From Quercus robur (taxonomy: Eukaryota; Streptophyta; Magnoliopsida; Fagales; Fagaceae), in the NCBI RefSeq assembly GCF_932294415.1, contig NC_065541.1, positions 31,480,790 through 31,544,789 of the forward strand: DNA of 64,000 bases, read 5' to 3'. The first letter of the stretch is position 1. Each line of letters opens with the position of its first letter. The notes under the pieces are model-generated. The model had not been told where the DNA came from, made no database searches, and worked only from the letters and a program-made list of their open reading frames with translations. The position numbers and the translations under genes were made by a program. Below, piece after piece: positions 1-64,000 of the stretch.

Positions 1-1139
1 AAGTTAGGGGGGTGAAGTTTAAATTAATAAAAAGGCACATAACAACACTAGGCGCGTAACATAACACTTCAATTAACAAACTTTATTAAATATTAACAAC
101 TAACCATTAAAATTTCAAATCATCTCAACAAAAAAAAAAAAAAAAAAAAACACTAAAAGACAAACACCACCATTAATTATTTGTTGCTCCTTTATTCATT
201 GATATTGTTGCTCCTTTATTCATAAGGGCATATGTTATAAAAAAACAAAATCACCCATTTAGCATATGGGTAGTTCATAAAAAAATATATAAAAATAAAA
301 AACACCCAATGGGTCCAAACTCCAAACAGTAAAAGAGTTAAAGTATTGACAGTGATTCTTCATTTAGCAACAAAACAGGAAAAAAATTAAGAGAGTTCTC
401 CATCTTCCATTGAAAAAGAGAGAAGAAAGTAAAACAGAGCACAAGCTACAGAACAGAGCACAACCTTCAGCTCTAGCTATTATGAATGAAAGGTTCAATT
501 TGTTTTCAAAAAAGAAAAAGAAAAAGAGAGAAGAGAGTTAGAGAGAGAGTGAGAGAAAAGAGGTTCTGCCTTTGCTCAGCTAAGATGAGAGAGGGAAATA
601 CCGTGCTGGTGCTTTCTTGGTCTCTCTCAGAAGCATATCTGCTATCGACGTGCCATGCCATGCTGCTATATTTTTGGTCTTAGTCTTCATTCCCTTTGCC
701 TCACGTATCAGTACTGGTGTCTTTCTCTGGGTTAGGGTTTTTTTTTTTTTTTGGGGTGGGTGGGGGGGGGGGGGGGGGGGCGCAATTTGATGGAATGATT
801 TGATGTCAGATTGGTTTTGTTTCAAATTTTTTAAAGGCTGGGCTAATGTTTTTGGTAAATTGTCTGATTGTACTTAATTTTCTTTAGCCTTTCCATTTTG
901 GTGATTTTGTTGTAGGCCTAATTTTTGGGTTTACCCATTTGTTTTTCTTGTGATTTTAGATTTGTAAATTTTAGTGGGCTTTTTCTTTTTGTTTAAAGAT
1001 TTTGCTTAGGGGGGCAAGTGTAATTGTTTTGGGCAAAATTGCTCAAATATGTAATATATATATATACTCCTTGATTTTTTTTTTTCCAAAATGTGGGGGT
1101 GGGGGGGGGGGGGGGCATGGCCCCCCTAAGTAAAAAAAA
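1..1139. other. Low-complexity flank, no gene
   Basis: AT-rich DNA with poly-A (129-150), a GA-rich stretch (520-560), poly-T (728-752) and long G runs (753-780 and 1,095-1,125). Short open frames here are low-complexity translations and are not supported as genes. The last ~120 bases resemble a second copy at about 9,440-9,610. Confidence 0.6.
1015..1132 (+). repeat. G-run repeat, copy A
   Basis: A block holding a G-rich run, a TATATA tract, a T tract, then a long G run ending in a CATGGCCCCCC motif. The same order recurs at 9,440-9,610, so this looks like a dispersed plant repeat. The LINE begins directly downstream. No terminal repeats or target duplication were identified. Confidence 0.4.
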
Positions 1140-1147
1140 ATGATGAT

Positions 1148-2319
1148 ATGGAATCGAATGACGAGGTCAAATCCTTTCAGCAAGGGCTTGCAACAGTAAA
1201 GTTCTCCAAAGAGTTCAAGCAACACATTCGGACTCCTTGGTCGAAAGCCCTTATTGTCAAAGTTTATGGCAGAACAATTGGCATTAACTTTTTACATTCA
1301 AGAATCCATTCGCTGTGGAAACTAGCTGGACGTCTAGACTGTGTAAACCTAGGTCATGATTTCTTCCTCATTCAATTCTCTCTAAAAGAAGACTTCGAAG
1401 CTATTTTGAAGAAGGGCCCATGGTTCGTTGGGGAGCACTTTCTCTCCATTAGGAGCCTAACTTTAAACCGTCCACTGCAAATGTTCCGTCAATAGCGGTC
1501 TAGGTTAGACTTTATGAGCTTCCCATTGAATACTATAATGCTAAAGCCTTGCAACATATAGATAAGACCATTGGTAATGTTCTGAGAGTGGATACTCACA
1601 CGACAACTGAGGCTGGAGGCAGGTTTGCACATTTGTATGTTTAGATAGACATCGATAAGCCACTTATTACTGCTGTTATGATTGGGAGGTTTAAGCAGCC
1701 AATGAGCTATAAGGGAATCCACAAGCTTTGTTTTTCTTGCAGATGAGTTGGCCATCGGCAAGAAAACTGTCCGTACTCCATCCAGGCTGAGAAGATGGAG
1801 TGGAATGAAGATGCAAAGTTGGAAGGAGAGAGGGTAGTTCATGCATGCGATAACCATGAACCTGGCAATCCTAAGCAGGGAAAGGGGACCATAGTGGGAG
1901 TGCCTGAGGGCACCTATGGTCCATGGATAGTGGTTGTACGGAAAAAGAATGGGACAAAAATCCGTAGAGGTAGTGGGCTTGAACTTGGCAAGACATAAGG
2001 CCACCATTTGAAGGTACGTGATGTATCAGTGAATGAGATAAGATTAGGTGTTGGCGTTGACAAGAAGACTTTTAGTAGTGGATCCCCAAGAGAAGGGAAA
2101 AGGAAAATGTCTCCCATCAAAGCACCAATGGGCCTTCAGCTATTAGAAGCCCTACAAAATATTTCTAAGGATATACCTCCTTTGGACTTGAGCCATATTG
2201 GCCTAGGCCTAAAAGCTAAAGCCCTAACAGGATCAGGTAACAACCATGGTTCTCTGAAGCCCAATGCTAGCCCATCTATCAAGGGCAAAAAAGTAATTTC
2301 TTGTAGTAGGACAAACTAG
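1148..2319 (+). pseudogene. LINE ORF1, 5' part (DUF4283 and zinc knuckle)
   Basis: The first 115 residues are open and match the DUF4283 domain typical of plant LINE ORF1 (for example ALIVKVYGRTIG and FLIQFSLKEDFEAIL). Past a stop near 1,493 the same type of protein continues with a TAG near 1,510, a TAG near 1,642 and a TGA near 1,744. A CCHC knuckle (CFSC, then H and C at spacing 4 and 4) lies near 1,734-1,772. ORF1 is an RNA-binding chaperone-like protein in this class. The three in-frame stops replace expected W or Q codons, as C-to-T decay would produce. Confidence 0.8.
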
Positions 2320-2333
2320 CTTTCCTTTAAGGG

Positions 2334-2338
2334 ACCAG
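2334..2338 (+). repeat. Target duplication ACCAG, left
   Basis: ACCAG directly before the TG start at 2,339. It is repeated exactly at 4,415-4,419 directly after the closing CA. Confidence 0.75.
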
Positions 2339-4414
2339 TGTGGGCACAACGCTTTCCTCTCGGAGGGGGGTACGCCTCGGCTGAGTGGACCGAGGTGGAG
2401 GAAGGATGCTTGGAGTCACCACCTAGTTTAGGCCTAGGAACCATATATATAACGTCGTTACGAGGAAGGACTGGTCTTACTACTAGAGTATGGGTTTAGA
2501 GTTTAGATATGGGGATGGGAAGATGTTAGACACCTAACCCTACCCAACTTGTGGGTTAGCTTCCACCCATTGTGTCTTACATTTTAATCTCATTAAAGGC
2601 ATAGCCAATATTGCATTCTATACTCAAGCACACACTAACATACATCTAACAATTAACATTGCATCAATCATCTTAAAACCCTAACATACATCTATCATGC
2701 ATACCATATTATCTCATCCAAGATAGCAAATAAACAATATATCACAAGGGCAGAAACATGGTCATATCAGTAATCAAACAAAACATATTGTCATATTTGA
2801 AGCATGGCACATAAACATGCATATTCATTTCCAACAAAGCAAAGCAAGATCATATATCAAACCAAATGCATGTTTATGTGAATACATGACTTACCTCCTT
2901 ACCTCACTGCATCACAGCACCTATGCATCAATGCATGATTATATCATATGTATGTTCATGGAAAAACAAAGAAAGCATTGAAGGTAAACCCTAATCTAAC
3001 ATGTTAAGGATAATTAAGCAAAAAAATAAAGAAACAGAGACATATACATGTGGAAATAAGCTAAAACAGAGACATATTAAACAAAAGAAATAAGGAAACA
3101 GAAGTAGAAAATGTTGAATTAGGGTTTCTGGGCTCAAGTATGCATGTGTATACATAGGGCCTGCATATGCAGCCTAGTTGTATGTGTACACATACTTCAA
3201 GTATGCGTACGCATGCAGAACACATGCGTATGCATACATACCCAAACCCTTCTCCCTTAAAAGTTACCATGGCTTTTGAGTAAAGTTGTGGTGTGCTTTT
3301 ATGTTAGAACCCATTTCCCTCTCCCTTGTGTGTGTGTGTGTGTGTTTGTTTCTAAAAAAAAAAAGAATGGGTAATTGTCCCACATTGCTTAAGAGAATGT
3401 GTTGTGTGTAGAATAATTTGCACCACCCTCCCTTTAAGTAGAGTTACCATGCTTAAGAGAGTGTGTTGTGTATAGAATAATTTGCACCACCCTCCCTTAA
3501 AAGTTACCATGGCTTTTAAGTAGAGTTGTGGTATGCCTTTTTGTTAGAACCCTTTTCCCTCTCTCTTGTATGTATGTGTGTGTTTGTTTCTCAAAAAAAA
3601 AGAAAAAAGAAAAAAGCAACATAGAAAAACAAAGCAAAACTTAAAAATTATAAATCTAACAACCTATCACGCTTTAAAACAGAAAACTACTAAACCCTAG
3701 GCCTCCTAAACATAAATAAAACAAGAAAACAAATAAAAAGTAGAATTAAAACAAAGAAAGGAAAAAGAAAAGGTTAGAACTTAATACCTCAAACACAAAA
3801 CTTTTCAAACTTGATTTTGAGCATTCTCCTCAGTCAATCTATTCACAACCAAACAAATTGATTAGTAAACTTCAAAACTCAAAGATAAAGGCCAAAAAAG
3901 GTCTCAATCATAGAAATATTGACTTGAGGATGTTTTGTGAAAAATTCCCTCTTTGATCTACTATTTCTAGTGAATCTTAGGTTTTCCCTTAGGATTTTTT
4001 GTGTGTTTCTTGAAAAGGTACCATGTATAGCTTTTTATATTGAGAAAATGAGGGTTTGGAATGGCTCCCAAATGATGTGGTATTCATTCCAAACCTCAGC
4101 TTTAATGCAGAAAACTTGTCTTTCATAGTTTCTAGAACCCTAACATGCATATGCATGCTCGTGTATGCATGCACAGGTCTAGAGCATGGGTATGCATACG
4201 CATGTCTGCGTACGCATGCCCTAGGGTTTCCATGGCCTTTATTTTCCAAAAATAGTTTTATTCAGCTCATAAAAGAGTTATATTTTCCATAAAAAAACCT
4301 TCCTCAAGTCAATTTCAATCTAATCGGGCCTTAAACCAACCTTGAGCTTTAGAATTTTACCATCATTGGTGAATGAGGGCCCAAGTTGTAAGAATACAAA
4401 ATGCGGTGTTTACA
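2339..4414. mobile_element. Solo-LTR candidate inside the LINE
   Basis: A 2,076-base insertion beginning TGTGGGCA and ending GTTTACA, flanked by identical 5-bp duplications ACCAG. TG...CA ends and a 5-bp duplication are the signature of LTR retroelements. No gag or pol similarity lies inside and no second LTR is visible, so a solo LTR left by recombination is the simplest reading. Family not assigned. It contains a duplicated ~100-base segment (about 3,255-3,360 and 3,485-3,600) and two clusters of CATGCA/GCGTACGC palindromes. It is younger than the LINE it sits in. Confidence 0.75.
3255..3600 (+). repeat. Imperfect tandem duplication within the solo LTR
   Basis: A segment reading AAAAGTTACCATGGCTTTT, then a (TG)n tract and an A run, occurs at about 3,255-3,365 and again at about 3,490-3,605. 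The shorter motif GAATAATTTGCACCACCCTC between them is itself duplicated (about 3,410 and 3,475). This looks like local slippage or unequal exchange. Confidence 0.7.
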
Positions 4415-5034
4415 ACCAGCTGCTACTGCCTCCCCATAATCTTTATCAAACTTTCACACAAAGGTATCCCACGAAAATGCCAAGCCACAACAGAGAGCTT
4501 CTCATTAATTTTAGCTCTCAACCCTTTCCTGGCCAGAGGTGGGCTGTCAATTTAGAGGGAATTGTGGTGGAAATTTCGGAGGTGGTAATAGCCAAAATCT
4601 GTGCGAATCCAACCCATGTAATGAGATGGTTCAACAAGAAGTTTTGAAAAGCATGGAAATTCATTTTTTCCACTGACAATAGTGAGCACTAGAGAAGCGT
4701 TGACGGACCCAGTATGGCAAGAAGCCCTCAATTCCTAGTGGCACTTCCTCACAGATGTTCCATCTCTGGAGGAAGAACGGAGAAAGAAATGGGAGACGTT
4801 GCCCCAGATATCATCAATTCCCCTTCTATGCGAGGTGAATCTGAGCAAGGCTTTTTTAAAGTAGCGTTTGCTAGAGGGTTAACCAATCTTATCCTTCATC
4901 ATAGGGAACAAACCCATAACAAACCTAATATAGGTGTTTCTACCCACGGTGGAGTTCAATTTCAATGTGATGACTCAAAAGATAAAGGTGGGAGTACTCT
5001 AGCACAACCTGACTTTAATTCCCTAAAGGGATAG
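4415..5034 (+). pseudogene. LINE ORF1, 3' part
   Basis: ORF1 sequence resumes directly after the second ACCAG. It is low in recognisable domains, as is usual for the C-terminal part of plant LINE ORF1. One open piece is 4,714-5,034, ending in a stop about 100 bases before ORF2. Its assignment rests on position between the knuckle region and the endonuclease. Confidence 0.55.
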
Positions 5035-5133
5035 ACAATGGAGATGCTGAGAAGGATTTGATGGAATTTGAGAGAGGAGGTGAAGTCACTACCTCCCTAT
5101 GATGAGTGCCCTACCCCAATCCATACCACAGTC

Positions 5134-5840
5134 ATGAATATTATTGTCTGGAACTGTAGGGGCACTTTGAAGCCCTCCTTTCAAAATCATGTTAGGGATT
5201 TGGTGAACAACCACAAATCGGTGATTCTAATAGTTATGGTGACCATGATTGGAAGAGATAGGGCTCGTGAAATTACGGATAGGCTTCCCTTTGATGGAGA
5301 CATCCATGCTGATACAATTGGGTATACTGGTGGTCTCTGGATGCTGTGGAACTCTGATAAGGTGGAGATCACCCCTCTCTCTAACACAGAGCAAGAAATC
5401 CATGTCACCATCATGGTATGAAGCTCTAACTCCTCTTGGATTCTCTCTACCATTTATGCTAGCCTTAGAAGTGTTGAAAGGCACATTTTATGGAACAATT
5501 TTTCTTAAGTTGCAGACCTGCATAATATGTTGTGGGTTATAATGGGTGATTTTTACGAATCCCTAATTGGCGAGGATAAGTTTAGAGGCAGACCTGTGAG
5601 TGTGAATAGGTCCTTACTTCTGAAAAAGTGCTTGGATAAATGTAATATGATTGATTTGGGGTTTTCGGGACCGCGTTTCACTTGGACCATTCGAAGAGAA
5701 GTTCAGGGTCTAATCGAAGAAAGAATTGATAGATTTTTTTGTCAATCCAAGCTCGTGTTTGCTTTAGCCGGAAGCAAGAGTAACTCATCTTACCAAATGT
5801 CACTCAGACCACTGCCCAGTGCTTCTTGAAATGCAGTCTA
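5134..5840 (+). pseudogene. LINE ORF2 endonuclease domain (APE-like)
   Basis: Starts MNIIVWNCRG, the hallmark N terminus of the plant L1 apurinic-like endonuclease that nicks target DNA. Further matches are GGLWMLWNSDKVE, GDFYE (GDFNE in active copies) and FTWTIRREVQGLIEERIDRF. The SDHCPVLLE motif near 5,800-5,830 lies in another frame. A stop near 5,419 and frame changes break the domain, and the N-to-Y change in GDFNE alters a catalytic-site residue. Confidence 0.85.
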
Positions 5841-7500
5841 GAGCCCCTTCGTTTCGGGTAAAGCCTTTTAAATTCCAGAAATTTTGGCTCTCTAATCAGA
5901 CCTTTCTCGAGGTGGTGGCTAATTCTTGGAATCAAGCCCTATTGCTTCGTGACGCCATTGATAAGTTTCAGAAGGAAGCCTCCCTCTGGAATAAATCTCA
6001 CTTTGGAAACATTTTTGCTAAGAAAAAGAAAGTTATGGCTAGGCTGAATGGGATCCAACATGCTACTACTATCAGACCTTTGACTTTCCTCCTCAATATT
6101 GAAAATGAGCTCCGTCGCGAGCTAGATGTGATCATTGGGCAAGAGGAGGATTTATGGGCCCTTAAGTCCCGAGTAAATTGGATGATTCAGGGAGACCAGA
6201 ATACGACATTCAATCATGTGTCTATGTTAGTCAGGGGGAAGAGGAACCAAATCCTAGCCATAAAAAAGCTCTGTTAAGGGATGGATCCAAGAGGAACATG
6301 AAATCCCAGATTTTATCAGGAATGGGTTTAGGGACATTTATACTTCTTCCCTTACCTCTTCTTCCAGAGTTATGCCTTCTTACTCCCAATGGCAAGCTTG
6401 GCTAAATGAGGAAGAAAAAGAGAGTATAGGAGGTCAAGTATCAGTGGAAGAGATTAGAACGACCCTTTGGTCGCTAAAAGCTTTTAAAGCTCCAAGTTCA
6501 GATGGTTTGCATGTGGGCTATTTCCAAAGATTTTGGCCAATAGTGGGAGATTTTGTAGTGGAGGAAGTTAAAAGAATATTCATGGAAATAAAAATCCCTA
6601 ATTACCTCAACTAGATCCTTGTTGCCCTTATTCCGAAAGTTTAGGGGCCTGAGACTCTTGGAAATTACCGCCCGATCAGTTTATGTAATATAGTTTATAA
6701 GGTGGTAACAAAAATCATAGTAGCTAGACTTAGGCCTCATCTGGGGAAACTTATATCCCCTCTTTAAACGGCTTTTGTGTCGGTGCGGAAAGGAATTGAT
6801 AACGCCATAATCATGCAAGAACTTATCCATTTCATTACTAGAAAGAAGGGAAAGGTGGGTTATATGGCAATTAAAATCGACTTGGAGAAAGCATATGATA
6901 AACTTGAGTGGAGTTTCATCAGGGACATGCTTTGGAGGATTAATCTTCTAAGGGACCTTATAGATCTTATTATGAGTTATGTTTCATCGGTATCCACCTC
7001 GATTCTGTTCATCTGCAAAATCTAGAATTTATTTTTCCCAGAACGTGGATAGAGATACAAGGGAATCCCTATATGATATTCTTGGGTTTGCTTCCACACC
7101 GTGGTTAGGAAGTTATCTTGGCATTCCCATTAAACAACCTGACATCTCTCCATAAGACTTTAACTTTATTCTGGATAGAGTAAAGCAAAAACTTGCATGA
7201 TGGAAAGCCAACCTGCTGTCGCTGGTAGGAAGGGCGATCTAATTCAGGCCTTTCATCAACCATTCTGTCTTATGTCATGCAATGCTCCTATCTCCCTAGG
7301 AGAATACTTGAAGGAAAGGATCGGGTCAATAGAAATTTTCTTTGGGGCACTACGGAGTCAGTAAAGAAGATTCATTGGGTTGGCTGGCAGAAGGTAGTCA
7401 AACCAAAAAAAGGAGTCTTGGGATTACAAGCAACAAGGGGTAGAAATATTGCCCTTCTCTTAAAACTAAATTGGAGATTTCATGTAGAAAAGGAATCTCT
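5841..7500 (+). pseudogene. LINE ORF2 reverse transcriptase, catalytic core deleted
   Basis: The fingers and palm region is recognisable: FKAPSSDGLHVGYFQRFW near 6,480-6,540, NYRPISLCN near 6,664, and motif A as KIDLEKAYDKLEW near 6,870-6,910. Soon after FISSVSTSILFIC-type sequence (about 7,018) the text jumps to NVDRDTRESLYDILGF, which normally lies past the catalytic motif. The GIRQGDPLSPYLF and FADD blocks are therefore absent, a loss of roughly 150 residues. Thumb-type sequence follows (YLGIPIKQP, LDRVKQKLA). Several stops are also present. Confidence 0.85.
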
Positions 7501-7959
7501 TTAGGCGCAGGTTTTAAGGTCAAAATATTGTACTAACCGCAGGATGAACTTAAGCAATGCTAACAGGTTCCCTTACTCTCAAATGTGGTTTGCGATGAAG
7601 AAAGGAATGAAAATTTTTAACAAAGGTATTAAATAGGTAGTGGAAAGAAATAACAATCTTAACTTCTGGTTTGACCCCTGGATAAATCATGGAGTGGTGT
7701 GGCAAATTATTCACAGTCCTCTCTCTCGAGAAGCATCTCAGTTGAAGGTCCTAGATGTTCTTCAAGATAATGGTTGGGATTGGAATTAGCTAGGCTTCGA
7801 TCTTCCCCAAAAAAATCAAACTTATAATCCAAGCTACCCCAATGCTTTGGTTTCAAGAGTTGAAGACACGCTAGCTTGGTCAGGATATCCTCAAGGAAAC
7901 TTTGATCTCAAGTGTGCCTACAGGATGGCCATTAGGGACGACTCAAAGGCAACCTTCTC

Positions 7960-8170
7960 GGCAAGCTGAATTTGGAAATTTGACATTTTGCCAAGAATCC
8001 AAACTTTCACCTGGATGTGTGCTCACAATAGCATTGGAGTTAGGGAATGCTTTGGGAGAAGGGGAGTTCTAGAAGAAATAAATTGTCCCTTATGCAATAG
8101 GGAGACTGAATTGTCCCTTCATGCCTTCCATGATTGTGAAAAAATTAAACCTGTTTGGATCTAGTTAGGG
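7960..8170 (+). pseudogene. LINE ORF2 zf-RVT domain
   Basis: Sequence of the type IWKFDILPRIQTFTWMCAHN, then CPLCNRETELSLHAFHDCE, matches the zinc-binding zf-RVT domain found between the reverse transcriptase and RNase H of plant L1 elements. The C-x2-C, H and C ligands are visible. Stops flank it. Confidence 0.8.
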
Positions 8171-8439
8171 ATTAAAATGGACAGATCCCTATTTTTGGAC
8201 TAGGGATCTCCAAGATTGGCTAGAATCTAATGGGAAAGCAGCAAAATGTCTCTTCCCTCAAAACTCTCCTTGGAAATTTGTCCTTCTTTTCGCTATTTGG
8301 ATTATTTGGAAGAATGGGAACCAAGTGGTCATTAAAGGGAAAAGCCAAAACCTAAGCCTAGCAACAGAAACTAAGAATCGAGTTGCAGAATATCTTTTTT
8401 ATGCATCCTCACCCAAAAGTGTTAATCGGTTAGTCCTGA

Positions 8440-8975
8440 GGCAAATTCGATGGGAAAAACCCCAAGCAGGGTGGAAAAAACTGAACATTGATGGGTCCTC
8501 TATTGGTAACCTGGGGTTAGCTGGTTGTGGAGGTATTATCAGAGATGAGCATGGTCACTAGGTTAAAGGGTATGCTAGAAAAATTAGGATCACCAATAGC
8601 TTTATTGCTAAGCTCTAGGGTCTCAAAAATGGCCTTTTTGTTTGCAGCAATTGTAACTTTGATTGTGTTGAGATTGAACTGGATGCAAAAGCTATTATAG
8701 ATGTCATAGCCAATCCTAATTATGTAAATAACACTGTGTCTCTTATCTTGGATGATTGTAGGCAACTGATTTCCAATCTTCCTCAGGTTTGGTTTAGTCA
8801 TTGCCACCGTGAAGCGAATCGTTGTGCTAACAAACTTGCCAGGATAAGATCTAGCCACAATTTAGATTTTGTTATTTATGACAATCTGCCTATGGACTTG
8901 CTTTTTGTTTTTTAGGATGACCTCCATGGGATGTACCTAAATAGGCTTTGCCCTAATATTCATGTTCTTGTTTAG
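8440..8975 (+). pseudogene. LINE ORF2 RNase H domain and 3' end
   Basis: WKKLNIDGSS starts the RNase H fold, followed by GGIIRDEHGH, ELDAKAIIDVI and HREANRCANKLA, the usual plant LINE RNase H blocks. The D of NIDGS, an E/D in ELDAKA and the HREAN block are present. Stops interrupt it. A closely related 3' end occurs at 10,954-11,291. Confidence 0.85.
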
Positions 8976-9030
8976 TTTAAATTTATCTCCTTTTCATCAA
9001 AAAAAGAAAAAAGAAAAAAAAAAAGATCAG

Positions 9031-9756
9031 ACCACCAAAAAAAAAAAGTGCATGTGGCTTTATGTTGGCCATAAGAACCATAATGAGTTGTAGCCATCAT
9101 TGCCACAATCTCCAAGGTGCTTTTGTCAATCATCATTTTGCAAAAGAGATAGAAGGCGTGCATTGAAGTTTGAAGGTTGTGAAGGTAGAAAAAAATTAGA
9201 AGAAGAAGAAAGCAAGCAAAGATGCAGCCAGCCAGAGAAGAAGATGATGGTGGTGGTGGTGCCCTAAAGGATTATTTTGCTAAGGATTTGTCATTTGTAA
9301 TATTCTTGTTGGTTTCTAATTATCCGGGTTTAAGAATTATTTTGTTGGTTTGTATAATGGATTTTCTTGATTTTTTGGGGCAATACAGCAAAGGGATGGT
9401 TTGATTAAAACAATTTGGGAAACTTCATGGGTCAATTTGTAAAAATATTTTTTCGGGGGGGGGGGGGGGAAGGGGGGGAGGACAAGTATATACAATTTAG
9501 GTTCAAAATTTAGAATTTTTGTGTGTATACTACTTGTTATTTTTTCAAAATCTGGGGGAGGGGGCCATGACCCCCCCCCAACCAACGTGTAGTTCCGTCT
9601 CTGCTTTGATAGCAAGTTCACTTTGATTCAAAAACAAAGGGAATGCATATAATTGGTATTTAAACAAAACCAATGCTACCCAAGACTTTTTAATTTTTTA
9701 AGTTTGTACCTACAAGCTTATGTTGCAATCCATTATAACTGTTAAGTAAAATGCAT
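9031..9756. other. Intergenic, G-run repeat copy B
   Basis: No supported gene. About 9,440-9,610 holds G runs, a TATAC tract, a second G run, a CCATG core and a C run, in the same order as 1,015-1,132, ending in sequence resembling a common plant repeat terminus (GTTCCGTCTCTGC). A 60-codon frame at 9,222 is not supported as a gene. Confidence 0.5.
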
Positions 9757-9938
9757 GGAAAATGCTAAAAAAACATTCTTTTTTACAAAAAATTTTACAA
9801 ATTGCTAACGTGGTGAGTAGTTATTGGTAAATGAAAAAAAGATGTTAGTTGTGGGCCCAAATAAAAACCAATAAAAAGTTGGCCACAACAATAGTTTGTA
9901 AAAATATAGTAAAATAGTTTGTGACTGTAGCATAACTT
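9757..9938. mobile_element. Mutator-like miniature element
   Basis: A 182-base element whose ends are imperfect inverted repeats (left ...ATGCTA...TTTTTTACA; right, reverse complement, AAGTTATGCTACAGTCACAA...). The flanks AAAATGCAT and AAAATGAAT form a 9-bp duplication with one mismatch, the size used by Mutator-like elements. It is related in sequence to the TIRs of 10,822-11,356. Confidence 0.65.
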
Positions 9939-10023
9939 AAAATGAATTTAGAACCCAAAAATCCAAAAGTAATGGACCAAATACCCATGCTCAAGATTCT
10001 AACTTTAGCTAAAATAAAGGGAA

Positions 10024-10171
10024 AATTCTTAGGTACTCCTAGAATACAAAAAAATATACTCCATCCTCTCACATTCATGGTAGGTCTCACCATGAATTTA
10101 ATGAGTAGAACCTACCATGGATGTGAGAGGAGAGAGTACCATTCTACGTGTTCTATGAAAATCTAAGAATT
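10024..10171. mobile_element. Fold-back miniature element
   Basis: A 148-base near-complete inverted repeat. The left arm AATTCTTAG...CCTCTCACATTCATGG pairs with the right arm CCATGGATGTGAGAGG...CTAAGAATT, leaving a short loop near 10,095-10,110. No clear target duplication. Confidence 0.65.
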
Positions 10172-10891
10172 ACTCAAAACAAAGAAAAGATTTTGTTTGA
10201 AACACGCCAAGTAGTAATGACATCGGGTTTTGGGACACAAAAATTTTCCAAAATCAAACCTACGAAATATTTTACCTACCAAACTCTATTAAATATTGGG
10301 AAATGTATCATAAACATATCTTATTTATATATGAAAAACTTAACTTGTTCCTAAACCCGCCTGTTTATCTTGCCATAAGTCCAAACAAATGGGTGGATTA
10401 ACCCAAAATTAAACATCGATAATATTAATTAATAAAATTTAAGAACTTAGTAAGGCCACGTTTGATACACTAAATGTAGATTACGACAGGAATATAATCT
10501 TTATTACGGAAAATAAATTTGTTGTACTAGAATAACTAAATTTATTCATAAGTTTAGTTTTGAGTTGTAATATTAGAATAAAACTTAAGATATATTTTAG
10601 GAAATATCTTACTTATACTATTATATTTTGTAGAAAATAATATTTTTTAAATTGAGAGAGAGATGAGTTATTTTTTGATAATTTTTTATTTTCATAATTG
10701 CTATGTACATATGGAAAGATTGTTTATTTAGAAATATATTAGATTAGAAATTATTACATTTACTAAGGAATAACTATTACAATCCTTTTAGAGAGGAATA
10801 ATTATTCCTCATTTTAAAGAAGAGTAACGCTACAGACATAAACTATTTTACAACATTTTTACAAAATGTTGATGTGGCAAGCTCTTATTAG

Positions 10892-10957
10892 CAAATCCAC
10901 AAGCGGATTTTCAAACAGTATAAAATTAGCATTTTGCTTAGCTCCCTTTCTAGCTGG
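10892..10957 (-). repeat. Inverted copy of LINE RNase H segment
   Basis: The reverse complement of about 10,892-10,957 matches 11,112-11,178 with only a few differences (GCTAGAAAGGGAGCTAAGCA is shared). It forms a hairpin-capable pair with the forward LINE tail, separated by about 155 bases. Confidence 0.85.
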
Positions 10958-11291
10958 ATGCAAAAGCTATTATAGACATTCTTGTAAATCCCACCCAATC
11001 AAACTCTCTCGTCTCCCCTTTGTTGGATGATTGCAGAAAGTTGGCATCCCAGATCCCGCAGATTCAATTTAAACATTGTTATCGTGAAGCGAACAAAGTT
11101 GCTAACCATCTTGCTAGAAAGGGAGCTAAGCAAAATGCTGATTTTATACTGTTTGAAAATCCGCCTGTGGATTTGCTAGCTATTTTTAACTATGATCTTA
11201 CTGGGTTGTACTTAAGCAGGCGTTGCCCTGCTGAGACTTTGTCTGTTTAGTTTTGTTAATGCAATTCCTTTTTACCAAAAAAAAAAAAAAA
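10954..11291 (+). pseudogene. LINE 3' end fragment (RNase H tail and poly-A)
   Basis: Begins CTGGATGCAAAAGCTATTAT, the same RNase H position as 8,675 in the large LINE, and reads through LLDDCRKLASQIP, HCYREANKVANHLARKGA and YDLTGLYLSRRCPAE to a stop near 11,250, then an A run at 11,278-11,291. It is a separate, less decayed copy of the same LINE family: a 76-codon open frame survives. Confidence 0.85.
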
Positions 11292-11365
11292 TCACTCACT
11301 ACATCAATAGTTTGTAAATTTTTTTTGTAAAATAGTTTGTATCTCTAGCATTATTCTTTAAAGAA

Positions 11366-12075
11366 TATCTATTCATAAGGATTAATTATTTATTGTAATA
11401 AAAACATAACTAAACTATAAAATAAATAAACTATAAGAATATCTATTTTATTATGGTTTACCAATCATGCCCTACGTAATTTTATAAAAAAGTAAATCAT
11501 ATTTTAAAAGAGAAAGAGGCACATACTTATTTAGTTATTTTTATTTATAAAAATGCTATTTTATTTTTTGTGAAGAGAATATAATAATAAAGGTATTTTA
11601 GTATTTTAAAAACATAATTTAGTTGGGTTTAGGTACTCATGGGCCATTGCATAAAATCTAAATCTTTCCCAAACTTGCAAGCTAGTTTAAATATATGAGC
11701 TCAAATCCACCCCAAAACCATTAAAACAATCTCAAACCCTTATTATTAAGGTCGGGTTGGATTGAACAACCCATTAAACCTGACCCATTGCCATTACCAT
11801 CCTTGACTACAAACTGCAAGTGCTTACTATCTTCTATCTTAACCTTGACCTAAAGTCAAATCAAGATTCCAACCGTAGACGAAACAAAGACACATTTTCA
11901 CACTCCTTAAAGATAATAATAGAAAAAATAAATTGACTATATTAGTAAGCACATTCTTATATTTTTGGAGAGATTATGGCTAACTTTAGAAAAATAACAA
12001 AACCATATTGGTAAGCACAATCTTATATTTTTAGATAGATTATGACTAACTTTAGGGGTATTTACTAAAGTTATT
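11366..12075. other. AT-rich intergenic stretch
   Basis: No gene seen. It contains the right arm of the outer miniature element to about 11,480, then unclassified AT-rich DNA. Confidence 0.5.
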
Positions 12076-12076
12076 A

Positions 12077-13423
12077 GGCGAAACTATATTATTAGTTCCT
12101 GAAATTTATCTTATGTGTGCAATTGGTCCCTCAAGTTTCAAGTGAGCACAATTGGTCCTTCAAGTTTTCAAGATGAGCAATATAAGTTTTTCGGTTAACT
12201 TCCGTTAGTGGTGTTGCTTACGTGATTAACGGAATAATGACCTAGCATTTTTTAAAATGATGTGGAATTTATTTTTATTAAAAACTTACAAAAATTAAAT
12301 TTACATATAAGAAAGAAACTAGAGAAAAAAAAAAAAAAAAAATGTCCATTTGCAATATGATTTATTCATCAATACAATATTTACAGTCACCAGCAGCAAC
12401 AGTAGCAGCTTCTGCGCTCTCTTGTACTCTTGTAGCTAGCTCCGGTGCATGTTCAAGGCCTACCTGCACTTCACCCATGGCGGGTCAACGTTCGGCTCGA
12501 GGACAAGGTACTGGAGGTCTAGAATGATTGATGGTGCCACGTCAGACGAGGACATAGTGACTCTAGTGTACAAGCTCGAAGATATCTGCGAGCTTCTCAG
12601 ATCGTCGCATGCGAGTATTGTGAAAGAGGTCTCGGAGATATTCTTGAGCTTCTCAGATCGTTGCATGTGAGTATTGTTATACAAAAGGTATAATTGTGAT
12701 TATGAATTTGTGTTTTTGATTTGTGGTGTTTGGATTTGGGGATTGGGTTGGGAGTAGATCTTTGTATTTTATTTTTTTGTTTTTCTGTTTGGTTGCTCGG
12801 AAAGTGAGGGGAAATAAAGAATTAAGAATTTGGGTTTTGGGTATTTGGCTATTGGGAAATAAGTTTTTTATTTTTATTTTTATTGTTTTAAGCTTTGTTT
12901 GATGAATAATCTTTTTCTTAATTTTTTGTAATTATCTAATGCGGCTCAAGATGTTAAGAATCGTGTGAATTGAGTTATTTTATTACGTTGAAATTGCTTT
13001 TAAATCCATACAATGAAAAACGTCAACCACCATGGGTGAACTGCAAGTAGGTCGTGAACATGCACTGGAGCTACAAGAGAACAAGAGAGCACAGAGGCTA
13101 CTACTGTTGCTGCTGGTGACTGTAAATATTGTACTGATGAATGAATCAGATTGCAAATGGAGTTTTTTTTTTTTTTTTTGGTATCGGGTTAGGATAAAGA
13201 TATGAATTGGAATGGGTCTAGTTTGTAAATTTAATTTTGTAAGTTTTTAATAAAAAGAAATTTCAAATCTTTTTAAAAAATGCCAAGTCATTATTCCGTT
13301 AGCTACGTAAGTAACACCACTAACAGAAGTTAACCAAAGGACTTGTATTGTTTATTTTGAAAACTTGAAGGACCAATTATGCACATAAGGTAAACTTTAA
13401 GAACTAATAATATAGTTTCGCCT
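12077..13423. mobile_element. Long-inverted-repeat transposon with captured host exon (Pack-MULE-like)
   Basis: The ends read GGCGAAACTATATTATTAGT and, inverted, the same sequence. The arms run about 12,077-12,492 and 13,019-13,423, so each inverted repeat is about 410 bases, including an extra ~28-base repeat in the left arm. The flanks AGTTATTA (12,069-12,076 and 13,424-13,431) form a 7-8 bp duplication, the exact size depending on one ambiguous base. Long inverted repeats suggest a Mutator-like element. The spacer (12,493-13,018) contains a coding piece of a host trafficking gene. No transposase is present, so it is non-autonomous. Confidence 0.8.
12509..12670 (+). pseudogene. Captured MTV1-like ENTH/VHS exon fragment
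   Basis: Translates as YWRSRMIDGATSDEDIVTLV, then YKLEDICELLRSSHASIVKE and VSE. I recognise this as the start of the ENTH/VHS-type domain of the plant trans-Golgi and vacuolar trafficking protein MTV1, whose N terminus has the YWRSRM, TSDED, YKLEEICELLRSS and SIVKE blocks in this order. Past VSE the match ends. A 32-base segment (12,590-12,621) is repeated at 12,646-12,677 and supplies an unrelated tail ending at a stop near 12,668. The piece lacks the rest of the domain. It is read as a captured host fragment; whether it is transcribed is unknown. Confidence 0.75.
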
Positions 13424-13431
13424 AGTTATTA

Positions 13432-14375
13432 TTAGAACCATATTGAATCAAAGGTTGAATCATCAAATGGGTGAATTGTATGAAATTATAAATAAGTACA
13501 AAGGAAATGATAGATTTACAAATGGAAAAAAAAAAAAAATTATTGAAGCACAAAAAAGCAACAATTTTTTAGAAAAATATTGAACTGCAAGGTTAGGTGT
13601 GTTAATATTATGTTAATTTGATCAAATACTACATATATATATATATATATAATTACTAATTATTAATCTAATGGTTGGATTGTAAAAATAAAAAATAAAA
13701 AAAAGAAAAAAAGAAGAAGAAGAAGCTAATGGTTGAATTAATGATTCCAATGTGGAACGGGTGAACCATTATATAACTTCTTTAACAGTTCAATAGTTAG
13801 TATGGTTTGGTGGTATACAGTTAACTGGTAAAGTTTCTGATAGTTGAATAAAAGATCTGAAATTCAATCTCTGCTTACATCAAAAATCAATTGGTATTTT
13901 AGTTTGATGATAAAAAGCTATCATCAGGAATGGATGTTTGAAACTCTCAAAAAAAAAAAAATAGTTAATATGGTTTGGAAAACGATAATTATAAATTATT
14001 CCATTCACCTAGAGGCTTGGAAGTAAGGTGAGGCATTTTTGTTTGTTAAGTAAGGAAGGAAGGAAAAAGGAGAAAAAAATGGATGGATTACTAGAAGACA
14101 GTTGCAGCAGCCAATAGACATATGGTGAAGTTTTGTCCACGGCTAAGGCTAAGCCCATATTGGTAGGGGGTACGTAGCCAATTAATTAGACAATAAATTT
14201 TCTTTATAGCGATTGAAGAATTAATGAGTAGAGATATTTCAGACAAAGCTTTATATGCCTTCAGATAACAATTTAGATATTGATACCCAACATTTGTTAA
14301 TCTCTTCCTCTGTTCTTTATGTTGCTATCTATTATTGTATAGATTAATTATTTATTTGACCCAAGCTTCAACAAA
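13432..14375. other. Intergenic, simple repeats
   Basis: No gene seen. Contains a (TA)n tract (13,631-13,651), a GAA-rich stretch near 13,710 and AT-rich DNA upstream of the tRNA gene. Confidence 0.5.
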
Positions 14376-14456
14376 GTCAAGATGGCCGAGTTGGTCTAAG
14401 GCGCCAGTTTCAGGTACTGGTCCGAAAGGGCATGGGTTCGAATCCCATTCTTGACA
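14376..14456 (+). tRNA. tRNA-Leu (anticodon CAG)
   Basis: The acceptor arm GTCAAGA pairs with TCTTGAC, followed by discriminator A. The anticodon stem CCAGT/ACTGG encloses the loop TTCAGGT, giving anticodon CAG. A long variable arm (GTCCGAAAGGGC region) marks a class II leucine tRNA. The internal A box (TGGCCGAGTTGG) and B box (GGTTCGAATCC) are both consensus, so RNA polymerase III transcription is plausible. No intron. It looks functional and nuclear. Confidence 0.95.
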
Positions 14457-15170
14457 TCTGTATTTTTATTACTAGTATTAGAAACAAAATATTGTTTTGT
14501 TTAAACCAACATCGCTTTGATAGTTTTTATCTTCGAATCAAGGCGATTATTATAGAAGAAGATAATCATGAATTGGGACCAATCTTGTTTTGTTTGTGAG
14601 AAATCCCACCGCAACTTTATAAGCAAAAGAAGAAAATTTTGAAATCATAAAGAAGTTCATACATTCCTGTTGGTGCAATATACAAAAGAAACAGAATAAA
14701 AATTTTACAATAAATTTATTTGAAGAATATCAACAACACAATTGGACTTGGACTGACTCACATGAGAAATATCATCTCCTTTTAGCTTTCTCTTTGATTG
14801 ACTCATTTTCTTGTACATTATTACATTTAAATCCAATATATATATCTTCGTGCTCATAAATTAATATATACTCTGAGTCTCACTTTTTATTAATATGGAA
14901 TTCCAAATTTGATAACACACTAACTCCTCATTTATCACATTGATTAAACTCCAATATCTTTTTATTAAATTTTCCAACTTACCATTTAATTAATTTGTTA
15001 AAATATCATTTTACTATTAAAATTCTACAGCAATTCCCAAATTACCAAATCTGCTAGGTGACAGTATAAATTTGCAATTTAACAAGAATTCCAACTCTGT
15101 ATTGAATAAATTTGGATAAACATGGGCAATATTGCAACACTAAGAAACAATATTGTTTTAACCTGTAATC
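14457..15170. other. AT-rich spacer between tRNA and cytochrome b561 gene
   Basis: No gene seen. It includes the 3' flank of the minus-strand gene ending at 15,171. Confidence 0.5.
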
Positions 15171-16370
15171 TCAACTGTGGATTCCACTCCCTTTATCAGA
15201 TCCCCCAATTAGTCCTTCTCTCCTCAGCTTCTCTTCCTTCGATTTCCTACAGAAAATGACCCAAGAATTTACCTCCAAAGCTATACACACACCAAGCAAG
15301 GTAGAGAGGCCCAAACAGTAGCCTAACTTAGCATAAGACCTGCCTGCTCCCATTACTTCAAATCCTTGAAAAACATTCACAACCCCAAGAATCACACAAG
15401 AATACCCAACAAAATGGTGGTAAGATTTCCAATACTTCCTAAACTTGTTTGTAGTTTTAGGCCTAAACAATAGTGCAAGTGTTTGTAGCGCTCCTAAGCA
15501 AAATGCTGCAAACCCAAGTTTCCTGTGAAGTCCATATTCCACACCAGGTGACAGCTCCCCAAGCCTAATTCCAATTGCAAATCCAACAGTTCCTAGGAAA
15601 AATGCAAACAATTGCATGCCTGCATGAGCATAAAACCATGCAGGGCCTAGTGCCTGAATGTGCCTAAGGTAGCGTGCTGTCACGGCTCCAATAGGCAATA
15701 TAAGGCCCCATGAGATTGCATTTATGATACCATGCGCGGTTTTGAGTGTTTTGATGTTGTCATGTTGGGCAGTAGCTGAGCCTGAGAGGACATCTATAGT
15801 GGCAAAGGAGGAAAGGTCGTTAGAGGTAGTGGGATGAATGGTTGGTGAGTAGCCTTGGACATAGAGTCCACGGTTCCACACATGGTTGATCTTTGTTTTA
15901 TTTGGTACAAGTTTGAATGTGGCATAGATTTGGATTGTGGCACCATTGTGAACTGTGGCCATTTTGCCACCATATAAGGTGGCAGAGGAAGAGAGGAGGT
16001 GGATGTCAAGGGGCCGAGAAAGGAGTGGGTTCTTTTGGAGCTTTACAGTTGGGTCTAGGATGTATGGCAGTAGGACAATTTGGCCGGAATTTGGGTCTGG
16101 AAAGGCGATTAAGGCACGGGTTCCGGTCATCTCAGGGGAACTAGGATTGATGCCCCATCCAACCCAGCCTGAGGGTGAAATGAAGGTACCAAAGAAAACA
16201 AGGTCTAAAGTGGCATTGTGGGGGTGGAAGGTCCATGCTATAGAGGCTTGGTGGGTAGGGAGTGTCGTGCATTTTTGGAACGTTTTGGTGGCAGTGGTGG
16301 TGGTGCAATGGGCAGAAAATGCAACATGAAGATTAGAGGATAGGAGGAGGAGGAAGAGGAAGAAAACCAT
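15171..16370 (-). CDS. DOMON and cytochrome b561 domain protein
   Basis: An intact 399-residue single-exon gene. Residues 1-20 form a signal peptide ending near AFSA. A DOMON domain spans about residues 42-195 (GWVGWGINP near 68-76, INHVW at 161-165). A cytochrome b561 core follows from about 205 to 375 with several membrane spans. Candidate haem-ligand histidines are H213, H249, H282 and H318/H319. The tail is short, basic and cytosolic (RKSKEEKLRREG). Family members are membrane redox proteins thought to pass electrons from cytosolic ascorbate across the membrane to the apoplastic DOMON. The size is normal for the family. A second, DOMON-only relative lies at 26,903-33,879. The start ATG heads directly into the signal peptide. 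The exact paralogue is not assigned. Confidence 0.95.
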   Translation of the reverse strand: MVFFLFLLLLSSNLHVAFSAHCTTTTATKTFQKCTTLPTHQASIAWTFHPHNATLDLVFFGTFISPSGWVGWGINPSSPEMTGTRALIAFPDPNSGQIVLLPYILDPTVKLQKNPLLSRPLDIHLLSSSATLYGGKMATVHNGATIQIYATFKLVPNKTKINHVWNRGLYVQGYSPTIHPTTSNDLSSFATIDVLSGSATAQHDNIKTLKTAHGIINAISWGLILPIGAVTARYLRHIQALGPAWFYAHAGMQLFAFFLGTVGFAIGIRLGELSPGVEYGLHRKLGFAAFCLGALQTLALLFRPKTTNKFRKYWKSYHHFVGYSCVILGVVNVFQGFEVMGAGRSYAKLGYCLGLSTLLGVCIALEVNSWVIFCRKSKEEKLRREGLIGGSDKGSGIHS

Positions 16371-17753
16371 GGTGATTGTAGCTAGAAGAGTAGTGAGGAG
16401 TAGAAGTGGCTTGAATGGGGTGGGTTGCTTTTGTTAACATTTATGAGTTTGGTAATGATATTTTTGTGAGGGAAGGAGAGTGATGGGTCATTATGGCTAT
16501 TATGCATTTTATGAGAATAAAGTGTGTGCTTATCTTTGAAGTAAAGGCAGTACTTAGTGTTTGTTTGGTGGAAATAGGAATGAAAGTTTTGTGTTGTAAT
16601 CGATTTTAAGTAGTGGGTACATAATGTGGTTATACAATGATGTGATTATACATGGGTTTGTCCTTTGCGCTCCTGCTTATTAAAGACTAAAGAGATGTAA
16701 CTTTCTATATTCTTGTTGGCTAAAATGGGTAGTGGAAGATTCTCAATATATTGTGCTTCGCTTTGAAGCTAAGTTACCGATGGTGAGTAAAATAGTGCAA
16801 GTCTTGATTCTATAGTGGGGGTAGCTCTCACCAATGGGATTATGTCTATGAACATTTGCAGTGATAGATGCCCAGTTAGGAACTCTTACCAATTACCGCA
16901 CACTGCTTAACTTGTACTTACTAATATTTCCTTATCTTATAATTTTCATGGTAATTAACTTCTTGTTGCAGTTAATTTGTATGCCTGTTTTAACCTCAGC
17001 TGAAGTCTAATCATTTTATGATAAATTTGTTTTAAGCTCGTCTTAGTTATAGTGATATAATAATAAACCTTTATTGGAGCACTGAATGGGTGCCAAGGGA
17101 TGCCCAACTCTAATTATTTTTGAAGGAACAATGATCACATGTAACCAACATATTTTGGTTACAACTTACAAATTGATTAATTTATATGTTTTATCTTATT
17201 ATTTAAATTAAATAATGGGTTTTATATTGATCCAGGTTGAGGAAAGATGTTCAAAACGCTTTTAAATAAATTAGTTGTGCCAGCGTTGGCTCAAATGATA
17301 TATGCAATGAAAGGTAATTCTCAAAGTGTGTATAATCTATAGTTAGAGAAGAATTAATTACGTAAAATTTCTTCGCACTACATCAGCTAGAACAGAGGGG
17401 AGTTGCGTTAATTTGTTTTGGCAAAAAATACTTTTTAGAATGATCTAGAATATATTTATATTCTTCAGCTTGCTTATAATTTCGTTAATATATATTAACC
17501 TCTTCATATGTTCTATGCGCTTATCAAGATGGGCTTTTTCTTTTCTTTTAATTTTATTTTATAGTAATAAAAATAACATTTTTAAGTTGTTACTGTACAT
17601 GAATAATTATAGTTTAAGACTGCAAGTATAAAATGTGTCTTAATGACATTAGGGTTTTTTGGTGTGCAACTATATAGGCATACATAATCCCTAAGTGTGT
17701 AAAGCTCTCCGAATATACGTTTCATTTAGAAAATAAAGAACCACACACACTCT

Positions 17754-17986
17754 CATTAGCACTCTCATTAGCACTCTCAAATCTCAAGGTTCCATCACAT
17801 GAGCTCTGAGTCCTAGCCTACGAACAAAGAGTAGAATACCCTATTTGTGGTTTCTATCCACTTGGAAGCCATTAGCACTCTCATTAGCACTCTCAAATCT
17901 CAAGGTTCCATCACATGAGCTCTGAGTCCTAGCCTACGAACAAAGAGTAGAATACCCTATTTGTGGTTTCTATCCACTTGGAAGCC
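17754..17986 (+). repeat. Perfect 116-base tandem duplication
   Basis: Two adjacent copies of a 116-base unit (containing CTCAAGGTTCCATCACATGA) appear identical by eye, starting near 17,754 and 17,871. CATTAGCACTCT is repeated at the junction. No divergence implies a recent duplication. Confidence 0.85.
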
Positions 17987-18114
17987 ATTGGAGATTGTGG
18001 TGGCTGTCGAGGTTTGTGGGAAGAGCTATGGTAGACTTGTTTTTGCTACACTAAGGTTTTTGGTTAGGATTTAATAGTAAACCCAAGTGATATGAATTGA
18101 AACTCTTAGAGTGT

Positions 18115-18290
18115 GTTTGGTAGTTGTTTTTTATCTATGTATCGTACAATACAGACGATTTTACAATATGATACAATTCATGAGCACTTACAATACATTG
18201 ATATGATAAGAAATTTTTTACGCGCGATACAATATGTATCGCACAATACATGATATGTATTGTGTATTGTACAATACAAACAACTATGCT
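18115..18290. mobile_element. Palindromic miniature element
   Basis: The ends AGTTGTTTTTTATC... and ...AATACAAACAACT are imperfect inverted repeats. The interior has several copies of ATCGTACAATACA and GTATTGTACAATAC, giving internal hairpins. The preceding GTGTGTTTGGTAG resembles common plant miniature-element starts. Boundaries are approximate. Confidence 0.45.
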
Positions 18291-18449
18291 CACATCAATG
18301 TGTGAAATAGTCGAGGGTGCAAATAGTTTATTGGATTTTTTTTTTTAATCCAAAAGGCGGAGTGCTCCTAAAAGACTTTCATAAAATAACGAACTAAGTT
18401 GGCCTACAAACCAATGGTTACAAACTCTTCTTTTATATATATAAATGTA

Positions 18450-18484
<35 letters not shown>

Positions 18485-18487
<3 letters not shown>

Positions 18488-19015
18488 AAAATGTAAATTT
18501 TGACAAATCCATCTTTAGATTGCACTTTCTTATTAAATCTTCTATGTTTGTAAAATTTCAAAAAAAATAAAAAATCTATATTTATGTCATTAATCAAATG
18601 TTTTGTTTTCAAGTTTTTAGTCTTAGGGTGCATTTGGCTCAAAATTAAAAAGCCAGTTTATTTTATTATTTAGCTTATTTTTACTACTATTCATGGGTTC
18701 CACTACATTTTTTGGTACTATTCATGGGTCTCACTGTATTATTTTAGCTAACTTTTACCTTTATTTACAGTACTTTTAGCAAAAAGTTTTCAGTTTCAAC
18801 AAAATAAACAGATTCCAAACAAACTCTTAAATTATGCATAAAAATAAGTTTATGGATCAAATAATAAATAATATCTAATTTGAATGAAATTGGACATGCA
18901 TGTTGAGAACATAAATAATATGCAATCTAACGAGTAGATTTTTAAAATATGTAAATATGATAATTTTTTAGTGGGACTTACTTTGTAGGCAAACTTTGTT
19001 CTATAATAATTTTTC
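18485..19015 (+). repeat. Dispersed repeat, copy 1 (interrupted)
   Basis: Reads TTTTGACAAATCCATC... through AAATTATGCATAAAAATAAG and ...GTAGGCAAACTTTGTT. It aligns along its length with 54,705-55,025. This copy is split by the miniature element at 18,626-18,824; the other copy is uninterrupted at the same point. Confidence 0.75.
18626..18824. mobile_element. Miniature inverted-repeat element with empty site elsewhere
   Basis: 199 bases, starting GGGTGCATTTGGC and ending CCAAACAAAC, with imperfect terminal inverted repeats and a TCTTA flank on both sides (18,621-18,625 and 18,825-18,829). The interior CACTACATTTTTTGGTACTA motif is shared with the element at 54,119-54,319. Confidence 0.75.
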
Positions 19016-19299
19016 TAAAGTTTGAAAAGTGTTTGGTTTGACGAAAATTGATTTTAGGAAAATATTTTAAGCATTTGTGGGTGTTTGGGGCGACTAAAAA
19101 TGTAAGTCAATCCGGTTGATTGTAAAATAATTGCATTTATGACGAAAATTGATTTATGCTTTTATATTTTATAAAACTTTTTCCGCATCACCCAAAACTC
19201 ATCAACAAAACTTCTACCCACCACTGTCAGCCACCCAATCACCACCCCTACTAATTAATGTCTCTAATCTCAAGTTGCCAACCACCGCTATTGCTAGAC

Positions 19300-19950
19300 T
19301 CCGCCACCGCTAGTTGCGGGTCTTCACAACCATTGGTTGTCCGTCGGTTTTCTGTAGCATTTTCCTCAACACAACCAAATGCTTGAAAATATTTTCGGGA
19401 ATATAATGTAACCAAATACTTGAAAATTTTTCACTTGAAATTAGTTTGTGGTCCAAAAATATTTTCTGTCAAACCAACCATAGCTAGAGTAAAAAAGAGA
19501 GGGTAAAATACAGTTAACACCCTTGAGATTTTAACTAATGCTAATTAAGTCCAAAACTTTTTAAATTTGACAAACTTAGTCCTAAACTCAACTTGGATCT
19601 TAAATCGTTACTTATTTTTCTCATCTCTCTCATTGTGATTTGGGACCAAGTTGATTAGTTTTGGATTTGGCTGACATTAGTCCAAACCTCCGCCACCATT
19701 GGTTGTCAATCGCCGGTTTTCCACATCATTTTCCTAAACACAATCAAATACTTGAAAATATTTTCATTTGAAATTATTTTTTGGTCCAAAAATATTTTGT
19801 CAAACCAAACATAACTAGAGTTAAAAAAAAGGGTAAGATATAGTTAATACCTTTGAGGTTTGAACTAATTCCAGCCTTTTTAAAAGTGACAAACTTGGTC
19901 ATAAACCCAATTTGGAACCTAAACCGTTACTCATTTACCTCTTCTTAGAC
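19300..19950 (+). repeat. Diverged direct duplication
   Basis: The block with GCCACC..., CAACCATTGGTTGTC..., GAAAATATTTTC, GTCCAAAAATATTTT and GGGTAAAATACAGTTAA occurs at about 19,300-19,628 and again at about 19,680-19,947, with many differences and small deletions. It is an old local duplication. Confidence 0.7.
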
Positions 19951-20169
19951 TTAAGGGCCGGTTTGGTTGTGTTGTTTAAACATCAATTTTCGTTGTTTAA
20001 ACAACAGAACACGTATTTCTACAATATTTTTTCACCTATATGTATTTTCATAATATTTAAATAATATTACTAGAACAATGTTATCAAATAGTCACTTAAG
20101 TTGGTTGGTTCGAAACTCCCGTATTTAAAAAAGGAAAAGGAAAAGAAAGTGTTAAAAAGGTAGCGTCGT

Positions 20170-26503
<6,334 letters not shown>

Positions 26504-27411
26504 CTTTATCTGTGTAGACCAAGCAAGTATATTGGATTAACTATGGTTTTAGGATGTCATCTCATGAGACGGAAGTTCACTTGAATGTAGGGGTTATGAA
26601 CTAAAGAAGAAAGATATTTTGATAGATTATTTTTGCTAGATTTGTAATTCCTGATCTTTTGGCCCTTTCATTCTTTTTTGTATAGACCAAGTAAGTTTAT
26701 TGGATAAACTGAGCTTGTAAAAATCTTTGCAAAATGTGGAACATCCATGGATAAGAATATTTGCAAGTAGTTGATGGTGTGATGTAGTAGAATGGAGCTA
26801 GTTACATTAAAGTAGACGTCACTGAAAATTCTTATAGCTGCAGAGTCTACATTAATGATCATGTGAAAACATGTAATGTTGGTAAGCATATTCATAGCAA
26901 AATTAAAGTTTTGAAGGAGGCAAACTTGAGGACAGCGAAAGAAAATCTAGAATACCTACCGATTGAATGTTGGGGCCTGATGTTGGATGCATCTGAGGGA
27001 TATTGTTTATAACTGAACTTCCAGCTTGCCAGACGTGATTAACAGTTGTTCCATTGTTTAGTGGGCCCACAACACCAAAAATAGTCATTTCATTTTTGGC
27101 ATATGTTGCTGAGATGTTTGAAACCCGAAAGCAAAGAGCTGCTTGTTTCATTGAAGGGTTGTAACTGGTTATTGGTGTTGTATAAGCTGTCATAGTCCCA
27201 TTAGCATTGAGAAAAGCAACAACAGCCTGCGATCCAATCATGCTTGTTCCAGTTGGATTGATTGCCCATGCAATCCATCCTGTAGAAGTTTGAGTTGCTC
27301 TGTAAGCAATCTGAATGCTTTTGGTGGATGGAATGTAGTTCCAGTGCATATGGCTCTGTAATACTGGAAGGTCAATGCAGGAATTGAATACTTGGTTAGT
27401 TGAAAAGGTGT

Positions 27412-28328
27412 TGTTAGTTTTTAGACCCTTTAAACAATTGATTAAACCTAGGTAATTAGCCAAGTTGTTACTTAGTTCAATTAAACAAGTCTAGGTTATC
27501 ACAATATAAAAGATCAAATCATGCAAAGCAGCGGAAAATAAATAACGCAACGATATGATAACCCAGGAAAACCAAACCGGTAAAAAATTTAGGGAGGATT
27601 TAATCTAGCTATCCTCAAGGTAAAAAGCAAATCCACTAGAAAGAATCGAAGTTCATACAATAAGACTTACAAGCTCCCACGCTCGACTTCTTATTACTAC
27701 CAACTAGTAGAACTTATTGACACGACCACGTGCAAGCTCTGAATCCACGGACTCCTTCTTTCTTTGGCCTTTGCAGAACACAAACACCCCCGTTTGTGAC
27801 TTTGAGATCCCACTCAAAGGTTTTGCAACACAAACTCTCCTGTTTGTCACTCCAAGACCACCCTTGAAGGTTTAGATCATCAACACCTTTGATGACTAGA
27901 GAAGGCAGCAACTTCTACAATACCGAATCTTGAGATTCTTCAAGGAATAATAACGGTAGAAGACATAAGAGAGTTTTTTAGAAACAAAACCCTAAATACA
28001 AAAGAGGCACATTTTTTTCTCTCTGAAAAGTTACATAAAAATGTGCTTAGGGTTTCCTTTATATACTGGGAGAAGTAGATTAGAAACCCTAATCCTAAAT
28101 GGGCTTGAACTGCTGTTTGAGCTTAATTAAAATTCTGCAGATATGACTTTCGATCGATCGAGCCTATCTTTTGATCGATCGAACCAGACAGATTATGAAA
28201 TCTTCTTCCTGCAGCTTGTTTGAATCATCTTGAGCATTGTCTAATAATACCTATAGACTCTAAGATCTATATCTAGACAAGTTTGTATTCACGATTTGCC
28301 AATTGTTCTAAACATTTAGAACCTAACA
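27412..28328 (-). repeat. LTR of the Copia-type element (3' LTR)
   Basis: 917 bases with TGTTAG...TAACA ends. It pairs with 32,886-33,799. It carries GATCGATCGA repeats near 28,150-28,185, one of which is absent in the other LTR. Confidence 0.92.
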
Positions 28329-30640
28329 AACTCCCCCTTTGGCAATTCGTGACAAAACTTTCATACAAAATGAAATGCTCAAATACAAGAACAACCCAAT
28401 ACAATAAAATGCCTAATTACATCACAAATCCCAATCTATGACTCCTAACCTAGAAGTTGCAAGAAGAGGTAGAAGGTCTTGATCAGAATGCAACTGTCTT
28501 TCCTGAAACACTCAACAAACACATCACCACATGTGTGGAAAGAAAGACATATAAACAATAATATGAAATAGAATATAAAAAAGAAAAGTGAATTCTAACT
28601 CCCCCCCTAAGTTAGATATATCAAAAAGTTTTTATATTCTCCCCCTAAACAAAACAAACAGGTCATCTATGTCTCCCCCTTTTTGTCACGTATTGACAAA
28701 GTCTACCTAATCAGAAGGTAGACAGAAAACATACGCAACAGAGTAAGAGAAAATAGAGACAACTCCCCCTATGAAGAGCAACAACTCCCCCTAAGAACCA
28801 CAAAGGTTACAAAAAATTTCTCCCCTTATAAAAATAGGAAAAACAAAACAAGTTTTGGGAAAAACAGTTTTGGGGAAAAATAAAGGGGTTAGGGATAAAA
28901 AAAGACACAAACCAAGTTTAAAAAAACTAAGTTGAGGATACACATGAAGAAAAATATTCTCTCTTTCAATAAAATGCAAACATGGCACTATGTGACCCAT
29001 AAACAGTTGCATGAGTAGAGAAAATATTTGCACATTGATTATCCATCATATCTCTTAAGAAAAATATTTTCTACAATTCACACATAAAAATAGCATATAC
29101 TAGAAAGTACATAACTCAAAAATTAATCAATCAATTTTTAAATCAAGTTGAGTACCCAATGTAGCAAAGTGTATATATGCTATGTGTGAAAACAATGAGA
29201 GAGATGACTGCAAAACTGCAAGATGGATACAAAAAAAAAATCAATGCAATTCATGTGAATCCTAAACATAAATGATGCATGAAAAAAAATTTGGTCAAAT
29301 GCTTAAAAACTGAAAATTCTTCACTCCTCAAAGCACATTGTTTTATAAAAAAAATGTATGAGTATGAGACGAAAAGTTTTTCAAAAACACTTGAATTCAA
29401 CCCAGATCTTCCAAAATCAAGATTTTCAATTAATTTGTCCTCAAAACTCAAACATTAAACACATTTTGCATTAAAATCAAGGAACTTTTAATCTTGGATG
29501 GCCACAATAAGATCACACACAATATAATGTACTAAGTTTAACAAAGAGTAACTTGTTTAGTGTGTGCAATTAGCAAAAACTTGAGATACATGTGAGGTGA
29601 TATGTGAATAGCAATCAATCACAAAATCTACAAAATTCATCACATAGAATTTAAAAGAGACTATCACCTAAAGAGTTACATCATATAACTTCCACATCTC
29701 CTAGAAAACAAGCTTGCAACCATATAAATTTCTTGATTTTATGCCTCATAATATACACACCAATTTTAATTATGTGATTTTGGCATCAAGCCTAATAGTA
29801 CATACCAATTTTAAGCATTAAGCAATTAAACCGAGGCTACACCTTATGTTTTTTTTGTGCATGTGCTACACTTTCTTGAGTACAAAATCTTATGATATGC
29901 ACTAAGGTGTTCATGATTGGTTAGTGAACAGTGGTGAGATGGTTATTTATGTCTTTCTCAAAAGGTTCAAGTCCGACAGTCAAAAAACATGTGACTTCAA
30001 GATCAAGACAAAGTGATCAAAACCATAAACATTTTTCCCACACAACATGCACTATAAAGTTTCAACTAGTCAAGTGCAATAAATAAGCTCATCAAAGCTA
30101 AACAAGGTACATAAACTTGTTATGTAAAAATAAAATGGCCAATCCTTGATTATAAATCCAAGATGTGAAATACAAAACACAAAAATCATTTTGCTTTTAA
30201 AAAATTTATGACCAAAAACAAAAAAACACACATTATGCTAAATGAACAATACAAATGCAATGCATGTCAGTGCTTAACTAAGTTATAGAGGGTACACAAA
30301 CAATAAATATCAATTTCTTAATTAACCCTTGAGTACATGTACAAACTAGTACATACTCACACAAAAACAAAAAAAAGCTTAGTACTTATTTAACACATAC
30401 TATTCAAGTTTCTCCACAATGTCAAGCATGTTCTAAATTAAGAGAGAGATATCATAATTCATGTAATCCTCAAGAAAAATAAAACAAGACTCAAAATAAA
30501 ATATTTTTGTCTTTTTGAAATTTTTTCAATGTTTTTGGATTTTTTTTTTTTTTTTTTTATAAAAAAAAAACTAAAAAACAAAACAACAAAAACAAAACAT
30601 GTCCACAAACAATTGAAAGAATTAAATCAAGGACAAATCA
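28329..30640. other. A-rich internal region of the Copia-type element
   Basis: Lies where pol would be expected but has no recognisable coding. It begins with the purine tract and includes several CTCCCCCT motifs and long A-rich stretches. It is read as non-coding filler of a large non-autonomous element. Confidence 0.6.
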
Positions 30641-30647
30641 GCAACAC

Positions 30648-32760
30648 TCACCTTAGAGAATTTTTTCTCACCCATATAGCACGAGTCTTCGGCTTTGTAG
30701 GTGAAGATCTATGTGAAGCAGAGTGTATTTGAGGAATTACACCAATCTTCTGAGAGAGACTGAAATCCTGCAAATTCCTTTCACAAGCCAACAAACTCAA
30801 ATTTTTCAAAAGAATATGAAACAATTTATATGAACTTATGGCAGGAGAAATATCATCACAAATTCTAGACTGAAACATAGAATGCTTAAATTTCAGTTTA
30901 TGACAATTAGGACGAATGTGACTATGGACACCACAAAAGTGGCAAACAGGAACAAATTTAGGAACATCAGTATTCCTAACAACAAATCTAGTCTCAGATT
31001 TTGGTTTTTGCCTCAACAAAGAGCAATTTGGTCTAATATGACCAACAACACCACAAAGGTGACAAGTAGGCACAAAAATAGAATTATTGTGCTCTCTAAC
31101 AGTAGGTTTAGACTTAGGTTTAAAAACATCAGCGTCAACATCAGAACTTTTACCTTTGTCTAACCTAGCAAAATAAGCCTCTTCTTAGGGGTGTGTCGGT
31201 TCGGTTTCGGTCGGTTTTCTAAGTGTTGGCCAACCGAAACCGAAATTTTCGGTTTGTGAAATTCTCAACCGAAACCGACTGAAATAATTGGAAATCCGTC
31301 GGTTTCGGTTGGATTTCGGTTTCGGTCGGTTTTTCGGTTTCCTCATCATTTATTTTCTAAGAAAGCAAACAAAGAAAAAAAATTAACAAACCCAGAAAGT
31401 AGAAACCCAGAAAATATTAACAAACCCAAAAAAAATAAACAAACCCAGAAAAAATTAACAAACCCAGAAAATCCCTTTGCTTTCCCACGTTTTCTCACCA
31501 CCCAAACACCAACAAACACCAAGCACCAAGCAAAGTAGCAAACACAAAACCCAAAAAAAAAAAAAGAGAGAGAACGGCGAAGAAGCGTACCTGTGAAACC
31601 AAACTCACAACCTTCTACCTTGAAACCCAGAAATCACGAAGAACAAAACCCAAACCACGAAGAACAAAACCCAAACACCCAGAAACCTTGAAACCCAAAC
31701 ACGAAGAACAAAACCCAAACCACGAACCCAGAAACCTTGAAACCTAAACAAAAACCCACAAAGAACAAAACCCAAACCACGAAGACAGAAAAATCAAACC
31801 AGAGAGGCGGCGACAGCGAAGGAGGCGGTGGCGATTGAACCCAGGTGGCGAAGATTCCAGGCAGCGGCGACAACGGGGTTTGTTGATGTTTTCTCTCTGG
31901 ATCTTTGGGTGGGTTTCTTGATTCTTGTTCTTGATTCTCTCTGAATGTTGTTCTTGGTGTGGGTTTTTCATTTCTTGCTTCTTGATGTTCTCTCTTGATG
32001 TTGAAAACGGAAGTCAGAGAGAACAAAACCCAAACGTGAGAGACAAATGCTGAAAATAGGATTAATAGGGTTATAAAGCAAACCCCAAAACGACGTAGTT
32101 TTGGTAATAAGGAGAGGAAAAATAAAAAGGCATTACTAAGGGTCGAACCTGGGCTGACTGGAGACAAGCACGTGTCCTTGCCGCTAGGATACCAAGTACT
32201 TTGTTAAAATATTTTGTACAAATTATTATTTAATATATTTCGGTTCGGTTTGGTCGGTTCGGCCTATTAGAAATTGCAACCGAAAACCGAACCGAAATTT
32301 CGGTTTTTTATATGATAAAACCGAAACCGAACCGAACCGAAACTGAACCGAAATTTTTACATCGGTTCGGTCGGTTTGAAGCGGTTTTTTCGGTTCGTCG
32401 GTTTTTTGCACACCCCTACCTCTTCTTTATTATTCCTCTTAAAAGGAGGGATATAAACTTTTTCAGCTTTAGGCTTAAGAGAAACAGAAACACTTTTGTT
32501 ATCAACAGCAGACTTGGTACAAGTCAAATTTTCAATTTTAGCTTTAGATTCAACTAACTCTTGTTCCAAGCTTTTCATCTTCTCATCTTGAGAGGAAATT
32601 TGATTTCTCAAAAATTCATTCTTTTTATTAGATTCCTCTAATCTAACAATCAATTCCTCTTTTTCAAGATTAGTCAATTTTAACTCTTCCTTAAATTTCT
32701 TAGCAATTTTAATAGATTTCAATAATTCCTTACGAAAAGTTTCACAGGCATCAATAAATC
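30648..32760 (-). pseudogene. Gag-like region of the Copia-type element
   Basis: Minus-strand pieces: a coiled-coil-rich part (about 32,357-32,722) and a part with two CCHC knuckles (CHLCGVVGHIRPNC and CHFCGVHSHIRPNC, about 30,930-31,073). A hAT element separates them. Knuckles of this style are typical of plant Copia gag. It is a broken fossil part. Confidence 0.8.
31186..32418. mobile_element. hAT-like element nested in the Copia-type element
   Basis: 1,233 bases with terminal TAGGGGTGTG and its inverse CACACCCCTA, flanked by an identical 8-bp duplication CCTCTTCT (31,178-31,185 and 32,419-32,426). TAGGG-type ends and 8-bp duplications fit the hAT superfamily. Both ends are arrays of CCGAA/TTCGG-type short repeats. 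No transposase was seen. The interior has low-complexity CAAACCCA repeats. It postdates the retroelement. Confidence 0.88.
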
Positions 32761-32885
32761 AACAGAAGCATGAGCAAAAACATCATTAGAAAGACACTTC
32801 AAATTATCCATGACAACAGGGGGTCAAGGATCAGCTCTTAGATCAAAAGATCTAAAACAAAAGAGCAACCCGCTCTGATACCACT

Positions 32886-33799
32886 TGTTAGTTTTTAGAC
32901 CCCTTAAACAATTGAGTAAACCTAGGTAATTAGCCAAGTTGTTACTTAGTCCAATTAAACAAGTCTAGGTTATCACAATATAAAAGATCAAATCATGCAA
33001 AACAGCGGAAAATAAATAACGCAACGATATGATAACCCAGGAAAACCAAACCGGTAAAAAACCTGGGGAGGATTTAACCTAACTATCCTCAAGGTAAAAA
33101 GCAAATCCACTAGAAAGAATTGAAATTTATACAATAAGACTTACAAGCCCCCACGCTCGACTTCTTATTGCTATCAACCAATAGAACTTACTGACACGAC
33201 CACGTGCAAGCTCTGAATCCACGAACTCCTTCTTTCTTTGGCCTTTGCAAAACACAAACACCCCCGTTTGTGACTTTGAGATCCCACTCAAAGGTTTTGC
33301 AACACAAACTCTCCTGTTTGTCACTCCAAGACCACCCTTGAAGGTTTAGATCATCAACACCTTTGATGACTAGAGAAGACAGCAACTTCTACAATACCGG
33401 ATCTTGAGATTTTTCAAGGAATAATAACGATAGAAGACATAAGAGAGATTTTTAGGAACAAAACCCTAAGTACAAAAGAGGCACACTCTTTTCTCTTTGA
33501 AAAGCCACATAAAAACGTGCTTAGGGTTTCCTTTATATACTGGGAGAAGTAGATTAGAAACCCTAATCCTAAATGGGCTTGAACTGCTGTTTGGGCTTAA
33601 TTAAAATTCTGCAGATACGACTTTCGATCGATCGAACCAGACAGATTATGAAATCTTCTTCCTGCAGCTTGTATGTTCTTGAATCTTGACTTGAATCATC
33701 TTGAGCATTGTCTAATAATACCTATAGACTCTAAGATCTATATCTAGACAAGTTTGTGTTCACGATTTGCCAATTGTTCTAAACATTTAGAACTTAACA
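32886..33799 (-). repeat. LTR of the Copia-type element (5' LTR)
   Basis: 914 bases, partner of 27,412-28,328. The primer-binding motif sits at the 32,870-32,884 side, which fixes the element's orientation as minus. Confidence 0.92.
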
Positions 33800-33879
33800 G
33801 GTGTAGTTTGAGCAGAGGAAATGTAGACTAGAGAGATGAGAATGCAAATTATTAGGATGGGTGTTGAGGTCAATGCCAT

Positions 33880-34919
33880 GGGATACTGATGAATATCTAG
33901 GAGCTTAGGATTACAATGATTTTCTGCTGGGGAAGAGGGTTTGAGGATTTGGAGTAAACTGTTGGGTCAAATAAGCTTTATTGCTGAAATATTTTCCAAA
34001 GAGCTTGAATGGAAACAAGAAATTTTTATCAAATTTAGACAAGCATTCGATCCTTGATTTTGTAAAAGCTAGCGGCTGTTTTGATAAAAGCGTAAAAGGG
34101 TTTTTCTCCTTTTTAATAGAAGTGTTTAGTGAAGTGTAAAATATGGTTGGGGTGTGAACTTCTGTGAATTTTTGCAATCTCAGTGTGAACTTAATGAATT
34201 GAAGTAGAATAGTCATGAGAGTTGTCTTCATTATAGCATCATGAATTCTTCATTGACATTTCTCCTATGTTGTAACTGCATTTTTCCAACCCAACACCAA
34301 TTCAACAACAAAGCCTAGTCCTAAATGTGGGCATAATTGTTTCATAAACCGACAAGGGATTAATGGCAACTTATAGGTGAAATGAAATACAAGTTTTTTG
34401 CTTTTGACAGAGTCTTTTTGAAACGTCGGAGTGGCATTTATTTATATATAAATCTTTAGACTTTGTTCTTCACAAGAACAACATGTGCTAGGTGCGTGTC
34501 TATGAAGCCAAAACAAAAAGAAAAGATAAGAATACAGAACGTTAAGTAATAGAAAGCTAGTGAGACAACCTTTTAATAATTAAAAAAAAAAAAAAAGTCT
34601 TGCGGAGTAGAACGGAGGTAACTTTTATAGTGGTAGACTGAAATCAAATGTGCAGGTAACTAAACTTCTTAATTGCACTGTGCTCCAACTCCATCATCCA
34701 TGGTTATTAAATTCGAGGGATCAATTTGACTAGTTGGACCAGTAAATTTTGATGATTCAAATCTTATATCGGCTGTTTAAGCCTATGAGCCGATTAAACC
34801 TAGTCACACGCACCTGGTGGGTGTTTTTTTCAACTCGTTCAACGCGAATGAATTCTTTTCTAACTTGTTCAACCCGAACAGGTTCTTTGAAACTGACCAT
34901 GTACTCTAAATCACTTATC

Positions 34920-34964
<45 letters not shown>

Positions 34965-35312
34965 TTTTTATTACAAATAGTTTGACATTTTGGTCTTTTA
35001 AAAGAAAATTGTTATATTACGAAAATAACATCTTCCATTATTTATTTACAATTATTTCCACAATTACATTTCTTAATTTATGTAAAGTTATTATGAAGAA
35101 AATTATAATTTTCAAAATATAGTTTAAATTATTCTCATTCAATTTGTTTTTTTTCAATATTTTACTTTAATTTAGTTATTTATACTTTTATCTGTGTTGA
35201 ACTTCTTAACATATGTATTTATTTATTTTTATTTTTAATATTTATATGTTTTGATTGGTTAAAAATTGTATCTTTTTATTATATTCCTTAATAAGTTTTT
35301 TTAAATGAACAT
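33880..35312. other. AT-rich region upstream of the AIR12-like gene
   Basis: The former promoter side of the minus-strand AIR12-like gene. It includes a ~33-base T run at 34,925-34,957 and AT-rich DNA. No gene seen. Confidence 0.5.
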
Positions 35313-35521
35313 TGTAAGGACCTAATTTGAATCCCAAGCCCAAGAGTCAAAAGGATCTTGGCTCAAAGAGCCCAATATAATGAATTTGTAGAGAGTGGAT
35401 CAGAAAACTAGGCTCTAATGAATTGGACAACAATTATGATGGGTCTAGATGACTTGAAAGCAAAGATAAATAGGTTTTATACAAAGAAAATCATCCTCGA
35501 CCCAATTCGAGGAGATGTGTT

Positions 35522-35558
<37 letters not shown>

Positions 35559-36329
35559 TTTGAATTTGATTATAAGTCTAGTTCCTGTTGTTACACTGTT
35601 TTTCCTTTCTTTTTCTCGATCCCCCTCCTTAGTGTATTCTTTCTCTTTTATATTGTCTTCCTTCTTTCATCTCCACCCTCCATGTGTAGACCAGGTTTCT
35701 GGTGTTGATCCCTGTCCCATTAGCATCTTCCTAAAGTCTCTGAGAGTAGCTGTAAGGTTGAAAATTACTGTTCAGATATCACTTCTACATTAATGCGGCC
35801 AGAGAGTTAGTTACAGAGCATTCAATGCGATGGTAGTAGCTTTTTCTTAGATATTTCATAGTTACTCTTTGTCTTGTGCTTCTATGATGTGTATCCTTAT
35901 CAGTAGAATCTCCCAGAACGTTGCTTTGGATGGCTGACTACACTTCTGACCTTTGCTTTGCTTAGCCAAGGAGATATTATGCTGAGGTACAAATTTTCGG
36001 GCTTTAATTTCATTAGCCCACTCACAAAAATACCCACATGAGCCCACACATTATTTTAAACCCACATAAATATTCCCCATATATATTACCCAAATATTCT
36101 CCTTGCTATTAGGCCCTTACAAATACTCCATACACAAGCCCATAAATTGCCTTGGACCCTTTCACAAATATTATCCATTATAGCCCACATATTATCCAAC
36201 TTGAGTTTTCACAAAAATACTCATCATATTGCTACCATAATGAGCCACAAAATTATACCATCTCTATAAAAAGCCCAAAAGCACTTACCTTGTGGGAAAA
36301 TCCAAAAAGCCCAACAAAATCCTCTATAA

Positions 36330-36740
36330 AGCCCATTGCTACATGGCACCCTAAAGCCCATTGCTACACGGCACCCTAAAACCCGTTGCTACACGGCACT
36401 CTTACAAAGCCCGTTGCTACATGACACTCTTACAAAGCCTGTTGCTATATGGCACTCTTACAAAACTCATTGCTATACAACACTCTTACAAAGCCTGTTG
36501 CTACATGGCACCCTTACAAAGCCCGTTGCTACACGACATCTCTAAAGCCCGCTATGATGTGGCACCTCTAAAATCCACTACGATGCGGCCTTTCCGAAAC
36601 CCGCTACGATGCGGCACCTCTAAAGCCTGTTACGATACGACATCTCTAAAGCTCGCTACGATGTGATATCTCTAAAGCTTGCTACGATGCAGCACCTCTA
36701 AAGCCAGTTACGATACGACACTTTTACTAAGTCCGTTGCT
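36330..36740 (+). repeat. Tandem array, ~27-30 base unit
   Basis: Around 14 diverged copies of a unit like AAAGCCCGTTGCTACATGGC followed by ACTCTTAC or ACCTCT. Early units read TTGCTACATGGCAC, later ones CTACGATGCGGCACCTC. Open frames crossing it are repeat translations. Confidence 0.85.
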
Positions 36741-36769
36741 ACATGGCAATATTTTTACAAAATCCTACA

Positions 36770-37090
36770 AAACCCAAATGCTAATTTGACACTATTTTAC
36801 AAAGCCTAAATACTAATTTGACACCTATTTTACAAAGCACAAATGCTATTTTGGCACTATTTTACAAAACCCAAATACTAATTTGACACCTATTTTACAA
36901 AGCACAAATGCTATTTTGGTACTATTTTACAAAGCCCAAATATCATTTTGGCAACTATTTCATAAAGCCCAAATGCTATTTTAGCACTATTTTACAAAGC
37001 CCAAATATTATTTTGGCAACTATTTCATAAAGCCCAAATGCTATTTTGGCACATATTTACAAAATTCAAATATTACTTTGACACTTGTTT
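36770..37090 (+). repeat. Tandem array, ~35-70 base unit
   Basis: Repeats of CAAAGCCCAAATGCTATTTT followed by GGCACTATTTTA. Alternating variants (GACACCTATTTTA, GGCAACTATTTCA) give a higher-order unit of about 70 bases. Confidence 0.85.
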
Positions 37091-39390
37091 TACATATACT
37101 AAATCCCTCACTCATGGGAAATATAATTATTCATCCCTCAAGAAATACCTCTCTTACAAGATTTATAAAAGCCCATATATATTACCCATGGCAAAACTAT
37201 TCATTTTGTAGGGACAACCAAGCCCAAGGAAGCTTAACTACAAAGCCTAGCTGGACTAGCTCAGCTCACACACAAATTCCAGCAACTAGAGGTCACGTGA
37301 CCTGACCAGCCAAAATTTAGCACAACTAAACAGCTGGAGCCCATTCCCATCAAGTCCCAACTTGTCCAATTAGATCAGAAGAGGACACATGTCCATCAGG
37401 GGTTAAACCCTTCTTTCACAAGCTGAAATTTCATAATTTCTCATGTGACAGAAAGCTGGGAAGTTTCAGCCAGTTGTCACTTCTTTCTTCTCCAACCCAT
37501 TTAGTCAAAAACCAGAAGCAGCCATGACCAAGCCATTAAAGCTCCCGTAACACTTTAAATCAATTAATTTTCATACTAAAACGTGTATTCTCTGGTTCAT
37601 GGACCAAGCACATGAACCCCAAATGTGGAAACTTAGGGAAATATGATCTTAGGGAAATATGATTTGGAGGGCACCAAGGGGATTCCAGCAGAGTTCCCAA
37701 CAAGGGCTCCAAGATTGACACCTGGCTTGGGGTGATACAATCTGTCCTAGGAAGCTCTGATTCTAGTAGCATCATAACCAAGATCGTTAGCCTAATGCAT
37801 GCTCTAATCCCATCAGCCAAGGCCAATCAGCATTCAATGCTAGGTCAGAATCCTAGCTGTTATTTCCCAAAACAGCAAGAACCTTCTAAAGTTGAGCTTA
37901 CCACTCTTAGCTAAAATCCTAGGAACGATTCTCTAAGGATTTTCTGAAGATTGAGAAAGATTTTGCTGAGATTATTTGTTAATTACCCCCTAAAAAACCT
38001 AGATATAAATGGAACTTTCCATTAATGCTTTAGGGGAAGAACACACTAAGACATACACTAGGAAAGATTTTTCCTTAACCTCTCTGTTTAAGCCTCCTCT
38101 AAGCTCTAAAAAAAAGTCTCTAAGTTTTTAGTTTCAAGCTTAGAAACTAAGTCCCTAGCTTCTAGCTCAAAAACACTTATCTACCCCCAGTAGAAAGCTC
38201 CAGCAGCTTTACTATACACTCTCACTCATTACTTATATTACTCACAAATAACTCTCTCTACTCATTACTCACTACATTCACGAGCATGTCTTGGTACCAT
38301 AATGATCTTACTACGCTAGCTGGGATTTCTCTCTCTCCCTTCATCTTACACTAAGTTTTCCTTATTATTTGTTATAATGGAACCCACGATACTTACTTAT
38401 TATTTTACTATTAATGGTTATGATGTAACTGTTACTATAGAATTTTTCCCTCACATTGTTGTATTAGAAGACTCTTCTCCAGAGCTAACAGATGATGAGT
38501 CTGAAAATATAGATATTTCCCTTAGTTTGTGAAATAGCTAACAGCTGGAGGTTTATCCTGTTTTATCTTACTTTACTGCTGGGCTATTTTCTGCAGAAAC
38601 ACCTTACCGCTGGGCTATTTTTTGCAGAAACACTTTATTGCTGGGTTATTTCTTACAGTATGTTTTTTAACCATGCTAACGTGTCTGCTGTAGGGATTGT
38701 TTATGGGCCACTCTTGTCAGTCTTAATCTAGGCCCAAGGCATAAAATATAGTGGATTCCTTGGATCTTCACCGATAGCCTTTGAGCCGTGCATCAAGCCC
38801 ATCGTCGAGTTTCAATTTAGACCCCCCAAACCAGCATAAATCTCATTTGTCGGAAAAGAAACTTTTTCTCCCCCGAAACATTCCTTCTCGAACCACCTTC
38901 TTGGACCCTCATGACCAAACCCCATCTTCTCTGACTTAACCTTCGGAGGGTCTTTGGCTAGTACCACATCGGTACTCTCTTAGGGTTTTCTTTGTCTTTG
39001 TTTCGCAGGTCTTGTTTCGAGCATGTGAATATTGTGCGACTTACTGACAATTTTTGGCATCTTCAGTTGGCGTCGTCTGTGGGAAACGCTTACAACTGGT
39101 AAGCCATACTATCGCTTCCCAGACAGAGTTGCATGGTACTCACTCACTCGATGGCGACCACTAACGATGCTTAAGGAAATGAACCACGCACGACCGCCTT
39201 CGAGAGACAAGTTCAAACTCTTGCTGCTGCCATGGAGCGCCTCACTAAACAAAACCATGACCTGGAAGAACAGTTGTGCCAAAAGAATGCAGACCTTAAT
39301 ACTCAAAAGGAAGACCAAGAAGGGTCGGAAGGTAGCAATGCCCTAAGCAGACCAGAACGATAGGACACAAGTCGGTCATCCGTCACTGAT

Positions 39391-40422
39391 ATGGTTCCGC
39401 CTCACATAGTCGCCGAGATGCAAATGATGAAGAAACGAATGGACTTTATGATGAATGCCCTCGGAGGACGGGTGTCTAGCGACCTCAATGACTTGGTCCA
39501 TCGAACCGATTTGCCATTCACAACGTCCGTCACTTCATTCCCCCTTCCACCAAAGTTTCGTATGCTGCCGGTGGAAAATTACAACGGATCCAAGGATCCC
39601 TTGGACCACTTAGAGTCTTTCAAGACCCTAATGCACCTTCAAGGGGTGCTAGATGAGATCATGTGCAGAGCCTTCCACACCACGCTGAAGGGACCTGCAA
39701 GGATCTAGTTCAGTAGGCTGACGTTTAACTCTATTAGTACCTTTAAGGAGTTAAGTGCCCAGTTTGCCTCCCACTCCATTAGGGGGCACATGTATAAGAA
39801 GTCCACTGCATGCCTGATGAACATTAAGCAGCGAGAGGACGAGATGCTGAGATCTTACATAATTAGCTTTAATAAGGAGGCTTTCTCGATCGACGAAGCG
39901 GACAACAAGATACTCGTGGTGGCATTCACCAATGGGCTATGGAAGGGTAAGTTCCTATTTTATCTGTATAAGAACGACCTAAAGACTATGTCAGATGTGC
40001 TTTACAGGGTGACTAAGTACATGAACGTAGAAGATGCATTACTGGCTCGAGAAGAGAAGCCCAAAAAAAGGGAAAGACAAGAAGACATACGGTCGGATAG
40101 GGGGTGGAAGATGGCAAGGATTGGAGAATGGCGGGAGGACAAACGCTCCAAGCCCCCCGCAGGGAAGTTCACAAGTTTCACCCCGCTGACTACCTCGATC
40201 GACCAAGTCTTGATACAAATTAAGGATGAAGGAGCCTTGACCTTTCCCGGCAAGTTGAAGGGGGATCCTAATAAGAGGTCTAGAGACAAGTACTACCACT
40301 TCCACCGTGATCATGGCCATGACACAGCTGACTGCTACGGCTTGAAGCAACAGATTGAAGTCCTTATCAGGCAAGGAAAGCTGCAGAGGTTTGTCAGCAA
40401 GGAAAGGGTGGATCCACCTTAA
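39391..40422 (+). pseudogene. Gag region of Tat-type element 1
   Basis: Capsid-like retrotransposon gag ([19 protein letters not shown] and the following conserved block) and a C-terminal YHFHRDHGHDTADCYGLKQQ motif, a histidine/cysteine signature typical of Tat and Athila-like Gypsy gag. Broken fossil part. Confidence 0.85.
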
Positions 40423-40479
40423 GAGCAGGCTCCCTGATGGGAAAACGAGTGTCCTAGGCCACCCATAGGAGATATAAGA

Positions 40480-40960
40480 ATGATTATAGGAGGCACAACA
40501 GCTACTAGGTCGTCCAAAAAGGCTCGTAAGACTTACCTCAGGATGATTCAGAACGTCCAGCTGACGGGTTCCGTACCAAAGATGGCGCGGATCGACAACC
40601 CTGTCATCAAATTCTTGGAAGAAGATGCTTGACATCTTCACCACCCACATGACGATGCACTTATCGTTAACATACGAGTATGAGATTACAACACGCATCG
40701 GGTTCTGGTTAACAATGGCAGCTCAGCTGACATCCGTTACTACCCAGTATTCTAGCAGAAGAGGATTGATAGAGAGCGATTGGTTTCGACGAACGCTCAG
40801 CTCGTTGGTTTTGGAGGAATAAGGGTATTCCCCCTTGGTGCAATTACATTATCCATGACGGTGGGCGATTACCCCCAACAGATCACTGAGGACGTAACAT
40901 TCCTTGTGGTTGACTGGACGTTCGTTTACAATGCCATTATAGGACGAGCTACCCTTAATT
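40480..40960 (+). pseudogene. Protease region of Tat-type element 1
   Basis: Aspartic-protease-like sequence: an N-G-S-S-A-D stretch near 40,700-40,730 in place of the usual D-x-G-S-S-A-D, then FLVVDWTFVYNAIIGRATLN near 40,900-40,960. Fossil part between gag and reverse transcriptase. Confidence 0.7.
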
Positions 40961-41283
40961 AATGGAAGGCTGTAACCTCGACCTACCATTTAATGATCAA
41001 ATTCCCTACCGATTATGGAATAGGAGAGCTTCGTGGAAATCAGGTGGCCACACGTGAATGCTACATAGCTATGATGGAGATGGATGACCATCTCCAGGCC
41101 ATGAATATAGAAGAACACCGGACAATAACAGAGCCTGTTGAAAAGCTTGAAGAGATACTTCTCGACGACTCTGAGCCTGATTGAATAACCAAGATTGGTA
41201 CCTTTGCCAGCCCGATGGTCCGCTAAGCACTTACAACTTTTCTCAAAGATAATCGGGATGTATTCGCTTGGAGCCATGAAGAC

Positions 41284-42339
41284 ATGCCAAGAATCGACCC
41301 TTTAGTCATGGTGCATAGGTTGGATGTGTCACCCTCCTTTCCACCCGTTTGTCAGAAAAAGCGATTATTCGCCCCAAAACGAGACTGGGCTATAGCAGAA
41401 GAAGTTCACAAGCTACAAGAGGCGTACTTCATTAGGGAAGTTTACTACCCCGACTGGTTGGCAAACGTTGTGATGGTCAAGAAAGCTAGTGGAAAATGGA
41501 GGATGTGCGTAGACTTCGCAGACCTAAACAAAGCATGCCCCAAGGATAGCTACCCTCTCCCACGAGTCGACGTCCTAGTAGACTCTACAACTCAACACCA
41601 GTTATTAAGCTTTATAAATGCTTTTTTGGGTTATAACCAGATCAGAATGGACGAAGCAGATCAGGAGAAGACTTCGTTTGTTACTAGCCAGGGCCTCTTT
41701 TGCTATAAAGTAATGCCATTTGGCCTCAAACACGCGAGCGCGACATATCAGAGGCTCATGAATAAGATGTTTGCACAGCAGACTGGGAGAAATGCCCAGG
41801 TCTATGTTGACGACATGCTGATGAAAAGCCAAAGGAAGGAAGGTCACTTGGAGGATCTCAGGGAAACATTCAACACTCTTCGTTCCTACAACATGAAGCT
41901 CAATCTAGGCAAGTATGCCTTCAGAGTAACGGCAGGAAAGTTCCTAGGATTCATGGTGTCTCAGAGGGGTATTGAGGCCAACCTAGACAAGATCCTGGCC
42001 ATAATAGAGATGGCACCCCCAAGGAACATGAAAAAAGTACAAAGCCTCAACGGCAAAGTAGCGGTACTGAATAGGTTCGTGTCAAAGGCGACGGATAAGT
42101 GTCTACCTTTCTTCCGCACGCTGAAGAAATCTTTTGAATGGACGACCAAGTATCGACAGGCATTCGAGGACCTGAAGACCTACCTCTCGTCCCCTCCGTT
42201 GTTGAGTCCTTCCCAACCTGGGGAAGAACTATTCCTCTACTTAGCAGTATCCTCGATGGTCGTTAGCGCAGCCTTAGTCAGGGAAGCAGATAGGTACAGA
42301 AACTCATGTACTACACAAGTCAAGAACTCTGAGGCGTAG
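41284..42339 (+). pseudogene. Reverse transcriptase region of Tat-type element 1
   Basis: A long Gypsy reverse transcriptase stretch: WLANVVMVKKASGKWRMCVD, FADLNKACPKDSYPLP, MPFGLKHASATYQRLMN and the catalytic YVDDML block are visible, followed by the connection region (YLAVSS). Confidence 0.92.
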
Positions 42340-42356
42340 AGGAAAGATACCCACTA

Positions 42357-42840
42357 ATGGAGAAGCTCACTTTTACTTTAGTTACAGCAGCTCGTAAGCT
42401 CAAGCCATACTTCCAAGCTCACACGGTGATCATACTAAGTGACAAACCCCTACGACGAGCGATGAGCAATCCCGAAGCTGCCAGACGAATGGCATTATGG
42501 GCAATAGAGTTGAGTGAGTTCGACATACAGTACCACCCGCGTATTGCCATTAAGGGACAGGTGGTTGTTAATTTCATTGCAGAATTCACTAATGTAGAAT
42601 GCCAGGGGACAAGAGAGTATCCTCAATGGAGTATACACACGAATGGATCGTCCAACAGGCGGGCTGGCAGAGTAGGCATTATACTTCGTTCTCTAGAAGG
42701 GGACGAGATCGAATGCATGGTTCGTCTCGACTTCCCTACAACCAACAATGAAGCAGAGTATGAAGCTCTAGTAGCGGGGCTAGATCTTGCCAAAGCAACA
42801 GAAGCTGTGGGTGTGATTATTCATTACGACTCCTAGGTTG
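42357..42840 (+). pseudogene. RNase H region of Tat-type element 1
   Basis: KLTFTLVTAARKLKPYFQAH and LRRAMSNPEAARRMALWAIE belong to the first RNase H-type block. A second block WSIHTNGSSN...GIILRSLEGDEIE...NNEAEYEALVAGL is the additional archaeal-type RNase H that Tat-lineage elements carry. Confidence 0.85.
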
Positions 42841-43199
42841 TCACAAACCGAGTAAACGGTGATTACGAGTGTAAGGGCAAGAGGATGAAGAAGTACTTGG
42901 AGCAAGCAAAGATAAGGGTGGACGACCTACAGGCCAAGATTATTCAAATCCCCAGGGAGGAAATGAGTAAGCCGACCGTCTTGCCAAGGCCACATCAGCA
43001 GAACACATGGTCGTTCCCGACAAGGTACTCTCCTTTATTTAGCCTTCGCCATTGATAGACGTCATCAATGTATAGGAAATAGGTTCCGAGAGCAACTGGA
43101 CTACCCTTTTAGTCTCCTACTTGAAAGACGGCACATTACCCGATGGTAAGAAGGCTGCTAGAAAGCTGAAGGTTCAAGCAGCTTCATCTTGATAAAGGA

Positions 43200-44320
43200 C
43201 GTATTGTACAAGAAGGGCTTCTCTAGACCAATGTTTAAACCCCGAAGAAGCAGATTATGTCATAAGAGAAGTACACGAAGGGATCTGCGGCAACCACTTG
43301 GGGTCGCGGTCATTGGTACATAAACTAATTCGAGCTGGATATTATTGGCCTACTATGCAGAAGGACGCCCAGACTTATGTCAAAGCTTGCGACAAATGCC
43401 AAAGGTTCCACAACATCATCAGATAGCCAACGGAAGAGTTGACCCCGATGACAGCCCCGTGGTCGTTCGCCCAATGGGGACTTAAAATCATGGGTCCATT
43501 CCCAATAGCAATACGACAGTTGAAGTTCCTTGTAGTCGGTATAGACTATTTCACTAAATAGGTAGAAGTAGAGGCCTTGGCTACCATTACGGAGAAAAAT
43601 GTGAGAAGTTTCATTTGGAAAAATATCATTTGTAGGTATGGGATCCCTAGAGTTTTGGTCTCAGACAACGGGAAACAGTTTGACAACGAATCCTTCAAGG
43701 ATTTTTGCTCACAGTTGGGAATCAAGAGCTACTACTCCTCTCCCACCCACCCACAAGCCAACGACCAAGTCGAAGTCACGAATCGATCCTTGCTTAAAAT
43801 CATCAAGACTCGGCTAGAAGGGGCAAAAGGTGTATGGCCAGAGGAGTTGCCAAGTGTACTATAGGCATATAGGATGACAACAAGGACACCTACCTAGGAA
43901 ACACCGTTCCAATTAGCTTATGGAAGCGAGGCAGTCATCCCAGCAGAAGTCAGACTCACGAGCTACTAAGTGGGTAATTATGATGAAGGAAAGAACAACG
44001 AGGCTATGTGTCTACAGCTTGATCTACTAGACGAAGTCAGGATGGCAGCTGAATAAAGACTCGCGTGATACCAGGACCTCATGGCCAAGAACTACAACTC
44101 CCGAGTCAGGCACAGGGACTTTGAGGTTGGAGACCTCGTGTTAAGGAAAGTAATGGACACAGCTAAAGACCCTACCCAAGGAGAGCTTGGCCCTAACTAG
44201 GAGGGACCCTATAGAATCACATCATGGCAGAGGAAAGACACCTACCACTTGGAGACATTGGACGGACAGAAGTTACACCATCCATGGAACACTGAACATC
44301 TCCAAAAGTACTACCAGTAG
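43200..44320 (+). pseudogene. Integrase region of Tat-type element 1
   Basis: An HHCC-type zinc region near 43,250-43,410 (VHEGICGNHLG, GYYWPTMQKDA, CDKCQRF), a core with IPRVLVSDNGKQFDNESFKD, and a C-terminal region near 44,080-44,320. Fossil, in several frames. Confidence 0.88.
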
Positions 44321-44479
44321 TAGATAGCATGAAGAGCGACACTCCTCATTTACAGTTTATTTCTTTTAGTTAAATTTTTACTTACAGTACTTTTTAAGCC
44401 TAAAGGGCAAGTTTTTTTTATCCTTTTTAAGAACAATCTTTTACTTATGCACGCGTTTACCAAAAACAAGAGGAATTAT

Positions 44480-45060
44480 TCAGATACAGGTTGTGTATAT
44501 TTTCTCTACTAAACTACTTTCGTTATCAAGTCTACAAGTGGACGAGTTCATCCTATAAGGATGCTTTGAAATTATCAAGTCCACAAGTGGACGACTTCAT
44601 CCTATAAGGATTCTTTGAAATTATCAATTCCACAAGTGGACAAGCTCATCCTATAAGGATACTTTGAAATTATCAAGTCCACAAGTGGACAAGCTCATCC
44701 TACAAGGATGCTTCGAATGAATTCCACAAGCAGACGAGTTAATGAAGTCCATAAGTGGATGAGTTCATCCAATAAGGATGAGTTAGCATTATTAAATCTT
44801 CAAGGTGACGAATTTGTGGTTAAGTCCATAAGTGGATGAGTTCATCCCATGAGGATGAGTTAGCATTATTAAATCTTCAACGGATTCATGATTAGGTTCA
44901 TAAGTGGATGAGTTTATCCCATGAATAAGTCAAATATTGTAAAGTCCACAGGTGGATAGATCTCTGATTAAGTCCATAAGTTGACAAGTTTATCCCACAA
45001 GGTTGGGTTAATATTGTTGTTCACAGGTGGACGGATTCATTAATAGACAAGTCCACAACA
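44480..45060 (+). repeat. Tandem array with near-palindromic units
   Basis: Units of about 60-65 bases (AAGTCCACAAGTGGACGAGT, then TCATCCTATAAGGATGCTTT), at least four well preserved near 44,520-44,720, and more diverged ones to about 45,060. Each unit holds two near-palindromes, TCCACAAGTGGA and ATCCTATAAGGAT. It lies between pol and the antisense unit. Confidence 0.85.
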
Positions 45061-45224
45061 CAAACAAGCAACACACATATACTGGAAGTGGTGGATATAA
45101 AATACCATAAATAAAGTGAAATTTCTACAAGTAAAAGCCCAAAAAAAAAAAAAAAAAGACATTAAAACATTGTCTAGAAAATAGACCAAATATACAATGA
45201 AAACAAAAAAGAAGAGGCTAAAGC

Positions 45225-47533
45225 TCAGGAGGCCGAGGCATCTTGGGGGTTCTCGTCACCCTTAGGAGGAAGGTCCTGGATGTTTTGAGCTGGAGGGTCT
45301 TTAGCATTAAGAGACGGGACCAAAGGGATGACGGGGGGATCTGCGGTAGGTTGGGCGAGGGCGACACTATCATCTTTTGGAACCTCCTCTGACTCGGTGG
45401 AGTCGTCAGTTTCTTCAAAAATAGTGTCGCCTACAGGTGTTGACGGCAAGGGATCATCCATGGAGACCTTAGACGAATCCAAGTGAGGGTAGATGGACTT
45501 GACCTATTTAAGACAATTCTCAAACCCATCACCATAATATTCAGCACAAGAATTAATGAATGTCTGTGACACCCTAAATTCCTTCACGGTGTTAGCCTTG
45601 GCCATCTCCATCTGGCCTAAAAGAGCCGTCAACTCCTTTTCCACCGCCGCCTTAGTTTTTTACTCCTTTTTCCTTTGACAACCCTCCTCCTCTAGCTTCT
45701 CTCTCAACTCCTTCACCTTTTGCTTGAGGGTACGAAGGGCACCCTTATATTGTTCTTACCCGTCGGTCAGGTTCTTGATGCGCTTATGCAGATGGGTAAT
45801 CACCCCTTCTTTGGTGATGCCCCTATCCTGCAATGCCATCATATGAACCAGCACCTACAAGACAAAATAACCGTCAGCTATTAAGCATAAATATAAGTAA
45901 AGAAGAGAAAGAGGAAGAAATGTACCTGAGCAAGGTTAAAGAGGCCCGACGCCCCTAGCTCCTTCGTCGATTGCTTAGCATAAGGGTCCATTTCCAGGTC
46001 CTTGATGATAGACTCAATCACCTCGACGGCATGGTCCTTGTGAGTAAGTAGACGGCGGTCGTCCACCCCGGTGACAGGACCTTTTCCCGTCATCAGCCCT
46101 TTGCCTACTCCATGTTTGGGCTTAGCAAGAGGCGACTTCTTCTGCTTATCACCTTCCTGGATGACCGGTCCTTCTTAAGTGGATGATCATCCTTTCCCTC
46201 ACTCTTCCTCTTGGATGACAACTTAGTGACGTCCTTAGGGGGTTACGAGGAGGGCCCTTCCTTTTCCTTCTTCTTATTGGCAGCAGCCGCCCGCACCAAG
46301 GCTCTTTGCTTGGCCACCTCCATTTCTACAAAGGAAAAGTGAAACTTAGAGAAGTTGATGCCATAAAAGACTACAAGAAAAAAACTAAGGTGTATGAACT
46401 TACACTGACGGGAATAAGCGTTGAGTCGACGGGCTACTGGCGTTGGCTCTAGACCTTCACAATAAGCATGCAAGGTGTTGAGAGTGATTAGATCCCTACA
46501 CCTCTGCTCATCAAAAGGGATCTCTAGAACCCGACGAATGAAGGCTTCTTGCTCGTCAGTTATGTGTGGGTGGATGCTAGTTGAAAAGGAAAGTAAATGA
46601 CATTAAAAACTTGGGGATAAATAAATAAAGAAGCAAATAGGGAGACGATGCTAAACCTGAATCTTTGATGATGCCCCAAGTTTTGTCAAAACCATGAGGC
46701 ATTGTCGTCCACTCTTCTTGATGGCAAATCTAGTTCGTCCCCTGAACAAAAAAATACTTGCCATTCCAATTTCTATTGGAGTTAGGCATGTTGGACACTA
46801 GCCTAAGTTCTTTCTTTCTTGCCGAGAAATGATATATCCCCTGGGATGAGACGATGTGCTGAGGCTTATAGCACTAGAAAAACTCGTCCAGCAAAAGCTA
46901 ACGGTTCCCACCACTAAGACAGGCCCATAGGATCTTAGCCCCAATGAATATCCTCCATGTATTAGGGGCTATTCGGCTGACGGATAGTCCTAAAAAGTTA
47001 GCTAACTGACAGTGTAGTGACGTCAATGGCAACCTCAGCCTTGCCGCGAACATGGCATCATACATGTCAACATCCGCTGTCTTTCCCGAGTAGCATTTCT
47101 CAAACTTCCCAGGCAGACGGATTGGAATATGATCTGAAATTTGGTAACGGTCCCGTAAGTCCTTAAAAACTTTGGCTGACATTGTTGGCTTAAAGTCATT
47201 AACGATCTACATTTTGGGAAGAATAAATGGACGGGTGTGGCCATCCCTATCACTTCCCGAACTCCCTTCTCTAGAGGATTCATCCTTATCCCCGTCATTC
47301 TTTACATTGTCACCCTCAACCTCACCACTATTTCCTTCTTCCTCCCCAACTTCCCTATCATGACTCTCAGCCTTGTCATCAGGAGAACGGGTGGATGTTT
47401 CCCTCTCTGACAACCAGAAAAAGCCCTCATCGAGCTCATATCTTGACTGGAAGACCTCGTCATAGCCCACTCCCTCACGGACTGACGACTGTTCACTCGT
47501 CGCTTCTCTAGACATCTTTCTACCTACAAGCAA
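45225..47533 (-). pseudogene. Antisense gene-like unit of Tat-type element 1 (Transposase_28-like)
   Basis: Reads opposite to gag-pol. It begins with an acidic, serine-rich region (SSREGSSGSDRDG), followed by VFKDLRDRYQISDHIPIRLP and AARLRLPLTSLHCQLANFLG, which I recognise as the 'putative gypsy type transposon' (Transposase_28) style of domain. A lysine-rich middle (AAAANKKKEKEG), a coiled-coil-like region near 45,560-45,800 and an acidic, proline-rich end follow. An intron-like GTAAGT...AG interval lies at 46,403 to 46,326. Tat-lineage elements are known to carry extra, sometimes antisense, open frames. Some breaks are present; treated as a fossil. Confidence 0.75.
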
Positions 47534-47986
47534 CAGAGGTAATCTAAGAACCTAAGTTGACGACCTTACTTAAAAAATAATAATAAAAACAAGAGATAAA
47601 GAGAAAAACTTACGAAGTAAACCGTTCCTTGAAAAATGACGGTTTCAGTAAGACGGTGGCAACAAAGTAGACAAGATTAGTGGGCCGACAGAAGCAAGGT
47701 GTACACGAAACAACAAGCTCTCTAAGATCAAGGATGAAATGAGAAGAATAAGGAGAGGAAGTGAGGTATATATAGGATGAAAAACGCACAGAAGACAAAG
47801 CGACACCCTCGTCCAGAAACAAGGCTAGTTGGCTTGCGCCACATGTTCTAACATTTAATAATGGCTACTTGAGGAATTAGTCAATAAATGCTCCTTTTAC
47901 TGAAAAATATATATAATAAAAGAACTACAAATCAAACTCCACAACCCGTTAGCTAGAATTGACAAGGTTATGGAGAAAGGGGCAAC

Positions 47987-48576
47987 TGATAGGTTGAATT
48001 CTTGAAGTAAAGTTGACGAACCTATAGTAGCTGTCAACTTTACTAACATGCCCTTAAAAGACTCCAAAAGCTGACAATCTCGAGACTGACGGGTATTCCT
48101 GAAGGTTGTCAGTGTATGGATTAGAGATGACCAGAAGGCATTGATGGAAGGAGAAGTTGATGGGATGAGACTGACGGGTTTAACATGATTTTACTTGATC
48201 TACACGCATAAGTGTAAAAGGAAATATCTTGCACCCTACGCTTAACCCTAATCAAGAAGACTCCTACAAGGAAAGGATTCCGTAAGATACACAGATTAAA
48301 GAGGTTCTCTCCCACAAGGAAACATCTTCTTAGCCAAGAAACTAGTATCAACCCTATACTACTATAAAAACCCCAAAACCCTCACAAACCAAGGTACGCA
48401 TATTTACCCCAGCTCTAGCACTCTAGAGTTGTGAAAAGTTCTCTAACCTAACCTTCGGGGGTCTTTGGCCGGTACCGCACCGGTACTCTCCTAGAGTTTT
48501 CTTTGTCTCTGTTTCGCAGGTCTTGTTTCGAGCACGTGAATATTGTGCGGCTTAATGACGATTTTCGGCATCATCA
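47987..48576 (+). repeat. 3' LTR of Tat-type element 1
   Basis: Begins TGATAGGTTGAATTC after a purine tract (GGAGAAAGGGGCAAC) and ends GGCATCATCA. Its last ~130 bases match 38,938-39,065. The start is inferred from the purine tract and TG because the 5' LTR partner is truncated. Confidence 0.75.
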
Positions 48577-49065
48577 ATTAGTATTTATTTTTATATTAAT
48601 AATGAGGGATATTACTAACTCAACTATTTTTGCTATTATTTTTACATATTTTATTACAATAAAGTTAAGGAAGCAACAAAATTTCACACCCCTCTTAAAT
48701 TTGTCTATCAACTCACACCTAGATTTACCACAGTTTGCAATTTAATTTTTCTTTCAATAGCCAATTTATGAAGTGTTTGACAAAATTATGAGTGTAGTAA
48801 AATGGTTGTGAACGTTTATTGTGACCTTAATATTTAGGAAATTTTTTTTATTATTAAGATACTTGCATTTTGGAAGTTGGGGGAGAGGTCTTTTTAAATC
48901 CCGTACATTTTGACTATCTATTAGCCATATTAGCATAATTGGATTGAAAGTTGACTAAAATACTAAATTGTTACACATTTGAAATTTGAAGAATTATAAT
49001 TAAATATTTGAAAATTGAGGAATTGTTCATGTCCCAAATTTGAGGGACAAAAGATGTAACATGCC

Positions 49066-49105
<40 letters not shown>

Positions 49106-49161
49106 TACTATGACTTAAATGGCTAGGATGGTTATATTGATTTTACGATATCCATGGTAGA
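48577..49161. other. AT-rich intergenic stretch
   Basis: No gene seen. A (CT)n then (TA)n microsatellite at 49,069-49,106. Confidence 0.6.
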
Positions 49162-50273
49162 TAGGGATGGCAACGGGTCGGGTTCGGGCCGGGTTTTTTG
49201 AAACCCGGACCCGACCCGCGGGTCTATTCCTGTTACCCGGACCCGACCCGTTTAATAAACGGGTCTTTTTTTTAGCCCCCATACCCGGCCCGTCGGGTCT
49301 CCGTGGGCCCCGTCCAGCCAGCCACTTCTGGGCTTAATCCGTGGCCCAATCTTATATATATATAAAATAAATAAATAAATAAAAACCCAAACACAAACAG
49401 CAAAACAAATCAATCAAAATTGTTGAAATGAGATTCTTAGACAGAAAATAAATAATAAATAAACACAAAAAATAGAATAAATAAAACACCATTTATCACA
49501 TCAAAAAAAAAAAAAAAAAAACTCCATTTATGGACCGATTTTTACATTAACACAAACATCAACTCCGATTCACATTTAAACCAACTCAAAATATACACAT
49601 GCATTACATTCTATACAAATCGAATCCTCAAACAAATACCCAAAAACTACTGAGTGAGGAAATGAACCCAAAACAAAAATGAACCAAAAAAAAAAAAAAA
49701 ATGAAGAACTCAGACCACTAAACTGACTAAAGCTCCATCGGCGGTGCTCCCATCTAACAACACGACCTCATCTCTCTCTGATCTAACAATCCCAAGCTCC
49801 GATCTATTGATTTCGTGCTCCTCCGTGACAAACGGCAACCACCACGAGATCTTTGCTCCTCCTCGAGAGTGAGGGTGGGTCGGTGAATGAATTAGAGTGA
49901 CGGTGAGGATTAGATGTGAGTGTGAGTGAGAGTCAGTGAGGGGTGGATGAGATGTGAGTGAGCATGAGAGGGAGAGTCTGAGTCAGTGAGAGTGAGGCGG
50001 CTGAGTTGAGAGAGAAATGAGGGAAATGAGTTTTAGGGTTAGAGTTGATGTATATATATAGGTAGGTTTTTTTGTAATTTTAAATATATCTAACCGGGTC
50101 GGGTCGGGTCGGGTACGGGTTCGGGCCGGGTTTTTACCAAAACCCGGACCCGCTTCGGGTTTTTTTTTAAAACCCAAACCCGACCCTATTCTTTATCGGG
50201 CCGGGTAAAATCCGACCCATTAGGATCGGGCCGGACCGGATACCCGCGGGTCGGGTAGAAATTGCCATCCCTA
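49162..50273. mobile_element. hAT-like element with GGGTC-repeat arms
   Basis: 1,112 bases with TIRs TAGGGATGGCAA and TTGCCATCCCTA and a perfect 8-bp duplication ATGGTAGA (49,154-49,161 and 50,274-50,281). Both arms are degenerate arrays of CGGGTCGGGTC and AAACCCGGACCCG. No transposase. The interior (about 49,370-50,040) is AT-rich with a GAGTGAG-rich stretch. Confidence 0.9.
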
Positions 50274-50281
50274 ATGGTAGA

Positions 50282-51861
50282 TAGGCATACGTGCAAGTTA
50301 GATGTTTAGGTGTTCAATGTAGGTGACCTAAAAGCCTAAAAGCACATTTGGGTGTCAAAGCTTTGTGAGTAATAAAAATGTAAACTTTAACACTAAAACA
50401 TGAAAAGGAAAACAATGGTAGAATAAAGAAAGTAAAGAACAAAGAGAATGTACGTGGAAAACCTTGTGTAAGGATGAAAATCCACAGCAAGTGAAGGACA
50501 AAATATCCTCCACTCTTAAAAGTTGTATAATATATGAAAAGTTTAAGGTTACATAAGGTGTTGTTCTTCCCAAAAACCTATCATTTTTGCCTTTCTTTCC
50601 TACCCTGATTTCCTACCTCTCTACCCTATTTGCTCAGCAACTTTCTCCTTTTATAATACGAGGAATGTTGTTGGATGTACAATAGCAAGTGTCTCACTCT
50701 CATTCCTCCCCACAAACCCTAATACAACTGTTGTATTATAGCAGGAGGAGAGAGAAACCGCAGCTAGCAGGGTAAAGAGATGAAAGGCGACTCTACTACA
50801 TTGTGAGGAACAAGAATCGACAAGGAAAAGGATTGCATGGAAGCTGAGGGCATTGCACGTGTCTTCGGTAGTGGTCCAGCTTGGTACTTCCCAATGAAGG
50901 GTGTTCTGCAGACTTTGACCAACAAAGACCAAATTCCCTTTCATGGTAGTGCTTCTTGTCCATGCCACACTGTGCATATTGCTTCCCCCAATGGTGATCA
51001 CGCTATTGGCACGAGCCAGGGGCCCAGCTTCCCTCACCAACACTTCTCTCTTGTACCTCACGGTTTTTCCATGTGATGTAACCAAGTCAGCGTATTTGCT
51101 TGCACTAGTTTTTGTAATGTACAATAGGAGTCGCAATGTTTGACACAACTCGCAAACACTACATGAACACAATATAGGTATTTGAGAGTTAGGGTTTAGC
51201 CTTAACAAGTTCGGGTTATAATCGGGACAACCCATAATCGACATAATAAGAAACTTGTCAACTGTGGGTTGGCCCACTTAACCCACATCAAACACTGTTA
51301 TATATTTGTGTCAACATGAAATGACCAAATTTCCAACCTATTTAACCCATATAACAATTAAATATTAATTTTATTTTAGATGTTATTTGTTATAGGTATT
51401 TTGATGTTATGAGTTATGACTTTGTATAAAATTTGTTGTTTATTAAATTTAAAACAATATTAATAAGGTCAAACAAGTTGAAATGGATTGTGTTTGAAGC
51501 GGGTTAAAGAAGTTGTATTTGTGTCAACCAATACAACTTGTTTAGTATCAAGTGGGTTAAAATGGGTCATGTTATATTTGTGTCAACCCAACCCAACCTA
51601 TATGTTAAGTGTGTCAAGTGGGTCGTATTGTATCAACTCTCTTCATAAACAAGTTGTGTTAAGGTTGAAGAGTCATGCTATGATTTTTAATGAATTGCCA
51701 CCCTTAATCCATGGTGTAACGTTGGAAAAATTATATAGTAGAATAGTCTCGTAAGATACCCTCTCAGCAGCTACGTGGGACAGAGAAGGATTTGCTAACT
51801 TTACCATGCTGCTAGACTGCTAGTACACTGAATTTTGGTAGAGTTTCACTGACCTCATAGT
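50282..51861. other. Intergenic, unassigned sequence
   Basis: A 208-codon minus frame (51,277-50,651) and overlapping plus frames around 50,837-51,143 were examined and not recognised. ACGTGGAAAACC near 50,452 is of a kind seen in plant LTR leaders, so retroelement remnants are possible. Repeated GGGTCATGTT/GTGTCAACCC-like motifs occur at 51,300-51,620. Confidence 0.4.
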
Positions 51862-52160
51862 CAGTGCCGGTTGAACCTATAGGCCATTTAGGCCACCGCC
51901 TAAGGCCCCCACTTGTAAGAGGGCCCCCAAATAGTAATAATATATTATATAATATTGCTTTCTCATCTTAAAAAAAAAAAATTAAAAAAAAAAGCCCGTT
52001 TCTCACATTGGAGTGACATGAAGGCTAATGCCATCACCATATTTTTAGGCTAATGCCATCACCTTAATTGAAAAAAATATTTGAATTTATAATTAAATAT
52101 AATAAAAGGCCCCGTTTAAAGCTTTCGCTTAGGGCCCCCAAATTCGTTGAGCCGCCCATG
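51862..52160. mobile_element. hAT-like miniature element
   Basis: 299 bases starting CAGTGCCGGTTGAA and ending TTGAGCCGCCCATG (imperfect inverted repeats), flanked by a perfect 8-bp duplication CTCATAGT (51,854-51,861 and 52,161-52,168). Conserved GGCCCCC blocks near both ends. Internal direct repeat GGCTAATGCCATCACC at about 52,022 and 52,050. Confidence 0.9.
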
Positions 52161-54118
52161 CTCATAGTGGCTGTTAGAAAAGAATTTGGTTAAGTGTTCT
52201 GGAATGGATTAGCATATGTTAAGAAGTGGGTTAGTAAAAAATCAGGTAACCTAGCAAGTAGCAACTCACTTTCGACTTAAGTCAAACACCTTTTTTGGGT
52301 GAGCAAATTTTTTTTCTCCAAGAAATCGTTATAGATTCTCTAGATAAACTGTTTTGGCTTATACGAAATCATCATCTTTTAGAATCCCTTAAGTGTTTCT
52401 AAGCAATTTCTTAATTAGGTTGTGTATGTTTGGTGTGTTTGCACGGATAGCTTTTGGCTATTTATTTATATAAGAATTTTTAGTGGGTCTTATTGTTTAT
52501 TCTTGAAGGAACTTTATATTTGGGGAATAATGAGTTAAATTTGAAGTGAAATTTTGGCATAGATGGTTTAAGTTAATCATTGGTGATTCATTGGGACAAC
52601 GGTGAGTTATATATTTAAGATAAAGACAGATTAACAGAAAGCGTGAAAGAGATATGTTTTTGAAGATTCATATAATTTCATTTCTTGATTACAACTGGCC
52701 CAAAAATGAAATAGAAAACCATATAGGGTGGAACTTATATTAACTAGAGCTGTCATGCATTTTATAAATACAAGTTGGCGAACATATATATAGAACCATA
52801 AAATAGAGGCATTCATCCAAAAAATCAGAACATAATAGTCAATAGAGGGGGCAGTTGGGAGTAGTTTATTTTATATGAAGGAGCATTAACAGTATTACAC
52901 TTATTATTTGATGGTGGAAGGTGGATTAGTGCGCCAACATGTGCATTTATGTCCTAAAAGAAGCTCTCGACTCTTGTGTGTGGGATTCTATTTCTCTTGT
53001 TAGCTTGGGTAGTTGGGTTGGTGATTCTAAAATCTAAATCAGAAAGAAAAGGAATTAGTAACTATAAAATATCCAAAATTAAACTGTTGGAATTCGCTCA
53101 ACAAAATTAGTGTTTTTTTTTTTTTTTTTTTAAAAGAGAATTTTAATTTATAACATCCATTTTTGATGATAACTCTTTATTATCAGAACAAGATACCAAT
53201 TGATTTTTTGTGTAAGTGAGGATTGAACTCTAAATCTCTTATTCAACAATTAGAAATTTTACCAGTTGAACTAACTAGAATCTACAAATTAATGGTTTTT
53301 AGAGTTTTGTTTTGGTATGAATGTCATTTGGCTAGAACATATGTTAACAATTTGTTGTACTTTAACTAATTTCCACTTGCACTTATAATTTTGCAAATGA
53401 GATACAAATACAACATAAGATTGTAAAAAGGACGGTGAGGATGTCCTTTCAGTAGGGGAAAAACAAAATTAAAAGAGATGTTGTGATATATTCTTATTCT
53501 TCACCAAAAAAAAATAAAATAAAATAAAAAGAAGAAGAAGAAGAAGAAGAGAGAGAGAGATGTGATATCATAAATGATTATATACTAGGAAACCATTTTA
53601 ATGTTTTATTATCACACAATGGTCGACGAAGCAACTTTTCCATTTCTACACGTGACCATCTCAGTTACATACAGATACAGCCTATAAGTATTATACAACA
53701 AATTAAAATATCATTCAGATTAGAGCACGCCATTTAGGTCCACATTTGCAGCTTAATTAAGCCTTTTTTTTCTTCTTCTTACTTATTCCTTCTTAAATAT
53801 CTCAAGTTCACCTTCTCAAAAAAATAAATAAAAACTCCAAGTTTTTCACCTCACTTTCATCCATACGTAAGATATTGCATTTCTGACTGTTTCCTGTTTG
53901 CTTCTTAATTTAACTTAAGGCCTATAACCTTTCACATGATCAAATGTATAAAAAAAAATTGATCTTATGGGTGTTGTTGATATTTTCCCATATTATTTCA
54001 AGCCCTCTGTTTTGACATGATCTTAAGGTTCGATCATTTTTAAGTTTACAATTAGTACTCACAAAACTCTATTCACATTCTGAAAGTGACCATTTAAAAA
54101 GGTTTATTGGTTCGACAT

Positions 54119-54319
54119 AGTGTCCATTTGGCATGATTAATTTTGCCAACTTATTTTACTATTCAGCTTAATTTTACTGCTATTCATGGTTTCCACTGCA
54201 TTTTTTGGTACTATTTATGGGTCACACTATACTATTTCAGCTAACTTTTACCTTTATCTATAGTACTTTTAACAAAAAGTTTTCAATTTCAGCAGAATAG
54301 GCGGATCCCAAACAGACCC
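54119..54319. mobile_element. Miniature element, relative of 18,626-18,824
   Basis: Begins near TGTCCATTTGGC and ends CCCAAACAGACCC. The interior CACTGCATTTTTTGGTACTA and GCTAACTTTTACCTTTAT closely match the element at 18,626. Ends are approximate. Confidence 0.7.
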
Positions 54320-54704
54320 ATAAGCAATGAGAATCATTTTAGGATGATTGCAACTTTAAAACTTAAAAAAAAAAAAAAAATTATGCAGGAATATTATACA
54401 AAGCTTAAAAAACCCTATATATGATGAGTATAACAATATTAAAAAAAAGGGGGTTAAATTACCATTTACCTCCCATGGTTGGTCATGTCACAATTTAGTT
54501 CACAAAATTTCATTGGTTACATTTATCCCCCTTAAGTTTGAAGTAATATGAATCCAGTTAAAAATAAGCATTGGTCATATACGTGAAATGAGTGGGTGGA
54601 ATTTTTAATGGTGACTTGAAAAAATACCATTAAAACTATGGACAAAATTTAGTTACAAAATTAGCTATAGCTTAAAGTTACAACATTATTCAATAACTTT
54701 TTAT

Positions 54705-55025
54705 TAGAGGTGAATTTTGACAAATCCATCATTGAATTACATTTTCTTCTTATATCTTCCATGCTTGCAAAAATTTTAGAAAATTAAATATCAATAATTA
54801 TGTCATCAATAAATTGTTTAAATTGCAAGTTTAAAATTATGCATAAAAAATAAGTTTATAGATTATATAGTAAATAATATTCGATTAGCACAAAATTTTA
54901 CATGTGTATTAAGAGCGTAAAGTACATGCAATTCAACCATTAGATTTTCAAAATATTTAATAAAATTAATTTTTTTAAAGGAAGTTGTAGTCTTAGGCTA
55001 CAGTCAATTTTGTAGTTAAACTTTA
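54705..55025 (+). repeat. Dispersed repeat, copy 2 (uninterrupted)
   Basis: Aligns with 18,485-19,015 through TTTTGACAAATCCATC, AAAATTATGCATAAAAA and a closing GTAGTTAAACTTTATCC. It has no insertion at the point where copy 1 holds the miniature element, so it serves as a related empty site. Confidence 0.75.
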
Positions 55026-55567
55026 TCCTAAAACTATCATTTCTACTATTTTTTAGCTGGAAAAAGTTTAGATGCAACCAAGTTTGGAGCTATCACCCTC
55101 CAATCTGTTATGTAACTATTGAAGAGATCATCCACATATAATTTTAGTCACATGATTTTTGAATGAGTCATGTGATTTGTTTAAATAATACGCATAGATA
55201 GTCCTATAAATCATCACGAAGTGGGTCAAAGGAGATTTCTCCAAGCTGATTTGGAGCTAATCTTTGTCCTAGTTAGCCCCTTCTCTCTCTCTTTATCTTA
55301 GAATGTCCCTCTAAAACTTCTCTTTCTCTCTAATAGTTTTTCGTTCATTGATTATGGCTCCACATTTGGGAATACTCGACTTGAATTTGGTTGGTGTGAG
55401 GTTGGAGTTGGACTCAATCTTTGATTGGGCTATGTCACTAGATCTTTTGCAGGGAATGAGCCATCACTTATGGCAACAAGTGGATGTGGTTTAGGTTTGG
55501 GGAGTTCCTTAAATGTTTTTTTTCCCCTCTTTTTGTGGTTGTGATGGGATTTGGTTTTGAAGTCCTT

Positions 55568-57135
55568 TGATGATGACCACTGTAATGGGCCATTTTTGTA
55601 ATGTTAGGCTGAGCTGCCTCTTACGGTATTTGGCCCAAATGTTCTGAGTAAGGGAGTCGGGACCGGTCCAATTGTAACTCACTTTGGTCTGGCTTGTGCA
55701 CAAACTATGCCCCGTTCGCCAGATTTTAATTACAGACCCATGGCAAGCAGAACCACTGTGAGTAAGTTATGGCAGACAGATATAATAAAGATGATATAAG
55801 AAACACAGTCACTACTTTTAGCCACAATAAGTAAAAGTGAGCAACGAAAGGCTCTTTGTACACAGAATAAGCTAAGTGAAGAATAAAAAGAATTAGCAAA
55901 ATCAAAGCATTAGTCTGCCATGCTAAGTAATACATGGGGTTGAAACCAAGAAGGGAAAAAACCGTTCCCTCAACGTGAGTAATATCAGAGAAGAAATTAA
56001 TTGCTTTGAGAGAACAGGCCTAAATGGTCTATGCCCAAATACAGATCTTTTGCCTTTTATAGAGAGCAAGGCTATTGAGGGAGAGAGGAAATCAACCTAT
56101 TGGTGCATGCCTGCCGTTCTAAACTCTCTGTTTTTCTTTTCCTCTCCTTCCTACTTCCTAGTTTTCTTTTTCTTTTGTTTTACTTCCTTTCCTTCTCCAT
56201 GTTTATTTCTAGGTTATGCTTTTCTCTAGAAATTCCTATTACTGTGATTTTTCCTCCCTTTTTCTCAGTGCACAGCAAGGGGTCCTTTATACAGCCTACC
56301 GTGATTGGTATTTACTGTTTTAGCCCTTAACTGCCTTTGTCTAGTGTGGATGTCCTTACCGACCACTTACTGGTCGTCAGTGGTTCAGCCACCACTACTT
56401 ACCTGTGCTGGCCGTGCCGCTCCCCTCTGCCAGACAAAGAAGGCTATTTTGTTTGTTTGCTTGCTGTGCCTTTTTCTACCAATTGCAGTGTCTATGCTCT
56501 CTCTCTCTCTCTATCTCTCATGGCATGCACCTGGTGGTTCCAACTCATCCTTACTTCTTTTGGGTAGCATGTCACCCCAATAGGACATTTCCCCCAAAAG
56601 AACCTAAACAAGAACCCATAATAGGTTTTTTTCCTCTCCTCACCGCCAAACCATGCCCTCTGACCCATGACCCACCACTTGGCCTTTTCTTACATTGTTT
56701 GTGGGCTTCTGTGTCTCATTTCCCTCTTGGGCATCCTTGGCTCATTTGTTTTCCTTGGGCTTCTTCGGTCCTTTTCCAATCCTGCTTTCCCATGGGCCTT
56801 TACTAACTCTCTTGGGCTTCCTTGACCCAATTACTTTATACCTCATCCTTGGGGCTGATGGATCTTCCCTTAGCCCTTTACTTTCTTTATTTGCATTACT
56901 TTGGGCTTGCTGTGGCCCATTCTTGCTTTCCTACGTATTGCCCATGGGTTTGCTTCTTCTCTCTTTCTGGACCCATTCAAGCCCGTTTGCTTCCTCAGGA
57001 CCCACTTTATGAGCCCGTGAACCAATCATTCCTACCACTTGGGCTCAATGGCTTTTTCTTGCTTGCTAACTTTAGTCTGCCCGTGTTGTTGGGCCTTTTC
57101 TCTTACTGGGCTTTGTCAAAAAATGAGCCTCAACA
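55568..57135 (-). repeat. 3' LTR of Tat-type element 2 (tentative start)
   Basis: On the minus strand it starts TGTTGAGGCTCATTTTTTGA after the purine tract and may end near TCATCATCA at 55,568-55,575. A TATA box (TATAAAAGG, minus strand, 56,061 to 56,053) supports promoter function and orientation. The far boundary is a guess because the partner LTR is outside. Confidence 0.6.
56053..56061 (-). promoter_or_regulatory. TATA box in LTR of element 2
   Basis: TATAAAAGG on the minus strand, about 1.07 kb into the LTR, where a U3 promoter would be expected. Confidence 0.5.
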
Positions 57136-57544
57136 TTTAGCCCCCTAAGCATATGAAACGTTTCTGCGGTTTATATGCGAATAAAAGACTTTTCTGCCTT
57201 CTTCTGTCTTTTTTTTTTCTTTTCTTTCGTAGGCTTTTTCGAACAATGGTCCCCAACTCATGTGTATTTCTTTTCTTTCTCGTTATGAACAGTGTTGTCT
57301 CTTCGAATTTCCCAATTTGGTGGTTATTCTGAAGTGCAGCCTTGCTTCATTAATTTCATTCCTTAATCGGTGGCTGACCCATCGCCTCCCTTCACTTCGG
57401 TTTTAATGATGTTGATATTTAAAGAAGTCTCCCTTCATATTTCAACCACTTTCTCCTTTTCCCACACAAACGCCTTTTCCATTCCCCTTCCTTCACCGCT
57501 TCTTCAAGTATTTTCGCCCATTTGTTCCGATCAGCCGTCACACT

Positions 57545-60500
57545 ATGACACCGGCGAAAGGTCAGAGCTCTTCCCGCCGTAAGGGGAAAGATGTTGTTTT
57601 CGATCCTCCTACTACCCATGATGAAGGCGAGGAGGTCGTGTACTCCGAGCCTGACTCTTCCGACGAAGAGGAGGTGCAGCGTCCCTTTGACAGTGAATGT
57701 GACCCTCTAATAGATCCTTGGTACGATGTCCACTCCCATTTTCCAAAGGTCCCCGACGATTACACGCCGCCGCCGCCAAGCTGTGTGTGGCTTACTCTCT
57801 GCCATCGCAACACGGAGGCTCCTTGGGCACCATTAGCTTCTTCGATTCCCGATCTCATCATTTGCCAAGGCACTTTGCTCCTAATGCCTATTCATTTTGA
57901 GTTTGGGTCAAGCATGGCCTTGGGTTGGAAGGAGTGGGTAGATAAAGAGTTATCCGATACGAGCTTCATGGGTTTACTATAACGGGCTGGCGTATTGAAG
58001 GCCATTGTTATGTCCCGCTGCTTGTCCAACTATAGGGACCTCTTCAATCTCCATCATCTAGTCCGCTGGTGGTGCATTGCCACCCACACTTTCTTCTTCT
58101 TCTGTGGTGAGATCATCGTGACCCTGGAGGACATGGCGAATCAGCTTCTCTTGCCCATCCTTGGCGATGTTGATCCTGGCTCTTTAGAGTTTTCTCCGAA
58201 GGAAGAGGCCGTGCAGGCCAAGTTGAAGAAAAGAATGAGTGGGAATGCCAAGTTATCGTATTGGTTTTGTTCTTCTTCCAAGTTTTTTGCCGCTGCTCGC
58301 TGTGCGGCCTTCATCACTTTTTGGCTCTGTAAGTTCATTTTTGGTTCCCACCTCCATTATGCTGTGAAGCCTTTGTATTTTCGTTTTGCTATTAAGATAT
58401 CTGTCGAGGTAAGTTTGCCACTGGGCCCTATGTTCTTGGGACATTTGTATGTACAGTTAGATATCTTGTGGAGCGATTAGGACCAGGCAGGCTTCTGCCA
58501 TATAGTTACTTCTTTTGTTTATAGTACCGTCCTGTAGCACCTGTTATATGAGTGTTGCACCAAACATTTGGCTAAGTGTAGACCCTTCCGCTTTGCTAGG
58601 GAAAAGTATCAGTCTTGTCTGAGAGCTATTACTGATTTTTGTTTCAGATTCGAGTCTGAGTTTTTGTTGGCTTACCATTGGTTTGGTTTGAAGCCAATTT
58701 ATCATCTTGTCTTAGAGTTCTTTGATAAAGGAGTCGGATTCTCTTGGAGAGCGTATAGACATTTGGGTGCAGGCTATACATGCGTCGATTCTGTGATGGG
58801 TCAGTTTGTTGATACGACTGGAACTACCACCCCACTGGTTGGTTTTAAGGAGAGGGGGATTACCTATTTAGCAGCTACCAATGCTAGGTGGCTGCCTTAT
58901 CTGGCGAACGAGGGAATCAGGTTTGTGCATTATCCTGCTAATCAGGTTAGAAGACAATTTGGGCTAGACCAGGACATTCCTGATGACCTCTCTTCTCTCA
59001 TGAAGTCTCCTACTTCTGTTAGACTGTTTCTATGGCATATTGCTTTTGATTTCTGCAGGTAGCACTTTACTTCTGTTACTGTTCCAGGCTCATTGAGGGA
59101 AGGCTTTAGCACCCTTGCCATGCACGGATACTGGCAGGCCGTAATGACTTCTTTTGAGCAAGAATTGCTAGGTCGCCGTGGCTTTTCCCTTATTCCACCC
59201 GATGGACTCGGTATGGTTATTTCAGCTAATCCTTGATTGCTTCTTCCTTCCAAATCCGTGTTAGCCTATGCCAGGAAGCAAGGTCGGTCCGCCATCCTTG
59301 AGTGGGATGAGGAGGGTGGAGGGTGGTATTGGCATGCTAGTGATTACCCTCCAAGTTGGGAGAAAAAGGTAAAGATTACAAACCTTTCTACACCGGGTAA
59401 GAAGGGTCTTGCCAAACCCAAATCCTCCACAAAGGGTGGTGAGGTGGTGCCTCTTAAGAGTGACCTTCCTCCCATAAGCCGTATAGCTTTAAAGGGTTCT
59501 CCTCCTTCTTCAGCCCGCACCCGTTCTAGTGCACGCCCTACTGCCAGCAAGCCTAAGTCTACTGCTCCACGGCCATCCATAGGTGCTCCTCCTTCCAGCA
59601 GGACACGGTGCAGCAAGAGAAAGACATCCCCTCATCCTACGCCCACCACTGAGCGGAGAGTATGTTATCTATAAATCCACTTTGTCTTTTATACATATGT
59701 ATTTTAGCTTTCCTGTGGTTAACACTTGTATGCTTGTTGGCTCTTCTTCTTCAACCTTGTCTTCTGCTTTCTTTTCTTTTGTAGTCTAAGTATAAGGAGA
59801 ATACATCTGCCACCCATCCCATATTACTAGATGAGCCCAAATTTAAGGTACAACTCCTTCCTTCCATTTTCTTTACATTTCCTTTGCCACATACCTTTAG
59901 CCGTGTCCCTTCTCTTTTCTTTTTATCATCTAGTTACGGCTTCCTCTGTTCCTCATTCTTCCTCATCACTTTTATCTTCCATGATGAGCCTGAGCCTATC
60001 TCCATTTACTGTCCCACAGCCGAGGAGCTTTCTACCTGCATGGGTATACCCATGGAGGGTTTCTTTGAGGGAGCTGATATTATGTTTGGGACCATAGCTT
60101 CTGCCTTTTCAGTTGTTGCATAGGGAGTTTCTGTCGAGGCTCCCATCCCCTCCCTTAAGCCAGTACCCATGAAGGGTACTCATACCGAGGGGGTTAGTGA
60201 GGACACTCCTATTTCTGCTGAGACACCTATTCCCCAAAAGGGGGCCATTCCTCCTGCTACCCAGACTGAAGTTGCTTCACCTTCCACACCTCTTGTCATC
60301 TCCACCAGCAACCCCTTCGCAACTCTATCTCAGGCTGTGAAAGATGGTTCTTCTTTGGTGGTTACCCCTTCTTCCATCCTTAGTTCCGCCAATCGTGGGC
60401 TTGATGCGGACTTGTCCTCCGAGGGATCTGAGGACGTTTTTGAGGATCCTGACGATGAGCCCATCATAAAAAAGAGGATTTTTGAGTCTGATGAGGGGGA

Positions 60501-61568
60501 GAGTGCTGATTCTAAGACTGAATTCATGGGTATGTGCCTTTTCCTCCCTTTTTTTGTTATCTCTTTATATATATATATATATATATATATACTTGTGTCA
60601 CCCTTTTGCTACAGTTTCCCTTTACTTAGTATATTCATTCTTTTAATTGCAGAGACCTTTAAAGAGCCAAAAGTTGCAGCAGATACATGGATGCCTATAG
60701 CTACTTCTCTTGCCACATCTACGACACCTGTTTCTGCCATTCTCGCAGCGCTAGCATCTGCCATTCTAGTTTCTACCACTACTACTACGCCCATTTCTGC
60801 TACTCTCATAGTGCCAGCATCCGCCATTCCAGTTTCTGCCACTGTTATAGCACCAGTTTTTGCCATTCTTACAGCCCCCATTCTCATGAGTCCTGGTGAG
60901 TTTTCTCCTCTCCTGCCTCATTTATTTCATGTGAGTTCATTGCTCCTAGATCATGGTTTCTCAAATTAAGTCTCATGCTCCTTATTAGGTCCATTGCCTA
61001 CTGTCTCTTCTCAGTTTGAGGTGGGCAGCAGTTCTGCCACGATTTCTAACCCTGTGAGTGAGGCAGCAGCCTTCTTTGCACAGTTTGATCAACCTGAGGT
61101 TAATGACCTCGATCCTGCAGACTTCTAGGGTTCTGGCCCTCCTTATGTGGACTTCCATGGCTTCAAGGTCCCTAGGATTGCGTTTCCCATCTAAAGGCAG
61201 TTTACAGTAGCCGAGGCAACTTCATGCAGGGATTCCGCCTCGGTCGTTCTACCAGGGAGCATTTCTTGAAGCTGCTGGGGAGCATAATGAATGACATTGA
61301 GTATAACTTTGTTGATACTGTCTCCTCCGAGAGGATCCTGTAGTGGAGAGCTATGGTTCAGGAGCTGGTTAGTGTTGGCTTTGCTGTGGAGTTCATCCTA
61401 GACCATCTCCGTGAGATTGCCCGAGCCTTCTTCATGAAGAAGGTTCAGCCTACTGTAGATGCCATAGACACACGGATTGAGACTTTGAGGAAGGAGGTGG
61501 TAGACTTGGAGGGTCGTCGTGAACGTCTTCTTGCTAGTATTGATGGGTCCAGTCGCTTTGGAGACTAG
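57545..61568 (+). pseudogene. Antisense gene-like unit of Tat-type element 2 with plant mobile domain
   Basis: Opposite to pol. It begins MTPAKGQSSSRRKGKDVVFD with an acidic stretch (EPDSSDEEEVQ). Near 58,010-58,450 is a plant mobile domain (PMD, aminotransferase-like): LVRWWCIATHTFFFFCGEII, VTLEDMANQLLLPILGD and AAFITFWLCKFIF match its characteristic blocks. A basic, serine-rich region (59,400-59,660) and an alanine/proline/serine/threonine-rich region (60,180-60,900) follow. It ends with a coiled coil (IDTRIETLRKEVVDLEGRRE) stopping at 61,568. GT...AG intron-like intervals include 59,660-59,784 and 60,530-60,652. PMD proteins occur both as host genes and in transposons. Some breaks; treated as a fossil. 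Confidence 0.78.
60567..60590 (+). repeat. (AT)n microsatellite
   Basis: About 12 TA units inside an intron-like interval of the antisense unit. Confidence 0.9.
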
Positions 61569-61572
61569 CCCC

Positions 61573-63070
61573 TTATCTTTGGGCTTCGTTGATGTAGTTC
61601 CCTTCCTCTTTTTTTGTTATTTTCCTTCTTTTACTACCCCACCTAGACAATAGTCCGCCATTGATGGGATCCATTAGGTCCTTGCCATCCATTTGGGCTA
61701 GACGATAATACCCACTTGGGTGTGCTTCTCTTATCACAAAGGGTCCCTCCCATTTTGGTGCAAACTTAAATGGTCCTACCATACCTTACCTGACATAGTC
61801 CGCCACTTTTAGTACAAGTTGTCCTTCCTCGAACGCCCTCTCTTTAGTCATCCTGCCATAGGATTCTGTCATCCTTTGTTTGTATCTGCGGCTACGCTCT
61901 TGGGCTTCCTCTCTTCTTTCATCAAGCCCTTCCAGATCTTCACACCTTTTTGCCGTAAAGGCTTCTTCCTCTTTTTCCTTTTCTTGTATATGCATAACTC
62001 TCAAAGATGGATCCATCACTTCTACTAGGCTCACTACCTCTGTCTCGTATACCAAGGAAAAAAGGTGAAAATCCTGTGGCAAACTTTGGTGATTTTCTGT
62101 AAGCCTAAAGGGCGTCTGGCAGGTGTGTTGCCCATCCTCCTGTATATTCTTGTCGCATTTTACTGATGATCTTTATGAGGGTTTTGTTCATCGCCTCTAC
62201 TTGTCCATTTCCTTAAAGGTAATAGGGTGATGAACGATGATGCTTGACTTGGTAGAATTCCAACATTTTCCTTACTTCACTGTTCATAAAGGGTGTGCCA
62301 TTGTCGCTGATAATCCTGTGGGGTACTCCAAACCTCACAATTATGTTTTCCTTGATGAAGTTTGCTATTGCTCCTCCTGTGGCTTTATGGAGTGGTACTG
62401 CCTCTGCCCACTTAGTGAAGTATTCCGTAGCCACTAGGATCCATATGTATCCATGCAACGGCAGATTAACTGGCCCCACCAAATCAAGCCCCCAAGTGTG
62501 AAAAGGCCATGGGGTGACCATGCTATGCAAGCTCTGCGGGTGAGTGTAAATCAGGTTGGCTTTTACTTGGCAACTGTGGCAGTTTTTCACAAATTTTGTC
62601 GTGTCTCTCTTCATGGTAGGCCAATAGTTGCCCATTTGCAGCAGGCATCTACAAAGCTTTTTCTTTCCCTGGTGATCCCCACATTCACTTGAGTGCACTT
62701 CCTTTATCATATCTTTTGCTTCTTCAGGACCTAGACACCTTAAGAGATCTCCATCATACCTTTTCTTAAAAAGAACTGTGTTATGCAAAGAGTACCATGT
62801 TGCCAACCTCTTAAGTTTGTACCTTTCACTGTGCTTTTGTGGCAGGATGCCTTCTGCTAAGTATTGCGTGAATGGACTTCTCCAGTCTTCACTGACGAAC
62901 ACAGCATAACTTTCCTCTCTGTTTGCCACAAGCTGGCAGGTTTCACAGTGGGTTTGGACTTGATCTGCGTCTTTTCCCATGCTTGGCCAGTAGAAGCCTG
63001 CCCTCTGAAGTCTGCAGTAAAGGCTGACTTCTTCGCAGGACCTGCAAGTCTTGTCATGTACTTCTTTCAA
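61573..63070 (-). pseudogene. Integrase region of Tat-type element 2
   Basis: Zinc-binding region (VHSSECGDHQGKKKLCRCLL, NYWPTMKRD, CHSCQVKANLIYTHPQ), core (TWGLDLVGPVNLP, RIISDNGTPFMNSEVRKML) and C-terminal part (FAPKWEGPFVIREAHPSGYY) that stops at 61,573. The region next to 63,070 holds a related zinc-finger-like repeat (CRSCEE...CETCQ). Fossil part. Confidence 0.88.
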
Positions 63071-63076
63071 CTTTCT

Positions 63077-63664
63077 CTAGGCCTCCTCCTGTCCTATGCA
63101 TCTAGACAAGGCCCCACCTGGTATCCTGCAATACAATTCTCCTCTTATCATGGCATAGCCCTTCAGTATCTTTAGTTCTGCGGCATCTTCCTCCTTTACC
63201 AGGGCCTCCCTTATGGGAATCCGCCTATCTCCTTTGCATTGTTCCTCTTGGAATCTCTCCTTCAAAGTCTCAATGATAGATTCCTTCCTCTTGCCGACTT
63301 CTATCCTAGTGCTATCCCCTTCGAAAATTATTTGTGAGCCTAACACAGCCAGCGCATCTGCGAATTGGTTTTCGTTTCTTGGAGCGTGTTCTATTTCGAA
63401 GGTTGAAAACTTCTCCTCCATCTTCTGGGTCATTGCTCTGTATGGGGCTAGGCTGGGTTCCTTTAGGGAGAAGCTCCCTTTGGCCTGGCAGACTACCAGG
63501 CTCGAATCACCCATTACCCTTAAATGCTTGACTCCCATTTCAAGAGTCGTGGCCAACCCAATTAGATAGGCTTCGTATTCTGCCATGTTGTTTGAACAGG
63601 GGAATTCCAGTTTGAATGATAGCGCCACTGCCTCGTCTTCTTCATGGTACAAAACTACTCCCAT
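63077..63664 (-). pseudogene. RNase H region of Tat-type element 2
   Basis: The archaeal-type extra RNase H of Tat elements: GVVLYHEEDEAVALSFKLEF, NNMAEYEAYLIGLATTLEMG, VMGDSSLVVCQAKG and NQFADALAVLGS are visible. Fossil part. Confidence 0.88.
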
Positions 63665-64000
63665 TCCCCCTGATTAGGCGGTAGAAGACCCATTGAATTT
63701 CATTACCCATTGTTCTCTGACTTCTTCTGCCATGGCTACTTCCCTTGGAACTTTATCATCCAACGGGAATTCTTCCTCTCCTGGAAACTGTGCCAGCAAG
63801 TCTGCTATAGCCTGGCTTTTTACTGCTTTAGGTGTTCCTGTTTTTAAGTCGTACTATGACAATTGTAACAACCACTGGGATATTTTGCCAGAGAGGATTG
63901 ATTGCCACAACAAAACTTTGATGGCATGAGACTTGATCATTAGCCATACTTCGTAAGCCAAGAAGTAATGGTGTAGCCTCTGCGAAGTGTACACAATAGC
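63665..64000 (-). pseudogene. RT/RNase H junction of Tat-type element 2, cut by window edge
   Basis: Minus-strand translation gives sequence like YFLAYEVWLMIKSHAIKVLL and SGKISQWLLQLSQYDL, the first RNase H region that follows Gypsy reverse transcriptase. It continues past the window end. Confidence 0.8.

Follow-up and report, generated by a model that had tools for sequence, protein, structure and literature searches.

Mutator-like elements (MULEs) have target-site duplications of 9 to 11 bases and terminal inverted repeats (TIRs) of ca. 100 to 500 bp, according to the excerpt of PMC3310237 used here, and siRNAs are associated with their long TIRs in the corresponding excerpt of PMC6446971. 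The Pack-MULEs of rice, tomato and Arabidopsis, such as PM-ZIBP of tomato (PMC3310237, same excerpt), are non-autonomous elements of ca. 1 to 1.4 kb with long TIRs, target duplications of 9 to 11 bases, internal gene fragments and several copies, and the element analyzed here is like them in all these respects. It is unlike those covered by that excerpt in having two unrelated captured genes, one of which contributes to the inverted repeat by its presence in each arm, and a visible duplication within the element. MULEs with multiple (tandem) TIRs, from the same excerpt, likewise carry extra repeated sequence on the inner side of the outer TIR, but in our element this extension is captured kinase coding sequence and not a second TIR. 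Animal Pack-TIRs, in the excerpt of PMC8277862, have microhomology of 1 to 36 bp (median, 2 bp) at their breakpoints. Microhomology of this short kind, which template switching during gap filling would be expected to leave at joins, was also found here; however, we measured it at an internal rearrangement instead of at capture joins, and in a plant MULE family whose parent genes are on another contig. The literature searched contained no paper combining Pack-MULE with MTV1, nor Pack-MULE with FERONIA.

The window, that is, the whole stretch of 64,000 nucleotides that was analyzed (G000:C37:31480790-31544789), belongs to an assembly of 785.7 Mb in 42 contigs. We conclude that the element within it is very probably a non-autonomous Mutator-like transposon, a Pack-MULE with pieces of two genes (MTV1 and a FERONIA-like kinase) and, most likely, no selected function. 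It is a well-documented kind of transposon and not a new system. Its value lies in the fact that its build can be read, with both capture sources present in its own genome and a sibling that retains exon sequence no longer present in the window copy.

Borders of the element and its TIR family

The original prediction placed a Pack-MULE-like element, with inverted repeats of ca. 410 bases and a short target duplication, at positions 12077 to 13423. Arm alignment, target duplication and family matches confirmed the element but moved its right end inward by one base, giving 12077 to 13422 (1,346 nt, no strand assigned), with GGCGAAACTA...TAGTTTCGCC as its ends. The arms, at 12075 to 12483 and 13027 to 13424, had the predicted size (ca. 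409 and ca. 398 nt, within the TIR range of MULEs). Their alignment had 59 columns with gaps, and 329 of the 374 columns without gaps were identical (88%). The outer part of each arm corresponds to the core of the family TIR, on the plus strand at 12077 to 12364 (ca. 288 nt common to other family members) and on the minus strand at 13143 to 13422, as delimited by arm alignment and family comparison. The target duplication was found as well, in the form of unstranded 9-mers immediately outside the ends, AAGTTATTA at 12068 to 12076 and TAGTTATTA at 13423 to 13431, which match at 8 of 9 positions. The single mismatch counts against it, and a control of 506 mispaired flanks from its TIR family gave the same 8/9 in 13 cases and 9/9 in none. 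When joined and compared with the 786-Mb genome, the flanks of the element matched only the window's own two flanks, and no empty site was found. Immediately to the left of the insertion site, at 11924 to 12055, a 66-nt unit is present in two tandem copies (85%). Further along the window, open frames on the minus strand at 15171 to 16433 and 26903 to 27490 resemble DOMON/cytochrome b561 genes, judging from their translations read by eye.

The arms occur elsewhere in the genome as a TIR family. Searching with the whole element yielded at least 143 matches, a lower bound because 40 of the 672 first-look candidates were scored, and the terminal motif, allowing one mismatch at most, had 284 occurrences genome-wide versus 8 for the reversed-pattern control. 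From the 34 loci taken (L010 to L043), the 22 two-ended ones were tested together with the window copy, making 23 elements; the 12 left out were one-ended or incomplete (L010, L025, L026, L029, L032, L034, L036 to L039, L041 and L043). One or both ends of L011, L013, L016, L023 and L042 were placed by lengthening the match a few bases. Identical 9-mers flanked 12 of the 23 elements, six (the window included) had 8/9 matches, and two more (L013 and L018) had identical 10-mers. A target duplication of 9 or 10 bases with no more than one mismatch, in the size range of MULEs, was therefore present in 20 of the 23 two-ended elements versus 13 of the 506 mispaired flanks. Some of these duplications are made up of low-complexity runs, and L015, L016 and L021 (3 of 23) had no good one.

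No transposase was recognized in family members when the open frames of L015, L019 and L020 were read by eye. Domains of MULE transposases are frequent in the genome (1,249 first-look candidates, 150 of them scored, with those listed exceeding the curated cutoff). Inspection by eye of the first-placed terminal-motif matches and of the transposase matches listed, the latter from these 150 of 1,249, gave no autonomous partner with a transposase between these TIRs. The unusual length of L015 (3.0 kb) is probably explained by LINE-like open frames, again read by eye, and the longest stop-to-stop frame of the window element is shorter than 90 codons. What the element does contain, instead of a transposase, is fragments of non-transposon host genes, as in Pack-MULEs.

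Captured MTV1 and kinase sequences

The first of these fragments had been predicted to be the start of the ENTH domain of an MTV1-like vacuolar trafficking protein, and both best matches agree with that. The peptide of 12509 to 12637 matched PDB entry 1vdy/2dcp over all 43 residues (E value of 2e-16), 2DCP being the ENTH domain of AtMTV1 in the excerpt of PMC9828777, and the other match is exon 1 of the parent MTV1 gene in the same genome; a Pfam search with the short fragment gave no match. The parent is located on C5 at ca. 19.473 to 19.4745 Mb, where the two exons looked at are open and match the MTV1 ENTH domain at 84% (exon 1) and 87% (exon 2). Comparison of exon borders showed the element to be colinear with the parent across the exon 1/intron 1 border, with 291 of 357 columns identical (82%). 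Homology begins at GTACTGG of exon 1, the parent's first ten codons, from the ATG to the codon preceding YWRSRM, being missing. From there, the plus strand of the element has exon 1 from YWRSRM to VSE (12508 to 12637, by the PDB and parent comparisons), the last bases of the exon (12679 to 12687; IVKQK in the parent, IVIQK here) ending in CAAAAG, and, from the retained GT donor at 12687/12688, the 5' part of intron 1 (12688 to 12889). Since intron 1 sequence is present, the capture was of genomic DNA and not of a spliced messenger copy. The following plus-strand segment (12890 to 12983) is common to the sibling L010 (on C40) and four other family elements, and a genome search with 12842 to 13180, all 8 candidates scored, gave no source for it outside the TIR family. 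L010 has the same left junction as the window element and retains the exon sequence that the window copy lacks.

A fragment of this kind might also be what is left of an ordinary MTV1 pseudogene, produced by segmental duplication and surrounded by inverted repeats by chance. Segmental duplication of MTV1 did occur, as a duplicate of its 3' part exists at C4:44.6 Mb (L073, G000:C4:44596500-44603500; 95% over 3,157 columns), but exon 1 has no counterpart in that duplicate, and the TIRs enclosing the window piece are found across the genome together with target duplications, which makes this reading extremely improbable. A decayed normal gene at this locus was ruled out by the MTV1 gene on C5 and the genome-wide TIR family. 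Judged from this one genome, the original prediction was refuted neither by the best match, which is MTV1, nor by a normal full gene at the locus, the fragment being within a TIR element.

The second captured gene, overlooked in that prediction, is by its sequence a FERONIA-like receptor kinase, which makes up the inner third of both arms. In the left arm, the kinase C-terminal coding sequence is on the minus strand (12365 to 12500), reading RAER*PAMGEVQVGLEHAPELATRVQESAEAATVAAGDCKYCIDE; in the right arm, it is in sense on the plus strand (12984 to 13142), reading YVEIAFKSI..TMGELQVGREHALELQ.. with frame breaks. The genome search with 12842 to 13180 gave 10 matches, namely family elements and one outside place, C5:64210219-64210326. 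Along similar lines, left-arm sequence (12343 to 12510) gave eight candidates, all scored: five belong to the window element, L010 or L027, and the other three are located on C5, at 64.21, 64.24 and 64.04 Mb. The gene at 64.21 Mb (L072) matched the left arm at 78% over 138 columns (E value of 1e-25) and has a frame of 394 codons that matched the FERONIA kinase in PDB (E value of 3e-92) and Pfam PK_Tyr_Ser-Thr, while the other two places encode a kinase of the same type with 57 to 60% protein identity. At the protein level, the PAMGEVQVGLEHAPELATRVQESAEAATVAAGDCKYCIDE stretch (12365 to 12484, minus strand) was 65% identical to residues 321 to 353 of the L072 kinase (E value of 1e-13); the left-arm kinase peptide had no match in PDB. 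Over aligned bases, the two window arms were 81% and 73% identical to L072. The source is probably the C5:64.21 Mb gene or a close relative of it, so that for both fragments a parental gene or its near kin lies elsewhere in the genome. A shorter kinase piece (E values of 5e-5 to 0.005) was found in L015, L017, L023 and L027, which have no MTV1 exon but carry MTV1 intron 1 with the window element's intron junction.

With the kinase piece in both arms, the longer inverted repeat of the window copy is the family TIR plus a kinase tail on each side. We propose that an ancestral element with the ca. 288-nt family TIRs took up DNA from two host genes, namely the exon 1/intron 1 region of MTV1 and the 3' end of the coding sequence of a FERONIA-like kinase, and that the latter came to be placed in both arms in opposite orientation, lengthening the inverted repeat to ca. 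400 nt. A MULE transposase would then have mobilized the element in trans, and insertion at the present site with a 9-base duplication would have been followed by decay.

Internal duplication, reading frame and predicted hairpin

An internal duplication of 32 bases had been predicted beyond the point where homology ends. The duplication is real, but it is ca. 48 nt long, and MTV1 homology resumes after it as the last exon 1 codons and intron 1. Positions 12575 to 12622 and 12631 to 12678 are identical at 40 of 48 sites (a repeat search reported 12575 to 12621 and 12631 to 12677; 47 nt, 85%), the second copy repeating, on the plus strand, the KLEDI...SIV codons of MTV1 and running straight into the last codons of exon 1. 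In this way, 35 nt (12638 to 12672) replace 33 nt of the parent exon (FILKRLENKSP), and the reading frame is shifted. The joins have exact microhomologies of 2 and 5 nt; among 15,502 random junctions from the parent exon region, microhomology of at least 2 nt occurred in 16% and of at least 5 nt in 0.6%. These values fit template switching during gap repair, by which the 35 nt may have been copied from nearby exon sequence. The replacement probably took place inside the element after capture, a timing that rests on the three sites that distinguish copy 1 from the parent. Copy 2 has the copy 1 state at two of them (GATAT and CAT) and the parental state at the third (GTG), and both copy 1 states are also found in L010, which has no duplication and keeps SEFILKPLDKK; a post-capture origin is therefore favoured but not proven. 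The result is a template-switch-like scar that is legible base by base.

The rearranged region includes a chimeric frame of 73 codons on the plus strand (12449 to 12670), made of antisense kinase, MTV1 and the frame-shifted duplicate. If expressed and under selection, it would be a new protein gene, in favor of which are the joining of arm and MTV1 codons in one open frame and the excess of synonymous change in the MTV1 piece. Parent and window differ there at 12 positions in 43 codons, nine of them third positions, and dN (0.046) was below dS (0.331; NG86), which could suggest constraint on the captured piece. However, the shifted duplicate brings the frame to an end, L010 breaks it with an in-frame stop (Y*RSRM) and a 5-nt deletion, and the comparison covers only 43 codons; taking these points together, we consider such a gene highly improbable. 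We tentatively attribute the low dN/dS to constraint on the parent together with decay of third-position CpG sites (assessed by eye), keeping in mind that a comparison of parent and window piece does not by itself tell on which of the two the constraint acted.

The presence of the kinase tail in both arms leads directly to a prediction of hairpin RNA. The predicted fold of the element had an energy of −604.8 kcal/mol with the arms paired, a value with no shuffle control at this length. In the hairpin of a read-through transcript, the stem would contain kinase sequence and the loop MTV1 sequence, and an action on kinase genes would for that reason be more natural than one on MTV1. The element could then be a regulatory locus whose hairpin is diced into small RNAs silencing the FERONIA-like kinase cluster (from the stem) or MTV1 (from the loop). 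Consistent with this are the paired arms, the kinase coding sequence in the stem, the siRNAs reported for long MULE TIRs and the longest exact matches (to L072, 20 nt in the left arm and 24 nt in the right; to MTV1, 26 nt). On the other hand, few long words are shared with MTV1 (16 21-mers and 5 24-mers), and the hairpin is not conserved, part of the kinase stem being absent from L010; overall, we regard a regulatory role as unlikely. A broader scenario, in which MTV1 is a capture hotspot, the TIR family turned the kinase tail into an inverted duplication and the element is a source, still at an early stage, of hairpin-derived small RNAs directed at the kinase cluster, with MTV1 as a passenger in the loop, seems to us quite unlikely from these sequences. 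Under the preferred reading of a two-gene Pack-MULE, an end-to-end transcript would still be predicted to form a hairpin and give rise to small RNAs directed mainly at the element itself and possibly at the kinase cluster. Reading frame, dN/dS, sibling comparison and fold gave no evidence of a selected function, and a passenger transposon is our default reading.

Other MTV1 fragments in the genome

A search with the parent's exon 1 and the start of intron 1 (all 14 candidates scored) returned the parent and 13 fragments, the window piece included. Eleven of the 13 sit in the TIR family of the window element: the window copy, L010 (assigned to the family by the one arm that the TIR query recognized), four intron-only elements and five with an exon piece of 75 to 81 nt. 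These last (L012, L014, L018, L021 and L053) form a second Pack-MULE type with the same TIRs and with flanks different from those of the window/L010 type; in L014, a 15-nt MTV1-like snippet, TGATCGACGGTGCCA, adjoins the arm (by eye). L053 has some changes in common with the window/L010 type that are absent from L012, L014, L018 and L021, and the TIR family may have captured MTV1 sequence once or more than once.

The two remaining fragments are without family TIRs. One (L054) is a weak intron-like match, and the other, at C40:38.87 Mb (L052, G000:C40:38873000-38876000), is a 63-nt copy that is 97% identical to the MTV1 start region and contains the ATG. The L052 copy adjoins sequence rich in short inverted repeats, a third context for MTV1 sequence.

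A protein-level search of the genome gave 31 matches up to an E value of 10, fourteen of which (E value of ≤0.001) were exon 2 pieces located neither in the parent nor in its C4 duplicate. We took 14 loci (L074 to L087), which are those places plus one weaker one. All 14 matched parent exon 2, none had a family TIR, and 12 were without inverted repeats at the threshold used. Judged by sequence, the exon 2 pieces belong to a different repeat from the window's TIR family, possibly, as a guess, a Helitron-like one. One host gene has thus supplied sequence to at least two repeats, this TIR family being one of them.

The exon 2 places include C37:22.77, C38:21.43, C39:37.25, C1:49.94, C5:61.19 and C35:19.79 Mb. 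A stop at the same codon was seen in 11 of the 14 loci, and the best-aligned copies have at least 2.6 kb in common.
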